DNA of 64,000 bases from a virus. Every line of letters begins with the position of its first letter. Positions within the stretch are counted from its first letter, which is position 1. Below the pieces are notes generated by a model. The model did not search any database. It was given only the letters and a program-made list of their open reading frames with translations, and was not told the DNA's origin. Positions 1 through 64,000 of the stretch are shown piece by piece. A program made the position numbers and the translations under genes. The DNA is taken from the IMG/VR virus record IMGVR_UViG_3300046648_000377, positions 1 through 64,000 of that record. One strand, given 5' to 3'.

Positions 1-651
1 TCAGACTCTCAGTGCCTGCTTCTCCACATCGCTAACGCAGGTGTCGGCAGCCTTGTGAAGAGACTGCTTCAGCAGTGCCGCATGGTCTGCGCGAAGTGCC
101 TCGTTCGTCGGAGGGTTATTGGGATCGGTCGGATCGACCTTGCACAGATGCTGTGCAACCAAGGCACCGGTCTTTCCATCGATCAGGCGAACACGTGCGG
201 CGTATATCACGTGATACTTGCTCCACTGGGATGGGTAATACGCGTACATCCAGTTGATCGTCTTCACGTCGAGGATGACATCAGCGCCGGGATAGGCCTT
301 CACCAGTGATGACGGACTGTCGTCGGCAGCAACCGAAGGCGAGGCCGGAAGCATGATAGCCGACCGTTTTTCCACCAAGCCGTTGGCCAGGCGCTCACTG
401 ATCTCGATGGCTGGGTCTTCGATATTCTCGGACGTCACCAACTCGTTGCCCGCATTGATCATGGCTACGGCGCCAAACAGACCGAACGCGGCCTTTCCCG
501 CCGTCATGGCGGAGAAGTCCGGCTTTGCATAGTGCGAAACCACAACATGCTTGCCTTGCCAGGTCGAACCCGGATCCAACGATTTCGTTGGAGCAGACAC
601 ACACCCACTCAAAACGACGGCAATAGCCGCCGCACAGCAGAACGTCTTCAT
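1..651 (-). CDS. Predicted lipoprotein of unknown function (host flank)
   Basis: The 216-residue protein starts with a lipoprotein signal peptide: a short hydrophobic stretch ending in the lipobox LSGC, with Cys17 as the lipidated residue. The rest is soluble, apart from a weakly hydrophobic Gly/Ala-rich stretch near residues 50-65, and would face the periplasm. It is complete, with its TGA at the window edge. It lies outside the left attachment repeat and so belongs to the chromosome. I do not recognise the family. Confidence 0.8.
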   Translation of the reverse strand: MKTFCCAAAIAVVLSGCVSAPTKSLDPGSTWQGKHVVVSHYAKPDFSAMTAGKAAFGLFGAVAMINAGNELVTSENIEDPAIEISERLANGLVEKRSAIMLPASPSVAADDSPSSLVKAYPGADVILDVKTINWMYAYYPSQWSKYHVIYAARVRLIDGKTGALVAQHLCKVDPTDPNNPPTNEALRADHAALLKQSLHKAADTCVSDVEKQALRV

Positions 652-824
652 GTTGTCCCCTGTTAGATTCCATTCGGCCGAGCGGCCGAGGACATCCTAG
701 CAATGGGGGGGGGAAGAATGGTCCAGCGTCTGCTTGACGGTGAACATGTGCAGCGGGAAATACCTCACCAAGAAACACGACTTTTCCCGTTGTGCCGCGC
801 AAGAGGAGGTTTCATCATCCCCCC

Positions 825-1241
825 ATGAGTGACATGACCCGCGATGAGATAAGAATGTATCTGGATACTGCCCGCGCCGAGGCAAAAGCGTCGGCGGCGG
901 AAGTGACCAAGAGCCAGGCGGAGCTTCGCGCAGATCTCAAGGCTGGCATCGCTGCAGTCTCGGTAGATGTCGCCAATTTGAAGATCGACTTCTCTGATCT
1001 GAAGAGCGATCTTCACGCGGCGCTCGCCGTCCAGACCAAATGGATCGCTGCCATGGGATTCGGTCTCGTTGCCGCTGTCGGGGCGATCAACGGCATGTTC
1101 AAACCGGACTCTCGCTCCTCCCCGGCACCTGTGCAGACTCCAGCGCCGTACACGAACTATGCGCGGCCGGTCGAACCTATGTCGAAATCGACCCTACTTC
1201 CGACACCGGCGACATTACCTGACCTCAGCGGTCGACCGTGA
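825..1241 (+). CDS. Small membrane-anchored coiled-coil protein (host flank)
   Basis: The 138-residue product has a charged Ala/Glu/Lys-rich helical N-terminal half (coiled-coil-like), one membrane segment near residues 70-90 (IAAMGFGLVAAVGAI) and a Pro/Ser-rich tail. I chose ATG 825, downstream of AAGAGGAGG at 801-809, although the spacing is long; a GTG at 792 is the alternative. It ends about 50 bp before the left attachment repeat. No function can be assigned. It could be a host gene or a relic of an older element. Confidence 0.65.
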   Translation: MSDMTRDEIRMYLDTARAEAKASAAEVTKSQAELRADLKAGIAAVSVDVANLKIDFSDLKSDLHAALAVQTKWIAAMGFGLVAAVGAINGMFKPDSRSSPAPVQTPAPYTNYARPVEPMSKSTLLPTPATLPDLSGRP

Positions 1242-1287
1242 TGTGAGTCCTTTCCAGCAGTGTGTTCTGACAGCACGCTCGCGTTCG

Positions 1288-1399
<112 letters not shown>

Positions 1400-1440
1400 G
1401 GTTATACGGGGGCTCTACAGAGCCTTTTGTCGGCCATTCT

Positions 1441-1502
1441 TTTTAGGGAATGGCCCCTCCTAAGCCCCGGATTGGTATGAGAGTGCCCGGTTATTTTTAG
1501 GG
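1441..1502 (+). promoter_or_regulatory. Candidate integrase arm-type sites, left end
   Basis: TTTTAGGG occurs at 1441-1448 and 1495-1502, in the same orientation as two copies at the right end (63316-63323, 63328-63335). Two copies on each side of the attachment core is the arrangement expected for arm-type sites of tyrosine integrases. No footprint is known; this is inferred from position and repetition. Confidence 0.55.
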
Positions 1503-1571
1503 GGCTTCTGGCTCCTGAATCGCCCCATGAGACGGCTCCGCGCGACGCTTCCCACATCCCAAGGAGGCAGC

Positions 1572-1796
1572 ATGCGCCAGCGATATAACCGACCTCAAAC
1601 CAGCGCCCAGATCCGCGCCGTAGCCGACCGCGAGAAGCTCAGCGAATCCCGGCCCTGCCTCAAGCACAGCGTCTACTACCAGACCCACCGCCGCATAGGC
1701 GCACGGATCGTGAAGACGGCTGGGTGCGAGAAGTGCCAGGAGGAACGTCTAGCCGAGTGGCGAGCCCGCGAGGCGACCGACGCTGCGCCCCTATGA
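1572..1796 (+). CDS. Small Cys/His-containing protein of unknown function
   Basis: The 74-residue, strongly basic protein has a CxxC pair (CEKC) and an upstream Cys/His pair (CLKH) that could bind zinc. ATG 1572 was chosen because AAGGAGG lies at 1561-1567. It is the only plus-strand gene at the left end of the prophage and lies next to the left arm sites, convergent with the end of the late operon (6-nt overlap with the gene at 1791). Its place suggests accessory cargo or an att-proximal regulator; neither is shown. Confidence 0.6.
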   Translation: MRQRYNRPQTSAQIRAVADREKLSESRPCLKHSVYYQTHRRIGARIVKTAGCEKCQEERLAEWRAREATDAAPL

Positions 1797-2114
1797 CCGG
1801 TCGTCGCTACCCTTCGGCTTCCGTGGTGGAAGCTCGCCTTCATGGGGCATCCGAACCCTTTTCGGAGCCGGGTAGCTAATTGTCCGATTTGCGGCCCATC
1901 GTTCTATCCACCGCTTTGCCTGCGGCTCAGACGCGGCAACAACCTCGATCGCGTTCTCTCGGTTCCCATCGGGAAACACGCTAACCCGCCAGCCAGTGTC
2001 GTCCGCTCTCGGGCGGACCATGGCAAACGTCTGGCCCTGATCGGTGGCGGCATAGCGCTGAGGGAGAAGCCTACCCATGGATTCTTCACGGGGAAGCCAG
2101 ATCACGTTGGTCAT
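1791..2114 (-). CDS. Hypothetical protein, last gene of the late operon
   Basis: A 107-residue soluble protein, beginning MTNVIWLPREES. The middle looks like a small beta-rich domain (YAATDQGQTFAMVRPRADDTGWRVSVFPDG) followed by a basic helix (EPQAKRWIERWAANR) and a Pro/Lys-rich tail. I do not recognise the family. It sits 27 bp downstream of the SRAP gene, on the same strand, and was probably acquired with it as cargo. Confidence 0.6.
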   Translation of the reverse strand: MTNVIWLPREESMGRLLPQRYAATDQGQTFAMVRPRADDTGWRVSVFPDGNRENAIEVVAASEPQAKRWIERWAANRTISYPAPKRVRMPHEGELPPRKPKGSDDRS

Positions 2115-2141
2115 AGCGAAACAGAGTAGCCGGCGACCGTC

Positions 2142-2837
2142 TCATAGACTGATGGGCTGGACGACGTCCCTATCTTTGTTCGACGGAGTTCCGACTGCCT
2201 TCTTCACTGGGTAGTAGACCAACGCGGCCTCTGGTACCACCGTCAATACGGAGGCTGCCGCATCGGGCGTTCCCTCTACCCAAACGGCCCACAGGTCTGG
2301 CGGAAGGATGACCGGCTGTCGATCGTGGATATCGCTGGAGACCTTTCCGGGCTCGCCAGTGATGATGGTGTAGGTGTGGGTCCATTCCTCGTCCTGCGAG
2401 GCACGCCAGCCCTCCCACAAGCCGGCGAACATCAGGAGGTGACCGGCAGGGTCGTGGATGAAATACGGCTGCTTGTTGGGCGACTCGCCCTTCCATTCGA
2501 AGTAGCCGCTCGCCGGCACCAGGCAGCGGCGTTTCTGGAAAGCCGCGGCATAGGCCTTCGTGGTCCCGGCAAGCAGGCCCTCAGCCCTCGCGTTAATCAT
2601 GCGCGCGCCGATTTTCGGGTCCTTGGCCCAGCGCGGAACCAGTCCCCATCGAAAGGCCTTTGCCTCGTAACCTTTTTCGCCGTGAGATACCACCAGCGCC
2701 TTCTGGGTCGGGGCAATATTGAACTGGTCGTCCCGCTGGTTTATCTCGCTGACGATATCCAGCTCAAGCTGGTCCAACACGTCCTTAGCCTCACGGCTAA
2801 GGGATACGGGTCCGAAGGTGGCGTAGCGTCCGCACAT
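2142..2837 (-). CDS. yedK: SRAP/YedK-type abasic-site DNA-protein crosslink protein
   Basis: The 231-residue protein is a full-length SOS response-associated peptidase (SRAP). It has Cys2 as the exposed nucleophile after Met removal (MCGRYA), INARAE with Asn82, the GYFEWK motif with Glu114, and IHDRQPVILP with His171. Family members form a thiazolidine crosslink with abasic sites in single-stranded DNA and so shield them. All key residues are present, so it should be active. It lies near the 3' end of the late operon, away from the replication genes, which suggests cargo that protects phage DNA or benefits the lysogen. Confidence 0.9.
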   Translation of the reverse strand: MCGRYATFGPVSLSREAKDVLDQLELDIVSEINQRDDQFNIAPTQKALVVSHGEKGYEAKAFRWGLVPRWAKDPKIGARMINARAEGLLAGTTKAYAAAFQKRRCLVPASGYFEWKGESPNKQPYFIHDPAGHLLMFAGLWEGWRASQDEEWTHTYTIITGEPGKVSSDIHDRQPVILPPDLWAVWVEGTPDAAASVLTVVPEAALVYYPVKKAVGTPSNKDRDVVQPISL

Positions 2838-2882
2838 GCTGAAAGCATACCGCGCCGCCGTGAAGGCGACGCGGTCGACCAG

Positions 2883-3395
2883 CTAGGGAACGAAGAAAGA
2901 CCTGGAGGTCACCCCAGAAGGTTGTGACACCGCGAGAGTGGAGCGCACCCCATCGCGTACGGCGACTATCTCCCAGTCTTGGAACCACATGTGCTCGTAT
3001 GGCGATCCATCGATAGCATTTGGCCGGCATGTCTGGATGTCGAAAAGCATTCGCTCCCATTCGGCCTGCGGGAAGGGGCGAACGAACGCCGCAAGAGATA
3101 ACGCTCCACCCACCGAAAGGACGAGGTAGCCGGCGCCCCATTTGGGGTCTTGATCGTATTTCACGGGGTCCCCGAGCGAAACCTCGAACTCGATGCCTTT
3201 CAGGCCCATAAGCATCGATGATTCCAAGTCAGGCACCTCGACGAACGGAGCCTCACCCACCATGGGTATGAATCGATCACCGGCAGGCGTATGGACAACC
3301 ATCAGTTGGTTGCCCGGCGCGAAGTAATACCCCGGCTTTGCATCTTTGGTGCGCACCAGTTCGAGATTCGCTGGTGCCATTGGTCCAAATGCCAT
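2883..3395 (-). CDS. Hypothetical protein downstream of the giant virion gene
   Basis: A 170-residue protein without signal peptide or clear membrane segment. ATG 3395 is preferred over the upstream ATG at 3428 because AGGAGA lies just upstream of it. The sequence looks globular (for example GYYFAPGNQLMVVHTPAGDRF, then an acidic middle and WFQDWEIVAVRDG near the C-terminus). I do not recognise it. It follows the giant gene in the late operon after about 160 bp in which I see no further gene. Confidence 0.6.
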   Translation of the reverse strand: MAFGPMAPANLELVRTKDAKPGYYFAPGNQLMVVHTPAGDRFIPMVGEAPFVEVPDLESSMLMGLKGIEFEVSLGDPVKYDQDPKWGAGYLVLSVGGALSLAAFVRPFPQAEWERMLFDIQTCRPNAIDGSPYEHMWFQDWEIVAVRDGVRSTLAVSQPSGVTSRSFFVP

Positions 3396-3556
3396 GAAAT
3401 TCTCCTGTCTCCCCCGAGAGGTCGACATCGTATCGCACCCTTCGGACCGATGATCCCAGCCATTTGGCGGACTACTTTCAGCCGCAAACCGACCAACTCG
3501 CCCACTGATCGTGCAACGCCATGTTTCATGGACTGATTTTCGGTGGACGAATCGGC

Positions 3557-6500
3557 CTAGTTGGCAGCAAATCCTCCCACCTCGGCACGGATCCGCGGCG
3601 CCAGCTTCCGGTTGAGCTGGATGCCGTTCTCGGCTTGCGCGGACTGATGAGCCCGCCGACGCAGCGACGCCTGCAGGTTGCCCATCCCGATCGAGATCTC
3701 AGGGTACTTCTTGTTGAACGTGCGGATCTTCGCCAGCGCCTCCGATCGCGACCCGCTGTCGCCGCTATTGGTTGCCATGGCGAAGGCGTTCATCAGGGAC
3801 TGCCGGCGATCCTGGACGCCCTGCTGATAGTTCATCATCGCGCTGTTGACCCGCTGTTGCTCGGCGATTTTGGTCGGCTGGAACCCGATCGCCTGAATAA
3901 GTTTTTCCGGGCCGCTGACGTCCGACACGATCGGGTCGCCACGCAGATTGTTTACGCCTTCCTTGGCGAAACGCACCGACTTCATCGCGTTCTTGATGAA
4001 GGTCGGCATCATGGTTTCGACGCCGCGCTCGGTGTGGCCCTGGCTGACCATGTTCGAGCCGACGAATAGGTTCTTCGTCAGTCCGCCGATCGGCCCTGCC
4101 ATCGATTCCAGGAACTGGTCATACGCGGGACCGCCAACGAGCTGCTTATCGGGCTCGCGAAACCACAGGTCACTGGTACCGACGCGGCCCGAAATGTTCG
4201 CGCCGAGCTGGTCGACAACACCGTCGGCGATCACCGAAGCGGCGCGCGCCCCGAGGTGATCACTCAGCCAGGCGCGGAACTCGGTGTTGAAGTCCCATGG
4301 CGTGTCGTCGTCACCGGTGGCGGCGTGGTACGCGTTCGCGCCAGCGGACAGCAGATTGTTGATCGGTGTACCCATGATGCCGGCGAAGAGAGTGGTCATG
4401 CCGAGCACGCCCGTCAGCGTGCGGCGGGCCACGCGGCGCACCTCTGGCGTCTCGCCGCGGAGGGACTGTTCGAGGTTCCGATACAGCACCCAGCTCATGC
4501 CCAGGGCGTAGTTCTTGAACTGGAAAAGCACCTTCTGGGCGTTCCCCTGCATGAATCGCGCGCGGTTCGCGTTCGAGTAGTCGAAGTGTGTGCCGTTCAC
4601 GATCTCATCGGCGTACTTGATCGCCTCGTTGAAGCTCTTCCCATCCTTCGTGGCCAGGCGGAACGCTGCGATGCCGGCGGACTCGCGGTTGATTACCTCG
4701 GCCTTCTGGAACATGTAGCCCATAGCCGTCATCACCTTGGCGTAGGCCGGATTCATCTTGAGCGCGTCGCCCTCGGCGATGCCGCCGAGGCTATGGGTCG
4801 CGGTACGAGCGAACGTGCCGTTTGCTTCGAGCGTATCGAACGCCCGACGCTCGTCGTCCGTGGCGAGTACCTGGCGGATGTTCCCGAAGGTCCGCATGGC
4901 ATCGCGCGTGGCGGATCCCATCTCCCTCATGGCTGCTGGCCACCCGTGGCGCGCGCCAAGAACCGGGAGCGTCACCATAGCGCCCTGTGAGAGGTTGACA
5001 AGGGCCGACGCCGGCGACGCACTCAGGTAGTACGTGAAGCCGACCGAGTTGATCATCGTCGCGAGCTTCGAGTTGGTCGGGTTCATGATCCATTGGTGGC
5101 GCTTGGCCAACTCCCCGACCAGGGCGTCGGCGTGCGCGGCCTGGCCAACACCCATCAGCGGCCGATTACCTTCCACCGTCGCCCGCATGTGCTCCATGGA
5201 GTCCTCCAACTGGTACCCGTAGCGGGCGCGGGCGATCTGATGGGCGCCGTGGAGGACGTTGCTGGCGAAGATCCGCGGCACATTGTCGGTGTAGCCGGCC
5301 ACGTTGCTGCGATGGATCCCGCTCTTGCGCAGGGATAGTTCAGGAAGCGTGCGCAGGAACATCTGGTGGATGTCATCGAGGACTTTATCCGGCGCGCCGC
5401 CCTGCCGCAGCATGCCCGTCAGCTGGCCCATGAAAGTGCCGGTGACCGGTTTCTGGGTCTCGTAGTCCTTGTTCTGCCTCCCGGTCGCTTCGATCGTGTG
5501 GCCAGCTGCCTGCAGTTGCTTCTCAGCACGCTGTGCGGCGTACGCATCCTCGTACTTCGTGAAGTGGTACTCGCCGCCTTCCCCGTCCTCGCCAGGCAGC
5601 CGCGAGGCGATCCAGTAGTCCCCGAAGCGCGCCAGCGGGAAGTACACGCCCCCGACCTTGTTGTCGGCGAAGTTGGTGCGGACCATTTCAGCGGCGGCGC
5701 GCTTGTTCTGTTCGGGGATATCCAGAGCCTGGATGCGCGCCAGCGTAGCCTCCTCAAGGCGTTCCGACGTCTCGCGATAGTGGTCGCGCATCATGGTGAA
5801 CATCTCTTTCGCCTGGGGCGACAGCGCGTTCCACTTGGCGACCTGTTCCGGGTACTTCAGCTCGCGTGCCTTCTCGCGCGCCGGTAGCTTTCGGAGATCC
5901 TTGATCTGGTCGAGCAGTGCCGTCTTATCGTCGCCGGCGCGGCCGCGCATCTGTTCCTGCAGGGTCTTGATCCGCTGCTTGCGAAGATCCTCGGTCCACG
6001 GCGTCTGCTCGCCGCGGTCGTCCCGCATGAGCAGCCGCTCGTAGTCACTAGTCGGGTCGACGGTGACCTGGGTGACTTCGTGCATGAATTTGAACAGGCC
6101 CTTGGCTTCCTCCGTGAGCTTGCCTGCCCAGCCAGCCGGGCCATGCTCGAACGACCACTTGTTCAGGCGATCGGCCTTGGCAGAACCCTCCATCGTCATG
6201 GTGTTGCGGTCTGCGTCCATGCGCTGGAAAGTGTCGGCGTAGAAATCAGCATGCCGCTTGAGCACCTTCGTGTCGCTGGCCAGCTCGAGCACATGGCGCA
6301 ACTGCAGCGCACCCAGAAGGTGCGGCTCTGCGTCCAGAAGCTTGCCCTTCGCCCATTCCTTCGCACGCTGGAACGCGCCGTCGTCGAGCTTGGGCATGAC
6401 CTCGTTCATCGACTCGATCGATTCGGAGGCCTTACTGAAGGGTTTGCGGGTGGTACCTGGCTCTTCGCGTTCGCCGCGGTCGTCCAGGGAGAAGTCGCTG

Positions 6501-9500
6501 CGCGGTTTCGGCGGCGCTTCCTTTACGGGGCCGGCTTCGTCCCGCCCGCCGGTCCCAGGTGCTTGAGCTCCGGATCGATCGCCAGCTGCTCCCTCGCCCA
6601 CTTCGCCGAGGCCTGGGATTCGGTGCGCAATGACTCTATCTCGGAGGGCGTCAGGCGAGAGCCTGCCTCTGTCATAGGTGAGGATGGTTCGTGCTTCGGA
6701 TTCGGTGAGGCCGTCGAAGCCATGGCCGAATTGCCGACGCCACCAACCTTCGATGCGGCCGAAGCGGTCACGTACGTTGCCGAGTGTGGTGGGATCTAGG
6801 GCGAGCTTGCGCGAGTAATCCTTGCCGGTCAAGGACGTCGCCAGCACCACGTGGCCGCCTTCACGCTCGATGTGGGTCTTCAGCTGCGCCAGGGTGCCGC
6901 CTTGGGTAAGGGTGTCGTCCAGCAGGACGTAGTCCTTCCCGGCCGTCACCTTGCCCTCGAACGTCGGCTGGTTGGCCAGCCGGTGCATGGCATCGCCGGC
7001 GCCGCGCCCGACCTTCTCCGCTTGGATCATGCCGTGGTCGACCTCGAGGCCCAGCCGCTTAGCCAAGACCTCTGCCGCCATGACCGGGATTCGGTTGTTT
7101 CCGGTCGCTTCCCTGGCCACCACCGGCACGATCGTGGGTTCGCTCCCTTCAGGGATCGCGGCCTTCACGCGATCGGCAAAGTCCTTCGTCACAGTGTCGC
7201 GCGCGAGCCGGAGCGCTGCCGCATCGTCGCCCGCCTTGGCAGCCGCGTAGTCCGGGTGCTCGCGGACGGTACCGAGCTTGTGACCGAGTACAACGTCGGG
7301 GAAGCCCTCGGGCCAGCCGTCGCGGGAGAACGACATCGTCGACTGGCGCTCAACGCGTTCCTCGTACGATTCCCCACGCTCCAGGTACTCGCTCGAGCGC
7401 ACCAGCAGCTGGCGAAGCTCCGCGGGGAGCAACTTGAGGTTCGGCATGATCCGGCGAAGGAACGCCTGCACTGCACTGACCGCGCGATCGAGCAGCCCGT
7501 TGCGCACCCCACGCTCTGCCATGACCGCAATCGTCTCGCGAGCGAACGTGGTGTTGTCGACGTCCCCGTATCGCCGGCGAACCTCGCCCAGGATGCCCTG
7601 CATCTGCTTGCCGCCGGCGCCATCCTTTTCGAGTCGTAGCACGGAGGCCTCGATCTTCTTCCAGGCGTCGGCGCCGAGTTCGCGATTCACCACGCGATCG
7701 ACACCGAAGTGGCCGACCGCTTCGTGCGCGAGCGTACGTGAGAGCCTCGCGTGGCCCGCGGCATCGTCCCTATGAGCGCTGGCCACCAGCCAGATGGTCT
7801 TGCCGTCATGAAACCCACTGGCCCACTTGTAGCTCGGGTCCGGTTTTCCGGTGATCGGGTCGACCTTGGCCGAATAAGGCAGTTGCTCCGGCGTGGCCAC
7901 CACTTCGACGTGGGGAATGTCGTCGCCATGCCACGCCTTCGTCGCTTCCCTGGCCACCTCAGTCATGCGCTCGGCGTGTTCGTTCTGCGTCGGCGTGGCC
8001 GCATCGCCTTCCGAACGTGACCCAGCACCGTCCCGGAAGCGAACAATCTGCTCGCTGCGAGGCACATCCTGCGTCTCGGTTGGAGGGGTGCTCCTGCGGT
8101 CCTCCGCAGTCATGTCCACGCGCCGCTGCGTGTCACGGGCTTCGACCTCACCGGCCAGGCGCCGATACTGCTCAGTGGCCACGCTCCGCACGCTCTCCTC
8201 GGACTGCAGGCGCGATCCGCTCAGCTCGTCATTTACCCTTTGCCGCTCCACCTCCAAGCTACGAACGCGCGCGGCGTCGTCGGCCTCGCGCGCGTTCTTC
8301 TGCATCTGTTCGATGGTCTGCTTGCGCAAAAGCAGGGCCTTTCGCTGGCGCTGTAAGGGCTCTGCAAACTCGGCCGAGCTGCCACCGCGGGCGAACCCTT
8401 CCTTCTCCTGGACGGCGTGCTGGATCTCATGAAGGAGCACGGACTTGAACGAACGATTGCCCGTCCTCGGGTAGTCCGCCGGCGGACGCATCGTTACCTG
8501 GTTCCGGTTCGGGTCGTAGGATCCCCAGTGCCCCATCTCGCCGTTGATCTTCAGCGGCACGCTGGCCAGCTCCGGATACGCTTTGAAGAGGTCAGGGTGA
8601 TCGAGTACATCACCCACTGTCGCAACTGTCGCTTTTGCGGCTGCAGCGGAGCTGGCGCGACTCGCCTCTGTCGCAGCGGTATTTCCTTCCTCGTCGCCAG
8701 CGGCACGCGCGGCGAGCGCACGATCGCTGTGCTCGATCGCGCTGCGAAAGTGTGTTGCCGCGTCCACGGCTTCCGGTTTCACCGTCGCTTTGCTGTCGTC
8801 GATCTCAAAACGCCATTTCCCGTCGGCACCCCTGTGCCAGCCTGTCTCGGTATGCGTGTCCTCCACCGACCCAACGCGATGCCCAAAGCGATCGGGATCG
8901 GTACCGAAGCCCTCGCGCTCTCTGTCCCGGGCGCGATCCAGCGCCTCGAGGTCGGCCGTTCGGGCTGACTCGCCGGCAAAGCTGAAATCGTGCACCGGGG
9001 CGTTCGCGCTCGCCCTGCCTGCAGGCGCCCCTTTCGCGGGCAGCTCAGGCTTGCCCAAGACAGCGCGAAGATCGCGCGACGTTGGCGCAGTGGAGTGTGT
9101 CCGCTGCTCGCCTTGGCGTGCTGGCAGGTCGGAACCGTCGTCCCGTACGGAGTGCACGGTGACGTTCCATCGTCCATCGTTCCAGTTGAAGGCGTCGATC
9201 TTCTGCTTGCCGGCGTACCCGGGCCGAACTTCACCGGGCTTGAAGTAAGCCTCCAAGGTCTCCCTAGCGTGCGGCACATATTCCAGCTTCCCGCCGGCGA
9301 CGCGTACGCGAGCACCGTTAGTGGCAATGCCGCCGCGGCGTGCTGCGGGCGTCGGCGACGTCGCTGCAGCTGGTGCCGTCGCGGCTGTGGGCTTGACCGT
9401 CGTCGCCGGCGTTACCGGAGCATCCACCGCCGGGCTCTTCGTATCGCCGGACTTCAACCAGTCCTTGAACTGGTCCATGGTGAAGTCCCGCACCGGACCG

Positions 9501-12500
9501 ACGTTCCACCCCTTGTCGAAGTTGCTCCGGTAGGCGGCAAGGGCATCGCGCTTGCTGGCGAAGCCCATCATCGCCTTGTGTTCATCGAACTTCCCCGTGT
9601 CCTGGTGGATCTGGTCGACAACGAACACGCGACGCGCTTCAGGCTTCGGCCCAACGTACACGTCGACGTGATCACCATCTGCGCCAACGGTGCCGCGCAC
9701 GTAGCCATAGTGGTCGCTCATTGCGTGGGACCACGGCTTTCCGCCGGCGTCGACGCCGCTGCGAACGGATCCGCGCGGATTCTCGATGCTGACGTCCAGG
9801 CCGTGGATCTGCACGTGACCCATCTTGTAGTTGCCGGCTTCCTTCTGCGCCTGCGTCGGCTCGGGGCGGTCGTTATGCGGAGAGGTGGCCGCCTCGGCAG
9901 CGGCGACATCGACCGGGTGCGCCGGTGCCGCTTCGGCTTGCGCAGCGACTGCCTCGGCCGTCGGGGCCTTTGCGGGCTCCGGCGCCGTGGCGTTGCGCTC
10001 GTTGCGCGCCGTCGCATCCTTGGCTGCAACACGGGCCGATGCGATCGCCTCCTGTGCGTAGGGGAGAATGCCCGCGGGCAGCGGAACCTTCTCGCCCTCT
10101 GCGTTGACCAGGCGATGCTGCAGCTTGTCGCCCATGCGTTGGCTTTCGACCTGGTCGAATCCGGCGGCCACACGGCCATCGACGAAGCGCTTCGCGTTCA
10201 CCTCGCCGTCGGCGGTCTTCACGCGCAAGCTGTCGGCCCGCTTGGCCGCCGGCGTCGGTTCGGGCAAGACCGCACGCGTGCCCGCGGTGTCAGCCTGCTC
10301 GATAGGCGTAGCAGCTGCGCGCGACGATGTCTCTGGAACGCGATCAGGGCCTTTTGTTCCGCTTTCAACCGGTTTTGTTCCGCTTTGTGCCGGTTCTGTT
10401 CCAGTTTCTGGCGAATTTTCCCCATCGACGCCGGCATTCGCTGCATCGATCGGTGAGCCACCATCCGGTGCCACCGGCTGCTCCGATCCACCCGCTTCAG
10501 CCGGGGGAGCGGCACCTGCGTCAACGGTATCGGCCGTTCCGTCAACGGGTTTCGGGCTTTCGTCAACGCTATCGGCCGATTTGTCATCGCCGACGACCGG
10601 CGTCTCTTCTGCAGAAGCGGCGGCTGGTTCGCCGCCAAGCGCTGCGTTCAGACGATCGCGGGATGCGTCGAGGCCGGCATTCATGTTGCGCTCGACATCG
10701 TCGAACGTCCGAGCAGGCTCATCGCCGGCTTCCTGCGATGCACGCGCACGAGCGTCCATTTCCGCGTCGAGTGAAGCGTCAGCCGGCGCGGCTTGGTCAC
10801 GACCGGCTCCGGCCGCGATGTCGTCTTGTACCGGTGCTGCGTCAGCCTCTGGGGCCGGGGCCGGCGAACGCTCGCGCTTGGCAATCGCATCGAGTGCACT
10901 GAGTTCGGCGGGACGCCGCGCCCGCTTCACGTCATTCGCCGATACGCCCCACGCATCCGCAAGAGCGCCAGAGTTAATGCGGAGAATGCCCGATGCGTCG
11001 TACTGGGCCTGCATTTGCTGAGCGATGGCGCCGACCAGGTCGTCCTTGGTGGGCACACCGACTTCGCCCGTATCCGGATTAACCCATGAGGGCGTAATTG
11101 GATCGACCGGGCGGCGATCGGCGGTACCGGCATCCGCGGCCTGCGCCTGCCGCCCCGCTTGCGCCGCAGGCGCCGGTGCGGCCGCCGGCGGCTGCGCGCT
11201 ATTGGGGTCTGGGATCCCAGCTGCGGCGACCGGTGGAGCTTCACCGTTTCTTGCGGCCTGCGCGCGCTGGATGTCGGGAGTGAGACCGTAGTCGGCGCGG
11301 GCCTGTGCCACCTGACGAGCTCGCTCCATGTCCGCGGTGTTAGCGACGCGGCCGTCGCTGTCGACGGGGAATACTGGCGCAGGAAGAGCGAGGCGCACAG
11401 CGGGGTCGCGCACGAGCGTGGCCGCTTCGCTGAGACTTCCCGGCGCGGGTCGGTGGAGACCACCCAACCCGCCGAAGATAGCACCGGGCAGCGCGCCGGC
11501 GCCGAACGTAGCGAGTGAATCCTCCAACGGATCCCGGGTCTCACCGGTGGCGCTGTTGGCTGCTGCCGTCTGAGCTGCCGTCTGCCCAACTGCGATCGCA
11601 CCCTGGACAGGCGCCTCGATCGCAGCGCCGGCACCAGCGCGGCGCAGCGCACTCTCGCCGACGACCTTCGCCAGCGTGCCCTGTGCTTCGTGGAGCAGCG
11701 GCGCCGTCGTGATGGCGCCGGCGGCAGTGGCCACCGGCAGCGTCGTCGCGAACACCCGGGCGCGCACCTGGTCAGCGAGTGCGGTACGCGCATCCTCGGG
11801 CTTCATGCCGCGCGCGATCATGGAACTGTATGCGGGGAGCTTCTGCAGGTCAGCATCCGACATCTGCTGGACACGCTGTGACTCACCCTGGGCTGCGTCC
11901 TCGGCACCCTGGACGCCACCGGTGGCCGCGCCAGCTGCAACTGACGCGCGGCCGCTGCGAGTTAGAGCCGCCTGGGCGACTTGCTGTGCTTCCGGCGCCA
12001 GCTCGGCGATCTTCCCTGCCCGGACAGCGGCGAGAATCTCGGCGGTCATGCCCGGGGCGCGCGAGAGCGCCTTCGCGGCCGTTGCTTCGCTCCCGAGCAC
12101 CATCGGAGCCAGGTTACCGACGAGATCCGCGCCCTTGAGCGTCCAGTTCATGGGCGACGATGCGCCCTCGCCCAGACTCCAGCTCTTCGGATCGAGCAGC
12201 TTGCCCTGGACCAGCGGCGCCTCCTGCACGGCCTTGGCCTTATCGCTCTCGGTACCCTTGATCCAGTCGCCGACCTTCTCGATGGGCGAACCGATGAAGT
12301 CACCGATCATCGTGCCCGGGCGCTTAATCCATTGCGGCTCGTCATCGCTCATGACCTGCCGCGAAATGATCCCCGTTGGATTCAACGTGTCCGATGCTTC
12401 ACCGAGGCCGCGCACCGTCGCCCCAATGCCGTGCACGACGCCACCGACGAGCGCCTTCGGGATATCTAGAAGGCCATAGCCGTCGTCCTTCGGCGCAGGC

Positions 12501-12754
12501 TTCGGAGCATCCGCCGCCGGCGCGTCGTAGGAGAAGCCGGCTGGCGCTGCCGGGCGCGTGAGTACGTTCCCGCCGGTCGGTACTGACGCAGCCATCGGCG
12601 CCTGCGTCGGCCGCGCCAATGTCGGCGCCAATGTCGGCGCCGGTGCCGGCACGGGATTGCTCGGCACAGCCGCGGCAGCTGGTGCCGGGTCGTCGTCATG
12701 CTGGTAGTCGAAGCCCGGCGGCGGCGCCGGGCGTGCAGCGTTCAGTCCATCCAT
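3557..12754 (-). CDS. Giant polyvalent PLxRFG virion protein (3,065 aa)
   Basis: ATG 12754 overlaps the previous stop (TAATG) and has GGAGG upstream. Visible domains, with rough residues: Pro/Ala-rich linkers (1-700); an inorganic-pyrophosphatase-like domain of polyvalent proteins (GYVRGTVGADGDHVDVYVG, ~1030); a zincin-like HEIQH motif (~1440); a second HEAVGH motif (~1680); a phosphoribosyltransferase-type motif VLLDDTLTQGGT (~1945); the PLxRFG motif as PLARFG (~2370); a helical region with hydrophobic patches (~2580 and ~2790); and a coiled C-terminus. Polyvalent proteins (Iyer, Burroughs, Aravind) are thought to enter the host with phage or plasmid DNA. Being last of the virion genes, it is probably an ejected internal protein that modifies the cell. 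Confidence 0.9.
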   Translation of the reverse strand: MDGLNAARPAPPPGFDYQHDDDPAPAAAAVPSNPVPAPAPTLAPTLARPTQAPMAASVPTGGNVLTRPAAPAGFSYDAPAADAPKPAPKDDGYGLLDIPKALVGGVVHGIGATVRGLGEASDTLNPTGIISRQVMSDDEPQWIKRPGTMIGDFIGSPIEKVGDWIKGTESDKAKAVQEAPLVQGKLLDPKSWSLGEGASSPMNWTLKGADLVGNLAPMVLGSEATAAKALSRAPGMTAEILAAVRAGKIAELAPEAQQVAQAALTRSGRASVAAGAATGGVQGAEDAAQGESQRVQQMSDADLQKLPAYSSMIARGMKPEDARTALADQVRARVFATTLPVATAAGAITTAPLLHEAQGTLAKVVGESALRRAGAGAAIEAPVQGAIAVGQTAAQTAAANSATGETRDPLEDSLATFGAGALPGAIFGGLGGLHRPAPGSLSEAATLVRDPAVRLALPAPVFPVDSDGRVANTADMERARQVAQARADYGLTPDIQRAQAARNGEAPPVAAAGIPDPNSAQPPAAAPAPAAQAGRQAQAADAGTADRRPVDPITPSWVNPDTGEVGVPTKDDLVGAIAQQMQAQYDASGILRINSGALADAWGVSANDVKRARRPAELSALDAIAKRERSPAPAPEADAAPVQDDIAAGAGRDQAAPADASLDAEMDARARASQEAGDEPARTFDDVERNMNAGLDASRDRLNAALGGEPAAASAEETPVVGDDKSADSVDESPKPVDGTADTVDAGAAPPAEAGGSEQPVAPDGGSPIDAANAGVDGENSPETGTEPAQSGTKPVESGTKGPDRVPETSSRAAATPIEQADTAGTRAVLPEPTPAAKRADSLRVKTADGEVNAKRFVDGRVAAGFDQVESQRMGDKLQHRLVNAEGEKVPLPAGILPYAQEAIASARVAAKDATARNERNATAPEPAKAPTAEAVAAQAEAAPAHPVDVAAAEAATSPHNDRPEPTQAQKEAGNYKMGHVQIHGLDVSIENPRGSVRSGVDAGGKPWSHAMSDHYGYVRGTVGADGDHVDVYVGPKPEARRVFVVDQIHQDTGKFDEHKAMMGFASKRDALAAYRSNFDKGWNVGPVRDFTMDQFKDWLKSGDTKSPAVDAPVTPATTVKPTAATAPAAATSPTPAARRGGIATNGARVRVAGGKLEYVPHARETLEAYFKPGEVRPGYAGKQKIDAFNWNDGRWNVTVHSVRDDGSDLPARQGEQRTHSTAPTSRDLRAVLGKPELPAKGAPAGRASANAPVHDFSFAGESARTADLEALDRARDREREGFGTDPDRFGHRVGSVEDTHTETGWHRGADGKWRFEIDDSKATVKPEAVDAATHFRSAIEHSDRALAARAAGDEEGNTAATEASRASSAAAAKATVATVGDVLDHPDLFKAYPELASVPLKINGEMGHWGSYDPNRNQVTMRPPADYPRTGNRSFKSVLLHEIQHAVQEKEGFARGGSSAEFAEPLQRQRKALLLRKQTIEQMQKNAREADDAARVRSLEVERQRVNDELSGSRLQSEESVRSVATEQYRRLAGEVEARDTQRRVDMTAEDRRSTPPTETQDVPRSEQIVRFRDGAGSRSEGDAATPTQNEHAERMTEVAREATKAWHGDDIPHVEVVATPEQLPYSAKVDPITGKPDPSYKWASGFHDGKTIWLVASAHRDDAAGHARLSRTLAHEAVGHFGVDRVVNRELGADAWKKIEASVLRLEKDGAGGKQMQGILGEVRRRYGDVDNTTFARETIAVMAERGVRNGLLDRAVSAVQAFLRRIMPNLKLLPAELRQLLVRSSEYLERGESYEERVERQSTMSFSRDGWPEGFPDVVLGHKLGTVREHPDYAAAKAGDDAAALRLARDTVTKDFADRVKAAIPEGSEPTIVPVVAREATGNNRIPVMAAEVLAKRLGLEVDHGMIQAEKVGRGAGDAMHRLANQPTFEGKVTAGKDYVLLDDTLTQGGTLAQLKTHIEREGGHVVLATSLTGKDYSRKLALDPTTLGNVRDRFGRIEGWWRRQFGHGFDGLTESEARTILTYDRGRLSPDALRDRVIAHRIPGLGEVGEGAAGDRSGAQAPGTGGRDEAGPVKEAPPKPRSDFSLDDRGEREEPGTTRKPFSKASESIESMNEVMPKLDDGAFQRAKEWAKGKLLDAEPHLLGALQLRHVLELASDTKVLKRHADFYADTFQRMDADRNTMTMEGSAKADRLNKWSFEHGPAGWAGKLTEEAKGLFKFMHEVTQVTVDPTSDYERLLMRDDRGEQTPWTEDLRKQRIKTLQEQMRGRAGDDKTALLDQIKDLRKLPAREKARELKYPEQVAKWNALSPQAKEMFTMMRDHYRETSERLEEATLARIQALDIPEQNKRAAAEMVRTNFADNKVGGVYFPLARFGDYWIASRLPGEDGEGGEYHFTKYEDAYAAQRAEKQLQAAGHTIEATGRQNKDYETQKPVTGTFMGQLTGMLRQGGAPDKVLDDIHQMFLRTLPELSLRKSGIHRSNVAGYTDNVPRIFASNVLHGAHQIARARYGYQLEDSMEHMRATVEGNRPLMGVGQAAHADALVGELAKRHQWIMNPTNSKLATMINSVGFTYYLSASPASALVNLSQGAMVTLPVLGARHGWPAAMREMGSATRDAMRTFGNIRQVLATDDERRAFDTLEANGTFARTATHSLGGIAEGDALKMNPAYAKVMTAMGYMFQKAEVINRESAGIAAFRLATKDGKSFNEAIKYADEIVNGTHFDYSNANRARFMQGNAQKVLFQFKNYALGMSWVLYRNLEQSLRGETPEVRRVARRTLTGVLGMTTLFAGIMGTPINNLLSAGANAYHAATGDDDTPWDFNTEFRAWLSDHLGARAASVIADGVVDQLGANISGRVGTSDLWFREPDKQLVGGPAYDQFLESMAGPIGGLTKNLFVGSNMVSQGHTERGVETMMPTFIKNAMKSVRFAKEGVNNLRGDPIVSDVSGPEKLIQAIGFQPTKIAEQQRVNSAMMNYQQGVQDRRQSLMNAFAMATNSGDSGSRSEALAKIRTFNKKYPEISIGMGNLQASLRRRAHQSAQAENGIQLNRKLAPRIRAEVGGFAAN

Positions 12755-14373
12755 TACAGCGCCCTCCACGATCCATTGAGAAAGACCATCTGCTCGCCAG
12801 ACTTCTGGTTGGTTACGAGCGGCAGGCCGATCGCGCGTGCCTGCTGGCCACGCCAGTCAGCGATCTGTTTCGGCGAGACCTGGGTGCGGTCGGCTTCCGG
12901 CAGCAACGCCTGCGCCTTCGTGTGCTCTTCCATCTGCGTCTGGACGCCCTTGGTGAGCTGGTCGAGCACATCGTTCTCGCGACGCGTGCCCGAGTCGTCC
13001 TTGGTGACGGCCGCACGTGCCACGGATCCGTCGGGGAGCCGCGTGGGCGTGGCCACGCCGTTCGGCCCGATCTGTGCGATCGTGCCGTCGGACAAAGTGG
13101 TTTGCGGCAGCTGTCGGGTAAGCAGCGATCGCGCGGCCTCGAGCGCACTCTGCTGCAGGCCATACTGCCCGCGTAAATTTTCGACAGCGAGCGCGCTGCC
13201 GCGCTGGGCCGCACCATTGGCCGCCTCATTGTCGCCAGCCACGGCCTGTTCGCCGGCGCGGAGACTCCCAGCCAGCTGCGCACCGAGAGCACCAGCTGCT
13301 GCACGGCGGAGGCGCGGCGTGCCGGCGTACTGGGCATCCATCCCCAGGTTGTTGGCGACGGTTCCGGCCGCACTCCGCCAGTCACCGCTGGCGATCGCAT
13401 CGCGGTCAGACGCGGCGAACTGTGCGGCGGAGGGTCGGCTCCCCGTGATCGGGACGGCCGTAGGCTGGCGCAACGCGGCGGCCTGTTCCGACGAGGGCGT
13501 GTAGCCGAGCACATCGCTGGCGAGTGGAGCCTTGGGTGCGGGAGCCGTCTGCAGGCGCGCGCCGAGATTCTTGATGGTCTCGTCTGTCATCGTCCGCGGA
13601 ATGCTTCCAGCAACGCCAGGAATGCCGCTGCTGCCGTCGCTGAAGGTCGGGACACCGTTGACCATGGCGCCGTACGGCAAATGACGGCCGTCGGCGGTCG
13701 TCACACCACCGTACACATCACTCGGGAGATCACCCTTCGATGTTCCGAGGCCCGAGCTCTGCACGCCGGCGAGCGATGGCCGCTGCAGTGCCGCGCTCGG
13801 CGAGCTCGCAGCGCTCGGATCAAGCGGGCTGGTCGCTGGCGCAGTCGTGTCGACGCCGCCCGTCACTCCGGCAAACGACGCGCCAGCGCTGGGATTCCCG
13901 CCAGGCGCAGAGCCAGCTCCAGGAAATGGCCTGGACAACGGTGCCGCGGTTACACCCGGTAGCGGGTTGCCTGCGTTCGGCGATTCGGGATTGCCGGCGA
14001 TACCGTTGTAGACATCGCGGGCGATCGGTGCCGCGTACCGCACAGGCGCAGTGAGCGTATTAACGACGCCGGTACCGACGTCGCGCCCCGCGTTGACCAG
14101 GTCGACGCCGCCATTGATTACGCTGCGGCCTTCGCCACCGATCGCACGGCCGACGCGCGTACCGATCGCGGCGTCGGGCGGAAGCGTGGGGTCGGGCTTG
14201 CTGGCAAGCGCGGCAATGGAGCGCGCATCAGATGCCTGCGCTCCGCCGAACACCAAGGGCGTTCGCGTGAGGGCGGGTGCCGAAGGAGCTGCCGGAGTAG
14301 GCACGCTGGAGCCAGCGGTGACGTCGTCGTCGGTAATCGGGCTGGGACGGCGGAGAAGCGAGGTCGTGGCCAT
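12754..14373 (-). CDS. Pro/Ala/Ser-rich predicted virion protein
   Basis: The 539-residue product is low in complexity over its first 200 residues (Ala, Pro, Ser, Gly) and helical towards the C-terminus (about 380-520), ending in a compact motif with NQKSGEQMVFLNGSWRAL. There is no signal peptide. Its stop overlaps the start of the giant gene, so the two are translationally coupled. By position it is probably an internal, ejected virion protein, as small internal proteins commonly precede the largest one in podoviruses. Function not shown. Confidence 0.7.
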   Translation of the reverse strand: MATTSLLRRPSPITDDDVTAGSSVPTPAAPSAPALTRTPLVFGGAQASDARSIAALASKPDPTLPPDAAIGTRVGRAIGGEGRSVINGGVDLVNAGRDVGTGVVNTLTAPVRYAAPIARDVYNGIAGNPESPNAGNPLPGVTAAPLSRPFPGAGSAPGGNPSAGASFAGVTGGVDTTAPATSPLDPSAASSPSAALQRPSLAGVQSSGLGTSKGDLPSDVYGGVTTADGRHLPYGAMVNGVPTFSDGSSGIPGVAGSIPRTMTDETIKNLGARLQTAPAPKAPLASDVLGYTPSSEQAAALRQPTAVPITGSRPSAAQFAASDRDAIASGDWRSAAGTVANNLGMDAQYAGTPRLRRAAAGALGAQLAGSLRAGEQAVAGDNEAANGAAQRGSALAVENLRGQYGLQQSALEAARSLLTRQLPQTTLSDGTIAQIGPNGVATPTRLPDGSVARAAVTKDDSGTRRENDVLDQLTKGVQTQMEEHTKAQALLPEADRTQVSPKQIADWRGQQARAIGLPLVTNQKSGEQMVFLNGSWRAL

Positions 14374-14387
14374 GGCGGGTTCCCGGA

Positions 14388-16316
14388 TTAGGAGGAAGAG
14401 GAATCGTCGTCGTTGCTGTTGAGCGAATTGCTGACGCTGTAGCTGTTGCTGGCGCTGAGGCTGGCGCTGCCGCTCCCGGAGATCGAGGCAGCGACATGCG
14501 TCGCGCTCATGGCACCGGCCGCAAGCTGGCTGGCCATACCGCCGGCCGCTTGAATCGCACCCAGAAGGATCCGGGCCTGCTCCATCATTCGCTGCATGCG
14601 TGAGTCGAACTGCCGCGAGAGCACCTCGAAGTACGCCACGTTGTTCCGGGCATTGGCCTCGGTCGCACGCACGGCCACCTCACCCTTTTGCGCTTCGAAG
14701 TTCGCTTGCGCCGAGTAACGACCTGTATCTGCGGCGAAGGTCGACACTGCGGCCTGCAGCTGGAAGACGCCTGCCTGTACCTGCTCCCGTTCGGCCTGCA
14801 CGAGGCCAAGGAACTTCGTCGTCCCCGTCTCGATGGCACGAAGGCGCGCCTGGACCACCTGAATCTTCACGTTGTTGCCGGTCTCGTAGGCCTGCACCGT
14901 GGATGCGAACGCGCGGGCTTCCGCCTCGAGGATGTTGGCCTTAGACGACTCGCCGGCCACCTGGGTGGCGTAGGCATCGAAGCGGGTCTTCTCGGCGGTG
15001 ATCTTCTCGGACCATGCCTGGACGTCGACGCGGTACATGTCGATCTTTCCGCGCTCGAGGTCCGCCGCAACCCGGACGGCGTCGACCTTCGCCTTGAAGA
15101 TTTCGACGGTGGTACTGAGTGCCTGCAGGCGCGCGGTGTAGATCCGCACGGTCGCCTCGTTCACGCCAGTCTTAAGCTGCTCCGCCTCGATCTCCGCCTT
15201 GAAGATTTCCAGCTTCGACAGCTCCGCCTGGACCTTTGTCTGGAACACCCGGACCAACGTGTCGACCGACTGCATCTGCGCGTTGAAGGCGGAAACGCGG
15301 AGGTTGTAGCGATCGAACTCAACCTGCACACGCTGCCGCGCTAGCTCGAAGCTTCGGCGTGCCATGTTGTCGAACTGATTGATCAGTACCGTCTCCAGGG
15401 CGATGCCTTGCTGCACGGCCTGTCGAAGGTTCTCGATTTGCCACTCGGCCGCCTTGGTGAAGACATCGCGGCTAAGCGAATTCACCGCCAGTTGGTTCGC
15501 CTCTCGTACGGCGTTGACCTGCGCCACGAGCATGCCGGGGGGCATTGAGAAGCCGCGGCCGGCGTAATCGTCGAATGCATCCTGCGTCGCCTTGTGCGCG
15601 GTCATGTCCTCGCGCTCACGCGCGGCACCGAATAGCGCGTTCTGCACGATGGTGGGCATGGCGAAGTCGCCTGCCAGCATGGCGCGCACCGTCGTGGCCA
15701 CGTCGTTGAGGACGGTGGGGCTGTATGTCGGCTCCGCCCAGTCCAGCCCGAGAGCCGGTACGGGATCATCGAACGTCGGTACGACGGCGTCGAACGTCGG
15801 CAATGTGATCGTGGGCCGGTCGGGAATGTCGATCGTCAGCAGTTGGTCAACCGCCGGCATCGTCGTGTCCGGCGCGTCCGGCAGCACGACCGCGGCGATG
15901 TCCGGCCGCTCAGGCGCGCCCGAATAGTCGATCGGCGCGGGCGCATCTGGGATGTTGATCGAGATGATGCTCGGATCCCACGTCGGGGGCGGATCCGTGC
16001 CGATCCCATCGATGAGGGACTGGAAGTCCTCGAACGCCGGCGCGATGAAGTCCGGAACCCGACCGAAGAGCTGGGCACTGGGTAACGTGACGTCACCGAT
16101 ATCGCCGCCCGTGACAACCAGGGGCTTGAGGTCAGGCGGGGTTCCCTCCTGCGGCATCTGCACGTTCGCGAGCTTCGTCAGCTCTTCGTACGTCGTGTTC
16201 AGGGCAGTGTCCGCACGCGCGTTCATCTGCGCGACCTGGTCCTGGACGATGCTGTACGGCCGGTCGTAGACGTCCGGCGGGATGCTGACGATGGGGATGA
16301 GAACTGGGTCGGCCAT
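14388..16316 (-). CDS. Long coiled-coil predicted virion protein
   Basis: The 642-residue protein has a Pro/Asp-rich N-terminal 200 residues, then about 350 residues of nearly continuous Ala/Gln/Glu-rich helix (roughly 230-590), a Gly/Ala-rich segment (ILLGAIQAAGGMASQLAAGAMSA) and a Ser/Asn/Asp-rich tail. ATG 16316 is set by a TAATG overlap with the gene before it. An elongated helical rod fits a tail or internal-core component. No family recognised. Confidence 0.75.
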   Translation of the reverse strand: MADPVLIPIVSIPPDVYDRPYSIVQDQVAQMNARADTALNTTYEELTKLANVQMPQEGTPPDLKPLVVTGGDIGDVTLPSAQLFGRVPDFIAPAFEDFQSLIDGIGTDPPPTWDPSIISINIPDAPAPIDYSGAPERPDIAAVVLPDAPDTTMPAVDQLLTIDIPDRPTITLPTFDAVVPTFDDPVPALGLDWAEPTYSPTVLNDVATTVRAMLAGDFAMPTIVQNALFGAAREREDMTAHKATQDAFDDYAGRGFSMPPGMLVAQVNAVREANQLAVNSLSRDVFTKAAEWQIENLRQAVQQGIALETVLINQFDNMARRSFELARQRVQVEFDRYNLRVSAFNAQMQSVDTLVRVFQTKVQAELSKLEIFKAEIEAEQLKTGVNEATVRIYTARLQALSTTVEIFKAKVDAVRVAADLERGKIDMYRVDVQAWSEKITAEKTRFDAYATQVAGESSKANILEAEARAFASTVQAYETGNNVKIQVVQARLRAIETGTTKFLGLVQAEREQVQAGVFQLQAAVSTFAADTGRYSAQANFEAQKGEVAVRATEANARNNVAYFEVLSRQFDSRMQRMMEQARILLGAIQAAGGMASQLAAGAMSATHVAASISGSGSASLSASNSYSVSNSLNSNDDDSSSS

Positions 16317-17476
16317 TACACTCTCCGGGAACCTTGGTCGATGGCCCACAAGAGGCTGCCCGCCGTGCGGAAGTCAGCGCCCTCCAGGTTGAAGATCTCG
16401 AACTGCCACATGAGCGACTTCACGCCGCGGCCGTACTTCACGCGCATCGGGCCGAGCTCGTCGTTGCGACGATCCTCGAACGTGTACGTATGGGCATGCC
16501 GCTGGCCACCAGCGGTATCGAACACGCGGGCGCCCATGAGGCCATCGGTTTTCATGGCACCGTAGAGGTAGCCGCCGCGGCGCAAGCTGGCCTCTGGCCC
16601 ACCAGACCGCTGGTCGGTGATGAGTGAGGCGTCGATCGCGACGCCAGCGTCGTCCGCACCGTCGATGGCGTAGAGACCCGCGGGACCGGCCCCGTAAAGG
16701 CTTCCATCAATCGCCGCCAGCGAGTTGAGGTCGAAGCCGCTGTATCGGCTCCCTGCCCAGGTGTCGGTGTTAGCCGTCCACGCGCCGCCGGTGGCCGGGA
16801 GGGACGCGAGATCTTCGATGACGAGCTCGTCGCGGACGATGACGACGCTGTGCAGTGCCACGGCAGCCGAATCACGGACGCGCAGGACGTCGGCGACGAG
16901 GACCTCCTTGCTACCTTCCAGGATCGGCCCGTCCGAAACCGTCAGCACGTCGCCCACGGTGAACGAACGCCCGAAGGTGTACCCGTCCCCGGCGCGAAGT
17001 CCATCGTGAACCGCGAGTGCGACAGCGACGGTTGCGCGGCCCCTCACGGTCAACGCATCGCGCGCAGCGAGGGCGATATGGACCTGCGGTTGTGCGGCGC
17101 TGGTCACGCGCAGCCAGTCAGCAGCGACCATACCAAGAACGACCGTCGCGGCATCCGACACGACGAGCGTGTCCACGACCGTCTCGTTGAAACCCATGGA
17201 CGCCCGATCGCGGACAACCAGGGCGTCGGCGGCCGCGGCGCGCATGGTCAACTTAACGTCTGCTGCAGCTGCCACTCGCAACGCTTCGGCCGCGCCGATC
17301 GTCACCTGGAAGGTGGCGCCATCGCTCACCCGGAGGGTGTCCCCCACGGACATCGCGCGATTGAACACGAAGCCATCAGAGGCCTGAAGATGATCGGCTG
17401 CGACGATGGAGAAGCCGAGGGACGCCCCATCGCTGACGTGCAGCTGGTCCTCGATCATGATGCATTGGTCAGCCAT
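16316..17476 (-). CDS. Repeat-containing predicted tail or fibre protein
   Basis: The first ~210 of 386 residues consist of about ten imperfect ~19-residue repeats of the type xxxDxLxVxDxAxxxxxxxV (for example GDTLRVSDGATF, VDTLVVSDAATV, ADVLRVRDSAAV), likely a beta-solenoid or stacked-strand shaft. The C-terminal ~170 residues look like a compact beta-rich domain (WAGSRYSGFDLNSLAAIDG). It lies between two large virion genes in the late operon. A tail shaft or host-contact role is inferred from the repeats. Confidence 0.7.
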   Translation of the reverse strand: MADQCIMIEDQLHVSDGASLGFSIVAADHLQASDGFVFNRAMSVGDTLRVSDGATFQVTIGAAEALRVAAAADVKLTMRAAAADALVVRDRASMGFNETVVDTLVVSDAATVVLGMVAADWLRVTSAAQPQVHIALAARDALTVRGRATVAVALAVHDGLRAGDGYTFGRSFTVGDVLTVSDGPILEGSKEVLVADVLRVRDSAAVALHSVVIVRDELVIEDLASLPATGGAWTANTDTWAGSRYSGFDLNSLAAIDGSLYGAGPAGLYAIDGADDAGVAIDASLITDQRSGGPEASLRRGGYLYGAMKTDGLMGARVFDTAGGQRHAHTYTFEDRRNDELGPMRVKYGRGVKSLMWQFEIFNLEGADFRTAGSLLWAIDQGSRRV

Positions 17477-20045
17477 TGATCACCCCGATGTAGGTGAGGA
17501 AGCCGGTTTCCATTCCGGACCATTGCGGACCACCGACGATCGCCAGCCCACCGTTGAGGTTCGTGCTGTATCGAGCCACGGCACTCGTGCCACAGGCATT
17601 TGCGGTGCTCTCGATGTACTGATTGGAGCTCTCACCGTCGCCGCTATCCGGCGATGGAATGCCCCACTCGCCAAACGTGAGGCTGTCCACAGCGGCGGTG
17701 CGCACCGCGCCGAAGCCATTCGAGCTGATGAGGTAGACGTCGTAGTGCCCAGTCGGACCGGTCTGCTCGTTGACTGGCGCCGGCAGCGGCGGAGGTGGTA
17801 TCGAGTAGAGCTTCGCGTCGATGTTGTCGCCGCCGAAGGCCCACGGCCCGGAGTCGGCGATGTCACGGCACGGCCCGGAGCTGTCGTACAGAGGTGAGCT
17901 GGGATCCGCGGTGCGGTACTCGTTAGGCCCGTACCCGTTGACGTCTTGCAGATGCAGCGGACGCCACGGGTCATTAGGCTCACCGGAGCCCACATATGTC
18001 CCGTAGTAGCCGGGGAAATTGCGCTTGTAAGTGCAGTACCACGGGTCAGTCAGTTCCTGATACGCGGCGGATACTGTATGCGTGGTGGCCTGGCTCGATC
18101 GCTGCACGGCGTAGTACACGGCCTCGCGGTCGTAGAACGGCACCGCGATACCGGTACCGATACCCGGTGACGTGACCGTTCGAATATCTGTGGTGAGTCG
18201 AAACCGCTTCACCCGGGATGCAGATCCCCGCGATGGATTCACGATGTCGTCGTTCGGCGAGATCCTGCAGTACCCAAGGTCAATGCCACGGATTGACGCG
18301 TCGAGGGTGGATCCGGCCAACTCGGCGCGATCGTCCAGGTCGTTGGTGTAGAACATCGGCGGGACCGCGACCGAGCCACCATCCGCGTGCTGCGACCACT
18401 GGCCGATGTACATGCACGCCTCGAAGTTATCCGTCGAACCGCCGGGAATCGACCCAGAGTCACGGAAGAACTTCACCCACTTGAGCTCGTCGCCGGCGAA
18501 GAAGACATGTACCGTCGTGTCACAGCGCTTCGGCTCGGCGGCCGTCTCGCTTGCCGGCTTCATGCTGTGCGCGACCAGGAGACCGAGAGAGGAGTCGGGC
18601 CACCGAGCAACGGTACCGGTCTCGAGCTTGGCCCGGGGTGGATACCACAGTGTTCCCTCGCTGACCGAGGACAAATGACCTGATGCTGGCGCCAGCGGAT
18701 CCAGCGCGAGCCCGTCGACGTACGCCAGCGCGTCAGCGGTACCGTATCGGGCCAGCTCGCCGACAGCGTGCTCGAGCTGGTCCGCTTCGAGGCGCGCAAG
18801 CTTCCAGATGGCAGCGTCCCGAATGTCCGTCGAGGGGGACGTGCGGAAGGCCCTGGCCAGCGCGTCCGTCGCGCCAGCCGGCTTCAACTGGCGCACGGCG
18901 CCGATGCTGATCGGAACCATGAAGTGGACGCCGCGCTGGACGTCGTCGTCGCCGTAACGCCATGCCGTGTTGTGAGCCTCGTCCCCTCGACGGTTGAATG
19001 CCCAGCCCATCGCCTGGCTGTAGGCCGTGTGCGCGTAAAAGGGCTGCAGGTCGTCGTGGGCCACAAGGCGCAGAATCCGCCCTGCCCGGATCCACGCCGG
19101 CAGTTGCTCGGCGGGTGGAAAGGCCTCGCCGGTCGGGAACCCGCCGAATTGGTTAAGGAGAGCCAGACCGTCTTCGTCGCCTGCCTTCTCAAGGCGCTGG
19201 CGGAATGCCGCCGTCGTGGTCTCTGGGTGAACCTGCAGGGGCATCGCTACGACGCCCTGGGTGATCCCAATTTCGACGAGCCACGGCTGCGCGTCTGCCC
19301 CGTAGGTGATGCCGTGGGTGCGGGTGAAGTGCCAGTCGTAGCGGATCTGAAGACCCGTCTTCAGGAGCTGCTTGTCATACGCCGTGAGCGGCTGCAGACG
19401 CGGCTGGTCTTTATGCTTCGGCGGCTCGTCATAGATGCTGAACGACCGACCCTTTCGAAGGGTGCTCCGCGCGAAGCCCATGAGCGCCTGCACCAGTGAG
19501 CGCATGGTCCCGGAATACATCGTCGGCTTCAGTCGGGTGTACTGGGAGTACACCCGCGTCCCACTCTCTTGCGGGTTAGCCAGATCGCCGGCGAGCACGC
19601 TGTATGGCTCAACCGCCAGGCGTCGGACGTCCTGATAATTCGCGGAAAGGCCATACCGCTTCGCACAGCCGACCGTCGGGTGAAAGCTGGCCAGGGTTTT
19701 GTAGGCGGCGATCGGCGGATCGGCCGGGACGTCCTGGATAAAGCCGTTCTGTACGGCACCCGACAGAAAATCGGGAATGCCGACCGGCGTGGCGATCTCC
19801 TCGAGGAGCGTCTCCTCCCCGTCGCCGACAACGATGTGTACCGCATTGATTCCGCCCGCAAGGCTGACGTATGCATAGGCGCCGTCGTCGAACCGTTCCT
19901 GGGCGGATAGCTGGGCCAGATGACCCAGGCGCCGACGTTCCTGCGTCTTACGAAGAAGCGCCAGCGCCGCGGGCACGTACAGCTGCCCGCGGCGCTGATC
20001 GCCGGTCACGGAGATACGAGCGACATCGTCGTCCGGCGTCCGCAT
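17469..20045 (-). CDS. Large predicted virion protein (858 aa)
   Basis: A long soluble protein with mixed alpha/beta character and no signal peptide. Its N-terminal third has a DNA-packaging-neighbour style; its C-terminal third is Gly/Ser/Tyr-rich and contains a Pro stretch (SIPPPPLPAPVNEQ). Several Cys residues (ACMYIG, DLGYCRIS, DPWYCTY) are unusual for this proteome. The gene overlaps the downstream repeat-protein gene by 8 nt. By size and position it is a tail or adsorption-apparatus protein; I do not recognise its family. Confidence 0.7.
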   Translation of the reverse strand: MRTPDDDVARISVTGDQRRGQLYVPAALALLRKTQERRRLGHLAQLSAQERFDDGAYAYVSLAGGINAVHIVVGDGEETLLEEIATPVGIPDFLSGAVQNGFIQDVPADPPIAAYKTLASFHPTVGCAKRYGLSANYQDVRRLAVEPYSVLAGDLANPQESGTRVYSQYTRLKPTMYSGTMRSLVQALMGFARSTLRKGRSFSIYDEPPKHKDQPRLQPLTAYDKQLLKTGLQIRYDWHFTRTHGITYGADAQPWLVEIGITQGVVAMPLQVHPETTTAAFRQRLEKAGDEDGLALLNQFGGFPTGEAFPPAEQLPAWIRAGRILRLVAHDDLQPFYAHTAYSQAMGWAFNRRGDEAHNTAWRYGDDDVQRGVHFMVPISIGAVRQLKPAGATDALARAFRTSPSTDIRDAAIWKLARLEADQLEHAVGELARYGTADALAYVDGLALDPLAPASGHLSSVSEGTLWYPPRAKLETGTVARWPDSSLGLLVAHSMKPASETAAEPKRCDTTVHVFFAGDELKWVKFFRDSGSIPGGSTDNFEACMYIGQWSQHADGGSVAVPPMFYTNDLDDRAELAGSTLDASIRGIDLGYCRISPNDDIVNPSRGSASRVKRFRLTTDIRTVTSPGIGTGIAVPFYDREAVYYAVQRSSQATTHTVSAAYQELTDPWYCTYKRNFPGYYGTYVGSGEPNDPWRPLHLQDVNGYGPNEYRTADPSSPLYDSSGPCRDIADSGPWAFGGDNIDAKLYSIPPPPLPAPVNEQTGPTGHYDVYLISSNGFGAVRTAAVDSLTFGEWGIPSPDSGDGESSNQYIESTANACGTSAVARYSTNLNGGLAIVGGPQWSGMETGFLTYIGVING

Positions 20046-20046
20046 G

Positions 20047-20682
20047 TCAGTCGGTCAGGCTGACCTGGTAGCCGAGCGTGATCGTCTCGCCGTTGAACGC
20101 AGTGCGCGCGTTGTCGAACTTGGTGGCCGACATTAAGACACCGGCAGTGCTCCCGCGCCCGTTATCGCTCAGCAGGCCGCAGCCGGTGATCGTGACGCTG
20201 GCTGCGGTGGCGAACGTGAAGGTCGCCTTGTTCGCATTGCTGTCGACCACGCCGGCGACAGGCGCGCCTGGGACCCACTGCGGGCGCGTCGGGCTGGTGT
20301 AGCCCTCGGATGTGCTGACGATTTCGCCCTGCGTCGCAGCGAAGCTGGCTGCGGTCAGGCCTGCCGCCGGAACGGCTGCGCCGTTGGTCAGCGCGAGGTA
20401 GAACTTCGGGAGCTTCGCCGCATCGGTTAGCGCGATGGCGAGGATCGTCGCGATGCCCTGGTCGGGGACGAGGTTGTGATCGAGGGTGAACTCGCTTTCG
20501 TGCTCGTTGAGGCGATGGAAGTATTCGCCGGCGACGCGAAGAGAGTCGGCGACGATGATCGCGCCACCCGAGATCCTGTACTTGCCGCCCAGGAGGCACT
20601 TGGCGAAGTGGAGCCGGTAGCGCTCGATTTCACGAGCGACGCGGCGCGTGGGGACGTGGATGAGCTGAAGTGGGTTGCGCAT
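20047..20682 (-). CDS. Predicted virion structural protein under a hairpin leader
   Basis: The 211-residue protein has a basic helical N-terminus (RRVAREIERYRLHF) and a beta-rich C-terminal domain ending in ETITLGYQVSLTD, typical of head-tail or minor structural proteins. ATG 20682 is supported by AGGAA 7-11 nt upstream. Start codon and ribosome site are enclosed by a perfect 13-bp inverted repeat (20677-20720), so translation should be controlled. The same 14-nt element precedes the capsid gene and the gene at 27400. It may share a fold with the protein at 27400-27813. Confidence 0.7.
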   Translation of the reverse strand: MRNPLQLIHVPTRRVAREIERYRLHFAKCLLGGKYRISGGAIIVADSLRVAGEYFHRLNEHESEFTLDHNLVPDQGIATILAIALTDAAKLPKFYLALTNGAAVPAAGLTAASFAATQGEIVSTSEGYTSPTRPQWVPGAPVAGVVDSNANKATFTFATAASVTITGCGLLSDNGRGSTAGVLMSATKFDNARTAFNGETITLGYQVSLTD

Positions 20683-20721
20683 GAGTGCCTTCCTCGTGAG
20701 GATGAAGGGCACTCATGCGCC
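20677..20721 (-). promoter_or_regulatory. Start-codon-sequestering hairpin leader
   Basis: On the minus strand GGCGCATGAGTGCC (20721-20708) is followed 18 nt later by GGCACTCATGCGC (20689-20677), a perfect 13-bp inverted repeat whose 3' arm includes the ATG of the structural gene. The loop contains the ribosome site GAGGAA, which can itself pair with TCCTC. The 5' arm is conserved at two other late genes. This looks like a translational switch. Confidence 0.7.
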
Positions 20722-20760
20722 ACGTGACGTAGTACGCCGCACCAGGCGGCGGCTTGTCCG

Positions 20761-21948
20761 CTACGTGAGTGTAGCGGTGACGCGCCGGGAAAGCGCGCAG
20801 ATTGAAGCGGTGCCGGAGGCCCCGATCGAGAGGCGATCCCCTTGCGGTTCGATGAGACTTCCGTCGTCGCAGCCAAGGACAAACCCGTTGCCAGCTATCC
20901 AGACAGCGACACGTCGACCAGCCTGCTGGTAGGTCGCTGGCAGCTGATTGCCATCGATGTACGCCACGCCGCCCGTGGCCGGTGGAAGCGCGCCCTTGCG
21001 CTCAAGTGTCCATTCACCAGGGCGACCGCCTCGAAGGAACTGCACGCCAAGCCGCGTGCCGACGTAAAGGCCGCCCTCGACAGCCGCGACCATGGTGATC
21101 CGGTTCGCAAACTGCACGAAGCCATGCCGCGGCGAGTGCAGGCCCGGGTTCATGGGCTGGCTCATGATCAGCGTGCGTCCTTTCGCGACAAGGAGCAGGC
21201 CGCGCCACGCGGTGATGAAGCTGCCCCCCGGCAGGCGTGCAAGGAGCTGGGTGGTGGCCTGGCGGCCGAGCTGGCCCTGTCCGATAAGAAACGTCGTCAT
21301 GCCCAGTGGTACGTCGGCGCAGTGATACAGGACGGCACCGTTTGGCTCGGTGCGGTAGACCCTCGCGATATCCGCATCGGCGATGGCCTCGATCGGGCCG
21401 AGGGCAATACCCTGCCCGTCGGCCAAGTTCACCGTGCGAGCAGCTGATAGCGCGCCCTCCTGCCCTTCGCGTACGTAGGCGACGGCCATTGAATAGCGGC
21501 CCGCGACCAGGCCACCGATGGCATTGGCCGTGAGGTCCGGGAACGGACCATCGGGAGGCGCCAGGGGCCGCACCTGGTCGCCTACGATCTCAAACACGCC
21601 CAGGCGCTGGCTACCGACCGTCCTATCGTCGAGGTCGGCGAAGGAACACGGCTCGTCGGAAGGCAGGTCGCCCAGCGCGGTGGCGCCGGCGGTGGTGAGA
21701 CGGTAAAGGATCGAGCTCGCGACGCCGAACGTTCCACGCAACCCGGTCCACACGCTATGCAGCCCGGGCAGCGGAACCACGAGCCGCAGGCCTCGACGGC
21801 GCTGCGCGTCACCGCTGCGGTCGATGTCGACGTTCAACGCGTCCACCAGCGCTATCGGGCGGCCCTTGTCGTCCGAGCGGACGGACGTCGGGTCCGAGAC
21901 GTTGTCGATACCGAGAGGCCAGGGACCGATCGCGACGGGCTTCTTCAT
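20761..21948 (-). CDS. Predicted virion protein, possibly beta-propeller-like
   Basis: The 395-residue protein starts at ATG 21948, set by an ATGA overlap with the preceding gene. It begins with VAIGPWPLGIDNVSDPTSV, a pattern common in phage neck or tail proteins that carry repeated beta-sheet blades. Later segments repeat short Gly-rich strands (GGVAYIDGNQLPATYQQAGR, GNGFVLGCDDGSLIE). No signal peptide or membrane segment. A structural role is inferred from position between other virion genes. Confidence 0.65.
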   Translation of the reverse strand: MKKPVAIGPWPLGIDNVSDPTSVRSDDKGRPIALVDALNVDIDRSGDAQRRRGLRLVVPLPGLHSVWTGLRGTFGVASSILYRLTTAGATALGDLPSDEPCSFADLDDRTVGSQRLGVFEIVGDQVRPLAPPDGPFPDLTANAIGGLVAGRYSMAVAYVREGQEGALSAARTVNLADGQGIALGPIEAIADADIARVYRTEPNGAVLYHCADVPLGMTTFLIGQGQLGRQATTQLLARLPGGSFITAWRGLLLVAKGRTLIMSQPMNPGLHSPRHGFVQFANRITMVAAVEGGLYVGTRLGVQFLRGGRPGEWTLERKGALPPATGGVAYIDGNQLPATYQQAGRRVAVWIAGNGFVLGCDDGSLIEPQGDRLSIGASGTASICALSRRVTATLT

Positions 21949-24900
21949 GTGCTGACCTCGAGCTTGGGTTGACCGAAGACGCCGGCGGCGCCGTCGTGAA
22001 CTGCAATAGCGCGGTTTCCACACCAGCTGGCCACGAGCGTTGGCCCGCCGATCTCGCCCTCATCGATGGCAGCGGGGGCCACAGGCATTCCCATACGGGG
22101 TGAACCAACAGCCCCGACCATGCCCGTTGGGCGCACGAGACTGCCGATGACCGCCCTGCCGTATGCGGCCAGGTCGTCGCCGTACGGCTTCACCTTGCCT
22201 GCCTCCCATCGCTGCACGTCCCCGAAGACGCCGTCTTCGAACCCGTCCGGATTGATCCGAGAGACCGGTGCCACCGCGACGCGTCCCATCCCCGGCGGTT
22301 CCATTCCAGCTGGCGCGATGCCGTGTCGCCCGAGCGAGGTCCACGGTGTGCCCATCACCGACGTGGAGCCCACGGAAATGTCGGTGATGCGCATCTGCTT
22401 AGTGACCCGCATGCGGTCACGGAACGAACCCGGGCTGTCGGCTGCCACTGCCTCAGACTGCCATCCAGCAGGGTCGAGGTAGCGGATGTAATTGCTGATC
22501 CATGGATTGCCGAAGCTCGACTGGTCGATCCCGACAAAGGGAAACGGCGCATACGCGTTGCTGATCCAGCTCGACGTGCGTGGCCACACCGGCGCCGCGG
22601 GTGGACTGATCAGGAAGGCGTTGAATCCCGACACCAGCAGCTGGCGGTTGAAGAGCTGTACATCCTGCCGCGGCATCGTACTGGCGGCGAGGCCGCCGGG
22701 ACGAATCGTGCGAGGGCCCAGGTCCTCAGCGTGATTGACCGCGTAGCTGCCAAACACTGACATGTCGAAGCCGTAGAGGCCAACGTCCCCACCGCCGTTC
22801 AATGTCGGGAAGCCCAGCTTCTGGAACGTCGATCCCTGGGCACGGATGTAGAGCGGTCGCTGGACCAGGCCCGGCGCGCCGAACGATCCGTGCGACGAGC
22901 CAGTGAGCCGGAGTTCGCGATCGCGGTGCGTGACTACGGCACTTCCGAAGACAGGGCGCTCTGGATGGTCGGCACCGTGTACGCCGGCGTCCATCTGCTG
23001 ACCTTGCTCTTGCCAGTAGCCCGTCGTGTAGGGGTAGCCCTGCGGTGCCCAGATGTAGCGCGGACCAACATCTGCCGCCGGAACGGTCGCGTTGCTCGGC
23101 GCATCGATGCCCGCCGGGAACAGGAAGCGCGTGCCGTTGAACGTCGGGATGCCGCACTGGACGCCGGTCGTCTCGTCATAAGGCGGAGTGATGCCCTTCG
23201 CAAGGATTCCGTTGTTTACGAACCGCGCTGATCCGAAGATGGACGAGTCGCTGCCTGACGCGTAGAGCACGTTGATCTGAACACCCGGGTGTCCAACCAA
23301 GCCCGTGTCGGTGCCCGTGGGAGCCAATATCTGCGGCGACGGCGGATCCGGCGAAACCTTGCGCATCTGGTGAAGCTGCGAGATAGGCAACGGGCCAACG
23401 CCGAGCGGCAACACCGTGATTCGACGATCCTTGACGACATGCCGCCCGAAGGTTTCGCCCCCGAACGACTGGAACGCGAAGTGTTCGAACTGGTTGTGGA
23501 TGGCGGCGGTACCGAACATCGTCGCCGTCCACCCGAAGATCGGCAGTTCCGGCGTGACGTTCTGGACGCGGCCCTCACCGAAGGCATTCGCCGGCGGGAG
23601 CGTGGAACTCGGCGCGATGATCGTGAAGTGCTGCTCGAGCGTGGGAACGCCGGCGCCGCCGGCGGCAAAGCCTGGAACCCGGACATACCGGATCCAGTTC
23701 TCGACATCGACATTGCCGAACGGCGGTGGCCCGGAGAGCGAGAACGGGCTGATCGTGCGGATGGCGAAGTCGACCATTTGGGTGCCGAACACCGACTGAT
23801 CTGCACCGACCAGGCGCAGGGTCTGCAGGTTGCTCCAGACCCTTCTGGGCTTGCCCATCGTCCCAGGATCGATCCCGTTCGGAGCCAGCACGCGGGCGCC
23901 GTTGTAAACGATCGTGCCCACGACACTCCCCCAGCCGGTCGTCTCAGTGCCGACGAACTGGATCGTCCGAATCGCTGGCGCGACCAAGCTGTTCCCCCAC
24001 AGCGTGAAGTCGATGAACGCTGGCGTGGCCACAATCCTCGCAGCGTTTCGAAGGTCGGGAGTGCCATACCGCCCTGCGGCCAGGCCGTCAGGGCGCGGCA
24101 TCTGGTTCCGATTCATCACCAGGTTGAAGTCGCCGAACACGCCGCCGTCGCTTGGCGTCACTTCAAACTGCTGCTCGATGACCTGCTTGAGGTTGTAGAT
24201 CTGGGTGCGGCCGAACTGTTCGGCCGACGTCGGGCCGCCACCGATCCAACCAGGAGGGGCAACGAACTGCTTGGCCAGCCGCAGCGTCGTCTCGCCCCAC
24301 GCCGTGCCGCGGATCCCGAGATCCTGCATGTCCACGATAAACCGGGGCCGGTACACCTCGGCCTGGCCGAACGTCTCGCTCCCGAAGGGCGCGGGGAAGA
24401 CGTTGTGCTGAAAGTCCATGAGAGGCCTGCCCCACTGCGTGGCAATGAACCACGCAGGGAAGATCTCCCTTACCCGAAACGTCAGGACAGGCGCCGGCGG
24501 TGCGATTGGCGTAATCCCGCGACCCGCCATATCGACGATACGGACGCCGCCCGACATGGTCGCGGTGCCGAAGTGGCTGGTATCAGCGAGAGTTACCGCG
24601 GTGAGCCGCCTCGTGCCCAGGCTTACCCATGCCGTACCAGACGCGAACGCGCTGATGCCGCCAGGGCGAACTTCCTGACTGAGGTTGTAAAGCTTTGCTT
24701 GACCGAACGCTCCCGGCGCGATGCCTGGAACCAATACGCTCTTCGTGAGAACCAGGTTGCCACTGACGGAACCGGAGTCCCAGCCAGCCGCGAAGATCTG
24801 CGCGGTTGCGTTCCGCAACGAAGCGGTGCCAAACAGGCCCGCATCGAAGCCCGCCGCAAACACGGTACCCGGCAAGCCGCCGAAGCGGAATGACACCTTG

Positions 24901-24983
24901 TCGCCTGCCGGGATAGCGTAGGCCGCTCCCGACACGAAAGGGAACGCTACCTTGTCACCGGGCGGGATCGTGTAGGTAGCCAT
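21945..24983 (-). CDS. Large FG-repeat predicted tail fibre protein (1,012 aa)
   Basis: The protein is built almost wholly of imperfect ~55-65-residue repeats with a hydrophobic xSxFGxPxVxN core followed by RxVxPxGI (for example DQSVFGTQMVDFAIRTI, DQSSFGNPWISNYIRYL, DMSVFGSYAVNHAEDLG). It begins with two copies of an IPxGDKVxFxF strand. Such long repeat arrays are typical of phage fibres or tail shafts. It is complete and flanked by other tail-region genes. Domain family not recognised; the repeat is read directly from the sequence. Confidence 0.75.
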   Translation of the reverse strand: MATYTIPPGDKVAFPFVSGAAYAIPAGDKVSFRFGGLPGTVFAAGFDAGLFGTASLRNATAQIFAAGWDSGSVSGNLVLTKSVLVPGIAPGAFGQAKLYNLSQEVRPGGISAFASGTAWVSLGTRRLTAVTLADTSHFGTATMSGGVRIVDMAGRGITPIAPPAPVLTFRVREIFPAWFIATQWGRPLMDFQHNVFPAPFGSETFGQAEVYRPRFIVDMQDLGIRGTAWGETTLRLAKQFVAPPGWIGGGPTSAEQFGRTQIYNLKQVIEQQFEVTPSDGGVFGDFNLVMNRNQMPRPDGLAAGRYGTPDLRNAARIVATPAFIDFTLWGNSLVAPAIRTIQFVGTETTGWGSVVGTIVYNGARVLAPNGIDPGTMGKPRRVWSNLQTLRLVGADQSVFGTQMVDFAIRTISPFSLSGPPPFGNVDVENWIRYVRVPGFAAGGAGVPTLEQHFTIIAPSSTLPPANAFGEGRVQNVTPELPIFGWTATMFGTAAIHNQFEHFAFQSFGGETFGRHVVKDRRITVLPLGVGPLPISQLHQMRKVSPDPPSPQILAPTGTDTGLVGHPGVQINVLYASGSDSSIFGSARFVNNGILAKGITPPYDETTGVQCGIPTFNGTRFLFPAGIDAPSNATVPAADVGPRYIWAPQGYPYTTGYWQEQGQQMDAGVHGADHPERPVFGSAVVTHRDRELRLTGSSHGSFGAPGLVQRPLYIRAQGSTFQKLGFPTLNGGGDVGLYGFDMSVFGSYAVNHAEDLGPRTIRPGGLAASTMPRQDVQLFNRQLLVSGFNAFLISPPAAPVWPRTSSWISNAYAPFPFVGIDQSSFGNPWISNYIRYLDPAGWQSEAVAADSPGSFRDRMRVTKQMRITDISVGSTSVMGTPWTSLGRHGIAPAGMEPPGMGRVAVAPVSRINPDGFEDGVFGDVQRWEAGKVKPYGDDLAAYGRAVIGSLVRPTGMVGAVGSPRMGMPVAPAAIDEGEIGGPTLVASWCGNRAIAVHDGAAGVFGQPKLEVST

Positions 24984-24986
24984 AAC

Positions 24987-26078
24987 TTAGATGACGAACC
25001 GGCGGACTTCGGTCGGAGCCCATGCGGTTTGTCCGGTGACTGTCTTTTTGACGATCCACGTTACTGTGTCGTTGCTGGCCTCGATGGTGAAGTCCTTCGG
25101 CGCATAACCAGGATGGTCGTTCGATGCATGGCTACCCATGATCGCCACCTCGGCCACGTGGGTGAACGTGCCGAAGTCGTAACTAATCCAGCCTTGCGGG
25201 ATGGCCAGGGCATTAGACGTCCACTCGTTCGTCGAGTTGTCATCAAACGCCATGTAGTAGGCATTGATCGAGTTGGCGTCGCCGCTCGATGCGGCTTTCG
25301 TGATCGCTCCGCTTGGAGTGGTCATGTCGGCACCACCCACGGTGGCGCGGAATTCCAGCTCGACAACGACGACATAGTTCGTCAGGCCGTTGTTGGCGGT
25401 GATGTTGACGCGCCAGTAGCGGTACCCATCAACCACGGCAAGCGCCTGTGCGCTGGTCGTCGCGGTCTGTCCATCGGAGGAATCGACAGAGGCGGTAAAG
25501 CTGTAATTCGCTGGGGTGCCTGGGGTGACGCCAGAGAAGACGATCGTATCGCCTGCGACAGAGAGGGACATGCCCGCAGGCAGCGCACCGGTCGCCACGC
25601 GCGCATTGCTGTACGGCGGAAGCCCGCCGGTGATCGGTATGCTGCTGCTGTAGGTGTTGCTTATGCTGACCTGCGCATCGAACGCTCCGATCACGCTCAA
25701 AGGTGCGATAGCCGCCGTAATACGGGCGGCAATGATGTCGTTCTCGGTGTTGCTGCTGCCGCGTGCTATCACGTCGAACAGGCGACTGAAGGTTAGCCCG
25801 GTAAACTGATAGGTGCCGTTGGCGGCGGATACCGTCGTTGCGATCAATGTGCGGGTGAGGCGATCGAACAGGTCGAGCGTACGTACCGCGCCAGCGCCGT
25901 TAAAAGTGACCAGACCATCAGGGATCGTGCCGGCGATATAACCAACGCCACGCCATGGCGGCATGGCGGCATCACGAAGCACCACCATAAATGGCTGTCG
26001 TGCACCCACGAAGTGGCAAGAGGTCCACGGATCGCCTGTCACCGTGTTCACGCGTGGACCTGCTACGACGGCAACCAT
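24987..26078 (-). CDS. Tail protein with Ig-like and discoidin-like domains
   Basis: In the 363-residue product, residues ~60-115 form a strand-rich N-terminal unit. Residues ~150-215 resemble a He_PIG/Ig-like domain (GGLPPYSNARVATGALPAGM, then SFTASVDSSDGQTA). The C-terminal ~140 residues resemble a discoidin (F5/8 type C) carbohydrate-binding domain (YRYWRVNITANNG, NEWTSNA, WISYDFGTFTHVAEVAI, FTIEASNDTVTW). This architecture fits a receptor-binding or adhesion component of the virion. The gene lies 4 bp downstream of the next structural gene. Confidence 0.75.
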   Translation of the reverse strand: MVAVVAGPRVNTVTGDPWTSCHFVGARQPFMVVLRDAAMPPWRGVGYIAGTIPDGLVTFNGAGAVRTLDLFDRLTRTLIATTVSAANGTYQFTGLTFSRLFDVIARGSSNTENDIIAARITAAIAPLSVIGAFDAQVSISNTYSSSIPITGGLPPYSNARVATGALPAGMSLSVAGDTIVFSGVTPGTPANYSFTASVDSSDGQTATTSAQALAVVDGYRYWRVNITANNGLTNYVVVVELEFRATVGGADMTTPSGAITKAASSGDANSINAYYMAFDDNSTNEWTSNALAIPQGWISYDFGTFTHVAEVAIMGSHASNDHPGYAPKDFTIEASNDTVTWIVKKTVTGQTAWAPTEVRRFVI

Positions 26079-26081
26079 TCA

Positions 26082-26981
26082 TTACTCCCAAAGCATGCCG
26101 AGCTGGCAATTGGTAATTTGCCCATAGTTAGACACGGCAAACCCGTCGTTCCCCATGTTGACGTAATTGCGCGATGTCGTGCCGACGAGTGGGATGGAGT
26201 ATTGAGAAAACGCTGCCACCTCTGCCGGAACGGTCGATGCAATACCAAATACCGGGCGCATCTTTGGCATCAGTAGATAGGTGCGGAAGGCTTGATAATT
26301 GGCTGGCGTCTCGTCCGTCAAAGATGCCGAGTATGGCCCTGGAACGAAAGTGTGAAACACCGTCCCGCCGGTGAACGTACTCAGAGCCCTGTTGTAGGTG
26401 TAGAGCGTTGGTGTACCGCCGTTGTAGGTGCGAAACCCAAACACAAACCCCTCTGTCGTAGGTAACCCCGAGTCATCTACCATCCGGGTTACAAAAAAGC
26501 GGCAAAGAGCCTGTGAATTGGCCCCATTGGGGGTAACGATCCCCATATAACACGCAACGCCGACGAAGCCATCAACACGGCAGCACCGTGTCACGCCTGA
26601 AGACGTGGCCGGAACGTTGTTGCTGTTGTCGTGCGACAACGGACCAACCTTTTGACCGGTGATGTTGCCAGCTCCATCCGTTGCTGTGCCGATGGAAACC
26701 CATGTGTTAGGCCGCGAGACACTGGCCGCGATGCCGTATTCGATCTTGATGCGGATCGGTGCCGTGGCATCTAGCGTGTCCGCCATGGCATACATTTCGT
26801 AGCCTGCGACGGTGTTAGCACCAGGAACCGCGACCGTGGCCCAATTGATCTGTCCAGAATCTGCCGTCTGCGTGAGGCCAATCGCCTTTAGGTGATCGGA
26901 AATCGTCTTCCCCCACTGCTGGAAGTGAGCGGCGGTGTCGTTGCCGTTGTATACGTCGGTGTTCGATGAGCGCGTCGTCAT
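26082..26981 (-). CDS. Predicted virion protein (tail region)
   Basis: A 299-residue, beta-rich protein rich in Thr, Asn and Gly, starting at ATG 26981 through an ATGA overlap with the upstream gene. Its N-terminus (DTAAHFQQWGKTISDHLKAIG) resembles phage proteins that describe one copy per assembled tip, but I do not recognise a named family. Codon use looks slightly more AT-rich than the neighbours, which is common for exchangeable adhesion genes. Confidence 0.65.
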   Translation of the reverse strand: MTTRSSNTDVYNGNDTAAHFQQWGKTISDHLKAIGLTQTADSGQINWATVAVPGANTVAGYEMYAMADTLDATAPIRIKIEYGIAASVSRPNTWVSIGTATDGAGNITGQKVGPLSHDNSNNVPATSSGVTRCCRVDGFVGVACYMGIVTPNGANSQALCRFFVTRMVDDSGLPTTEGFVFGFRTYNGGTPTLYTYNRALSTFTGGTVFHTFVPGPYSASLTDETPANYQAFRTYLLMPKMRPVFGIASTVPAEVAAFSQYSIPLVGTTSRNYVNMGNDGFAVSNYGQITNCQLGMLWE

Positions 26982-27385
26982 GCGTCGGCGCTCCCTGCGG
27001 GAGCTCCACCGAAGGGATCCTCGTCCTTCCAGTAGCCCTTTGCGGTCCACCATTCGACGTATGACGCAATAAACGCATCCTCGCCCATACGCCCGATCGC
27101 GGCGATGCCACGCTCCGTGGCGTACCTCACGCTATTGATCTGAGCCTCGTTCGGCTCGATCTGCTCGATGAACATCTGAAACGGCGGGTGCTCCGGCAGC
27201 CGCGCCATGCGATCGAGCGCAGACTTCTGCATCGCTGCCACAGACGTGAAGTCGGTGCCCGTCGGCGAGAAGCTCTGCGTTGGCGGCTTTTCGCTCGGTT
27301 GCGCCTGGTCGGGGCCGATCACGCCGGGCACACCGAGGACTCCCGGCGGCGCATATTCCGGCGCTGTGTTCGTTTCGTCGCTCAT
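26978..27385 (-). CDS. Small predicted structural-module protein with KPPTQSFSP motif
   Basis: The 135-residue protein has a Pro-rich disordered N-terminus and a helical C-terminus (IEQIEPNEAQINSVRYATER, FIASYVEWWTAKGYW). It contains KPPTQSFSP, a 9-residue motif found again in the early wHTH protein at 53142-53840, hinting at a shared partner. Start ATG 27385 follows the gene at 27400 by 14 bp; its stop overlaps the next start (ATGA). Confidence 0.65.
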   Translation of the reverse strand: MSDETNTAPEYAPPGVLGVPGVIGPDQAQPSEKPPTQSFSPTGTDFTSVAAMQKSALDRMARLPEHPPFQMFIEQIEPNEAQINSVRYATERGIAAIGRMGEDAFIASYVEWWTAKGYWKDEDPFGGAPAGSADA

Positions 27386-27399
27386 GCGATCTGCCCCGG

Positions 27400-27813
27400 T
27401 CAGAGTTTGAAGATCTTGTTGGTGCCGTTGTCCCACGTGCAGATGATGTCGCCGCCGTTGGGGGTGATCGGCAGGCCGGTGGCCGTGTCGATGAACGCAA
27501 TCAGGGGTGAGGTGCCTTCGGTACCGGTGTCCTTGAAGATCACCAGGGCCTCGATCGACGCACCGGTCACGGCGCTGAAGGTGATGTCCGCGGCATCGGC
27601 TGCACCGCCGGTGGTGGTCTTGCTGATAAGTGCGACGCCGCTCGACGTGCCGATGCGCGCCGACGTCGGGATGTCCGACAGGAACTGGTGGGTGGTGAAG
27701 TTGGCCGAGTACGAACCCGTGTCGACCAGGATGACCTTGATGGTGTCCGTCAGCCAATTGAACTGGCCCTCGAGGAAGCGCTGCCGACCGAAGTCGTAAA
27801 GGGTGTTTGCCAT
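27400..27813 (-). CDS. Predicted virion protein with an early-operon paralogue
   Basis: The 137-residue beta-rich protein ends in PNGGDIICTWDNGTNKIFKL. The early gene at 56031 carries a clearly related segment (TNGGDIIVTWDNGPNRIFSL), so the two share a domain. Its 5' leader has the conserved GGCGCATGAGTGCC element able to pair with the start region. A small head-decoration or tail protein is likely, given the position 63 bp downstream of the adaptor-like gene. Confidence 0.7.
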   Translation of the reverse strand: MANTLYDFGRQRFLEGQFNWLTDTIKVILVDTGSYSANFTTHQFLSDIPTSARIGTSSGVALISKTTTGGAADAADITFSAVTGASIEALVIFKDTGTEGTSPLIAFIDTATGLPITPNGGDIICTWDNGTNKIFKL

Positions 27814-27850
27814 GGGTGTCGCTCCGATGTCGGGGCGGCACTCATGCGCC
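27805..27850 (-). promoter_or_regulatory. Conserved leader element pairing with start region
   Basis: The minus strand carries GGCGCATGAGTGCC (27850-27837), identical to elements at 20721-20708 and 30918-30905. Its GCATGAGTG part can pair with CACCCATG at the start codon (one mismatch), with the ribosome site GGAGCG lying between. The pairing is weaker than at the other two genes. Confidence 0.5.
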
Positions 27851-27876
27851 GTTGGTTGAGCTGGTCAGCGCCAGCG

Positions 27877-28563
27877 CTAGAAGGTCTGTACGTGCCTGAC
27901 GCGAGGGGGGCTATCAGCCCAACGCGCCATCGCCATCAGCGACGGCCGTGTGCCAAACCGTTGCTCGAACAGGCTGAGATGGGTACCCGACGCATCCTCT
28001 GCATTCGCGTCGGCATCCTTCTTGAGGTATGCCTCATGGGCCACCCAGTGCCGAAGCTCCTCGATGTCTGGGATCTTGATCACTGGCTCGTCGGTATCGT
28101 TCACGAGCAGCTCGTCGCCGCGCGGTACGCGCCAGGCGCGAAGATGCAGGGTCATCGCCCGATCTGGGTTCGGCCAAAGCTGGATCGACTTCTGCGCAAG
28201 GTCCATCACCATGACCCTGGGCGTCCCGCTCTCGACACGGGCCTCATCCCAGCCGGGCTGAACCCGATCCATGTCGTACGACGCAAGCGCCCAAAGCTTG
28301 TGCGTCGCGCCGATGATCGATCCCGATCGCGGTACAAGGATCGAGCTGTCAAAGGACACGCGTCCGCCGGTGGCCGGATCGATCGCGATCACGCACGTCG
28401 CCGGATCCCCGACGGCGTCGACGTGAAGCAGGCGCGCACGGATGCAAACCTCGCGCACGGCGTTGTTGAGATACCGCGTCAGCTCCTCGTCGCTCCAGAG
28501 CTGAGGCTCGGCCTCGTCGTCGAGCATCGAGCGGATCACGGCAATGAAGTCGACGAGCTTCAT
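27877..28563 (-). CDS. Head-tail adaptor-like protein (DUF6682-like)
   Basis: The 228-residue protein begins with helices typical of phage connector/adaptor proteins (MKLVDFIAVIRSMLDDEAE, WSDEELTRYLNNAVREVC), followed by a strand-rich insertion and a return to helices (IPDIEELRHWVAHEAYLKKDADAN). This order (helix bundle, beta insertion, helix) is seen in the DUF6682 phage adaptor family, from memory and not by search. It would connect portal and tail. Position between capsid and tail genes agrees. Confidence 0.7.
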   Translation of the reverse strand: MKLVDFIAVIRSMLDDEAEPQLWSDEELTRYLNNAVREVCIRARLLHVDAVGDPATCVIAIDPATGGRVSFDSSILVPRSGSIIGATHKLWALASYDMDRVQPGWDEARVESGTPRVMVMDLAQKSIQLWPNPDRAMTLHLRAWRVPRGDELLVNDTDEPVIKIPDIEELRHWVAHEAYLKKDADANAEDASGTHLSLFEQRFGTRPSLMAMARWADSPPRVRHVQTF

Positions 28564-28566
28564 GGA

Positions 28567-29127
28567 TCAGACCTGGCCGGACGCGGCAATACCGGACAGC
28601 GTGCTCTCGAGGAGCGCCTGGACGTTCTTGCGCGGCTTCTCGGACTGCACCTCGAGGTAAAGGGCAGCGCGGACCACGTCATTGTGCGAGACGCCGCCGA
28701 CGCCGGTCGAGATATCGCTAGCGGAGCCCTTGAGAAGCTCGGTCGCCTCGACGACCACGGCCTCATTCCAGGGCAGCGCCTGGGCACCGGAAGGTGGAGT
28801 GCCGCCGGATCCTTCCTCCGTGTCAGCCTGGCCAGCTGCAGGAGCGGGTGCAGGCGTCGGTGCGGGCGCTGGACTCGGCGCCGGGGCCGGCGGCGGTACT
28901 GGGTTCGATCCGCGCAGCAGCTCGGGCACGGGCTCGAGATCCGGACCGAAATGGTAGAAGTGATCGCTCCGCATGAGGGTAGTTGCCGCGGCCTCCTCGG
29001 TCACGTCGCTGACGAAGTGCACCTCGCCATACTTATCGAAGGTCGGGGCGAACACGTACAGACGCTCGTGCACGGTCACGCGACGAACCGTGCCAGAACG
29101 CGGCTTGATCTTGGATCCGATTTTCAT
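28567..29127 (-). CDS. Predicted structural-module protein with Pro/Ala linker
   Basis: The 186-residue protein starts at ATG 29127 (AAGGAA upstream). An N-terminal beta domain (SGTVRRVTVHERLYVFAPTFD) is followed by a ~35-residue Pro/Ala linker and a helical C-terminal domain (NEAVVVEATELLKGSASDIS, NVQALLESTLSGI). It ends 3 bp before the adaptor-like gene. It could be a head-completion or decoration factor; no family recognised. Confidence 0.6.
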   Translation of the reverse strand: MKIGSKIKPRSGTVRRVTVHERLYVFAPTFDKYGEVHFVSDVTEEAAATTLMRSDHFYHFGPDLEPVPELLRGSNPVPPPAPAPSPAPAPTPAPAPAAGQADTEEGSGGTPPSGAQALPWNEAVVVEATELLKGSASDISTGVGGVSHNDVVRAALYLEVQSEKPRKNVQALLESTLSGIAASGQV

Positions 29128-29185
29128 CGTGGGTTCCTTGTCGCTGAGGAGAGCTGGGGGCGACGTAGCGCCCCCAGAGTGGTCG

Positions 29186-29650
29186 TCAGACCGCGTCGAC
29201 TTCCGGGCGCCAGTTCCGGATAGCCAGGTCGAGGATGACCTTGCCGGCGCCCAGCGTGGCCACCGCCGCCGAGGCGGTGAGGAAAATCGGCACATCGTCG
29301 GTGGGATCACCAATCACCCCGGTGAGCACGAAATCTTCGGCGGTCAGGGACACAGCGGCGTTCCCGTTCTGCTCGAGCGCGAGCGCGTCGATGACCGTCT
29401 CGGTACCAATCTTGTACTTGCCGGTCGGTGCACCGTTCGTATCCAGCTTCGGAACGCGGAGGGCGCAAAGGTGCGGAATGAGGACGCAGCCCCCGGGCAC
29501 GATGCCGATCTGAACCTGATCGGCGTTCGCCACCGCGGCCGGAAAAACGGCACGGTTGCCGAGATCGGTGACCTGTCGATCGATATAGACACCGCCGTTG
29601 GCAAAGGGCGTGATGCCTGCAACCAGCAGCGTGTTGATGTACTTGGACAT
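29186..29650 (-). CDS. Predicted head protein downstream of major capsid
   Basis: The 154-residue protein (MSKYINTLLVAGITPFANGG at the start) is beta-rich and Ala/Val-rich. ATG 29650 follows AGAGGAAAC. It is the first gene downstream of the major capsid gene. A small abundant beta protein here is often a head-decoration or stabilising protein, but homology was not checked. The ~107-bp leader separating it from the capsid gene carries a weak CATGAATCGC variant of the late leader element. Confidence 0.6.
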   Translation of the reverse strand: MSKYINTLLVAGITPFANGGVYIDRQVTDLGNRAVFPAAVANADQVQIGIVPGGCVLIPHLCALRVPKLDTNGAPTGKYKIGTETVIDALALEQNGNAAVSLTAEDFVLTGVIGDPTDDVPIFLTASAAVATLGAGKVILDLAIRNWRPEVDAV

Positions 29651-29757
29651 GAGCGTTTCCTCTCGAAGCGAAGGGGGTTCGTGCGATTCATGCAACTTGC
29701 GAAAATTCGCAAGCTGAAGGTGCCGATCCCGCCCGGGTAGCCCGGGCGGGACGACGT

Positions 29758-30879
29758 TTACGCGGCGATCGGGTTCGGGTCCGTGGCGAAGGTGTCGACC
29801 GACAGCAGGCCGAAGTCGCGATCCTTGTAGCGGGTCTTCTTCATGCCAAGGATCGTGCTCGAGGAGATGACGATCTGGTTGCCATCGTCCTCGGTACCCT
29901 CGTACCAGTCGTAGCGTAGGCCGGAACCCGGGCTACCGTATGCCTGGACGAGAGCCTGCGCACCCAGGAACAGTGCTCGCGCCGCGGGCTGGGCGTTGTC
30001 GACGCCGGCATTGTTGAAACGGATCACGCCGTTGTGGCTGTGCAGGATGACGCCGCGATGCATACCGAGCGCGCCGGTGAAGATCGGGTTGCCCTGCCCC
30101 TGCGCAGCGGCGGCCGCCTTCTGGATTTCGAGCCAGCCGGTCGTGCCCTGGTTCTTCGTCCGCAGGTCGTGCTCCTGGAACGAGTGCATGACCATGACGT
30201 AGCGATCCTCGCCATTGATCTTGATCGGGCGCAGCTTCACACGACCATCCGAACCGCCGCCCATCGTCGCCGCCTTGGTGACAGCCCGGTCGATCACGGA
30301 GAGGTCCATGTAGTCGTCGTTGCTGAGCGTCGCGAAGTTGGTCGCATCGCCGCCGAACAGCCAGTGGTCGCCGTCGGGCGTCGTGAACTGGTTGCCGGCG
30401 AAGCCCGCATAACCGAGGTCCTGGATGAAGTCGCCGTTGATGCCCCGGGAGCCAGACGCAGTCATGAAGGTCTCTTCATCGCTCCAGCGCGCCCACCACT
30501 CGGACATCTTGACGCGGGCAATCGAGCGCAGGTTGTGCAGCGTCCGCTTCCGGCTCATCCGGCCGCCGGCGTTAACGCCGCAGCGGACTTGGTCGATCAT
30601 GATGGTGTCGCTGAAGTTCTTCAGCTTTTCGTGCTTACCGCGCAGCAGGTTGTCACCGAAGGTGGGCTTCTGCGTCAGCGGCGCGAACAAGTCGTACTTG
30701 ATGGTGTCGCCCGCTTCATTCTCGAGCTCCGTGAGTACCTGGATCGGCACCGGAGCATCCTCCTTCTTGGAGGCAAAGCGGGACTGCCAGTACGAATCGC
30801 GTGCCTGGTCGGTGAAAAGCGTGGCGGACCAGCGCTTCACCGCAATGGGGTTGTTCAAGCCAACAATGGTCTGCGACAT
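29758..30879 (-). CDS. Major capsid protein, N4-gp56 family
   Basis: The 373-residue protein has the N4-gp56-type pattern: MSQTIVGLNNPIAVKRWSAT and DSYWQSRFA at the N-terminus, a central TFGDNLLRGKHEKLKNFSDTIMIDQVR, and a long C-terminal domain with GIHRGV-like (GMHRGVILHSHN) and GSGLRYDWYEG stretches. It forms the icosahedral shell. ATG 30879 is preceded by GAGGAAAG and lies inside a predicted hairpin formed with the conserved leader at 30918-30905. It follows the scaffold and CsrA-like genes. Confidence 0.9.
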   Translation of the reverse strand: MSQTIVGLNNPIAVKRWSATLFTDQARDSYWQSRFASKKEDAPVPIQVLTELENEAGDTIKYDLFAPLTQKPTFGDNLLRGKHEKLKNFSDTIMIDQVRCGVNAGGRMSRKRTLHNLRSIARVKMSEWWARWSDEETFMTASGSRGINGDFIQDLGYAGFAGNQFTTPDGDHWLFGGDATNFATLSNDDYMDLSVIDRAVTKAATMGGGSDGRVKLRPIKINGEDRYVMVMHSFQEHDLRTKNQGTTGWLEIQKAAAAAQGQGNPIFTGALGMHRGVILHSHNGVIRFNNAGVDNAQPAARALFLGAQALVQAYGSPGSGLRYDWYEGTEDDGNQIVISSSTILGMKKTRYKDRDFGLLSVDTFATDPNPIAA

Positions 30880-30918
30880 GAGTTCTTTCCTCGAAATAAG
30901 GGAAGGCACTCATGCGCC
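30873..30918 (-). promoter_or_regulatory. Conserved leader hairpin of the capsid gene
   Basis: The element GGCGCATGAGTGCC (minus strand, 30918-30905) can pair with ACTCATGtCGC at the capsid start (30883-30873), 7 bp plus 3 bp across a 1-nt bulge. The ribosome site GAGGAAA lies in the loop and can pair with TTCC nearby. The CsrA-like gene ends 73 bp upstream of the ATG. GGA in a hairpin loop is the usual CsrA target form. Confidence 0.65.
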
Positions 30919-30952
30919 GGATCGAATTGTCGCGCTCTTGCGCGGGTGAGGT

Positions 30953-31201
30953 TTACGCGCTCTGCGTATGCCTCGTCAAAAAGGGACGACTCTCGTCCTT
31001 CGCCCCTTCTTTGATCGGTGGCCGCTGCCTCGCTAACGGAGCGGTCGCGGGTATCGGTACTCCAGCCTTGACGCGACTCACGTCGTCCGGACTGTCGATC
31101 ACCAGGCGGGCCCGCTGTCCGGTCTTTTTCTCGAGCCGGATGCGCGTGCCGTCGCCGATGAGCAGTGTATCGCCTGGAGCGAGATCAAGGTGAAGCGACA
31201 T
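30953..31201 (-). CDS. CsrA-like translational regulator
   Basis: The first ~45 of 82 residues align by eye with CsrA/RsmA: LHLDLAPGDTLLIGD against LILTRKVGESLMIGD, then RIRLEKKTGQRARLVIDSPDDVS against the CsrA strands ending in APKEVS. CsrA dimers bind GGA motifs in hairpin loops at ribosome sites. Differences: the Thr-Arg pair of strand 1 is lost, and the RNA-binding Arg44 position is Lys. A ~35-residue basic tail is added. Located between scaffold and capsid genes, it could control virion-gene translation or disturb host CsrA. ATG 31201 was chosen as given. Confidence 0.75.
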   Translation of the reverse strand: MSLHLDLAPGDTLLIGDGTRIRLEKKTGQRARLVIDSPDDVSRVKAGVPIPATAPLARQRPPIKEGAKDESRPFLTRHTQSA

Positions 31202-31206
31202 GGGCG

Positions 31207-32223
31207 TTATTCCGGCGTGCCAGAGGGCTTGCCCGAGGTCGTGGCCCCCGGCGCATCGCGCAGGTATGCCTCCACGGCGTCAGGGGTCATCTTGGCCAGG
31301 GCGAGCTCGAGGGAATTAATGTCGCTTCCGTCCAACGTGCCGTACGCGGTGTTGCCGGCCGGTCGTTCCATGGAGGCCGCCGCTGGCGCGCTGGCAAGTG
31401 TCTGCGGCACCGCCGGCGGCGTACGGCCCGCAGTCGCTGCTGCCAACGCTACCTCGGCCGCTGTTGGGCCGCCGGCAGCGGGCGCGGCTGTCGGCTTGTA
31501 GTCGAATGCTTCGAACGCGGCCTCTGCTGCGCGTGCGAGCAGCTCCTGCGAGGGAAGCTTTCCTCCGGTTTCGCGGTCGATGACCTCGATCGCCCGCTGC
31601 ATCGCATCGCGACGCACCGGGTTGGCCATGAAGGCCTTGTTGGCCTCCATCCACGCGGCCGAGGCAGTGTTGAAGTCCACGGTAGCGGCATTCGCGGCAC
31701 GTGTTTGCTCTTCCTGCCAGAGCGTGAGCCGTGTGTTGAAGACGCTCTCTTCTTTGCTTAGCGCGCGGGACTGCGCCTGGAACTCACCGCTGTCGATCTC
31801 GCCGTCGTCATAGCGCTTCTGGACCGCGAGGAACTCGGCATCGAAGTCTTTCGGGGCGCTCGGCATCGCGGCCTGCGGTGGCGCAGGTGGCGCTGCCGCC
31901 GGCACGACGGGCGTCGGCACGCTGGCGGCTGCTGCCGCAGCTGCTGCGGCGGCGTTCGCGGCAGCATCGTCCGTGGCCGCGCCGCTGGCAGCGGCCGCCG
32001 GAGCACCTTCGGCCGCCGGCACGGCACCCGCGGCGGGCGGCGCTGCCGCCGCCGCTGCAGCTGCTGCGGCGGCAGCCGCGTCCGTTGCTGCTGGAGCTGC
32101 GTCAGGGTCGACCAGGGGGTTTTCACCGATGGTTGCCAGCTGCGCGGTGAGCCGTGCTTCGTTGTCGGTGGGCGCGCCGGCGTCGATGTTGTGGGTCGGC
32201 TCGGTGTTCGTCGTGTCGTTCAT
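31207..32223 (-). CDS. Capsid scaffold/assembly protein
   Basis: The 338-residue acidic protein has an N-terminal disordered region with long Ala/Pro runs (~40-135), then a helical domain (DFDAEFLAVQKRYDDGEIDSG, SVFNTRLTLWQEEQ, ANPVRRDAMQRAIEVIDRE) and a C-terminal helix (LELALAKMTPDAVEAYLRD). Highly charged helical proteins between portal and capsid genes are scaffolds in podoviruses. ATG 32223 was chosen; longer upstream readings run through the portal gene in another frame. Confidence 0.8.
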   Translation of the reverse strand: MNDTTNTEPTHNIDAGAPTDNEARLTAQLATIGENPLVDPDAAPAATDAAAAAAAAAAAAAPPAAGAVPAAEGAPAAAASGAATDDAAANAAAAAAAAAASVPTPVVPAAAPPAPPQAAMPSAPKDFDAEFLAVQKRYDDGEIDSGEFQAQSRALSKEESVFNTRLTLWQEEQTRAANAATVDFNTASAAWMEANKAFMANPVRRDAMQRAIEVIDRETGGKLPSQELLARAAEAAFEAFDYKPTAAPAAGGPTAAEVALAAATAGRTPPAVPQTLASAPAAASMERPAGNTAYGTLDGSDINSLELALAKMTPDAVEAYLRDAPGATTSGKPSGTPE

Positions 32224-32230
32224 ATGGTCC

Positions 32231-34417
32231 TCACTGGATGGGAGCGGCGGGTGCTGCCGCCTGTGGGTCGTACAGACGGTCCGCCGCGGGAGCGAGCGGC
32301 GCCAACGCATGGAGCATTCCAGCGGTCTGAAGGGCTTGCGTCTTACCTTCCACCGTCGTGCTCCGCGCGGTTGCTTCGGCAGCCGACGCGCGTGCGTTGT
32401 CGAGCCTGGTCTTTGCCTGCTGGGCCTCGGTCGCGGTCTGCTCCTGTGCCTGCTTCGCGGCATCTGCGGCCTGCTGCGCCCGCAGGGCCTCTGGGCTGTT
32501 CTCCAGGCCGGGTGCCGTCTGGCCATTGATCTGGCGGATTCGGTTGACGAGGGCCTGCTTGTTCGGAATGTCCGTGAGGTCGACGGCCATATCGAGCATC
32601 TGCACACCGACGTCGGGTGGCATGCGGCCGATGAGTTCGAACAACGACTCGGCCATGGCCATACGAACCGTCTCGCGATAGTCGGTCTGATCGATGACGA
32701 AGTCGGCCTCGCTGTCCGTGATGTCGTTGTTCCAGGTCACGTCGCCCGTCGCGTGGTTGTACTGCGGGCTGTTAATGGAAAAGAACTTGATCGCCCCATC
32801 TGCGCCGGCGATGCGAACGACCTTCGGCAGCGATAAGAACTTCTCGCAGTTGCTGAGCGTCTTCTGCCCGGACTCCTGGATGGCCTGGCGGAAGTTGTCG
32901 AAGAGTTCCGCAGTCGTGACGCTGCCCTGCTGCTGCTTGGCGAGGATCGCCCTGCCGCTCTGGTCGCTGCTGGCGCCCTGGCCCGTGTTCTCGCGTGTGA
33001 CGCCACTCGCTTCGTAGATGTTGCCCTTCGATTCGGCGAGCATCGCGATCTGGCCGGTCATCGCGTCGAGGGCGCGATCGATCTTGAACTTCTCCATACC
33101 GTTCGGCGCCAAGCGGATCTCGCCATCCGGTCGCTTCGCCTCCTCGAGGTTGCGATCCTCGTCCGCCTCCTCCATCGCCCCGGTCTCGTAGATGACGCGC
33201 GTAGTCGACAGGTCGAACAGGATCTTCGAGCGGCGCTTGTTGTACTCGTCCTGGGCATCACGAGCTGGCCGGATGAGGCCGTAAGGCATGCCGTCCCGGT
33301 GACGGCGATACGCCCAGGTCGGGGTGAATGGAAAGCGCTTGTGCTTGTAGGGCGACTTGTTCAGGCGCAGCAGCGTGCCAGGCGTCCAGAGGGCGAACCA
33401 CATTTCCTCGGTTACGCTGTCGACCAGGCTGACGACGCCGGTGGAGAGAGCGTCCTGCATGACGGCATTCTTCGGGTCGAACGGCAGGCCATTAAGGTCG
33501 CTGGCGCTATCGCCCAAGACGAGCGGCGTATTCACGGCACGCTTGAACCAGGTCTCGAGGCAGAGCACGCGCTTGCGCGCCCGACGAAACATGCTGCTCG
33601 ACCCGTAGAGGTTGAACGAGCCAGAGTTGGCGGTGCGGTCTGACGAGAAGGGCGCCGGTGCGCCAAAGAACATCTGCGGTACCGACGACTCCATGATCAA
33701 CGACTCCATCGGGGAGTCGAGAGTGTCGATCGCGTGCTTGTCCAGCTCGGCGGCACGATCGGGCCACATAGCGATGGCGTAGTCGAGGTCGATCCACTTG
33801 GCGCGGGTCATGTACCGGCAGTCGCGCATGACGTTGCTACGACTGTACGGATCCCACCACATGCCCTTCCAGTCCTGGTGGCGGACCGTGATGGCCTCCT
33901 CGGACTTGTCGTTGTTGTAGCACTCCTCGGTCCAGCCGATGCCAACCTTCGCCGCATCGGCGAACTGCGCGCTACGCTCCCAGCCGGCGCCGTTCACGTC
34001 GGAGATCCACTTCAGGACATCCTTCTTCACCGCGGCAATGTCGACGTCCTGATCGGCCCGGGGCAGAACGTCCCAGTCGATACGCGTGCGGCGTTCGGTA
34101 CCGATCACCCAGTCAACCATCTGTTTGATGATCGGGAAGGTGAGCGGCGCCTGGCCACGCTCGAGGAGGACCTGGGCATCTTCAGCGCGCCATTGGATCG
34201 AGTCGTAGTAGTCCGCGTCGATGAGCTGCTCGCGACGACTGTCGGCGTGCTGGTCACGCGCCTCGGTCCACCAGTCTTCAAGGCGGCGGAGGATCCGCGT
34301 CCCTTCGTCGGTGTCAAGGTAGTGTGTCGGCGGGTTGTCCGCAGGATCAGCCGGCTGAAGCGCGCCGAACCCGTCGCCGTTATTCTGACCATGAACGTCA
34401 AGCATGCCCGTTGCCAT
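32231..34417 (-). CDS. Portal protein, P22-like
   Basis: The 728-residue protein forms the dodecameric DNA gateway at one capsid vertex. Typical features: RRLEDWWTEARDQHADSRREQ and ADYYDSIQW near the N-terminus, QMVDWVIGTERRTRIDW, an alpha/beta core with KGMWWDPYSR and DCRYMTRAKWIDLDYA, NEYNKR-like QDEYNKRRSKILFD, and a long Ala/Gln-rich C-terminal helix region. ATG 34417 is fixed by a TGATG overlap with the gene before it; the in-frame extension upstream is another gene's shadow. Confidence 0.9.
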   Translation of the reverse strand: MATGMLDVHGQNNGDGFGALQPADPADNPPTHYLDTDEGTRILRRLEDWWTEARDQHADSRREQLIDADYYDSIQWRAEDAQVLLERGQAPLTFPIIKQMVDWVIGTERRTRIDWDVLPRADQDVDIAAVKKDVLKWISDVNGAGWERSAQFADAAKVGIGWTEECYNNDKSEEAITVRHQDWKGMWWDPYSRSNVMRDCRYMTRAKWIDLDYAIAMWPDRAAELDKHAIDTLDSPMESLIMESSVPQMFFGAPAPFSSDRTANSGSFNLYGSSSMFRRARKRVLCLETWFKRAVNTPLVLGDSASDLNGLPFDPKNAVMQDALSTGVVSLVDSVTEEMWFALWTPGTLLRLNKSPYKHKRFPFTPTWAYRRHRDGMPYGLIRPARDAQDEYNKRRSKILFDLSTTRVIYETGAMEEADEDRNLEEAKRPDGEIRLAPNGMEKFKIDRALDAMTGQIAMLAESKGNIYEASGVTRENTGQGASSDQSGRAILAKQQQGSVTTAELFDNFRQAIQESGQKTLSNCEKFLSLPKVVRIAGADGAIKFFSINSPQYNHATGDVTWNNDITDSEADFVIDQTDYRETVRMAMAESLFELIGRMPPDVGVQMLDMAVDLTDIPNKQALVNRIRQINGQTAPGLENSPEALRAQQAADAAKQAQEQTATEAQQAKTRLDNARASAAEATARSTTVEGKTQALQTAGMLHALAPLAPAADRLYDPQAAAPAAPIQ

Positions 34418-34893
34418 CAGCCCACCGTCCTTTTGCCATTCACTTCGACGAAGAAATCGAGCCCTTCCTGAGCGCAGCCTTCCATGAACGCGTCCATGCT
34501 CTTGTCCTTGTAGAGGTCCGGATCGGGTGGCGACTTGCGCAGATCGCCGAGGTAATCCATCACGGCATCCATCACCCGGAACAAGTCGTCCTTGGTCACG
34601 AAGCCGTACAGCTGCTGGGCAAGGGGCGGGATCATCAGGTGTATGGCGTTGTGCTCCGCGTACTGCCACATCATCGACAGCGGAATGAACACACCCTTCC
34701 CCGGGTCGTTGCGCCTGAGGAAGAGGGCCGCCTGTCGGCCGTGGCCAGTACCGAAGTTCCCGTAGTGGAGTTCGACGGTCAGGTCGCCCTTCTTACCGAC
34801 GTGGCTATGCCTGGACGTGACGTGGTTGACGCCGGCGTTGTTGCCGGCGCCGGGCGTCATTGCGTAAGCGAAGCTCTCCCGCTTCATCGGCAT
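34417..34893 (-). CDS. Hypothetical protein upstream of portal
   Basis: A 158-residue mixed alpha/beta protein (MPMKRESFAYAMTPGAGNNA at the start). Both ends are set by TGATG overlaps with neighbours, so it is translated in series with them. It contains FVTKDDLFRVMDAVMDYLGDLRK and DAFMEGCAQEGLDFF. It may act in packaging or head assembly by position; I do not recognise it. Confidence 0.65.
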   Translation of the reverse strand: MPMKRESFAYAMTPGAGNNAGVNHVTSRHSHVGKKGDLTVELHYGNFGTGHGRQAALFLRRNDPGKGVFIPLSMMWQYAEHNAIHLMIPPLAQQLYGFVTKDDLFRVMDAVMDYLGDLRKSPPDPDLYKDKSMDAFMEGCAQEGLDFFVEVNGKRTVG

Positions 34894-35156
34894 CAGACCC
34901 GAGGCGGCCAGTACGCGACGGGATTCGCGCCGTCGTACGCCGCCAAGGCCTCGGCCTCGGTGTCGTACAGCATCACGCTGCCGATGTGCTGCGCACCGGC
35001 GAGGTCCAGCTGCGCCGTGCAGTTGACCATCACCGGCTCTGCGAGGGTGTCCTTGTCGGACCACGACCGGGTGATGATCGCCGGCGCGAGGTCGGTGCCG
35101 TTGCTGGTTACGACCTTGCCCTTCACGATGATGATGCGACCGATCGAGCCCTTCAT
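34893..35156 (-). CDS. Small hypothetical protein, packaging module
   Basis: An 87-residue protein rich in beta strands (GRIIIVKGKVVTSNG, MVNCTAQLDLAGAQHIGSVMLYD), ending in PVAYWPPRV. It overlaps both neighbours by 1-4 nt (ATGA upstream, TGATG downstream). No family recognised. Confidence 0.6.
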   Translation of the reverse strand: MKGSIGRIIIVKGKVVTSNGTDLAPAIITRSWSDKDTLAEPVMVNCTAQLDLAGAQHIGSVMLYDTEAEALAAYDGANPVAYWPPRV

Positions 35157-36010
35157 GCCTGCGTCTCCTGGGCTGCCGCAACAGGCACCGGTGCGGTGGC
35201 AAGCGCGCGGGCGATCCGCTGGAGGAGCACGTCGTCGAGCTGATCCATCAAGCTCGCCTGGCGGCGGAGCAACGCTTCGTCCGTATCCGTGGGAGCGCCG
35301 TGCCCGTCCAGAAACGCGTTGAGCTTGACCACGCGGGCCGCGAGCTCGGCTTGCTCGGCGCGCAGCCGGTCAAGCCACGTGTCCGCCGGCGGATCCTCGG
35401 CCTTCTTGCCGAAGCTGAAGACGTGTTCAAGCATCGCCTTCGCTTGCGGCCACGAGAGCAAATGAGTTCCGTAGCTCTGGGATCCCGGAACCACATCCGG
35501 GTGGACGTCTTCGGGCAGCGGATACTGCAGGAACGCCGTAACGTGCTCGTCGGTGACGGCGGTGGGCGCCACGGGCGTAGGCGGTGCAGCCTGCGCGGGA
35601 TCGGCTGCCACTTCGTTCGTCGACGCGGGCTCCGCCTCCACGAGCTCAGCGCCGACCGTGCCGGCGGCATCGTCCGCCACCGTTGGCGCTGCCGCATCGA
35701 CAGCAACCGGCTGCGGATCCACGCTCAGCTGTGATCCGGCCGCAAGCTGCTTGTAGAGGGCGTAACCCTCGAACTGCCAGAGCTTGCCAAGGATCTTGGG
35801 CTCCAGGCTCTGCGCGGCGTAGTCCTTGCCCTTCTCGGCGTCGAAGTTCGCCGGGTCCACGCAGGCGCTATGCCCGGTGTCCAGGTAGAAGCGGCCGTCG
35901 AGGAACGCGTGCGCAAACGTCGAGGTAGTCCCTTCCGGGTTGGTGAAAACGATCGTGACGCGAGCACGTAGGGCTGCGATCTGGTCCTGCGTAACGCTGT
36001 TCTGGTTCAT
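35153..36010 (-). CDS. Phage gp49-like domain protein with C-terminal helical hairpin
   Basis: Residues ~15-95 of 285 match the gp49-like phage family pattern (TIVFTNPEGTTSTFAHAFLDGRF, GHSACVDPANFDAEKGKDYA, LGKLWQFEGYALYKQL). A ~70-residue Ala/Val/Pro linker follows, then a segment LLSWPQAKAMLEHVFSFGKK and a helical hairpin with LRAEQAELAARVVKLNAFLDG and LLRRQASLMDQLDDVLLQRI, a pattern seen in crAss001_48-related small phage proteins. It seems a fusion of two or three small phage domains. Role unknown. Family names are from memory of the motifs. Confidence 0.65.
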   Translation of the reverse strand: MNQNSVTQDQIAALRARVTIVFTNPEGTTSTFAHAFLDGRFYLDTGHSACVDPANFDAEKGKDYAAQSLEPKILGKLWQFEGYALYKQLAAGSQLSVDPQPVAVDAAAPTVADDAAGTVGAELVEAEPASTNEVAADPAQAAPPTPVAPTAVTDEHVTAFLQYPLPEDVHPDVVPGSQSYGTHLLSWPQAKAMLEHVFSFGKKAEDPPADTWLDRLRAEQAELAARVVKLNAFLDGHGAPTDTDEALLRRQASLMDQLDDVLLQRIARALATAPVPVAAAQETQA

Positions 36011-36207
36011 GCTTCCTTCTCCTGCTTAGAAAACTGGACGTTGAACGCACGCTCGCTGTCGATCGTGATGTTCCGCTGGACCATGGCCTGGACGTCGTTG
36101 TCGTTCAGGCCATATAGGCCGGCGCAGATGCACGTGGCGAGGTTGCTGAAGCGGAGCGCGCCCTCTCGGGCACCGGGCTGGTTCGCCGGTTGGTTAACGT
36201 GGTTCAT
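36007..36207 (-). CDS. Small hypothetical protein between terminase and gp49-like gene
   Basis: A 66-residue protein from ATG 36207, preceded by TTGGAGAA; a TTG at 36219 would add four residues. The centre (ATCICAGLYGLNDNDVQAMVQ) is a hydrophobic helix with a Cys pair. It overlaps the end of the large terminase gene and the start of the next gene by 4 nt each. Confidence 0.55.
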   Translation of the reverse strand: MNHVNQPANQPGAREGALRFSNLATCICAGLYGLNDNDVQAMVQRNITIDSERAFNVQFSKQEKEA

Positions 36208-37802
36208 GAGGTTCTCCAATTGCGCTCGCGCCGGTCGTACCGGCGCTGGGTTGTCGAGGCGTCGTTGACGCCGTTCATGGGATGGCCTTGGGAGAACTGT
36301 CGGAAGGCATCGGCAGCGTTGGACGCCCAGTCATGCAGGGGATGGTCGTGCCAGACCTCGAGCTTCTCGTTCCAGTCCTTGCGGTAGCTCATGAGTGCCG
36401 GCAGGCCGCCGCGGCCCGACCCGGGAGGACTCTCGCCGCAGCGTGTGCGATCGAAGCGGCAGCGCGACAGGGACTGGCGAACCATGTCGATGCCATCCTG
36501 CAGGTTGTCGATCCGTTCGACGAGGACGACCTTGCCCGGTAGCAGATCCTGCAGGACCTGCAGGCGCGTCTTGTTTCCGGTACCGGCCCACTCGATGTTG
36601 ATGCCGTCGTGCGGCAGGTAGTGCTTCCCGTAGATGTATCGCTTCTCGCGCATGATCCGCACGTAGTGTTCGGCCTGCTCGCCTGACATCTCGTAGAAGT
36701 CGATGAAGTGGTGCCACGCGCCGACCTGCTGGTGGAACCAAATGTCGGTGGAGTCGGAGCGGCCGATGTCCCAGAAGGTGTTGACGGGGATGCCAGGGAT
36801 GATCGGCAGGTCGGTGACCCGGCCTTCCTTCATGGCCTTGGCGATCTCCTTGGCGTAGTAAGCGCCCTCGATCGCCTGCTCGAAGGCTTCCTCGGGCGTC
36901 GACGGGTGCTCCTGCTTCATCTTGTCGCCCTGCTCCTCCGACTTCTTCGCGTACCAGGCACGCTTTCGGTCGGAGAGGACGATCCCGCTTTCGTTCTCGA
37001 GCTTCGTGAAGTATTCGAGGATCTCGGTACCGAAGGTCACGCCCTCCGGGTCCAGCTCGTTGATCGGATCCTCGAACCAGCCGAAGAAGTTGAAGCGGTA
37101 GTCGAGCTTTGTCAGGACCGCAGTGCCCGCCTTCACCATGGCGTCCAGCTGGATCGAGCGCTGGACCATCTGGTAGAAGTCGCCGATGCGGCCGTGCGCC
37201 GTGGACTCGATCGTGACCAGGGCATCAGGCGAGACCGTGTTCAAGGCACCGGACTTCACCTCGGACGCGCGCAGCGGATAGAACGCGCACATCGGGCCGT
37301 ACTCAGATATGTGCAGGAACTGCAGCGTGCCCGAGCGGTGGGACAGCGAGACGTAGAGCTTCGATCCGTTGGAGAATTCGAGCTCGCCACCCATGTCCCG
37401 CTTGACGATGCGCCTGGCTGCCTTCAGCCAGTCCGGCAGACGGTCGTACGCGAACAGGATCTTGCCCTGGAACACCTTCTCAGCATCGCCCTGCTTGTGC
37501 ATGACGAGGCCGCACGTCGTGTTCGACCGGAACAGCGCCGTGTCTAGGGCGAGGATCGCGGCCATGGTGGTGATGCCGTGCTGGCGGCTCTTCAGCACCA
37601 TGTTCCGGTTATGGAACCCCGCGAGAAACAACTCCTGCACGGTGTTCGGCTTGAACATGACGACGTCGCCGTTCTTGTCGACGATCTTGTAGAGATTGCG
37701 CAGTCGCCAGTCGCGATCGGCGAGGAGCGCCATCAGGCGCGCCTGGGCATCAGCCCGGGCCGCGGCCTCGTCGTCAAGGTCGATGCGCTCAACTACCGCC
37801 AT
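36204..37802 (-). CDS. Terminase large subunit
   Basis: The ~532-residue packaging motor has a variant Walker A KSRQHGITT (~71-79), Walker B-like FLHISEYG (~163-169), and a C-terminal RNase H-like nuclease with TFWDIGRSDSTDIWFHQ (~355) and a final Asp in HDWASNAADAFR (~500). It cuts concatemers and drives DNA into proheads through the portal. ATG 37802 (14-nt overlap with the small subunit) is preferred, with weak AGGCGG ahead; ATG 37838 is possible. All catalytic motifs are present. Confidence 0.92.
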   Translation of the reverse strand: MAVVERIDLDDEAAARADAQARLMALLADRDWRLRNLYKIVDKNGDVVMFKPNTVQELFLAGFHNRNMVLKSRQHGITTMAAILALDTALFRSNTTCGLVMHKQGDAEKVFQGKILFAYDRLPDWLKAARRIVKRDMGGELEFSNGSKLYVSLSHRSGTLQFLHISEYGPMCAFYPLRASEVKSGALNTVSPDALVTIESTAHGRIGDFYQMVQRSIQLDAMVKAGTAVLTKLDYRFNFFGWFEDPINELDPEGVTFGTEILEYFTKLENESGIVLSDRKRAWYAKKSEEQGDKMKQEHPSTPEEAFEQAIEGAYYAKEIAKAMKEGRVTDLPIIPGIPVNTFWDIGRSDSTDIWFHQQVGAWHHFIDFYEMSGEQAEHYVRIMREKRYIYGKHYLPHDGINIEWAGTGNKTRLQVLQDLLPGKVVLVERIDNLQDGIDMVRQSLSRCRFDRTRCGESPPGSGRGGLPALMSYRKDWNEKLEVWHDHPLHDWASNAADAFRQFSQGHPMNGVNDASTTQRRYDRRERNWRTS

Positions 37803-38610
37803 TGCCGCCTGGCCTCGGTAAGCCTGTACCGGCGCCATCGATCGCGGCGAGTATGTCGTTCATCGAATGCTCAACGGGGCCGCCGTCCTTGCCGGTCAGC
37901 TCGAGGCGTTCCTTGAATACACCCATGTGCTTACCGACGTTGGCGCGCGCCTCGGTCTGGCTATGCATCTTGATTTCGAGTCCGTGCTGCGTCGTCTTGA
38001 CGCCGGCATACAGCCGAAGCGCGCTGGGGGACAGGTCGCGGGTGTCCTTGGCGATGACGCGCTCGACCCCGTCGCCGAAGCACTCGGGACAGTCGGGATT
38101 GGGATCGTTCTTCGGGTTGTAGCCGATGCCACCCTGCTCACTGAACTTGCGCGGCTTCTTGCCGTCGGCAACGAGCGCCCTGTTGTCCTCGGCGTTGCGG
38201 GCCCTCGCCTCTTCCAACTCGCGCGGCGTCGACTGGAACTTGTTTCCCTTTCCCCAGCAGTAGCGGCAGCATGAGCGGTGCAGCTCAATGAGCTCGCGGG
38301 GATCCGCCTCGGCGATCGCCCAGAAGCCTTTCACGACCTCGTCAGCGGTGATTCCGAGCTTGTCCATGCGCTCCGTCATCTTCGCCTGAACCTTCTCCTG
38401 CACCTCGGACGTGGCCAGCAGCTCGGAAGCCGTCTGTCGGGCTGACTGCGCGCTGTAGCCCGCCCGGATCGCCGCCTGCCTGCCGTTGAGGTCGACCAGG
38501 TACTCGGCCACGAACACGTCCACGCGGTTGACGCCGTGCACCGCCTTGCCAGCAGCCTTCTTGGCTGCCGGCTTGCTCTTCTTCGTGGTCTTGGCGGGGG
38601 ATCGAGGCAT
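37789..38610 (-). CDS. Terminase small subunit with Cys-rich insert
   Basis: The 273-residue protein begins with a Lys/Ala-rich tail (AKTTKKSKPAAKKAAGKA), then the Terminase_2-type HTH region (FVAEYLVDLNGRQAAIRAGYSAQSARQTASELLA) that recognises DNA, and an oligomerisation helix region. Residues ~112-190 hold CCRYCWG and CPECFGDG, a probable zinc-binding pair seen in many relatives. It pairs with the large subunit in packaging initiation. Confidence 0.88.
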   Translation of the reverse strand: MPRSPAKTTKKSKPAAKKAAGKAVHGVNRVDVFVAEYLVDLNGRQAAIRAGYSAQSARQTASELLATSEVQEKVQAKMTERMDKLGITADEVVKGFWAIAEADPRELIELHRSCCRYCWGKGNKFQSTPRELEEARARNAEDNRALVADGKKPRKFSEQGGIGYNPKNDPNPDCPECFGDGVERVIAKDTRDLSPSALRLYAGVKTTQHGLEIKMHSQTEARANVGKHMGVFKERLELTGKDGGPVEHSMNDILAAIDGAGTGLPRPGGNGGS

Positions 38611-38626
38611 GTTCGGAAATGTCAGG

Positions 38627-39148
38627 TCAGCCAGCCGGCTGCGCGCCCACGTCCGAGGCCGCTATCACGATGTCGGCGGTACCGTCGAATGCATGACCAG
38701 CGATCTGCCGCGCGGTCGCCAGCTTCGTTGCCGCAGCTGCTGTGCCTCCGGTTGCCAGCGCGCCAACTCCCGCCGCGGTGATCGCGATATTCGCTGTGCC
38801 GTCGAACCCGACGCCGGCGATGGTTCGAACCGTGGCGAGTTTCGTAGCTGCTGCCGCCGTTCCGTTCGTCCCGAGCTTCGTCGCCAGGCCATCGGTCAGT
38901 GCCTGCGTCGACGCCTTCGCATCGAGGGCAGATTGCAGGCCGGCAACATCGGCGATCTGCAGATCGACGGGCGCGCCGCCTGCTCCGTCGGGAACACCTT
39001 CAATGACCGCCTGCACCAGCTTTCCGTTGAAAGCGATGGGCTGGCCAAATGGCTGCCACCCTGCGGTGATCGCGTTAGAGACTGCGAGGCTCAACCCGTC
39101 TGGGTAAGCGGAATCGGCTGTTACGAGCTTGTATGCCGTGATGCTCAT
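38627..39148 (-). CDS. DUF1737-like protein with tail-fibre-type repeats
   Basis: The first ~40 of 173 residues (TAYKLVTADS, AVSNAITAGWQPFGQPIAFNG) look like DUF1737. The rest has two copies of AAATKLATxRxIAGxxFDGTAxI, the repeat seen in the shafts of many tail fibres. The gene lies between the spanins and the small terminase, far from the tail genes. A short tail-fibre-derived protein at this location is unusual. Function unknown; it might be a small adhesin or virion spike. Confidence 0.65.
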   Translation of the reverse strand: MSITAYKLVTADSAYPDGLSLAVSNAITAGWQPFGQPIAFNGKLVQAVIEGVPDGAGGAPVDLQIADVAGLQSALDAKASTQALTDGLATKLGTNGTAAAATKLATVRTIAGVGFDGTANIAITAAGVGALATGGTAAAATKLATARQIAGHAFDGTADIVIAASDVGAQPAG

Positions 39149-39167
39149 CGTGTTACTCCATCAGTGG

Positions 39168-39473
39168 TCAGCGTGCGCAGCGAATGGCTTGGGCGCGGAT
39201 GGTCTGGTAGGCCTCGGAGTCGGACGCCTTCAGGTCCAGCAAGGTCTGAGCGCGGCCATGCGGCGAAAGCGTCTGGTAGTTGTCTGGCAGGCCGGCCAGT
39301 TCGGGTGCGAAACCCTCGAACGACGCTTTGAGGCATTCAGCGGGAGGTGGCACTGGCGGGATCACCGGTGGATCGATGAGCCGAACCCGCGGCGTTGTAC
39401 AGGCGGATAAAGTCGTCGCTGCCGACAGGATCAGGACAGACGCCAGCGCTCGCCGGCGGATCGAAGCGAGCAT
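39168..39473 (-). CDS. Rz1: Outer-membrane spanin subunit (Rz1-like lipoprotein)
   Basis: The 101-residue product has a lipoprotein signal ending in LSAC (Cys25) and a Pro-rich start of the mature part (PRVRLIDPPVIPPVPPPAEC), the hallmark of o-spanins. It starts inside the Rz-like gene in another frame and extends beyond it, the common overlapping Rz/Rz1 arrangement. With the i-spanin it would fuse inner and outer membranes in the last step of lysis. Confidence 0.82.
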   Translation of the reverse strand: MLASIRRRALASVLILSAATTLSACTTPRVRLIDPPVIPPVPPPAECLKASFEGFAPELAGLPDNYQTLSPHGRAQTLLDLKASDSEAYQTIRAQAIRCAR

Positions 39474-39738
39474 TAGAGATCTCCAGACGGATATCGGTCA
39501 TGGCGGCATGGATGCCGGCCTGGTCTTTCTGCAGGGCGAACGTGTTGCCCTGTTCCCGTGTCAGGTCGCCCTGGCGCTGGGCGAGACCCTTGTTCACGGT
39601 GTCCGTGATCGCATCGGTTCGAGCGTCGGCCGCGACAGCTTCCGCCTTCGAGCTGCTGGAACCGCCGGCGCGCCAACCGATGAAGATGCCCAGGGCAAAC
39701 GCCACGAGGACCGCGGCCAAGATCGTCGCGGGTTTCAT
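39337..39738 (-). CDS. Rz: Inner-membrane spanin subunit (Rz-like)
   Basis: The 133-residue protein has an N-terminal membrane anchor (TILAAVLVAFALGIFIGWRAG) and a periplasmic helical part (SSKAEAVAADARTDAITDTVNKGLAQRQGDLTREQ) fitting an i-spanin coiled coil. ATG 39738 follows GGGAGA. It overlaps the endolysin gene by 4 nt and shares its 3' third with Rz1 in another frame. Partner of the Rz1-like lipoprotein. Confidence 0.8.
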   Translation of the reverse strand: MKPATILAAVLVAFALGIFIGWRAGGSSSSKAEAVAADARTDAITDTVNKGLAQRQGDLTREQGNTFALQKDQAGIHAAMTDIRLEISNARFDPPASAGVCPDPVGSDDFIRLYNAAGSAHRSTGDPASATSR

Positions 39739-40235
39739 GGCTGATCTCCCGTGCAAAGCGAGTATTCCCACTCACGACGATCGGGTATGCCTGGGCAGCC
39801 GCTCGAAGCAATACGGCAATCCTTGCCGCCAGCGCGGTACCACAGCGGAATCTGGGCGCAGGCGCGCTTGTTCTCGCCCGCGTTGAGCAGGCGAGCAGCC
39901 GTCGAGTTGCAGAAGTTGGCAGTGCCGACGTTGTAGGCGAAGTCGCCCCAGGCCCTGATCTCGTGGAACTCGAGCTCGGTGTGAACACACCCACCCATGT
40001 GCCCGAGCATCTTCGTGACGTAGGCCGCTTCGAGCCCATCGCACTCAGCCTTGGTGTACGTCTTGCCGGGGATGACATCGGGGCCGGTGATGCCGGCGCA
40101 GACGGTCCACACGTGACCGAGCTTGTCCCAATACGGGACATACTTTCGTCCCTCATGCGCAGGGAGCGAGGCGACGATGGCCATGACCAGCGCGACCCCA
40201 GCAGCGGCGAACGATGTCTTCCCCACCTTAGCCAT
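39735..40235 (-). CDS. SAR-type endolysin, GH24 lysozyme
   Basis: The 166-residue muramidase cleaves peptidoglycan. The N-terminal weakly hydrophobic segment (FAAAGVALVMAIVASLPA, ~9-26) directly precedes the catalytic motif: Glu28, Asp37, Thr44 (E-x8-D-x6-T, one residue longer than the usual E-x8-D-x5-T). Such a segment, rich in Ala and without Arg/Lys, is a signal-arrest-release sequence that lets the enzyme reach the periplasm and stay inactive until the membrane is depolarised. Several Cys residues may form regulatory disulfides. It follows the holin-like gene with an 8-nt overlap. Confidence 0.9.
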   Translation of the reverse strand: MAKVGKTSFAAAGVALVMAIVASLPAHEGRKYVPYWDKLGHVWTVCAGITGPDVIPGKTYTKAECDGLEAAYVTKMLGHMGGCVHTELEFHEIRAWGDFAYNVGTANFCNSTAARLLNAGENKRACAQIPLWYRAGGKDCRIASSGCPGIPDRREWEYSLCTGDQP

Positions 40236-40461
40236 CGACCTTCGGCCTCCTGGTTACGACGCGGCCGATGAAGGTGGCCACCGAGACCACGGCGCCGGCG
40301 ATGAATACCCACCGAAGCGGGACAATGCCCACGAGGGGTAGCGCCAACTTCATGCCGCCTGCGACGCACGCGAGTACGGTGTGTGTAGACGTGGACACCG
40401 CACTCAGCTGCACGGAGGCCCATTTCCAGGCGCTGCGCCAATCGTCGACCAGCTTGATCAT
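40228..40461 (-). CDS. Holin-like protein (DUF7940-type)
   Basis: The 77-residue protein starts MIKLVDDWRSAWKWASVQLS, the typical start of DUF7940 phage proteins. Two hydrophobic segments follow (THTVLACVAGGMKLALPLVGI and WVFIAGAVVSVATFIGRVV). Size, two membrane segments and position just before the endolysin make it the holin candidate (probably pinholin, as the endolysin has a SAR domain). Confidence 0.78.
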   Translation of the reverse strand: MIKLVDDWRSAWKWASVQLSAVSTSTHTVLACVAGGMKLALPLVGIVPLRWVFIAGAVVSVATFIGRVVTRRPKVDG

Positions 40462-40718
40462 TGCGTCTCCCCGTCCTGGTTAATGCCGAGCAGCTGTTCG
40501 AGCTTCACGGCGTATGCCTTCCAGTCCGCCGCGTTCTTGCTGGTAGACGGCTTGGACTTCGCAACCGTCGGCGCGGGCGCCTGGCACACCGGGACGGGCA
40601 ACTCCACGTTGACGGTCGCGCTTGGCGTCGGCTTCGTCGGTGCCGGGGCCTTCGGCGGGGCGGCCGCGCATGCGGACACGAGCGCCAGCATCAGCAGGGC
40701 GACTGGGCGGCGAGTCAC
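40458..40718 (-). CDS. Small lipoprotein in the lysis cassette
   Basis: An 86-residue protein with a lipoprotein signal (LMLALVSAC, Cys17) and a Pro/Lys-rich mature start (APPKAPAPTKPTPS), followed by a short helix (ADWKAYAVKLEQLLGI). It resembles an o-spanin in design, yet a complete Rz/Rz1 pair lies further along the operon. It could be a second o-spanin-like or regulatory lipoprotein. It overlaps both neighbours by 4 nt. Confidence 0.65.
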   Translation of the reverse strand: MTRRPVALLMLALVSACAAAPPKAPAPTKPTPSATVNVELPVPVCQAPAPTVAKSKPSTSKNAADWKAYAVKLEQLLGINQDGETQ

Positions 40719-41083
40719 TGCGCGGGCCTCGACTTCTGCACTTCCTGCGTGGCTGCCTGTTTCAGGTAGCCGAGGTCGAACTCGTTCTGCGTAACCCGAC
40801 GGTCTATCGACTGAAGCGCCAGCACTGAGGCGTCGCTCACCTTCTGAAGGTTGTCGACCTTGGCCGTCGTATCGTGCTGAGTCAGCGTTAGATCCTGGGT
40901 CCGCTGCGAAGCGACCTTGATGTCGTCACGCATCTCGCGAACGTAGCCGGTGGCCAGGGCGATCGAACCGGTCACCGTGGTTGTGACGAGCACCTTCGCG
41001 ACGATCCATAGCAGGCGCGCGCTCGCGGTCTCACCAATGCGCTGCAGTGCCCCGATCGGAGGGGTGGGTGTGTTTTCGGACAT
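40715..41083 (-). CDS. Membrane-anchored coiled-coil protein, first late gene
   Basis: The 122-residue protein has one membrane segment (~25-46, LWIVAKVLVTTTVTGSIALATG) and a ~70-residue coiled-coil-like tail (SQRTQDLTLTQHDTTAKVDNLQ). Placed directly ahead of the lysis genes, it may be an antiholin, a class III holin-like protein or a membrane regulator. It is the first gene of the late transcript. AAGGAAACG precedes ATG 41083. Confidence 0.65.
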   Translation of the reverse strand: MSENTPTPPIGALQRIGETASARLLWIVAKVLVTTTVTGSIALATGYVREMRDDIKVASQRTQDLTLTQHDTTAKVDNLQKVSDASVLALQSIDRRVTQNEFDLGYLKQAATQEVQKSRPAQ

Positions 41084-41263
41084 GGGCGTTTCCTTGGTGG
41101 CGAGAAAGGCTCATGCCTTGGAAAGGATGCGGCGGACGCGCGACGTCGGCCCGGGGAGGTGGCCGCTTATCGATCTAGGGGGTCACGTCTTTTGTAGGTC
41201 GCAGCGCTGCTGTGTCTCACGACACTGCATGGAGGGCGCGTTCAGCCGGCCGCAAAGTAGAAA

Positions 41264-41297
41264 CGAAAAAGCCCCGGCGCACATCGCGTCGGGGCTT
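41264..41297 (-). terminator. Leader terminator ahead of the late operon (tR'-like)
   Basis: On the minus strand AAGCCCCGACGC-GATGT-GCGCCGGGGCTT (41297-41269; one mismatch) is followed by TTTTT. It is a strong intrinsic terminator between the late promoter (41357-41329) and the first late gene (41083), so late transcription needs antitermination. Confidence 0.85.
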
Positions 41298-41328
41298 AGA
41301 ATCTCGGAGGGATTCGTGGTTGTGGTGA

Positions 41329-41357
41329 TTTGTAGGCCGTGTGCACGCCGGTGTCAA
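41329..41357 (-). promoter_or_regulatory. Late promoter (pR'-like), TTGACA-N17-TACAAA
   Basis: On the minus strand TTGACA (41357-41352) and TACAAA (41334-41329) are exactly 17 bp apart, a near-consensus sigma70 promoter. Predicted start ~41322 gives a ~55-nt transcript up to the terminator. The layout equals lambda pR'-tR', where Q protein lets polymerase read through. Confidence 0.75.
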
Positions 41358-41379
41358 CACGTGCGCGCACTTGAATAGG

Positions 41380-41419
41380 TGTGCGCGTGATGTGCGAATC
41401 ATGTGCGCGGTGATGTGCG
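41380..41419. repeat. GTGCGCG-type direct repeats upstream of the late promoter
   Basis: TGTGCGCGTGATGTGCG (41380-41396) and TGTGCGCGGTGATGTGCG (41402-41419) form two near-identical direct repeats, 22 bp apart, and CACGTGCGCGCAC lies next to them. They sit between the candidate Q-like gene and the promoter -35 and could be binding sites for a late activator or antiterminator. Confidence 0.5.
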
Positions 41420-41429
41420 TGAAAGCGGA

Positions 41430-41957
41430 CTATAGCGCCCGAACTGCCTGAGTCGCCCCTTCCTCTGCTTGCGTCTCCACGAAGCCAGCAATCCACTCGT
41501 ACAGCGCGCGATAGACGCTTTCATTCATACGCACGCTTGCCGATGCTTCCTTCCAAGACCGCACGGGACGCACCAGTGCCATGTCGTGGAAGACATCGTG
41601 CAGCACCAGCCTTATCCGGTACTGGCGATGGTGCGCGACCAGGCTACGCATCGCTGCACTGTTGCGTAGATCGGTGAGGATCCGCGGGACGGCGAGCTCA
41701 TGGATCTTCTTCCACTCGGCGGCGGTTTGGCATGAGAGCGCCAGCGCCAGGCACTGCATCAGCGGATCAGTGATGAAGTTGAGGGCTTGGGACAAATCGT
41801 CAGCACCGACCGAAAGGCTTCGCGACGCGCGGCCCACCGTAGGCTCGCGGAACGTACTCCCACCCGCTAGGCGCGAGAGACGTTCAAGCGCACCGCGGCC
41901 ATCGAGCACGGACGTTTCCAGGGCGCGTCGTGGCCCTCGGGAGTTGCGGGTGGTCAT
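41430..41957 (-). CDS. Possible late regulator (Q-analogue by position)
   Basis: The 175-residue, mostly helical protein (for example DDLSQALNFITDPLMQCLALAL, RILTDLRNSAAMRSLVAHHRQ, VYRALYEWIAGFVETQ) has no recognised domain. ATG 41957 is set by a TGATG overlap with the DUF1064 gene. It is the last gene before the TTGACA-N17-TACAAA promoter and its downstream terminator, exactly where lambda-like phages encode Q. I infer an antiterminator or late activator role from this position alone. Confidence 0.6.
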   Translation of the reverse strand: MTTRNSRGPRRALETSVLDGRGALERLSRLAGGSTFREPTVGRASRSLSVGADDLSQALNFITDPLMQCLALALSCQTAAEWKKIHELAVPRILTDLRNSAAMRSLVAHHRQYRIRLVLHDVFHDMALVRPVRSWKEASASVRMNESVYRALYEWIAGFVETQAEEGATQAVRAL

Positions 41958-42364
41958 CAGGCGAGCACGATCCGAATCGGGTAGTGGTGCTCGACCTCGC
42001 GCTTCTTGAGGCGGAAGACCTGCGTCTCCCTGCCCTTTACGTCGACGTACTCCGCGAGGCGCACGGCGTCCTTGAAGAACACGAGGAAGTCGATGACGTA
42101 GCGCGTGCCGCCGGGGAGGTAGATCGGCACCTGGCGCAGGAAATACCACACCTCGCCGGAGGCCTGCCGAAGCTTCAGCTGCTCGTAGTAGCGAGCCTCC
42201 TTCTTGCTGTCGAACCGGATGCCGTCGACGACGGTGGGCTGATTCCGATACTTCCGCGGTGGTTCGACTTGTGGGGTTGCTGCAGCGCCGATCTGGGCCT
42301 CGATGCGCTGCCGCAACGCCGGCGGCAACACATCCATGCTGGTGAACCGGAGTCCGTTGCTCAC
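41957..42364 (-). CDS. DUF1064 putative nuclease (PD-(D/E)XK-like)
   Basis: The 135-residue protein has the DUF1064 pattern: KYRNQPTVVDGIRFDSKKEARYYEQLKLR, a strand with YVIDFLVFF, and EYVDVKGRETQVFRLKKREVE. The D...D-x-K arrangement (VIDF, VDVKG) is that of restriction-endonuclease-like folds, and the family is suspected of Holliday-junction or replication-intermediate processing. GTG 42364 overlaps the previous stop by 4 nt. It lies in the replication operon, which supports such a role. Confidence 0.8.
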   Translation of the reverse strand: MSNGLRFTSMDVLPPALRQRIEAQIGAAATPQVEPPRKYRNQPTVVDGIRFDSKKEARYYEQLKLRQASGEVWYFLRQVPIYLPGGTRYVIDFLVFFKDAVRLAEYVDVKGRETQVFRLKKREVEHHYPIRIVLA

Positions 42365-42861
42365 CCGTGTTCACCCAGCCCTGCAGCCGCCAAGCGCTGA
42401 CGAACCTTCGCGCGCGTGGTGGACAGATCAGCGAGGAACCGTGTCACGCATTCGATGAGAAGGTCTTGCCCATCCAGCAGGGTCGTTACCTGGTCGCGCG
42501 ACATGCTGTCGATTTCCAGTCGAGCTCGTCCCGTGGCCACGCGCATACCCGGGATCTCCTCGGTGTACGGCGGCGGCGGTGGCGTCGTTCCCGCGGCGGT
42601 ATCTGTGACCAGGTAGGCAGGCGTTGTTCGCCGAGCTCGGTCGTCATAGCCGGTGCCGGCCTTCCGTACCAAAGCCGCCTTCTCGAGCAGCTGCAGGCGA
42701 GCCGCGACGATGCGTCGCGTGAGGTTGGCCGTCTGCGCCGCTGTCCAGCCGTGTGACAGTGCCAAGCCCATTGCCAAGTCCAGGAGCGTGTCGCTGTTGG
42801 CTGGCTTCGCTTCTCGCGCCAGCGCAGCTAGGAGCAGCTGGTCGAATCTATCAGCCGCCAT
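42361..42861 (-). CDS. Predicted small winged-helix-like protein, replication operon
   Basis: The 166-residue protein (MAADRFDQLLLAALAREAKP) contains a helical N-terminal region with AAQTANLTRRIVAARLQLLEKAALVRKAG, resembling a winged helix, then a Pro-rich loop and C-terminal helices (LIECVTRFLADLSTTRAKVRQRL). ATG 42861 overlaps the P-like gene end. It may bind DNA; no family named. Confidence 0.6.
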   Translation of the reverse strand: MAADRFDQLLLAALAREAKPANSDTLLDLAMGLALSHGWTAAQTANLTRRIVAARLQLLEKAALVRKAGTGYDDRARRTTPAYLVTDTAAGTTPPPPPYTEEIPGMRVATGRARLEIDSMSRDQVTTLLDGQDLLIECVTRFLADLSTTRAKVRQRLAAAGLGEHG

Positions 42862-43621
42862 GACCGCCCTCCTCGTCACGTGACCGGTACAGCAGCTCGC
42901 GGATCCGCGACAGGTGCTCCTCGACGACATGGTCGGGGGCAGGTACCGGTTTCTCGCGCTTCTTCGAAGGGCCAGCAAGGTACCCAGCTGGCGCGGGTGG
43001 GACGTCGCCGCCCGCCATCACGTGTTCCCGCGCCAGCCCGTAGGCGTCGCGAACGGCGAAGGTGAATGATTTCGGATCGTCGTGATCCAGGCGCCACGTG
43101 TCGATGTTCCTCAGCACCAGGCGCACGAAACCCTGCAACCATGGATCGTCCGCCAGGTCCTGACGGCTCAGCAGCAGCTGCACGCGCGCCAGAGGTGGAA
43201 CGCCGAGACACATGGCGCGGAACTCAGGCAGCGTTGGAGGAAAGCCGTTCGCGCTGAAGACGGCACGACGCACGCCCGCAGCGATCGATTGTGGCGAGAG
43301 GGCGGTGAGGCCTTCGGCCCACACGATGCCCGCGTCTGTCAGCCCTGCGCCTCCCGCCGGCTTGTCCGGATCATCCCGCTCGGGCGAATCTCCGAACGCA
43401 CTCGCCCACCTGTAGCCGTAGATGCCCGTCATCTTCGACCACAGGTGACGGAGGATCCGTCGCTCAGCCGGCGTGAGCGTCGGCTGATTCCCTTTCCCGT
43501 TCGAGTTCGTCGTCACGGGCGTCTGCCTCGCGTCGTTTGCGTTCTGCTCGGGCGGCAACGGATTCATTTTTTGGTGCTCGACGTCCACCAGCGTCGCCGC
43601 GACCTGTTTGGCCTGCTGCAT
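42851..43621 (-). CDS. Replication protein P-like (helicase loader)
   Basis: The 256-residue protein carries the pattern of lambda P-type loaders: LTPAERRILRHLWSKMTGIYGYRWASAFG, ALSPQSIAAGVRRAVFSANGFPPTLPEFRAMCLG, and a basic C-terminus. It would recruit host DnaB to the origin through the O-like protein. ATG 43621 is supported by CAGGGGA upstream but gives a 158-nt overlap with the O-like gene; an ATG at 43567 would shorten it. Lambda O and P are adjacent in the same order. Confidence 0.75.
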   Translation of the reverse strand: MQQAKQVAATLVDVEHQKMNPLPPEQNANDARQTPVTTNSNGKGNQPTLTPAERRILRHLWSKMTGIYGYRWASAFGDSPERDDPDKPAGGAGLTDAGIVWAEGLTALSPQSIAAGVRRAVFSANGFPPTLPEFRAMCLGVPPLARVQLLLSRQDLADDPWLQGFVRLVLRNIDTWRLDHDDPKSFTFAVRDAYGLAREHVMAGGDVPPAPAGYLAGPSKKREKPVPAPDHVVEEHLSRIRELLYRSRDEEGGHGG

Positions 43622-44459
43622 CGAAGTTCCCCTGCGAGAGATTGAAATCGGCGGCGCGGCCCATGAGGGTCGCCGCGAGGTAGTTGAGGTTCGGCAACTG
43701 GCCGTGCGCCTTCGGACGGTTCTGCAACTCCCGGGCCGTGTCGACCGCCTGCTCGATCGTGGCGCCAGCAGCGACCAGTTGCAGGAGCTCCATGCGGCTC
43801 GGGCTGACATCCTTCATGCCCAGATCCCGCAGTGCCTTGGCCATTGCGATCAAGACACCACGATCGACAGCGAGCGGGGGAACGCCCTCCCCTTCCTCAG
43901 TCACCACGCTCGTAGAAGAGTCTCCTACTGAGTAGGAAGAGGAAGATGAAGTAGAAGCACCGGCACCATGCCGTGGGTTAGGTGCGCCGTTTGATGCATC
44001 ATCAAAGCCTCCACCAAAGTCATCACCAAAGCCCCCCTTGGGTGCGGGGTTTTGTTCGCTCCCGAACTGACCGCCAGCGCCCCGTACACGGCGCACGTAC
44101 TCGTCTCGCACCATCCGCGGCGAGTACCAGATGGGCCCTTCCTGCGCCGCAATTAGCTCTACGGGATTACCAAGTTTTCGTCCCGATTTCGGGACGTAGA
44201 TCATGGGCTCACATTCGCCCTTTTCTATGCCGTAAAGCACGCCTTTTTCGACAAGCTCCTTGAGCTCGCGCATCTTGGCGCCTGTTGCTTGGCCGATCTC
44301 CTTCAGGTGCCAACGGAGGACGCCGTACTCGTCGCTGTCGTGCATGTAGCAAAGTATGTCGACCCAGACTGCGCGTGCAGCCCAGGAGCAACGGCGGAGC
44401 TTGACGCTCTTGAGCCAGTCGCCTGGGTAGAACTGGAACGAGGGCCGAGCATCACTCAT
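43464..44459 (-). CDS. Replication initiator-like protein (O-like)
   Basis: The 331-residue protein starts PSFQFYPGDWLKSVKLRRCSWAARAVWVDILCYM, the winged-helix style of DUF1376/O-like phage replication proteins, with a second helix set to residue ~115. A Gly/Ser-rich linker (~125-185, including a run of seven Ser-type codons) precedes a helical region (VLIAMAKALRDLGMKDVSPSRMELL) and a very basic, charged C-terminus. It probably binds the origin and partners the P-like protein. Confidence 0.7.
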   Translation of the reverse strand: MSDARPSFQFYPGDWLKSVKLRRCSWAARAVWVDILCYMHDSDEYGVLRWHLKEIGQATGAKMRELKELVEKGVLYGIEKGECEPMIYVPKSGRKLGNPVELIAAQEGPIWYSPRMVRDEYVRRVRGAGGQFGSEQNPAPKGGFGDDFGGGFDDASNGAPNPRHGAGASTSSSSSYSVGDSSTSVVTEEGEGVPPLAVDRGVLIAMAKALRDLGMKDVSPSRMELLQLVAAGATIEQAVDTARELQNRPKAHGQLPNLNYLAATLMGRAADFNLSQGNFDAAGQTGRGDAGGRRAPKNESVAARAERKRREADARDDELERERESADAHAG

Positions 44460-44520
44460 GCGACCGCCCGAGCGAGATCGTGCGCAGGTGCCAGCCCGCG
44501 CTGCTAGGGAGCGCGTACAT
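44452..44520 (-). CDS. Candidate 22-residue leader/small protein
   Basis: A 22-codon frame (MYALPSSAGWHLRTISLGRS then HE) exactly bridges the gap between two genes. Its ATG overlaps the previous stop (TGATG), AGGAGG lies 6 nt upstream, and its stop overlaps the O-like start (ATGAGTGA). It may be a real small protein or a coupling device that brings ribosomes to the O-like gene. Confidence 0.4.
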   Translation of the reverse strand: MYALPSSAGWHLRTISLGRSHE

Positions 44521-45005
44521 CAGAAGCCTCCTGTCGCCGGCTCGTCGCGCTCTACGAGCGAGAACCGCGGCGGCTGTCCCGGCAAGCCATGCGGCTCCGG
44601 CAGCTCTGTGCCCAGTCGGGCGAGTTCAGCGGTTGCAGCTGCGAGGAGACTGTTGTGCTGCTCGGTAGCAGTGGCGATGCGATCGAGTAGCGATTGCCTG
44701 CGCTCTTCGGTCGGGATACGACGGAGTTCGAAGCCGAGATCCCGGGCCATGGCGAAGAAGAGTTCGTGGCGCTCAAAGCGCAGCATCAGCGCCCACACTT
44801 CGCCGATCTTGAAGTACGCCGGCTTGCCCGGGTTAAGGCAGTCGTTGAAACGGCTGATCGCCGCGTCCCACGTTAGGCGGCTCCGATCCCAGAACCCTTC
44901 TTCGAAGAGGAACTCGATCATCTGGCGTTTGGTAGCGCCGTCGACGTCGAGTGTTGAGCGGAGGGCATCTGTCCCTCGCTGCAGCCACTGTGCGTCAATT
45001 CGCAT
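44520..45005 (-). CDS. Hypothetical helical protein, replication operon
   Basis: The 161-residue protein (MRIDAQWLQRGTDALRSTLD) is helical throughout, with DGATKRQMIEFLFEEGFWDRSRLTWDAAISRFNDCLN suggesting a compact N-terminal bundle that might bind DNA. ATG 45005 follows GGGG and overlaps the gene before it by 11 nt. Position corresponds to the cII/early regulator slot of lambdoid phages, but there is no recognisable cII signature. Confidence 0.6.
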   Translation of the reverse strand: MRIDAQWLQRGTDALRSTLDVDGATKRQMIEFLFEEGFWDRSRLTWDAAISRFNDCLNPGKPAYFKIGEVWALMLRFERHELFFAMARDLGFELRRIPTEERRQSLLDRIATATEQHNSLLAAATAELARLGTELPEPHGLPGQPPRFSLVERDEPATGGF

Positions 45006-45378
45006 GTTGTAACCCCGCGATGGCGTGATCAGTCGTGCCGCACGTCTGGCTTGTGCCCGCACGCACGGCGTAAGTGGTGATGAGCGCCAGCAGGGCGCCG
45101 GCGATGAAACAGAAGACGATTGAGAGAGGCTGCTGGTGCATGGCCTCCCCAGGCGCGGAACCCTCGGCGCCAGCCATCTGCTCAACGAAGTGGTACTCGC
45201 TGATCAGCGGCGTATCGCAGCCTTCGCCCTGGGCTCGTAGCGCGACGAGGTAAGCGTCCATCCAAGCGCGTCGTCGAGGACGCGAGCGCGCCTTGCGCAG
45301 ACGAAACGCAATGGCCGTGTACCTCAACGGCCTGGGCCCTCGTCGAACCTGAGCATTGCTGAGCGACGCGTCGCGCAT
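44995..45378 (-). CDS. Small basic protein with one membrane segment
   Basis: The 127-residue protein has a very basic N-terminal 40 residues, a neutral middle and one membrane segment (~85-107, LSIVFCFIAGALLALITTYAV). ATG 45378 is preceded by AGGGGG. It is the first clear gene of the replication operon after the cro-like gene. Role unknown. Confidence 0.5.
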   Translation of the reverse strand: MRDASLSNAQVRRGPRPLRYTAIAFRLRKARSRPRRRAWMDAYLVALRAQGEGCDTPLISEYHFVEQMAGAEGSAPGEAMHQQPLSIVFCFIAGALLALITTYAVRAGTSQTCGTTDHAIAGLQHAN

Positions 45379-45456
45379 GTGTGTAACCCCCTGCGGTATA
45401 TCGGTTTAGGCGCTGTGGCAGACTTGGTGCTCGTCTCTGAAGCGAAGGAATGCCCC

Positions 45457-45810
45457 ATGCCTGTCGCGTGCGCGCTCGGCCTCGCCGCTTGCCTGACCTT
45501 TGTGGACAGCCGGATTCCTGCGGACGACGCCCTTGCGATCAGGGATACCTGCGACCAGGTCGCGTCGCTGCCGGCGGCCTCGTTCGTTCAGCACCAGCCC
45601 AGAAGCGGCGCGCCGGCCGATATCGAGCAGGCCGCGCGCGCCAGCTGGGGCGAAGCGATGGGAGAGACGCTTCAAAGCAAAGGCCTGAAGTTGGCGTGGC
45701 CACCAGGGCCTGCCCAGCGCCAGGCGGCGTGGAACATCACGTGCCGCCAATTCGAGCAGGCGTTCAATGACCGATCCCGCTGGACGCACCTCGAGCACTG
45801 GCCCAAATAG
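45457..45810 (+). CDS. Candidate plus-strand gene inside the leftward early operon
   Basis: The 117-residue reading frame from ATG 45457 (GAAGGAA upstream) has coding-like codon use with high GC in third positions. The start (MPVACALGLAACLTFVDSRI) is weakly hydrophobic; the C-terminal half (AQRQAAWNITCRQFEQAFND) is soluble. It is antisense to the cro-replication transcript, so it might be expressed from its own promoter in the lysogen. The opposite-strand frame 45406-45858 is Arg-rich and looks like a shadow. Confidence 0.5.
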   Translation: MPVACALGLAACLTFVDSRIPADDALAIRDTCDQVASLPAASFVQHQPRSGAPADIEQAARASWGEAMGETLQSKGLKLAWPPGPAQRQAAWNITCRQFEQAFNDRSRWTHLEHWPK

Positions 45811-45860
45811 GCCGTTTGGCCATCGTGATCGAGGATTGCTGAGGATTCGGGCGCTCATGT

Positions 45861-46202
45861 CTACTGCGCCTCCGAGGGCTTGATTCCGTGCGGCAGGTAG
45901 CCGTCAGTGATCAGCTGCGCAGTTTCAGGGGCGACGCCAAAGGTCTTGGGGCGCAACCGATACCGAGTCACAAACCCTTCGACAGCCTCCTCCATGGGGA
46001 TCACCTGGTCGGCCGGAACGCTCTTCCGCTTCCGCCACATGCTCACCTGGTGAGGCGGCACCCCGAGAGCCAGAGCCATCTTCGAGACGCCACCGATATG
46101 TTGAATCGCCAGATCAAGAGCTTGAAGGACCAAGTCGGCAGCAGCGGCGTCAGCATCGGCGTCGGTGGGGCGAGGAGCCAGGTCAAGAGCAGTGAGGGTC
46201 AT
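45861..46202 (-). CDS. Cro-like (YdaS-type) HTH regulator, leaderless
   Basis: The 113-residue protein contains a Cro/YdaS-type HTH: ALDLAIQHIGGVSKMALALGVPPHQVSMWRKRKSVPADQV, where ALGVPPHQVSMW is the turn and recognition helix. It is transcribed away from the repressor gene and should repress lysogenic functions. ATG 46202 has no ribosome site; the predicted transcription start of its promoter falls at the ATG, so the message is probably leaderless. An operator overlaps the promoter spacer. Confidence 0.8.
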   Translation of the reverse strand: MTLTALDLAPRPTDADADAAAADLVLQALDLAIQHIGGVSKMALALGVPPHQVSMWRKRKSVPADQVIPMEEAVEGFVTRYRLRPKTFGVAPETAQLITDGYLPHGIKPSEAQ

Positions 46203-46208
46203 GCGCGC

Positions 46209-46237
46209 ATTGTCACGCAACGTGACATTCTAAGCAA
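46209..46237 (-). promoter_or_regulatory. Promoter of cro-like gene with embedded operator
   Basis: On the minus strand TTGCTT (46237-46232), 17 bp, GACAAT (46214-46209). The spacer and part of the -10 hold TGTCACG-CAA-CGTGACA (46211-46227), a perfect 7-bp inverted repeat with a 3-bp spacer. The operator begins 4 bp from the -35, as in the early rightward promoter. Confidence 0.7.
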
Positions 46238-46250
46238 CACACTGGGAAAC

Positions 46251-46946
46251 ATGGGTGATGGCGGCTTCACCGCAAAGCGCGAACCATCCCGCCCCATGGA
46301 TCCTCATCTGCTCGGCGCACGAATCGCCAACGCCCGAAAGAGCCTCAACCTGACTCAGGAGAGGCTCGCGGCCCACCTCGGCTACTCGTCGACCAGTCGC
46401 CTGGGCAACTACGAAAGCGGGAACCGCATCCCTTCGCTTGCGGATCTCACCGAAATCGCCAAGGCACTTGGGTACACGCTCGACGTGCTTGTCGAAGGCG
46501 ACGAGATCCTGGGCGAAGAGCGCGCACCGACCATTCGCGGCGACATCCCTGGCCACGTGCAGATCGACCGATTGGCCGGGTTCGACAAGCACACTGGGCC
46601 AAACGAGCTCTACCTACCTGAATTCCTCGTTCGCCAGCGTGTGCCTCATGCGAACCTGAAGAACGTCCGCTGGATCCGAAATCCGACCACCGTGATGCGA
46701 CCACGTATCCAACCGGGCGCCTTGGTGCTCGTAGACGTGAGTCACAGCGACCTGGACCAGGTCATGGATGGCGAGACATACGCTGTGCGCCTGTACGGTC
46801 GTCCCGACATCCGGCGGATCCAGCTCATGCCGGGCGATGAGTCCATCCGCCTGGTGGGCGATCGCGAAACAGACAACCGTTTCGAGCTGGCGCGCGCTGA
46901 CTACTCGAAGCTCGAGATCGGCGGCCTAGTCATAGACTGCCTGTAA
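46251..46946 (+). CDS. CI-type repressor with inactivated S24 dyad
   Basis: The protein has an N-terminal HTH_3 domain (LGARIANARKSLNLTQERLAAHLGYSSTSRLGNYESGNRIPSL) and a C-terminal LexA/S24-like domain (RPRIQPGALVLVDVSHSDLDQVMDGETYAVRL...). It would hold the lysogenic state by binding the 17-bp operators. The S24 Ser (usually in DSM) is Val here (TTVMRPRIQPG), and the Lys (usually VKR) is Arg (DIRRI); no Ala-Gly cleavage site is evident. RecA-stimulated self-cleavage therefore seems lost. ATG 46251 has a weak GGGA; ATG 46296 is the alternative and starts directly at the HTH. Confidence 0.85.
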   Translation: MGDGGFTAKREPSRPMDPHLLGARIANARKSLNLTQERLAAHLGYSSTSRLGNYESGNRIPSLADLTEIAKALGYTLDVLVEGDEILGEERAPTIRGDIPGHVQIDRLAGFDKHTGPNELYLPEFLVRQRVPHANLKNVRWIRNPTTVMRPRIQPGALVLVDVSHSDLDQVMDGETYAVRLYGRPDIRRIQLMPGDESIRLVGDRETDNRFELARADYSKLEIGGLVIDCL

Positions 46947-47012
46947 TCCATAGACTGGCGTTCATCCCAGTGGTAGCGTTCTCGGCCGGGGAGTCACCTT
47001 GCAGAACATTCA

Positions 47013-48656
47013 ATGATTGACCGTGCAGTGGATGCTTGGGGCGCGCGCAGCGCATTGGCAAGGAAGGCCGCACGGGCTTTGAGTCACGTTGCCATTGCGG
47101 CGACCTATGCGCTTGCTTATCTGGCGCTTCGCGAGACGTCAAACGACCAGTGGTATCTGCCGGCTGGCCTTCGCTTCGTCATGTTACTCATCACCCCGAC
47201 GCGATACTGGCCCGCGTTGTACGCCGGCGACATCGTTGCGCTGGGCCTATTCCGCATTCCCATGATTCCGCGCGACGGTATCGCTTGGGTGACGGCCTCG
47301 GTCTTCCCGGTGTGGCCCGCCGTAGCCGCGGTCGTGTACCAGCTTCGGAAGAAGTCGGCGCTCCCGCACATTCGCACGGCCATGGACGCCGGCTGGTTCG
47401 TCATCGCCGCACTGATTGCTGCAGAGCTGCCAAGCTTTCTCAACAAGGCATGCTCTGCCCTTCTGAGGCACAGCGCCGGCGCGATGAAGTTCTCGGACCT
47501 CTTCGTCTACACGATGGGCCACCTGCAGGGGATCCTGCTCTTCTCGTTCGTCGCTATCTGCATTTTCGGCAAATGCGTGGATCCACGGCGCGAGCGCATG
47601 CTCCGGATCGATGCCGGGGTCACTATCGTGCTTTCGCTCATCCTCGCTGCAGCCATCTCCGCCGCCACCGCCACTAGCGCCGATACGAACCTCATCCAGG
47701 GCATGCGCATGCTGTTGCTGGTTCCGGCCGTCGCGATGTCGGTCCGCTTTGGCTACCGGGGCGCGTGTGTCGGTGCTGTGGCATCCAACGTGGCGCTCTT
47801 CTTGACCATCCCTCACCAAGACGCCGGTCTCAGCGACCCGGGCGCGCTGGTGATGCAAGAGGCCTTCGCCCTGATCGCCTGCTCCATGTTCGTGCTCGGC
47901 GCCCGGATCTACGAGCGAATGCATGAGGCAACAGGGGCGAGCAACGCCGAGCGCGCGGCACGCCACCTGGCCAAGGCCAGCTTCGACTCGAGCGAATCGC
48001 TCATGCGCGAACGCGCCATTCGGGCCGAGGAGCTCCAGACGAGCAGCCGCACGGCCATGCAGTCGACGATTAAGTGGCTCAGGGCACAGGGCCATTCCGA
48101 GGTCGCCATGGGCTTGGTGGGTATCGCCCACAGCCAAGCCGCGGCCTTTCAACAGATCATCGTCGACGCCCTTTACCCACTCACGCTCGAGCGCGACGGC
48201 CTTTACGCGGCGCTGAACTCGGAGGCGTTTCACCTACAGTTCGACATGGCATCCGTGGAGTGCAATCTCGACCTCCTGGGCTCGGCCCAGGATCTCCCGA
48301 TCGCGACCCAGCGCGCTGTATACCGCGTGATCGGCGAGTCGGTGGACTATCTGCTCGCCTCGATTCCCACAAGCATGCAGATCCGCGTACGCTGCACGAC
48401 CCGCAATGGGCGTGGCCACGTAAGCATCGCTCTCTACGCTCGCGATCCAGCAGTGACCACGAGGTCGTCGGTAGACACTGCTCGCCTGGCCGGCCTTCGC
48501 ACGCGCGCCATGGCCTACGAGGGATCGTTTCACAATAAGCCGCACCGTATCCGGGTCATCCTCCTGGACGAGGCGATGGAACGGCACGGGATACCAACGC
48601 TGCGAGGGCACGTCACCCGAAGAGCTCAACGCGCTCAAAAAGAAAAGGCCCCGTGA
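47013..48656 (+). CDS. MASE1-like membrane sensor with degenerate kinase-type domain
   Basis: The N-terminal ~300 of 547 residues hold about eight membrane segments with MASE1 features (NDQWYLPAGLRFVMLLITPTRYWPALYAGD near residue 45-75). A helical linker (~300-370) leads to a C-terminal domain resembling a histidine-kinase ATPase region (TQRAVYRVIGESVDYLLASIP, then GLRTRAMAYEGSF). The N-box Asn and the glycine boxes are not recognisable, so kinase activity is doubtful. It lies 66 bp after cI in the same direction and ends in a terminator, so it is probably expressed in the lysogen. Role unknown; sensor for the lysogeny switch or superinfection exclusion are options. Confidence 0.8.
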   Translation: MIDRAVDAWGARSALARKAARALSHVAIAATYALAYLALRETSNDQWYLPAGLRFVMLLITPTRYWPALYAGDIVALGLFRIPMIPRDGIAWVTASVFPVWPAVAAVVYQLRKKSALPHIRTAMDAGWFVIAALIAAELPSFLNKACSALLRHSAGAMKFSDLFVYTMGHLQGILLFSFVAICIFGKCVDPRRERMLRIDAGVTIVLSLILAAAISAATATSADTNLIQGMRMLLLVPAVAMSVRFGYRGACVGAVASNVALFLTIPHQDAGLSDPGALVMQEAFALIACSMFVLGARIYERMHEATGASNAERAARHLAKASFDSSESLMRERAIRAEELQTSSRTAMQSTIKWLRAQGHSEVAMGLVGIAHSQAAAFQQIIVDALYPLTLERDGLYAALNSEAFHLQFDMASVECNLDLLGSAQDLPIATQRAVYRVIGESVDYLLASIPTSMQIRVRCTTRNGRGHVSIALYARDPAVTTRSSVDTARLAGLRTRAMAYEGSFHNKPHRIRVILLDEAMERHGIPTLRGHVTRRAQRAQKEKAP

Positions 48657-48666
48657 GGGGCCTTTT
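48643..48666. terminator. Bidirectional terminator between MASE1 gene and exported-protein gene
   Basis: AAAAGGCCCC-GTGA-GGGGCCTTTT is a perfect 10-bp hairpin flanked by A and T runs, able to stop transcription from both sides. It overlaps the last codons of the plus-strand MASE1 gene and follows the end of the minus-strand gene at 48687. Confidence 0.9.
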
Positions 48667-48686
48667 CGTTTCTAGAGCTCGAAGCC

Positions 48687-49130
48687 TTACTTGACGAAGA
48701 CCTGCCAAGTGACAGTGCCGTCGGCATTGGTGACAACACCCACCACCGAGTAGTCGTCCTGATACACCACCACCGCAACTGGCGGCGCAACGGCCACTTG
48801 CTGCACCAGATCGCTGCCGATCGGCAGCGCCAGCACTCGGTCGCCCACAACGGTGTACGCAGCGCGCGGAACGCCGGTGGCGTCGGTCAGCTCGACATAG
48901 CGCACCGTATCCCGGGTGAAGACGTACACGCGCCAGTCCGGCGCCGCCGAAAGGTTCTGTGCTTCCGGGGCTGCCTTGCCCAGGTCCGTTTGCGTCGGCA
49001 CCGCCATCGCATGCGGCTTGCCGTTGTCCCCCGAGGCGCAGCACGGCAATTCCGCGTGGGCACTCAATGACACACCTAAACCGGTAAGTAACAGCGCAAA
49101 TCCGATCCGTGAGAGCTGGGCGCGTCGCAT
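48687..49130 (-). CDS. Exported hypothetical protein, probable lysogenic-conversion gene
   Basis: The 147-residue protein has a signal peptide (IGFALLLTGLGVSLSAHA, cleavage after AHA), then a Cys pair (LPCCASG), a loop, and a beta-rich domain ending in VGVVTNADGTVTWQVFVK. GGAGG precedes ATG 49130. It is transcribed away from the early operon, and an operator (49180-49196) lies in its promoter region. It may be expressed in lysogens or under repressor control. No family recognised. Confidence 0.65.
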   Translation of the reverse strand: MRRAQLSRIGFALLLTGLGVSLSAHAELPCCASGDNGKPHAMAVPTQTDLGKAAPEAQNLSAAPDWRVYVFTRDTVRYVELTDATGVPRAAYTVVGDRVLALPIGSDLVQQVAVAPPVAVVVYQDDYSVVGVVTNADGTVTWQVFVK

Positions 49131-49179
49131 CTTGGAGAGCCTCCGATGGGTGAAGTTTCATGAATGCTTGATAAACGAT

Positions 49180-49196
49180 AGTCACGCAGCGTGACT
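49180..49196. promoter_or_regulatory. 17-bp operator upstream of exported-protein gene
   Basis: AGTCACG-CAG-CGTGACT is a perfect 7-bp inverted repeat with a 3-bp spacer, matching the operator at 46211-46227. On the minus strand GACTAT (49183-49178) follows in the -10 position seen at the other two operators; the matching -35 (CAAGTC) is poor. Confidence 0.65.
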
Positions 49197-49203
49197 GGCT
49201 GAC

Positions 49204-49244
49204 TTGCCCTAAATGTCACGTTCCGTGACTATGTCGGTGTCACG
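49204..49244 (+). promoter_or_regulatory. Early rightward promoter with embedded operator
   Basis: TTGCCC (49204-49209), 17 bp, GACTAT (49227-49232). TGTCACG-TTC-CGTGACT (49214-49230) lies in the spacer, starting 4 bp after the -35, the same geometry as at the cro promoter. A further half-site TGTCACG is at 49238-49244. This should drive the early operon and be repressed by CI or Cro. Confidence 0.65.
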
Positions 49245-49310
49245 GGATGAAACAAGCGTGTGGTTATACCACCGCCGTCCCAGTCTGCCACGCTCATTGG
49301 GGGTTCGCTC

Positions 49311-49583
49311 ATGCACGCTCAGCCCACGCGGTTCCCGCGGCCGGTCGACCGGTACCGCGACGTCCAGTCCGGGAATGCCCTGGTCACTCTGGACTCCGAA
49401 AGCAACGTCGTTCGGCTCCGCTTCCCCGTTTCCGACGTCGGTCCGCCCGACGACCCAGCCGCCCCGGGCGCGGACGGCACACCTCAATCCATCAGCGCCA
49501 CCCAGTTCGGCGTCTTGATGGCACTCCTCATCGTCGCGACCGCCTTCGTGTGGATCGGCCTGCTCCTGGACGGTCCACGGTGA
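49311..49583 (+). CDS. Small C-terminally membrane-anchored protein, first early gene
   Basis: The 90-residue protein has a soluble, Asp/Pro-rich N-terminal part and one C-terminal membrane segment (FGVLMALLIVATAFVWIGLLL). ATG 49311 follows GGGGG. As the first gene behind the early promoter, it is expressed at once after infection and could act in superinfection exclusion or host takeover; this is conjecture. Confidence 0.6.
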   Translation: MHAQPTRFPRPVDRYRDVQSGNALVTLDSESNVVRLRFPVSDVGPPDDPAAPGADGTPQSISATQFGVLMALLIVATAFVWIGLLLDGPR

Positions 49584-49927
49584 GCGCCCGGACCTACACG
49601 GTCGGCAAGGCGCGCGTCCTCGAGCTGCCAGGCGTTCTCGATCTCGTGATCAACCTCAAGTCCTACCCGGCGAGCCTTCCAGAGATCTCCGTTGGGCTGT
49701 TCGAGCCGATCACCGCGGGGCAGGCGTTCCGCCCCGCCCTTGCCTGGTCCTGGGGCTCGCGCTGCGTGCTGCAGGACGACGCCCAAGGAAACGAGGCGCA
49801 TGCCGCACTGTGGATCGCTGACACCCAGTTCCGCGTAGCGACGACCGACGTTCCTCTCCTCATCAACTTCCTTGGCGATGCCCTTCGGGATGGTCGCCAC
49901 GACACCTCAGCGAGGGCCAGCGCATGA
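49580..49927 (+). CDS. Hypothetical early protein (115 aa)
   Basis: Starts at GTG 49580, which overlaps the previous stop (GTGA). The soluble protein has strands around RVLELPGVLDLVINLKSYPASLP and ends in LLINFLGDALRDGR. It overlaps the next gene by ATGA. No family recognised; small early phage gene of the host-takeover type. Confidence 0.55.
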   Translation: MSARTYTVGKARVLELPGVLDLVINLKSYPASLPEISVGLFEPITAGQAFRPALAWSWGSRCVLQDDAQGNEAHAALWIADTQFRVATTDVPLLINFLGDALRDGRHDTSARASA

Positions 49928-50109
49928 ACGTCCTGGATGAACCGGCAGATATCTGCGAAGTGGTCGCACAAGATTGCAGCTATGGCTTTCGCGCGTTCTG
50001 CGTGATGAGCGATGGCACGACCGCATTTCATACCGCCGGTCTTCACGCTACGGCAGCGCAGGCGGTCGCCGAAACCGCGGCACGTGCTCGCGCCGGCGGT
50101 GTCGCATGA
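49924..50109 (+). CDS. Small hypothetical early protein (61 aa)
   Basis: Starts at ATG 49924 in an ATGA overlap. The sequence VVAQDCSYGFRAFCVMSDGTTAFHTAGLHATAAQAVAETAARAR looks like one beta hairpin packed on a helix. No recognised family. Confidence 0.5.
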   Translation: MNVLDEPADICEVVAQDCSYGFRAFCVMSDGTTAFHTAGLHATAAQAVAETAARARAGGVA

Positions 50110-50318
50110 TCACACCGACGGTCGAGCGCACAACGGAAGCCATCGTGTTTCATGCGGTGGAGTGCGAGAAGTGCCTGCGACTCGCCAAGTTTGCGGAGGA
50201 GCACAACGAGGCATATTCCGCCGGCGTGCCCAAAGGGCTGCGCCAGCTCGCGGAAATGTCCAGCGCGGAGGCCTTCTCCTGGGCGCGCCATCTACGTACC
50301 GCTGGAGGCGCAGCATGA
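50106..50318 (+). CDS. Small hypothetical early protein with CEKC motif (70 aa)
   Basis: Starts at ATG 50106 (ATGA overlap). It contains HAVECEKCLRLAKFAEEHN, with one CxxC pair, and two helices. It may bind metal as a dimer. No recognised family. Confidence 0.5.
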   Translation: MITPTVERTTEAIVFHAVECEKCLRLAKFAEEHNEAYSAGVPKGLRQLAEMSSAEAFSWARHLRTAGGAA

Positions 50319-50545
50319 GCCGCGTCCGCAAGTCGCCCGAACAGCTGCAGCGTGAATGCGACCGATTCAACCAGCGATGCGCGGTCGGTGCGCCGGTTGT
50401 TGTCACGCGTGACAACGGCGACCAGTTCCGGTCGACCACCACGACACATGCGCAGGTCCTGGGTAGCCACAGCGCAGTGATCTGGGTACAGGACGGCCGT
50501 AGCTGCCTTCTGCTCGACCGCGTCGAGCCGGCCATCAGCGCATGA
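50315..50545 (+). CDS. Small hypothetical early protein (76 aa)
   Basis: Starts at ATG 50315 with GGAGG ahead. A basic helical N-terminus (SPEQLQRECDRFNQR) precedes a small beta domain (PVVVTRDNGDQFRSTTTTHAQVLGSHSAVIWVQDG), like a small SH3-type barrel. Its gene contains TGTCACGCGTGACA (50401-50414), an operator-like palindrome without the 3-bp spacer. Confidence 0.5.
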   Translation: MSRVRKSPEQLQRECDRFNQRCAVGAPVVVTRDNGDQFRSTTTTHAQVLGSHSAVIWVQDGRSCLLLDRVEPAISA

Positions 50546-50940
50546 GCTGCCTCGCCATCACCGAGCTTTCCGTTTCCGAGCAGGCTGAGTTAACCCTTGC
50601 GGTAATCGCCAGGGCAGCCGAGGTGCTCGCCACTTTCGATCCGCGGGTCCCCGGGTTCTCCCCCCTGTCCACCGCAACTCGCCCCCGCGGGTCGAATCTT
50701 CCTCCGCAGGAGGCTTCACGCATGATCGAGCGCCAGCTTCAGAACCACCCGCCGTTGCGCGTGTGCAACTGCATCCGCCGGCCACACATGTACGAGGCCC
50801 GAGGGAACAACGCCGTGCGCTTCTACGTGGAATGCGCGCCGTGCGAGATCCGCACGCCGAGGGTCTCCACGGCCGACGCTGCAGCTGAAGCCTGGAACGC
50901 CCGCGACCTGGTCCCGCTCAACGTCCAGGCGGTGGCGTGA
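50542..50940 (+). CDS. Lar-like small zinc-binding protein (possible internal start)
   Basis: The C-terminal part (CNCIRRPHMYEARGNNAVRFYVECAPCEIRTPRVSTADAAAEAWN) resembles Lar-type restriction-alleviation proteins: two Cys clusters around a beta hairpin, then an AxxAWN helix. ATG 50542 is in an ATGA overlap, but ATG 50722 has a perfect AGGAGG 8 nt upstream and would give the Lar-like domain alone (72 residues). Both may be used. Lar-type proteins modulate type I restriction. Confidence 0.6.
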   Translation: MSCLAITELSVSEQAELTLAVIARAAEVLATFDPRVPGFSPLSTATRPRGSNLPPQEASRMIERQLQNHPPLRVCNCIRRPHMYEARGNNAVRFYVECAPCEIRTPRVSTADAAAEAWNARDLVPLNVQAVA

Positions 50941-51212
50941 TGCTCACGAGCGTAACCGTCACGAAGATCGTGGAAGTCGAGGTCGATATCGACACCGAGG
51001 TCGAAATCAACCTCGACAAGATCATCGGGGAAATGGACTCGTTCGACCTCGCACTGCATGGCCTTGCGCGTGGCGAAGATGCCGAAGTGATCGAAGCCAC
51101 GTGGCTGAACATCCGCAATGCCATGCGCCGCGGCGACCGCTACGCCGCCAGCCAGATGATCGCCGACATGACCTACAGCCAGGCCGGCGTGATCCTTCCT
51201 CCCCTGCATTGA
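50940..51212 (+). CDS. Acidic hypothetical early protein (90 aa)
   Basis: Starts at ATG 50940 (TGATG overlap). The N-terminal strand region is strikingly periodic (VTVTKIVEVEVDIDTEVEINLDKI), followed by helices (EVIEATWLNIRNAMRRGDRYAASQMI). No family recognised. Confidence 0.5.
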   Translation: MLTSVTVTKIVEVEVDIDTEVEINLDKIIGEMDSFDLALHGLARGEDAEVIEATWLNIRNAMRRGDRYAASQMIADMTYSQAGVILPPLH

Positions 51213-51224
51213 CCGGAGTAGCCA

Positions 51225-51605
51225 ATGCCCACTTCCGCCCTTACCCCCGCCAACGTCACCGCGACCATCAGCGAAGCCGCTGAGAAGCTGCGCGAAGCGG
51301 GCAATCAAGATCTCGCCGGCCGTCTCATCCTCGCCGGCGCCAGCGTCTCGATCGGAAACGACAGCGCCGTGGTGCAGGCGCTGGTAAGCGCTCTCGTGCA
51401 CGAGTGCCGCGCCGCCTCCGCGATCCTCCAGGCCACCTTGGCGGTCATGACGACGGAGCAGAAGAACGACCTCGCGAAACGCGTCGACGAGCGTGGATTC
51501 ATCGGCAAGGAGGGTGGCGCGACCAGGCACTGGGACCGCAACGAAGTCGTCGCCCGTGCCGAATGTTTCCTCTACGTCACCAACAAACCCGGCGTCCTTC
51601 ACTGA
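51225..51605 (+). CDS. Hypothetical helical early protein (126 aa)
   Basis: Starts at ATG 51225, 12 bp after the previous gene. It is mainly helical: ATISEAAEKLREAGNQDLAGRLI, ALVSALVHECRAASAILQATLAVM, TTEQKNDLAKRVDERGF, with a Gly/Arg-rich loop before the last helix. No recognised family. Confidence 0.55.
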   Translation: MPTSALTPANVTATISEAAEKLREAGNQDLAGRLILAGASVSIGNDSAVVQALVSALVHECRAASAILQATLAVMTTEQKNDLAKRVDERGFIGKEGGATRHWDRNEVVARAECFLYVTNKPGVLH

Positions 51606-51635
51606 CGCCACCTACCCGCACGCCCCGGAGATCCC

Positions 51636-51938
51636 ATGAATGCAGTAGCAGCTTCGACCCGCCTTCCAAGTCACTCACCCGCTCCTTTGGCCGCGGTACC
51701 CGCCGCAATCGAATCGCTCGGGGGCAGCCTGTCCTACCTCCAGGATCGTCTCGCCGTCCTGCGCACGCGACTCGAACCGGTGCTCGCACCGCCTGACGTC
51801 GCCGGTCAGACCGCGAGCAAGAGCGTGGGCGATTCGCGTTACCTCGTCGCGGTCGCCGATCAGGTAAGCGATCACGACGCCATCGTGCGCAGCCTCTCGG
51901 CGACTGTCGACGATCTCATCCAGCGCGCAGCGCTTTGA
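51636..51938 (+). CDS. Hypothetical helical early protein (100 aa)
   Basis: Starts at ATG 51636, with GGAG ahead. After a Pro-rich start it has two or three helices (ESLGGSLSYLQDRLAVLRTRLEPVL, DHDAIVRSLSATVDDLIQRAAL). It is the last gene before the structured gene-free region. No recognised family. Confidence 0.55.
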   Translation: MNAVAASTRLPSHSPAPLAAVPAAIESLGGSLSYLQDRLAVLRTRLEPVLAPPDVAGQTASKSVGDSRYLVAVADQVSDHDAIVRSLSATVDDLIQRAAL

Positions 51939-51945
51939 CCTCCCC

Positions 51946-52236
51946 GCCCCGTGGAGGAGCACGGGGCACAAGTGAGGTGGTTGCCTCTGGGCGGTTCCCG
52001 GGGGACGCAACAGCCACCTCACTTGTAACGAACTGGCTGAAAGGCCTCCGAGGTGGAGTGACGCGAGCCGCTGCCGACCGACCACAGAAACGGGAACAAG
52101 CGCGGCGTGGGGTGATGGACCACTGGCAAAGCATCTGACAGCTGGGAAAGACCAGCACTGAACAGAGGGCCCGGCGAGCCCAGCGATAGATCCCAGGAGT
52201 TGGGGCAACGGCAGATCAGAGAGCGTGTACCTGCCG
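51946..52236 (+). ncRNA. Candidate structured RNA element A
   Basis: A gene-free stretch with strong pairing. Hairpin 1: GCCCCGTG-gaggag-CACGGGGC (51946-51967). Directly adjoining hairpin 2: ACAAGTGAGGTGG (51968-51980) with CCACCTCACTTGT (52014-52026), extended to 16 bp by TTG/CAG, with an inner CTGGG/CCCGG hairpin. Further hairpins: GCTGG-gaaaga-CCAGC (52141-52156) and CGGCAG/CTGCCG (52209-52236). The first two have exact counterparts in element B with compensatory changes. Strand is taken from the surrounding operon. Ends are uncertain. A DNA-level role (cruciform, origin) remains possible. Confidence 0.6.
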
Positions 52237-52263
52237 GCACGATCGCAATCAATCGTCCTCGCC

Positions 52264-52471
52264 GCCCTGTCGAGTAGCACAGGGCACAAGCAAGTCACCT
52301 GGGTCATCCGATGTACGGGTGCGACGACCTGGAAGCCCCGGGGGCGTACCTCTCCAAGGTGACTTGCTTGTCTGACCGCTCGACAGCGTGCGCTAACCCT
52401 GGAGCGCGAATACCGGGATTTGTCACTCGTGTCTTGACGGACCACTGAGGTGTAACGGCCTCGGTCGAGCG
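52264..52471 (+). ncRNA. Candidate structured RNA element B, relative of A
   Basis: Hairpin 1: GCCCTGT-cgagtagc-ACAGGGC (52264-52285). Hairpin 2: ACAAGCAAGTCACCT (52286-52300) with AGGTGACTTGCTTGT (52357-52371), 15 perfect pairs, containing GTACG/CGTAC inside. A third domain is closed by CGCTCGA (52377-52383) with TCGAGCG (52465-52471) and includes GCGCT/AGCGC and ACTGAGG/CCTCGGT hairpins. Compared with element A the helix positions are kept while the bases change, including C-G to T-A in hairpin 1. The linkers AGCAC and GGGCACAAG are conserved. Confidence 0.6.
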
Positions 52472-52521
52472 TTCAGCTTTCTCTTTCAATGCGCTCCGGC
52501 ACTGCCAGCAAGGAATCGAAC

Positions 52522-52878
52522 ATGTCGAAATTCGCCGAAGGCTACATCAACGTGACAGGCCTCAACGTGCGTGCGTTCGCGACGGCAGCGTTCGATCTCA
52601 GTCCACCACCGCGGCTGGCGCATCTTGGCCTCGCGCCTCGCCAGATATCGCCCGACGTGCTCGACCAGATTCTTGCCGACTTCGACGAGGGTGCGCAGGA
52701 AGGAATCCTGCTTGCCTTGCGTCTCGACTACGTCGAAGGCCGCGGATGCAAGATCAGCATCTGGCGCGATCATGACGGACAGCTTTACATCCGCGATACC
52801 TGGTACGACCACGACGAAGACGATCTCACCGCCCTTCTGGCGCGCGCCCTCACCAGCGCCAGCGCATCGGTTGCTTGA
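52522..52878 (+). CDS. Hypothetical early protein (118 aa)
   Basis: Starts at ATG 52522, with AAGGAA ahead; it is the first gene after the structured region. The protein has a mixed alpha/beta look (FAEGYINVTGLNVRAFATAAFDL, ISIWRDHDGQLYIRDTWYDHDEDD), with an acidic HDEDD stretch and a C-terminal Ala/Ser helix. No recognised family. Confidence 0.6.
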   Translation: MSKFAEGYINVTGLNVRAFATAAFDLSPPPRLAHLGLAPRQISPDVLDQILADFDEGAQEGILLALRLDYVEGRGCKISIWRDHDGQLYIRDTWYDHDEDDLTALLARALTSASASVA

Positions 52879-52884
52879 CGCGTG

Positions 52885-53145
52885 ATGTCCGGCATTCCTG
52901 TCCGCCACCGCGAGCGCCCGCGAATCATCCTCGACGCCAGTGATCTTCGCTGGGCCGAATCGTTCGCCGTGCCCGCTCCCAGGCCTTGCCGCGAATGCGG
53001 CGCGTGCCAGCACTTCCTTCCCAACCCTCTCAACCCGCAGGCCGGTCTCGGCTGGTGCAACGGCGAACGCGCCGGCATCGGCCAGTACCCCGGCGCAGAT
53101 CCGATGTGCCCGGGTTGGTCAGCCGCCAATGGAGATAATCAGTGA
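52885..53145 (+). CDS. Small Cys-rich early protein (86 aa)
   Basis: ATG 52885 (or GTG 52882). It contains CRECGACQHF followed by GWCNGE and MCPGW, five Cys residues that fit a zinc-ribbon or treble-clef-like fold. It overlaps the next gene by 4 nt. Proteins of this pattern are common in proteobacterial phages; function unknown. Confidence 0.6.
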   Translation: MSGIPVRHRERPRIILDASDLRWAESFAVPAPRPCRECGACQHFLPNPLNPQAGLGWCNGERAGIGQYPGADPMCPGWSAANGDNQ

Positions 53146-53840
53146 CGCAAACCAGCGACATCCTCGAAGCCATTCGTGGCGCCGGCATCCCGCTCAATAC
53201 GACACAGCTCGCGGAGCAGTTGCCGCACATTCCAAAACCCAGCATCTCGGCGGTTTGCAGCCAGCTGCGTCAGCAGGGCGTACTCACCGGCGCCGTTGAG
53301 GACGGACGTGTCGCCTTCCGAGTCGTCGCCGGCGCCGGCCCCAGCGACGCGTACAACGTCAACGTCAACGATGAAGCTGCCGACGCAGGGGACGACGAGC
53401 CCGCCGGCGCGATCCAGGGCCTGCTGTCCGAAGACGTAAAGCCGATTGACGTCGGTCCTGCCGCGGTGAAACCGCCGACGCAGTCGTTCAGCCCGCGCAG
53501 CATGGAACGTCGTCAGCGCCGGGAACCCGATATGTCCATCGAAATCTCGCAGGATCCGCGCTCCTTCAGTGCCGTCCTTGAGGCGCTGACGAGCCAGGGC
53601 GACACCATGCGCCGGTACACCTTCGATCGGGACGAGCCCGAGAAGGACAACACGCAGGCAAATCCCGAGTTGGCGGCAGTTCGTTCCGAACGCCCGCCCG
53701 GGACCGTTACCACGCGCCCCGCGCGCAACGACGGCCGCCTGTGCCGCGAGCTCGCCGCGGCCGTCCTCGCGCGCTGGCCCGGCGAGATCCCCTACGACGT
53801 CCAGCGCCTGGTCAATAGCGCCGCCACCCTTCCCCTCTGA
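53142..53840 (+). CDS. Winged-helix-like DNA-binding early protein with KPPTQSFSP motif
   Basis: GTG 53142 overlaps the previous stop. The N-terminal ~65 of 232 residues form a wHTH (SDILEAIRGAGIPLNTTQLAEQLPHIPKPSISAVCSQLRQQGVLTGAVEDGRVAFRVV). The middle is disordered and acidic and includes KPPTQSFSP, identical to a motif in the structural-module protein at 26978-27385. The C-terminal helical part ends at the ParB-like gene. It may regulate transcription or prime replication. Confidence 0.6.
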   Translation: MTQTSDILEAIRGAGIPLNTTQLAEQLPHIPKPSISAVCSQLRQQGVLTGAVEDGRVAFRVVAGAGPSDAYNVNVNDEAADAGDDEPAGAIQGLLSEDVKPIDVGPAAVKPPTQSFSPRSMERRQRREPDMSIEISQDPRSFSAVLEALTSQGDTMRRYTFDRDEPEKDNTQANPELAAVRSERPPGTVTTRPARNDGRLCRELAAAVLARWPGEIPYDVQRLVNSAATLPL

Positions 53841-53853
53841 GCAGGAGCTCTCC

Positions 53854-56034
53854 ATGACCACCATCGAATTCGACGACGAGATCTACTGGGTTCCCTACTC
53901 GCAGCTGCGCGTGTCCGACAAGAACGTACGTAAGAAGCGCGATCCGAAGGAACTCCAGATTCCCCAGCTGGCGGCGCAGATCAAGGCCGAGACGTTGCTG
54001 CAGAACCTGGTCACCACGTTCGGCGAGGGCGGCAAGTTCGTCGTGGTGAATGGGAAGAAGACGCCGAAGGGACCGCTCGAGATCGTCGACGGATATCGTC
54101 GTTACCTCTCCATCGGCATGAATGCGGCTGAGCTGTTGCTGGATCTCGACCAGCTCGTTCCCGTCAAGATCCGCCCGCCCGACCACGCTGTGTCCGCCAG
54201 CCTGACGGCGGCCTTTGGCCAGCTCCCCCTTCATCCGGTAGAGCAGTTCGACGCGTTCAAGGCCCTCGTTGACGAAGGGAAGTCTGTGGTCGACATCGCC
54301 GCCGCCTTCGGCCTCGTGGAGAAGGCGGTCAGCCAGCGCTTGCTATTGGCGAAGGTCGCGCCCCAGATCCTGAAGGCCTTTCGAGAGGAAGAGATCTCGC
54401 TCGAAGTCCTGCAGGCGTTCACGGTCAACGATGACCAGAAGCGCCAGCTGAAGGCGTTTCAGGGAATTCCATCCTATCTAAGCGACGCCCAGGCAGCGAA
54501 GCACGTACGCACGCACCTTACCGACAAGGAAATGTCGCTGCGAAACGAGCCTCTCGCGCGCCTGGTCGGCGTGGAGGCCTACCAGGCGGCAGGCGGGCAG
54601 GTTCGCTCTGACCTGTTCAACGAAGACACTTACTTCGCGGACCCTGCCCTTATCCGCAAGCTTGCCAACGATCGCGTTGCCGAGCTCGAACCGCGTGTTC
54701 GCTCCGAGGGCTGGTCATGGGTCGAGGTGAAGCTGGAAAGGGTGCCGCTTTATGCATTCGCACAACGCAAACCCAAGGTGGCGCAGACCACGCCCGAACA
54801 AGATAGGGAACTGGCTTCGATCAAGACGAAACTCGCGTCGGTCGGGAAGAGAATCGCAAAGCTTCGCCAAGACGAACCTGATGACGATGAATCCCCCGAA
54901 TACGCAGCGTGGCTTGCCACGTACGAAGGTCCGCGCGCTGAGCACCAGGAGCTGACTGAACGAGAAGAGCAGATTCAGGCCGATCGTTCGACGTGGAGTG
55001 CGAGGACGCTGAAAGAAGCGGGCGTGGTGATCTGCCTCGATCATGAGGGAAACCTCAAGATCAATCGCGGCCTCGTCGACCCGAAGACGATGAAGCGCAT
55101 CGAGAAAGAGAAAAAGAAGGCCGCGGCTGTTACGGCCGGCGGCCCTGTCGAGACCGTCGAAATCTCCGACTCGCTGCACCAACGCCTCACTGCGCACCGC
55201 TCCGCCGTAATCCGCCGCAAGCTGCAGCTCGACCTGAAGGCGATGCTTGCCGTGCTTGCTCATTCGTTGACGGGGCACACGTTCGGCCGCTCGAACTGGA
55301 AGGCCAACCTGACGGAGATTGGTGCGCCCCCGCAGGACAAGGCACACGCCACCGCCGGCGTCGACATGGACGAGTACGTTTCCCACCTCAACCTGTCGCT
55401 AGACCGTAGCGAGCTGATCCGGGAAATGCCGGAAGACGAGAAAGACGCCCTCGTTTGGTTGTTGGAGCAGAGCGAGGACTACCTGCTGAAGCTGATTTCG
55501 GCCTGCGTGGCCACGTCCTTCAACGGGATCTACGGGAAATCAGGGTGGAAGGTTCCCGAGCGTCACGCTCTCACTGAGGTGCTCGTTGAGTACCTCGATA
55601 TCGATATGCGCGAGCATTGGCAGGCCACGGTCAACACGTACCTTGGCCACGTTCCCAAGCCGTTGATCATCCAGGCGGTGACAGAAGCGAAGGGTGCTGC
55701 TGCCGCCAAGGATCTCACGACGATGCCGAAGGGCGCCGCAGCCGAGGCGGCGGAGTTACACCTCGACGACGAAGAATGGGTACCCGAGCTTTTTCGCCGA
55801 GTGCTGACTAAGCCCAAGGAGATCTCACAAGAGGAGGCTGTCGCACACATCCACTCCCTCCTTGAGGCGAAGCGGGCGCGCGACTCGCAGCCGTCGTCAT
55901 GGCCCGCAACTCCCGAGGCGTCGCCGATCGCCGACCAGGCGAAGCCGATCCTGAAGGCGCCTCCTGTGACGAAGGTGGCCGGGAAGAAGGCTGCTGTGAA
56001 GAAGGTCGCTGGGAAGAAGGCAGCGAAGGCATGA
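53854..56034 (+). CDS. ParB-like protein with Lys-rich tail (726 aa)
   Basis: The N-terminal ~180 residues match the ParB/Spo0J pattern: an IPxxxLxxSxxNVR-like start (VPYSQLRVSDKNVRK), a GYRRYL motif replacing GERR-type box (EIVDGYRRYLSIGM), and a ParB HTH (VDIAAAFGLVEKAVSQRLLLAKVAPQIL, LEVLQAFTVND). The long C-terminal region is helical and charged, and ends in a histone-H1-like KKAAVKKVAGKKAAKA. ParB proteins bind parS and, with CTP, spread on DNA; here there is no ParA. Long ParB-like proteins of this kind are frequent on plasmids and phages and act as DNA-binding or nuclease factors. Confidence 0.82.
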   Translation: MTTIEFDDEIYWVPYSQLRVSDKNVRKKRDPKELQIPQLAAQIKAETLLQNLVTTFGEGGKFVVVNGKKTPKGPLEIVDGYRRYLSIGMNAAELLLDLDQLVPVKIRPPDHAVSASLTAAFGQLPLHPVEQFDAFKALVDEGKSVVDIAAAFGLVEKAVSQRLLLAKVAPQILKAFREEEISLEVLQAFTVNDDQKRQLKAFQGIPSYLSDAQAAKHVRTHLTDKEMSLRNEPLARLVGVEAYQAAGGQVRSDLFNEDTYFADPALIRKLANDRVAELEPRVRSEGWSWVEVKLERVPLYAFAQRKPKVAQTTPEQDRELASIKTKLASVGKRIAKLRQDEPDDDESPEYAAWLATYEGPRAEHQELTEREEQIQADRSTWSARTLKEAGVVICLDHEGNLKINRGLVDPKTMKRIEKEKKKAAAVTAGGPVETVEISDSLHQRLTAHRSAVIRRKLQLDLKAMLAVLAHSLTGHTFGRSNWKANLTEIGAPPQDKAHATAGVDMDEYVSHLNLSLDRSELIREMPEDEKDALVWLLEQSEDYLLKLISACVATSFNGIYGKSGWKVPERHALTEVLVEYLDIDMREHWQATVNTYLGHVPKPLIIQAVTEAKGAAAAKDLTTMPKGAAAEAAELHLDDEEWVPELFRRVLTKPKEISQEEAVAHIHSLLEAKRARDSQPSSWPATPEASPIADQAKPILKAPPVTKVAGKKAAVKKVAGKKAAKA

Positions 56035-56582
56035 GCTACGCGAGCTTCCTCTTCGCCCCGTTTGCTCGCCGCGCTCGCGAGAGCTGGCCGACGTGCGGCT
56101 TCAACCTCTGGCTGGTTGCGGGGACGTTGTCGCCGACACCGGTCGACAGCGTCGAGCTTGTCGACTTCGATGTGATCAGTCGGCCTGAGCCGATCCTGGG
56201 CCGAGTCATCGTGGACGGGCGTGCGGCGGACGGGGACGACGTCCTTTTCAGCAGCATCCCTGAGGGCCGCACCGTTCGCGCCCTCCTGATTACCGAACTG
56301 CGGACGAATGAGGGCTCACCCGGGGCCATGGGCCTGGAGACGCCCGCCGCACTGGTCTGGCAGGCGCATGGCATGCCCCTCGATACCAACGGCGGCGACA
56401 TCATTGTCACTTGGGATAACGGTCCGAACCGCATATTTTCGCTACCGAAAGCCAGTGCAGCCCCGTTGGCGGTCGAAGATTGGGTCACAGATCTGTTGTC
56501 GACGTGCGGCGACCAAGCGCTCGGTCAGGCGATTACCGCTCCGCTGCTTCTCCCTGAGCGCAAGGGCGAGGTTCGGGCATGA
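56031..56582 (+). CDS. Early paralogue of a virion structural protein
   Basis: ATG 56031 overlaps the ParB-like stop (ATGA). In the 183-residue product, residues ~118-137 (TNGGDIIVTWDNGPNRIFSL) match the C-terminus of the late protein at 27400-27813 (PNGGDIICTWDNGTNKIFKL), and the preceding strands (RALLITEL, ALVWQ) parallel it. It has an N-terminal Arg-rich stretch and a C-terminal extension of ~46 residues. A structural fold expressed early could interfere with assembly or serve a new purpose. Confidence 0.7.
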   Translation: MSYASFLFAPFARRARESWPTCGFNLWLVAGTLSPTPVDSVELVDFDVISRPEPILGRVIVDGRAADGDDVLFSSIPEGRTVRALLITELRTNEGSPGAMGLETPAALVWQAHGMPLDTNGGDIIVTWDNGPNRIFSLPKASAAPLAVEDWVTDLLSTCGDQALGQAITAPLLLPERKGEVRA

Positions 56583-57211
56583 CGATCCCTGCCTACCCCC
56601 TCGTGTGGCCAGACGGATGGCCACGCCTATCGTCTCACAGCCGTGCGGCGGCCAAGTTCGGAACGGTGCGTAGCGGCAGCGCGAAGCGCCAGCTCAGCGT
56701 GGCGGATGCCGTCGCGCGCGTGCGCGATGAATTGGGTCGCATGGGAGTGTCTGACGACGACCTGGTCGTCAGTACGAATATGCCGCTTCGCCTCGATGGT
56801 TGGCCGCGCTCGGACTCTGCAGCGCCGTCCGATCCCGGTGCCGCTGTCTACTGGCGCGAACCGAAGAATCGCGACAAGCCCGCTCGCTGCATGGCGATCG
56901 ACCGCTATGAACGTGTTGCGGACAACCTTGCGGCGATCGCCGCAACACTCGAAGCATTCCGCGCGATCGAGCGACATGGCGGCGCCGCCATCCTGGACCG
57001 AGCTTTCACCGGCTTCGTAGCGATCGAGAACCAGTCGAAGCCCTGGCCCCAGGTTCTCGGGGTTCAACCCGGCGCCAGCAACGACGAGGTTCTTGAGGCG
57101 TACCGCCGGCGGCGTGCTGCGACTCATCCCGATCGTGACGGTGGCGATGCCGAAGCCTTCCAGCGCGTGCAGGAAGCCTACGAGACCTTCAGCAAGGAAC
57201 GCGGGCTGTGA
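56579..57211 (+). CDS. J-domain (DnaJ-like) protein
   Basis: The C-terminal ~55 of 210 residues are a J domain: PWPQVLGVQPGASNDEVLEAYRRRRAATHPDRDGGDAEAFQRVQEAYETF, with the essential HPD at 183-185. J proteins recruit and stimulate Hsp70 (DnaK). The N-terminal 150 residues are unrelated (RQLSVADAVARVRDELGRMG). A phage J protein may direct DnaK to replication complexes or capsid folding. It starts at ATG 56579 through an ATGA overlap. Confidence 0.85.
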   Translation: MTIPAYPLVWPDGWPRLSSHSRAAAKFGTVRSGSAKRQLSVADAVARVRDELGRMGVSDDDLVVSTNMPLRLDGWPRSDSAAPSDPGAAVYWREPKNRDKPARCMAIDRYERVADNLAAIAATLEAFRAIERHGGAAILDRAFTGFVAIENQSKPWPQVLGVQPGASNDEVLEAYRRRRAATHPDRDGGDAEAFQRVQEAYETFSKERGL

Positions 57212-57612
57212 CCGACGAGACGACACCGACACCGGAGCCGAAGAAGTTCAGCGGCGGTCTCCGGATGGCGAAAGCCACGCCCGAAGACATCGAGAACGCC
57301 TTCGAGCTGGCCAGCTTGCTTGACCAGGTCGAGCGAGGCGACTGGCCGTACCTTGGCGATGAAGAACCCGAAGACGCTCCAGAACGTATCGACGACCAGG
57401 ACATCGAGCACCTTCAGCATGTCTACGAGCTGGTCAAGACGATGGCTCGCCGCGGCGGTTTGTGGCGCGTCGTCATGGGCTTCGACATGGTCCTGCGCAG
57501 CGATCTGCTGAATCCCGCGGTGGATTACATCGAGGTGAACCCGGTCATCAATGCGCTCGTGGACAAGTCGAACGCCACAGACGCCGCGGCGGAGCAGGAG
57601 CCCAGCACGTGA
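57208..57612 (+). CDS. Hypothetical acidic early protein (134 aa)
   Basis: Starts at GTG 57208 (GTGA overlap with the J-domain gene). An acidic, helical protein (TPEDIENAFELASLLDQVERGDW, DIEHLQHVYELVKTMARRG, GFDMVLRSDLLNPAVDYIEV). No recognised family. Confidence 0.6.
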   Translation: MTDETTPTPEPKKFSGGLRMAKATPEDIENAFELASLLDQVERGDWPYLGDEEPEDAPERIDDQDIEHLQHVYELVKTMARRGGLWRVVMGFDMVLRSDLLNPAVDYIEVNPVINALVDKSNATDAAAEQEPST

Positions 57613-57899
57613 TCGCCCTGCTTCTCGCCACCGGCCTTGCCGGATCGCCTGCTCCCGCTCCGGCCGCACGTGCGTGGTGCGGCCACTTGGCTCACAGCGC
57701 CAGCACGATCGAAGAGGCCCGCTTGTCCGGGATCCCGCGCCTGAAGGTTGTCCTCGGAGCCACGCTCATTGCCGACGCCCGCGAGCGCTCCGCGCAGTAC
57801 GAACTCATCAGCCTGGTTTACGACGGCAATGCCGGCGGCCAGGCGTCGCCCGCCGAAGTCGCGGGCATCACCTACACCGCTTGCATGCGAGGAGCCTGA
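57609..57899 (+). CDS. Exported small hypothetical protein (96 aa)
   Basis: Starts at GTG 57609 (GTGA overlap). The N-terminus (IALLLATGLAGSPAPAPAARA) is a signal peptide, with cleavage likely after ARA. The mature ~75 residues have two Cys (WCGHL, YTACMRG) that could form a disulfide. Small exported proteins of this layout recur in phages of this host group by impression. Possible superinfection-exclusion factor; unproved. Confidence 0.55.
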   Translation: MIALLLATGLAGSPAPAPAARAWCGHLAHSASTIEEARLSGIPRLKVVLGATLIADARERSAQYELISLVYDGNAGGQASPAEVAGITYTACMRGA

Positions 57900-57901
57900 C
57901 C

Positions 57902-58366
57902 ATGACCGTGCTCGACATCCTTGAACAGAAATGCCGCGTCTGCGGCTGCACCGAAATGCGGGCCTGCAAGGGCGGATGTCACTGGGTCACACCCGATCTC
58001 TGCAGCGCCTGCCAGGTCGACGAAGGCGATGCCCTCGTCTTCGTCGAAAATAACGCCGGCGCTATGCGCATCGCCCGTGAGCGCCTGCGCCAGCTCGCCG
58101 AAGAGAACTACACGGTCGAGGGGGACCTTTCATACGTCACCGGCGAGCTGGCAGCAGCTGCGTGCTGCTACGCCATGCCCATGTATCTGCGCGAAATGGA
58201 CGGCTTGAACATGTGGCTGCTATGGCCTTGGGGATCGGCCAGCTGGAAGCCCGCGCCTTCGCCCGTGACAACGGAGGGCCGCCTCCGCGAGCTTGCGAAG
58301 GCCGGCGCTCTTATCGCGGCCGAAATCGATCGCTTGCTCGCCGCGGAGCCATCCCATGACGAGTGA
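57902..58366 (+). CDS. Zinc-ribbon-like phage protein (154 aa)
   Basis: The N-terminus CRVCGCTEMRACKGGCHWVTPDLCSACQ is a recurrent phage zinc-finger pattern with seven Cys. The rest is helical and acidic, with WLLWPWGSASWKPAPSPVTTEGRLRELAKAGALI. Starts at ATG 57902, 2 bp after the previous stop. Function unknown. Confidence 0.65.
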   Translation: MTVLDILEQKCRVCGCTEMRACKGGCHWVTPDLCSACQVDEGDALVFVENNAGAMRIARERLRQLAEENYTVEGDLSYVTGELAAAACCYAMPMYLREMDGLNMWLLWPWGSASWKPAPSPVTTEGRLRELAKAGALIAAEIDRLLAAEPSHDE

Positions 58367-58766
58367 AGAGAAGCTCTTCGACCCGGCCCGTATGCCAGCG
58401 CGCGACGACGAGGGCAAGGCCTGGCACCCAGACTTCGACGACCGCTGGGAGCACCCCGTTTTCGGGGAAGAGTACGTCTGCACGCTGAAGCTCGCACAGG
58501 CCGGATTCGCCTTCGCCTTCCATCACATGGATCCAAACGACGCGGACTTTGACAGGGCCTGCGAGAACAGCGACTTCTCGATGTGGACGCCGCGCGATAT
58601 GTCGGCCGAGGGCTGGTGGATCGTCGGCATCGGCGACACCGAGGACGGTCCTTGCGCCTGGTACGTCCGTCCGGTCGAGGGCGAGGCCCAAGCCGCGCTT
58701 ATCGCCAGGGAGCGCGAAGCGCTCGACAAGCTGCAGGACCCGCGCTCCAACACGGGGCATCACTGA
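58356..58766 (+). CDS. Hypothetical early protein (136 aa)
   Basis: ATG 58356, overlapping the previous gene by 11 nt. The protein is Trp- and Asp-rich (KAWHPDFDDRWEHPVFGEEYVCTLKLAQAGFAFAFHHMDPND) and ends in a helix (AALIAREREALDKLQ). No recognised family. Confidence 0.55.
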   Translation: MTSEEKLFDPARMPARDDEGKAWHPDFDDRWEHPVFGEEYVCTLKLAQAGFAFAFHHMDPNDADFDRACENSDFSMWTPRDMSAEGWWIVGIGDTEDGPCAWYVRPVEGEAQAALIAREREALDKLQDPRSNTGHH

Positions 58767-58768
58767 CT

Positions 58769-59670
58769 ATGGATACCTCGATCATGCCCATCAAATCGTT
58801 CCAGATCGGCGTCTCCCAGTGGCTGATTGACTGCCTCGGCGTCGACTGCGCCATGGATACGCACGAGCGGAATCACCGCTTTCTCGAAGAGGCCCTCGAA
58901 CTCGTGCAGTCAAAGGGCTGCACCGCGTCCGAAGCGCACCAGCTCGTCGACTACGTATTCAACCGGCCTGTCGGTGAGCCGTCCAGGAAGTGGGTGGCGT
59001 CATGGTCACCCTCGCCGCCCTCTGCACTGCCGCGGACATCGACCTGGCTACCTCCGCCGACGACGAACTGCGCCGGATCTGGACGAAGGTCCCCGAGATT
59101 CGCGCCAAGCATGCCGCCAAGCCGAAGCACTCCCCGCTGCCGGATACCGCCACCAATGACTGGGGCCGTCAGGACATGCGCAAGGCTTTCCAGGGACTGG
59201 CGCGTGCCACCCCGTCCGGCGCGAAGGTCATGGGCGTTGATTGGGCTGATGGCGTTGACACGACCGTTTACGGCCGCGTCGACAGTAAGGGAATCACCTA
59301 TATCGACGCGATCGAACAGGTGGTCTGGCAGCCGATGACAACCGCTCCCCGCGACGGCAGCGTGGTCATCCTGCGCTGGGGCGATGATGGTGAAACTGTC
59401 GCCTGGTACGTCGCCGACTCAGAGTTTCCCTGGGGCTTCGTCGACACGGGTTCATCGGCGAACGAGGCCGGCTACTTCATCAACCATGCGAAGGACGCCC
59501 CGGAGGGTGCGACACACTGGCGTCCGTTCACCCGCGACACCAGCCGCCTTCTGGCGATCTCGCGCGGCATCGGTCTGCGCGAAGTCATGCACGGCATTCG
59601 CGCTACCGAAGCCAGGCAGCTTCTCGCAGCGTTCTTCTACGTTGCTTATCGGGAGGAGATCAGTGGCTGA
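58769..59670 (+). pseudogene. MazG-like NTP pyrophosphohydrolase gene with -1 frameshift
   Basis: The frame from ATG 58769 encodes the N-terminal half of a MazG-like protein (IGVSQWLIDCLGVDCAMDTHERNHRFLEEALELVQSKGC, then DYVFNRPVGEP). After about 58980 the family sequence (VQEVGGVMVTLAALC, then DIDLATSADDELRRIWTKV) continues in the -1 frame. The original frame goes on as Pro/Ser/Arg-rich nonsense to 59338. One missing base in GAGCC(N)GTCCAGGAAGTG at ~58978-58982 would explain it. No classic slippery heptamer is seen. The catalytic EExxE-like helix (LEEALELVQ) lies in the first half. Confidence 0.7.
59002..59670 (+). CDS. C-terminal MazG-like segment fused to DUF551-like domain
   Basis: If translated alone, ATG 59002 (or GTG 58990) starts at GGVMVTLAALCTAADIDLATSADDELRRIWTKVPEIRAKHAAKPKHS, the C-terminal helices of the MazG-like fold. 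A linker follows, then WQPMTTAPRDGSVVILRW ... YFINHAKDAPEGATHWRPF, a DUF551-like domain, and a helical end (EARQLLAAFFYVAYREEIS). It normally would be one fused protein with the frame upstream. 669 nt, 222 residues. Confidence 0.6.
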   Translation: MVTLAALCTAADIDLATSADDELRRIWTKVPEIRAKHAAKPKHSPLPDTATNDWGRQDMRKAFQGLARATPSGAKVMGVDWADGVDTTVYGRVDSKGITYIDAIEQVVWQPMTTAPRDGSVVILRWGDDGETVAWYVADSEFPWGFVDTGSSANEAGYFINHAKDAPEGATHWRPFTRDTSRLLAISRGIGLREVMHGIRATEARQLLAAFFYVAYREEISG

Positions 59671-59890
59671 GTACACCGCCCGCTGTGCCGCCCGAGACAC
59701 CCGTCGCGCTATCGCGCGAGCCGAGAAAGCGCTCGAGCAGCTGCGCAACTGCGCCGTTCACTGGGCCGACCTCGATCACTCATTCGAAAGCGACGTCGGC
59801 AGCATCGAAGTGCCGCAGGACATCGTTCGCCTAAAGGAAGACCTCGATGAGGTGTACCCAACTCGGGCGAAGGGACGGATGTCCCAATAA
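59663..59890 (+). CDS. Small hypothetical early protein (75 aa)
   Basis: Starts at GTG 59663 with GGGAGGAG upstream, overlapping the previous gene by 8 nt. A single long helix (ARDTRRAIARAEKALEQLRNCAVHWADL) is followed by an acidic tail. No recognised family. Confidence 0.5.
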   Translation: MAEYTARCAARDTRRAIARAEKALEQLRNCAVHWADLDHSFESDVGSIEVPQDIVRLKEDLDEVYPTRAKGRMSQ

Positions 59891-60096
59891 TGGACACGAA
59901 AACCGAGGAAATGAGCCCATTCGCCGACTGGATGCAGGCCTGCGGCCTCCCCACGATCAATGCGGCCGCCAACGCGCTTGGCGTCCACCGCCACACAGCC
60001 GAGAGGATGCACAAGCGCGAACTCACGAAGTTCGAGCGCCTCGCCATGGCAGCCGCCTATCACCGCATCAAGCCTTTCGACAGGACTTCGGCATGA
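59890..60096 (+). CDS. Small HTH DNA-binding protein (68 aa)
   Basis: Starts at ATG 59890 (TAATG overlap). It consists of one HTH: MSPFADWMQACGLPTINAAANALGVHRHTAERMHKRELTKFERLAMAAAY, where INAAANALGVHRHTAERM is the DNA-reading part. Size and fold suit an early regulator or a Xis-like factor. Confidence 0.65.
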   Translation: MDTKTEEMSPFADWMQACGLPTINAAANALGVHRHTAERMHKRELTKFERLAMAAAYHRIKPFDRTSA

Positions 60097-60275
60097 ATTC
60101 CCGCCAGCGTCGCATTGCACTTCGCCGCGCCGTGCTCAAGAACGAGACGGCTCTCAATCGCAAGCTAGACCGCGAGGAGATCACGCTCACCGAGAAAGGT
60201 TGGTGGGATCTCCGTCCTCGATGCGCTGGCATCACCACCGTCGCGCGCCGTCGCCACACCCGGGGTCACCGCTGA
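60093..60275 (+). CDS. Small basic hypothetical protein (60 aa)
   Basis: Starts at ATG 60093 (ATGA overlap). Very basic (RQRRIALRRAVLKNETALNRKLDREEI) with a WWDLRPRC segment. It may bind nucleic acid. It ends in a TGATG overlap with the next gene. Confidence 0.5.
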   Translation: MNSRQRRIALRRAVLKNETALNRKLDREEITLTEKGWWDLRPRCAGITTVARRRHTRGHR

Positions 60276-61330
60276 TGAACGAAGACCTCCTCCGCCGCGC
60301 CCTGCAAGCCTTCCACCGCGGCTACGCCGGCGAGCCGGGCACCTTGCGGCCACGACAGGCCGGCAAGACAGCTGCCGGCGTTCAGGCTGTTATCGAGCTA
60401 CTCGCTAGGGAAGCGCTCCCGTTCCCGAGAGAGCCCTCAGATGCGATGGAATGGGCGTTCCACAACGGGGTGCCCGTAAACGCCCGCAAGAACTTCTTGA
60501 ACCGATACCGCGCGATGCGCGCAGCCGCGGTGCACGAACTTGCCGCCCCGCCTGCGCCGCAAGCCGACGTGTGCAGCTGCCCGGAACATGGAAGCTGGTA
60601 CCACGCCGAAGACATCGACCGGATGGTGAAGGAGATCTCCGACGCCCTCGGTTCTACGGCGACCCATCCGAAGCTCTGCGACATCGTCGTCGATACGGTT
60701 CGGGCCATTGGCGCCAGGGCCATTCATTCGGAGCAGGTGCAGGACGTGACCGATGAGCTCGTAGAGGTTGCCTGCCGCGCGTACTACAACTGTGGCGTGC
60801 GCGTCCGGTCGCCCGTGTTCGAAGGCATGCGTGCTGCGCTGCTTGCTGCCCTCGCCTATCTAGGTCGCCCGGGTAGCGCCTGGACGTGCTTCCACTGTGG
60901 CGAGACCTTCACCGAGCGGAACACCGCAGCGCTGCACTTTGGCACGCACGAATCGCAACAGCCTGCGTGCACGATCGACATCGTCGCGTTCCGCCAGTTG
61001 GAGGCGAGAAAGGATCGCTACGCTGAAGAGGATGCGGATATCCACCGCCAGATGCACCGCATGGGATGCGATCACCAACTCGCCCTGCGCCGGGCCGAGG
61101 AAGCTGGGTACGCAAGGGCTCTAAAAGACACCGGTTACGCGGCCCCCACGGGCGTGCCGGATGGGTGGCTGACTGATCCCGATAGCATCCCCAAGGCGGT
61201 CATCGACGCGTGCCGGGATGCGATCATTATGGAGTTCGGAAACAACGGAACCGACGGCTACTACAAGCGCATCCTCGCGAAGGTCTTCGCGGCAACGGTC
61301 GTCGCCGCATCGGAGGTGCCCTGTGCCTGA
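60275..61330 (+). CDS. Hypothetical early protein with C2H2-like finger (351 aa)
   Basis: Starts at ATG 60275 (TGATG overlap). It has an N-terminal helical part, a Cys/His cluster (CSCPEHGSWYHAEDIDRMVKEI, ~104), and a C2H2-like finger (WTCFHCGETFTERNTAALHFGTHESQQPAC, ~218-245), then charged helices (LEARKDRYAEEDADIHRQMHRMGCDHQLALRRAEEAGYARAL). Proteins of this patchwork type are common in early phage operons. Role unknown; may contact DNA through the finger. Confidence 0.6.
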   Translation: MNEDLLRRALQAFHRGYAGEPGTLRPRQAGKTAAGVQAVIELLAREALPFPREPSDAMEWAFHNGVPVNARKNFLNRYRAMRAAAVHELAAPPAPQADVCSCPEHGSWYHAEDIDRMVKEISDALGSTATHPKLCDIVVDTVRAIGARAIHSEQVQDVTDELVEVACRAYYNCGVRVRSPVFEGMRAALLAALAYLGRPGSAWTCFHCGETFTERNTAALHFGTHESQQPACTIDIVAFRQLEARKDRYAEEDADIHRQMHRMGCDHQLALRRAEEAGYARALKDTGYAAPTGVPDGWLTDPDSIPKAVIDACRDAIIMEFGNNGTDGYYKRILAKVFAATVVAASEVPCA

Positions 61331-61484
61331 TTCCTTCGTCAAGACCAAGGCCCTGGCCGACCCGAGCTACAACCCCTACTGCCTCCGCCACGCCGCTTGC
61401 GGTCGCATGGAGAAGGTCGAGCACCTCTTCTGGCGCTGCCCACGCTGCGGGGCTGAACATGACGAGCGAGAAGATCATGCATGA
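61323..61484 (+). CDS. Small zinc-ribbon protein (53 aa)
   Basis: Starts at GTG 61323, inside the end of the previous gene. It has CLRHAACGRM ... CPRCGAEH, with three Cys and two His near the pairs, a likely zinc ribbon. No further assignment. Confidence 0.5.
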   Translation: MPDSFVKTKALADPSYNPYCLRHAACGRMEKVEHLFWRCPRCGAEHDEREDHA

Positions 61485-61713
61485 CGCCAACGTCGCTGAC
61501 GCGACCGCCTTCGTTCGGCACTTCATGGTCGTCGAGTACGCACGTTCGTTCCGCCGGCAGGTGACGACCCACGACCTAATCGCCCGATTTGGGTGCTCCC
61601 GCGCCTCGGCCTATCGCTACATCCACGCCCTCCGCGACCTGGGCGTGCTCGGCCAGAACAACTGGCCCGTCCGCCCCACCCCCGCCAGATCTCAGACCCT
61701 TGAGCATTGCTGA
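61459..61713 (+). CDS. HTH protein, excisionase candidate (84 aa)
   Basis: The protein contains a wHTH (MVVEYARSFRRQVTTHDLIARFGCSRASAYRYIHALRDLGVL). It lies just upstream of DUF4224 and the integrase, the usual place for a directionality factor. ATG 61459 is preferred; ATG 61477 is possible. Function inferred from fold and position. Confidence 0.6.
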   Translation: MTSEKIMHDANVADATAFVRHFMVVEYARSFRRQVTTHDLIARFGCSRASAYRYIHALRDLGVLGQNNWPVRPTPARSQTLEHC

Positions 61714-61942
61714 GCATTTCCTCCCAGTGATAAATGGCTGCCTCACAACCGAAGAACTGCAGTCTTGGAGCGGCTACGACCGCCCAGCGGACCTGCGCCA
61801 CTGGCTTGATCAGCAGGGCATTCGGTACTTCCGTGGGAAAGGAGGCAAGCCGTGCACGACGATGGCGCTGGTAAACGCGGCCGCAGGCCTGGCACTGACC
61901 GTGGGCGAGCAGCCGACGATGCTCGGCGCGGACGACCTCTAG
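61700..61942 (+). CDS. DUF4224 protein upstream of integrase
   Basis: The 80-residue protein from TTG 61700 has the DUF4224 pattern: CLTTEELQSWSGYDRPADLRHWLDQQGIRYFRGKGGKPC. The family typically precedes phage tyrosine integrases. It is thought to be a small DNA-binding or Xis-like factor, but its role is unknown. It overlaps the integrase start by 1 nt. Confidence 0.75.
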   Translation: MSIAEHFLPVINGCLTTEELQSWSGYDRPADLRHWLDQQGIRYFRGKGGKPCTTMALVNAAAGLALTVGEQPTMLGADDL

Positions 61943-63054
61943 TGGGTCGGGGACGGCCGCGCCAGCGGGACCTGACGATCCCTGCCCACATCGACCAGCT
62001 CAGCATCCCCCGCGGGGTGTACTGGAAGGCGAAGGATCGTGTCTGGTACACGCTGGTGAGCCAGGGCGAGGGCAAGCAGTCCTGGAAGCGGCTCGGTGGT
62101 CCGGAGGCGACCCTCGCGGATCTACAGGCGAGCCTCGAGGCTACGCGTGGCGTCGATCGCGCGAGCCTCGGCTGGTTGTGCGACGAGTTCCACGGCAGCG
62201 ACCAATTCAAGCGTCTGGCCGAGAAGACCCGCGAGGACTATGACGCCCAGCGGAAGATCATCGCTACGTACCAGACGAAGCGGGGCATGCTGCAGGACCT
62301 CCCTTATGCCTCGCTCACGCCTGTCTTCGTTCAGAAGCTGATCGACACCATCGGCTCGGAATACCCTTCGAAAGCGAACCATGTCCTGCGCTACGTGCGT
62401 CGGGTCTACTCCTGGGGTCGGACGCGACGGGGATGCAAAACGAACCCGGCCAAGGGCGTCGAGCAGGCAGTCGAGCGTAAGCAACAGCGGCTACCGAAGG
62501 AGCACGCCTACATGGCGTTGCTCAACCATGCGAAGGCGAATTACCCGGCGTACCTGTGGATCGCGACGGAACTCGCCTTCCTAATGCGACTGCGTGGTAT
62601 CGAGACGGTCACGCTCGACGACACGTACGTCCTCGAGGAGGGCATGCTCACCAACCGCAGGAAGGGATCGGCAGACAGCGTGATCGAGTGGTCGCCCCGG
62701 CTTCGCGAGGCGGTGCGTGCCGCCGGTGCCGAGCGCTCGCGGATCTGGTCGAAGAAGAAGATGCCGACGCCGCTGGACCCGCGCCAGCGTCCGATCCTCG
62801 TCAACATCCATGGGAAACCGGTGAGCCGGCACACGCTCAGCACCCTGTGGCAGACGTGCATCAAGGACGCGATCCAGAAGGGGCTTATCTCCCCGGACGA
62901 CCGTTTCGCGATCCACGACGCGAAGCGCAAGGGCGTGACGGAAACCGTCGGCGACAAAGCGGCCAAGAAGGCAGGCAGCGGCCACAAGTCCGATTCGATG
63001 CTGGGCGTCTACGACAAGAGCATTCCCCGCGTCAGTACCCCAGGGAGCGTCTGA
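61942..63054 (+). CDS. int: Phage tyrosine integrase
   Basis: The 370-residue recombinase has an N-terminal arm-binding part (IPRGVYWKAKDRVWYTLVSQGEGKQSWKRLGG), a core-binding helical domain (~75-180) and a catalytic domain with Arg218 (RLRGIETVTLDD), a HxxK/R box (IHDAKRKGVT, His325, Lys328/Arg329), GH at 347-348, and Tyr357 (GVYDKS). It carries out integration into tRNA-Ser. GTG 61942 overlaps the DUF4224 stop. Lys instead of the second Arg in HxxR is a variation seen in this integrase subgroup. The attachment site lies 285 bp downstream. Confidence 0.92.
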   Translation: MGRGRPRQRDLTIPAHIDQLSIPRGVYWKAKDRVWYTLVSQGEGKQSWKRLGGPEATLADLQASLEATRGVDRASLGWLCDEFHGSDQFKRLAEKTREDYDAQRKIIATYQTKRGMLQDLPYASLTPVFVQKLIDTIGSEYPSKANHVLRYVRRVYSWGRTRRGCKTNPAKGVEQAVERKQQRLPKEHAYMALLNHAKANYPAYLWIATELAFLMRLRGIETVTLDDTYVLEEGMLTNRRKGSADSVIEWSPRLREAVRAAGAERSRIWSKKKMPTPLDPRQRPILVNIHGKPVSRHTLSTLWQTCIKDAIQKGLISPDDRFAIHDAKRKGVTETVGDKAAKKAGSGHKSDSMLGVYDKSIPRVSTPGSV

Positions 63055-63326
63055 TGGAACAGTTCCAGGTGCAGCTACTCGCGCGCGAAGCCGGTTTCGT
63101 CGTCGAGCGATCGCCGGCATTACCCCAGCCGTGGATCACCGGTCTTGGCACTACTGATACGAACATCGCCGCCATGCTCGTGCGCTTCGCCGAGCTCGTC
63201 GCAGAGGCCGAACGCCAGGCGTGCGTGCGCGCCTGCAGGAGCGTCATGGCGTACGACGAAGAGGACCCCGCGCATGCATTCATTGCCGCGCTGAGTGACC
63301 GAAATGCGCTGGGAATTTTAGGGTGA
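63054..63326 (+). CDS. Small hypothetical protein downstream of integrase (90 aa)
   Basis: Starts at ATG 63054 (TGATG overlap). It has strands (QVQLLAREAGFVVERSPALPQPWITG) followed by helices (LVRFAELVAEAERQACVRACRSVMAYD). The pattern resembles small proteins common in phages (I cannot name the family). It ends over the right arm-type sites. Confidence 0.6.
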   Translation: MEQFQVQLLAREAGFVVERSPALPQPWITGLGTTDTNIAAMLVRFAELVAEAERQACVRACRSVMAYDEEDPAHAFIAALSDRNALGILG

Positions 63327-63335
63327 ATTTTAGGG
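63316..63335 (+). promoter_or_regulatory. Candidate integrase arm-type sites, right end
   Basis: TTTTAGGG at 63316-63323 and 63328-63335 are 12 bp apart (about one helical turn), directly before the attachment core. The same octamer occurs twice at the left end, in the same orientation. Likely arm sites bound by the integrase N-terminal domain. Confidence 0.6.
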
Positions 63336-63339
63336 AAGC

Positions 63340-63481
<142 letters not shown>

Positions 63482-63624
63482 GGGAACGGTCGACGGCAGG
63501 GCTTTCGCTCTGCCGGGCCAGCAATGATAGTGGGTCTCTCCTGCCGTGACAACAGACTTTTGATGGGGCATCCTCTCTGTGCATTCCGGCGCCGTGGCGC
63601 CCTTTCCCAGCACCTAAGGCACCC

Positions 63625-64000
63625 ATGATCGAGTTCGGACACGGCACGCATACCGGCCTCCGCCGCACGCGTAACGAGGACACTTATTACGCCGACGCCG
63701 GGCTCGGGTTGTTCCTGGTCGTGGACGGCATGGGCGGGCACAAGCACGGCGAGGTGGCCTCGGCCACGGCGCGCGACGGTGTGGTGGCCCAGGTCACCGC
63801 CGGCCAGTCGCTAGTGGATGCGATCCAGCGGGTGAACGAGGCGCTGATTGCCCGTTCCAGCGGCCTCTCCGAATCCCGGCCCATGGGCACGACCATCGCC
63901 GCCGTGCGCCTGGTCGGGCGCTCCTACGAGGCGGCCTGGGTCGGTGACAGTCGCATCTATATCTGGGACGGCGAGCTCAAGCGCCTCTCGCACGACCACT
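63625..64000 (+). CDS. PP2C-type Ser/Thr phosphatase (partial, host flank)
   Basis: The first ~125 residues (MIEFGHGTHTGLRRTRNEDTYY) show PP2C motifs: RxxNED (metal Asp), FLVVDGMGGHKHGEVAS (metal-binding DGMGG), PMGTTIAAV and AWVGDSRIYIW. PP2C enzymes remove phosphate from Ser/Thr with two Mn/Mg ions. The frame is open to the window end, so the C-terminus is missing. ATG 63625 follows AAGG. It is a chromosomal gene divergent from the tRNA-Ser. Confidence 0.9.
   Translation, partial: MIEFGHGTHTGLRRTRNEDTYYADAGLGLFLVVDGMGGHKHGEVASATARDGVVAQVTAGQSLVDAIQRVNEALIARSSGLSESRPMGTTIAAVRLVGRSYEAAWVGDSRIYIWDGELKRLSHDH

Follow-up and report, generated by a model that had tools for sequence, protein, structure and literature searches.

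A predicted Q-type antiterminator of a further, sequence-distinct family at a phage late promoter preceded by direct repeats

Introduction

Which protein, if any, carries transcription into the late genes of a phage whose gene at the Q position matches no antiterminator family by sequence? The question is raised by the minus-strand locus 41264-41957 in a 64,000-nucleotide stretch of viral DNA (positions 1 to 64,000 of IMG/VR record IMGVR_UViG_3300046648_000377; hereafter, the window). The Q proteins of phages lambda, 21 and 82 and the AlpA protein share a common mechanism without sequence similarity, and the authors of the AlpA study predicted that structure-based annotation would uncover more such proteins (PMC9371919). 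Below we present the evidence that the gene at 41430-41957 very probably encodes a Q-type processive antiterminator of an unnamed sequence family, and describe an array of repeats upstream of its promoter.

Results and discussion

Late promoter, terminator and gene order

The elements of the putative late switch are the following:

41357-41352, minus strand: -35 element TTGACA of the late promoter (pR'-like, inferred), from the sequence and a scan
41351-41335, minus strand: 17-bp spacer of the late promoter, CCGGCGTGCACACGGCC
41334-41329, minus strand: -10 element TACAAA of the late promoter, from the sequence and a scan
about 41322, minus strand: predicted transcription start
41312-41318, minus strand: CACGAAT, candidate -10-like (sigma-dependent) pause element at about +5 to +11, read from the sequence
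41266-41297, minus strand: intrinsic terminator (tR'-like), an 11-pair hairpin (41297-41269) with one mismatch, then TTTTT

The sequence-only reading of this locus had placed a TTGACA-N17-TACAAA promoter on the minus strand, an intrinsic terminator about 30 bp after the predicted start and the lysis genes behind it, and all three are indeed found there. The promoter, at 41357-41329, scores 10 out of 12, its -10 element being without the usual final T; a fixed-rule scan for promoters and terminators, in which this final T was required, listed neither element, and both were found by direct inspection and a custom scan. Only two promoters with a score of at least 10/12 are present on the two strands of the 64 kb, and only the one reading TTGACA-N17-TACAAA has a terminator in the 110 bp behind it. 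The terminator hairpin begins about 26 nt past the predicted start, has a dG of -19.8 kcal/mol (z -3.9) and has five consecutive T residues behind it. L002, the nearest relative, shares the promoter-terminator block with the window at 96% identity, compared with 78% for the Q-position gene at the DNA level. The CACGAAT sequence, the position of which rests on the predicted start, is similar to CACGAT, at which polymerase pauses on the alpB promoter (PMC9371919), and, by this likeness, is a candidate sigma-dependent pause element.

The genes on both sides of the promoter, in the order of transcription, are:

41957..42364, minus strand: DUF1064 Holliday-junction-resolvase-like nuclease, the upstream neighbour (Pfam PF06356, E 9e-16; phrog_190, E 2e-28)
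41430..41957, minus strand: predicted Q-like antiterminator gene, 175 aa (open frame, predicted fold, homologues similarly placed in other phages)
40715..41083, minus strand: first gene of the late operon, 122 aa, family-less, conserved in L002
40458..40718, minus strand: small protein with a weak match to Rz-like spanins (phrog_812, E 0.006)
40228..40461, minus strand: holin (phrog_1356 holin, E 1e-10; Pfam DUF7940)
39735..40235, minus strand: endolysin (phrog_7 endolysin, E 3e-35)

The lysis genes behind the terminator, spanin-like, holin and endolysin, are assigned by these PHROG and Pfam matches, and the first late gene (40715-41083) has no family match in either Pfam or PHROGs. Past the endolysin, a second weak spanin-like gene is followed on the same strand by the small and large terminase subunits. 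In the opposite direction, the ATG of 41430-41957 overlaps the stop codon of the DUF1064 nuclease gene, upstream of which we observe a family-less gene, a P-like helicase loader, CII-like and YdaS/Cro-like regulators, and a divergent CI-like repressor. The gene order of the window is lambdoid, and 41430-41957 occupies the Q position.

A 117-nt direct repeat (98%) is present at 1288-1404 and 63340-63456, 62 kb apart, with the second copy overlapping a tRNA-Ser(cga) gene at 63392-63481. These repeats look like the attL and attR sites of a prophage integrated in tRNA-Ser.

A Q-position protein without a match in sequence-family libraries

The gene had been described as lacking any known domain, and this description holds: none of the families in Pfam, PHROGs and NCBIfam fits the 175-aa protein or any of 11 homologues, and antiterminator matches are absent at E values up to 10. 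A match to an unrelated family, sought as evidence against the antiterminator reading, was not found in these searches. Phage_antitermQ (PF06530) was matched neither in the window's record nor in 12 family members, so that membership in PF06530 was rejected for want of a profile match. Searches of 50,697 phage records with three family members, among them a tblastn search with the 175-aa protein, gave no match; sequence search against PDB chains returned chance matches only; and two scans of bacterial genome contigs (alignments A2 and A4), which are insensitive given that they use short DNA patterns, yielded no relative.

Comparison with lambda Q at the profile level gave a marginal signal. 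Using hhalign against 11 lambda Q relatives, we obtained probabilities of 2-4% (p 0.01-0.02), and one of 100 column-shuffled controls did as well as the real profile. The best local alignment pairs both N-terminal segments in the order implied by the structures (LE...P..R[AS][TS]...L...D[VIL]..A; p 0.02); the N-terminal part of Q-type proteins forms the nozzle (PMC9371919). Ten divergent phage records were used to obtain the lambda Q relatives because a scan of viral contigs gave near-identical copies only. The 175-aa protein contains no CXXC motif; in the lambda Q relatives of the alignment, two or more CXXC pairs are retained. Membership in the lambda Q sequence family (PF03589) was rejected as well, the protein showing neither the profile match nor the mid-protein CXXC zinc finger.

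Predicted fold

An AlphaFold2 model of the 175-aa protein, built from 12 sequences, is helical (mean pLDDT 77.7), with a conserved, low-confidence loop at residues 36-46 and a C-terminal helix-turn-helix. With this model, Foldseek placed lambda Q first and AlpA third among 350,542 PDB chains, with weak E-values (0.5-0.8). Structural alignment with VIA-align gave lambda Q (7ubn_Q) a Z score of 9.4 over 149 residues at 5.7 A and AlpA a Z score of 7.7 over 134 residues, followed by a designed protein at 5.8. In the viral library BFVD, the first match bears the name 'Antitermination protein Q', with an E value of 0.009 and a probability of 1.00.

A second model was built for the full-length relative L066, which is about 24% identical to the window protein. 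Here, lambda Q reached a Z score of 11.2 over 132 residues at 3.4 A, and AlpA was again second (7.7 over 120 residues; next row 5.8), so that lambda Q is first and AlpA second by Z in both models; Foldseek alone ranked lambda Q only third for the L066 model. Most alignment rows are common to the two models, which hence are not fully independent, and Z scores of 9-11 can arise by chance among all-helical proteins; the fold argument rests on the same two antiterminators heading both Z lists, together with the genomic context. The Q protein of phage 21 (21Q) is not among the structure matches listed, an absence that does not count against the similarity.

Recurrence of the layout in relatives

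The Q-like protein family was found in more than 30 viral contigs. The homologues range from 81% identity to the window protein (L001 and L002) through 52% (L036) and 40% (L005) to a divergent group at about 20-25%, some members of which have cysteine zinc-ribbon motifs fused at the N terminus. Many homologues are encoded directly or shortly downstream of the same DUF1064 nuclease gene. A promoter, a short leader and a terminator follow the Q-like gene in L002, L005 and L036: the promoter-terminator block is nearly unchanged in L002 and the fragment L032, and L005 and L036 have their own promoters and terminators of the same type (dG -21.4 and -20.0, respectively). In the zinc-ribbon group, the gene is followed by an inserted gene, a promoter-like sequence, a strong hairpin with a T-rich stretch, and then tRNA-Met; in L066, by a promoter-like sequence, tRNA-Met, a hairpin, and then a frame that, as read from the sequence, resembles an N-acetylmuramoyl-L-alanine amidase (endolysin). 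The promoters of L066 and of the zinc-ribbon group match the consensus poorly.

The module of Q-position gene, late promoter, immediate terminator and lysis genes is observed in the window, L002, L005 and L036; L056-type loci and L066 also have it, with a gene or tRNA inserted. The promoter-terminator-lysis layout is kept with the Q-like gene down to about 22-25% identity. Together, the predicted fold and the layout that recurs in the relatives give good support to the original proposal of a new or distant antiterminator family.

Several features of the relatives deserve mention in their own right. The inferred late promoter is immediately followed by a tRNA-Met(cat) gene in L041, L042, L043, L051, L056, L057, L059, L066, L203 and L207, a placement reminiscent of other lambdoid phages, in which tRNA genes behind pR' occur. 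In L006-L024, L061 and L066, the Q-like domain is fused to N-terminal CXXC zinc-ribbon motifs, and these fusions produce a weak match to Lar-like restriction-alleviation proteins (phrog_599, E 0.03). Finally, in L209-L214, zinc-ribbon Q-like genes are followed by tRNA-Tyr/tRNA-Gly and apparent host genes, with no late operon seen; these loci are possibly prophage remnants or, alternatively, instances in which the protein serves a chromosomal role similar to that of AlpA.

Leader RNA behind the terminator

In most relatives, the leader RNA past the late terminator (and past the tRNA, where present) contains a hairpin with a GTGA tetraloop within a longer outer stem (L056, 5827-5935; L040, 6408-6518; L061, 5400-5512). 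The counterpart in the window is:

41213..41224, minus strand: late-leader hairpin TGTC-GTGA-GACA with a tetraloop, shared by most relatives

The outer stem pair of this hairpin changes from U-A to C-G between relatives, and two-sided compensatory changes are seen in 9 of the 22 predicted pairs of the leader RNA, for which Rfam contains no match at the gathering score. This conserved, structured leader RNA may take part in the switch.

A repeat array upstream of the late promoter

To the reading of the locus as promoter, terminator and Q gene, we add one feature, an array of short direct repeats:

41360..41419, minus strand: CGCACA-type direct-repeat array upstream of the -35 element, with copies starting at 41419, 41407, 41396, 41385 and 41365
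41338..41347, minus strand: CGTGCACACG, candidate Q-binding element in the -35/-10 spacer, in register with the last upstream copy at a distance of 20 bp

The copies in the window are spaced by 12, 11, 11 and 20 bp, the last of them reading CGCACG, and a related TGCACA is located 20 bp beyond it, inside the promoter spacer. A match to the array motif as good as that in the spacer is found in 3.6% of same-size windows for the window and 2.9% for L036, the match in L056 being weak; a search of the L066 promoter spacer for a copy of the array motif found none.

Repeats upstream of the late promoter were observed in all eight relatives examined, often with a spacing of about 11 or 20-22 bp and with a motif that varies by subfamily. 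L002 has one more copy of the motif and a longer repeat, CGCGCACATG (repeat family D2, on which the spacer candidate CGTGCACACG also rests), spaced by 22, 20 and 20 bp; in L066, a different site, CCACAGGTGG, occurs four times at spacings of 22, 21 and 22 bp; the zinc-ribbon group has two perfect 14-bp palindromes, TTCCTCATGAGGAA, 20 bp apart; L203 has CCCCATCCG at spacings of 12, 42 and 11; and L207 has an ACTGGGG motif. In a motif-free test on array regions that had been selected after looking at the sequence, a repeated 8-mer was over-represented at 8 of 8 late promoters (equalled in 0-3 of 200 shuffles; 0 of 200 for the window); among 102 windows drawn at random from these loci, only 3 reached p <=0.02. 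Lambda pR' showed no excess in the same test (72 of 200 shuffles). L209-L214 were left out because tRNA-Tyr/tRNA-Gly and host-like genes, not a late operon, follow their Q-like genes.

For the palindromes, the distribution could be examined on a larger scale. The tandem form of this subfamily's palindrome is present in 16 of 2.9 million viral contigs, 15 of which, when compared by contig name, carry the Q-like gene; in the 16th, the array is located 313 bp from the contig end. The 16 contigs are related, and the co-occurrence with the gene accordingly does not amount to independent evidence for each. In six whole records, the palindrome pair (<=2 mismatches) is found at the late promoter only, the sole exception being a single copy with two mismatches in three of the records, and therefore does not mark the immunity region.

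Taken together, these observations moderately favour the view that the upstream arrays are reiterated binding sites for the Q-like protein. The strongest competing explanation concerns the array alone and is compatible with antitermination: the Q-like protein would act at the spacer only, and the array would serve a phage repressor, a CII-like protein, a host nucleoid protein or, as iterons, replication. Arrays of direct repeats at 10-11 bp are indeed also typical of CII-like activators and replication initiators, and the perfect 14-bp palindromes of the zinc-ribbon group look like repressor operators. However, the CGCACA-type motif clusters nowhere else in the window, the palindrome pair is confined to the late promoter as described above, and every examined relative has an array at this promoter even though its sequence differs by subfamily. 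We consider a role of the array for another regulator rather unlikely, albeit worth keeping in mind.

Proposed mechanism

If 21Q, lambda Q and AlpA (PMC6606751, PMC9371919, PMC7969949) are taken as models, the Q-like protein and its promoter would operate as follows. The late promoter would be constitutive and, without the protein, transcripts would stop about 55 nt on, at the terminator. RNA polymerase would pause just past initiation and there be engaged by the protein bound at its site in the -35/-10 spacer; the protein would then form a nozzle on RNA polymerase, and the modified polymerase would read past the terminator into the lysis, packaging and virion genes. The upstream repeats would most likely be extra copies of the same binding site, placed on approximately the same side of the helix, and would serve to load the protein or to concentrate it. 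Binding of the protein to the array is the step of this scheme held with least confidence. A more speculative possibility, somewhat less likely than not, is a reiterated operator on which several protomers would occupy a row of sites in helical phase, from about 95 bp upstream as far as the spacer. Such a switch might, and this is put forward with the same reserve, respond cooperatively to the level of the protein or combine activation with antitermination.

An improbable alternative is that the protein binds DNA to activate the late promoter, recruiting polymerase from the array, with the terminator only trimming background transcription. The array does lie upstream of the -35 element, where activators bind, its copies are in helical register, the protein has a predicted C-terminal helix-turn-helix, and the promoters of L066 and the zinc-ribbon group are far from consensus. 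Nevertheless, the promoter of the window, with its consensus -35 element and 10/12 score, should need no activator; a terminator right behind the start would defeat simple activation; and the match to the antiterminator fold spans nearly the whole chain, the flexible N-terminal part included. Least of all do we expect the fold match to be a helical-bundle coincidence and the gene an unrelated nin-region protein at the Q position: the PDB Foldseek E-values exceed 0.1 and there is no significant match to a sequence family, but two models of proteins about 24% identical both put the same two antiterminators first by Z, the first match in the viral library is annotated as Q, and the gene recurs together with promoter, terminator and array.

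Comparison with known systems

The Q-like gene is best called a further, sequence-distinct Q-type antiterminator family with an unusual promoter architecture. Lacking an entry in Pfam, PHROGs or NCBIfam as well as a match among GenBank phage records, and being recognisable by fold and by promoter-terminator context, it is a case of what the authors of the AlpA study predicted.

The closest likeness is to lambda Q (Antiterm, PF03589; lambda/P22 type), the fold of which is similar to the predicted one over nearly the whole chain: both have a flexible, conserved N-terminal segment, a helical core and a C-terminal helix-turn-helix, all predicted in the case of the window protein. The lambda Q gene is likewise located between the early nin/nuclease genes and lysis, with a promoter and, at once, a terminator behind it. 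In contrast to the window protein, lambda Q contains a zinc finger in the middle of the protein, and the distant relatives of the window protein have zinc-ribbon motifs at the N terminus instead; furthermore, the window promoter has a repeat array, whereas the same test finds none at lambda pR'.

AlpA of Pseudomonas aeruginosa (PDB 7xyb; PMC7969949, PMC9371919) is the second-best fold match, with a score not far above those of unrelated rows. Like the window protein, it is a single domain of about 170 residues without a zinc finger; its element lies between -35 and -10, as would be expected here, and in both systems a terminator precedes the lysis genes. The two differ in that AlpA is a chromosomal regulator of cell death, whereas the window gene appears to be a phage late switch, and in that the window promoter has an upstream array, which the compared passages of PMC7969949 and PMC9371919 do not mention for AlpA. 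Assignment to AlpA by sequence or by site was rejected, the AlpA site GGGACG-N5-GGTA (PMC7969949) being absent from the spacer CCGGCGTGCACACGGCC.

GafZ, the antiterminator of the Caulobacter gene transfer agent (PMC11150451), shares with the proposed window protein the role in antitermination of a phage-like late operon. Its promoter has a palindromic element between -10 and -35 and an activator site further upstream, which is bound by GafY, a second protein with which GafZ works (PMC11150451). According to its authors, GafZ resembles neither Q nor AlpA in sequence or structure (PMC11150451).

The precedent for repeated sites is 21Q (PDB 6JNX, 6P19; PMC6606751), which recognizes a direct-repeat promoter site and forms a two-protomer loading complex. 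The 21Q site consists of two 6-bp repeats (TGAGCA) 8 bp apart, inside the promoter, whereas here four to six copies reach about 65 bp upstream of the -35 element. If these arrays are operators, they would define a Q system with multiple loading sites, not described in the literature compared here, in which the dependence of Q recruitment on the number and phase of the sites is open to direct tests.
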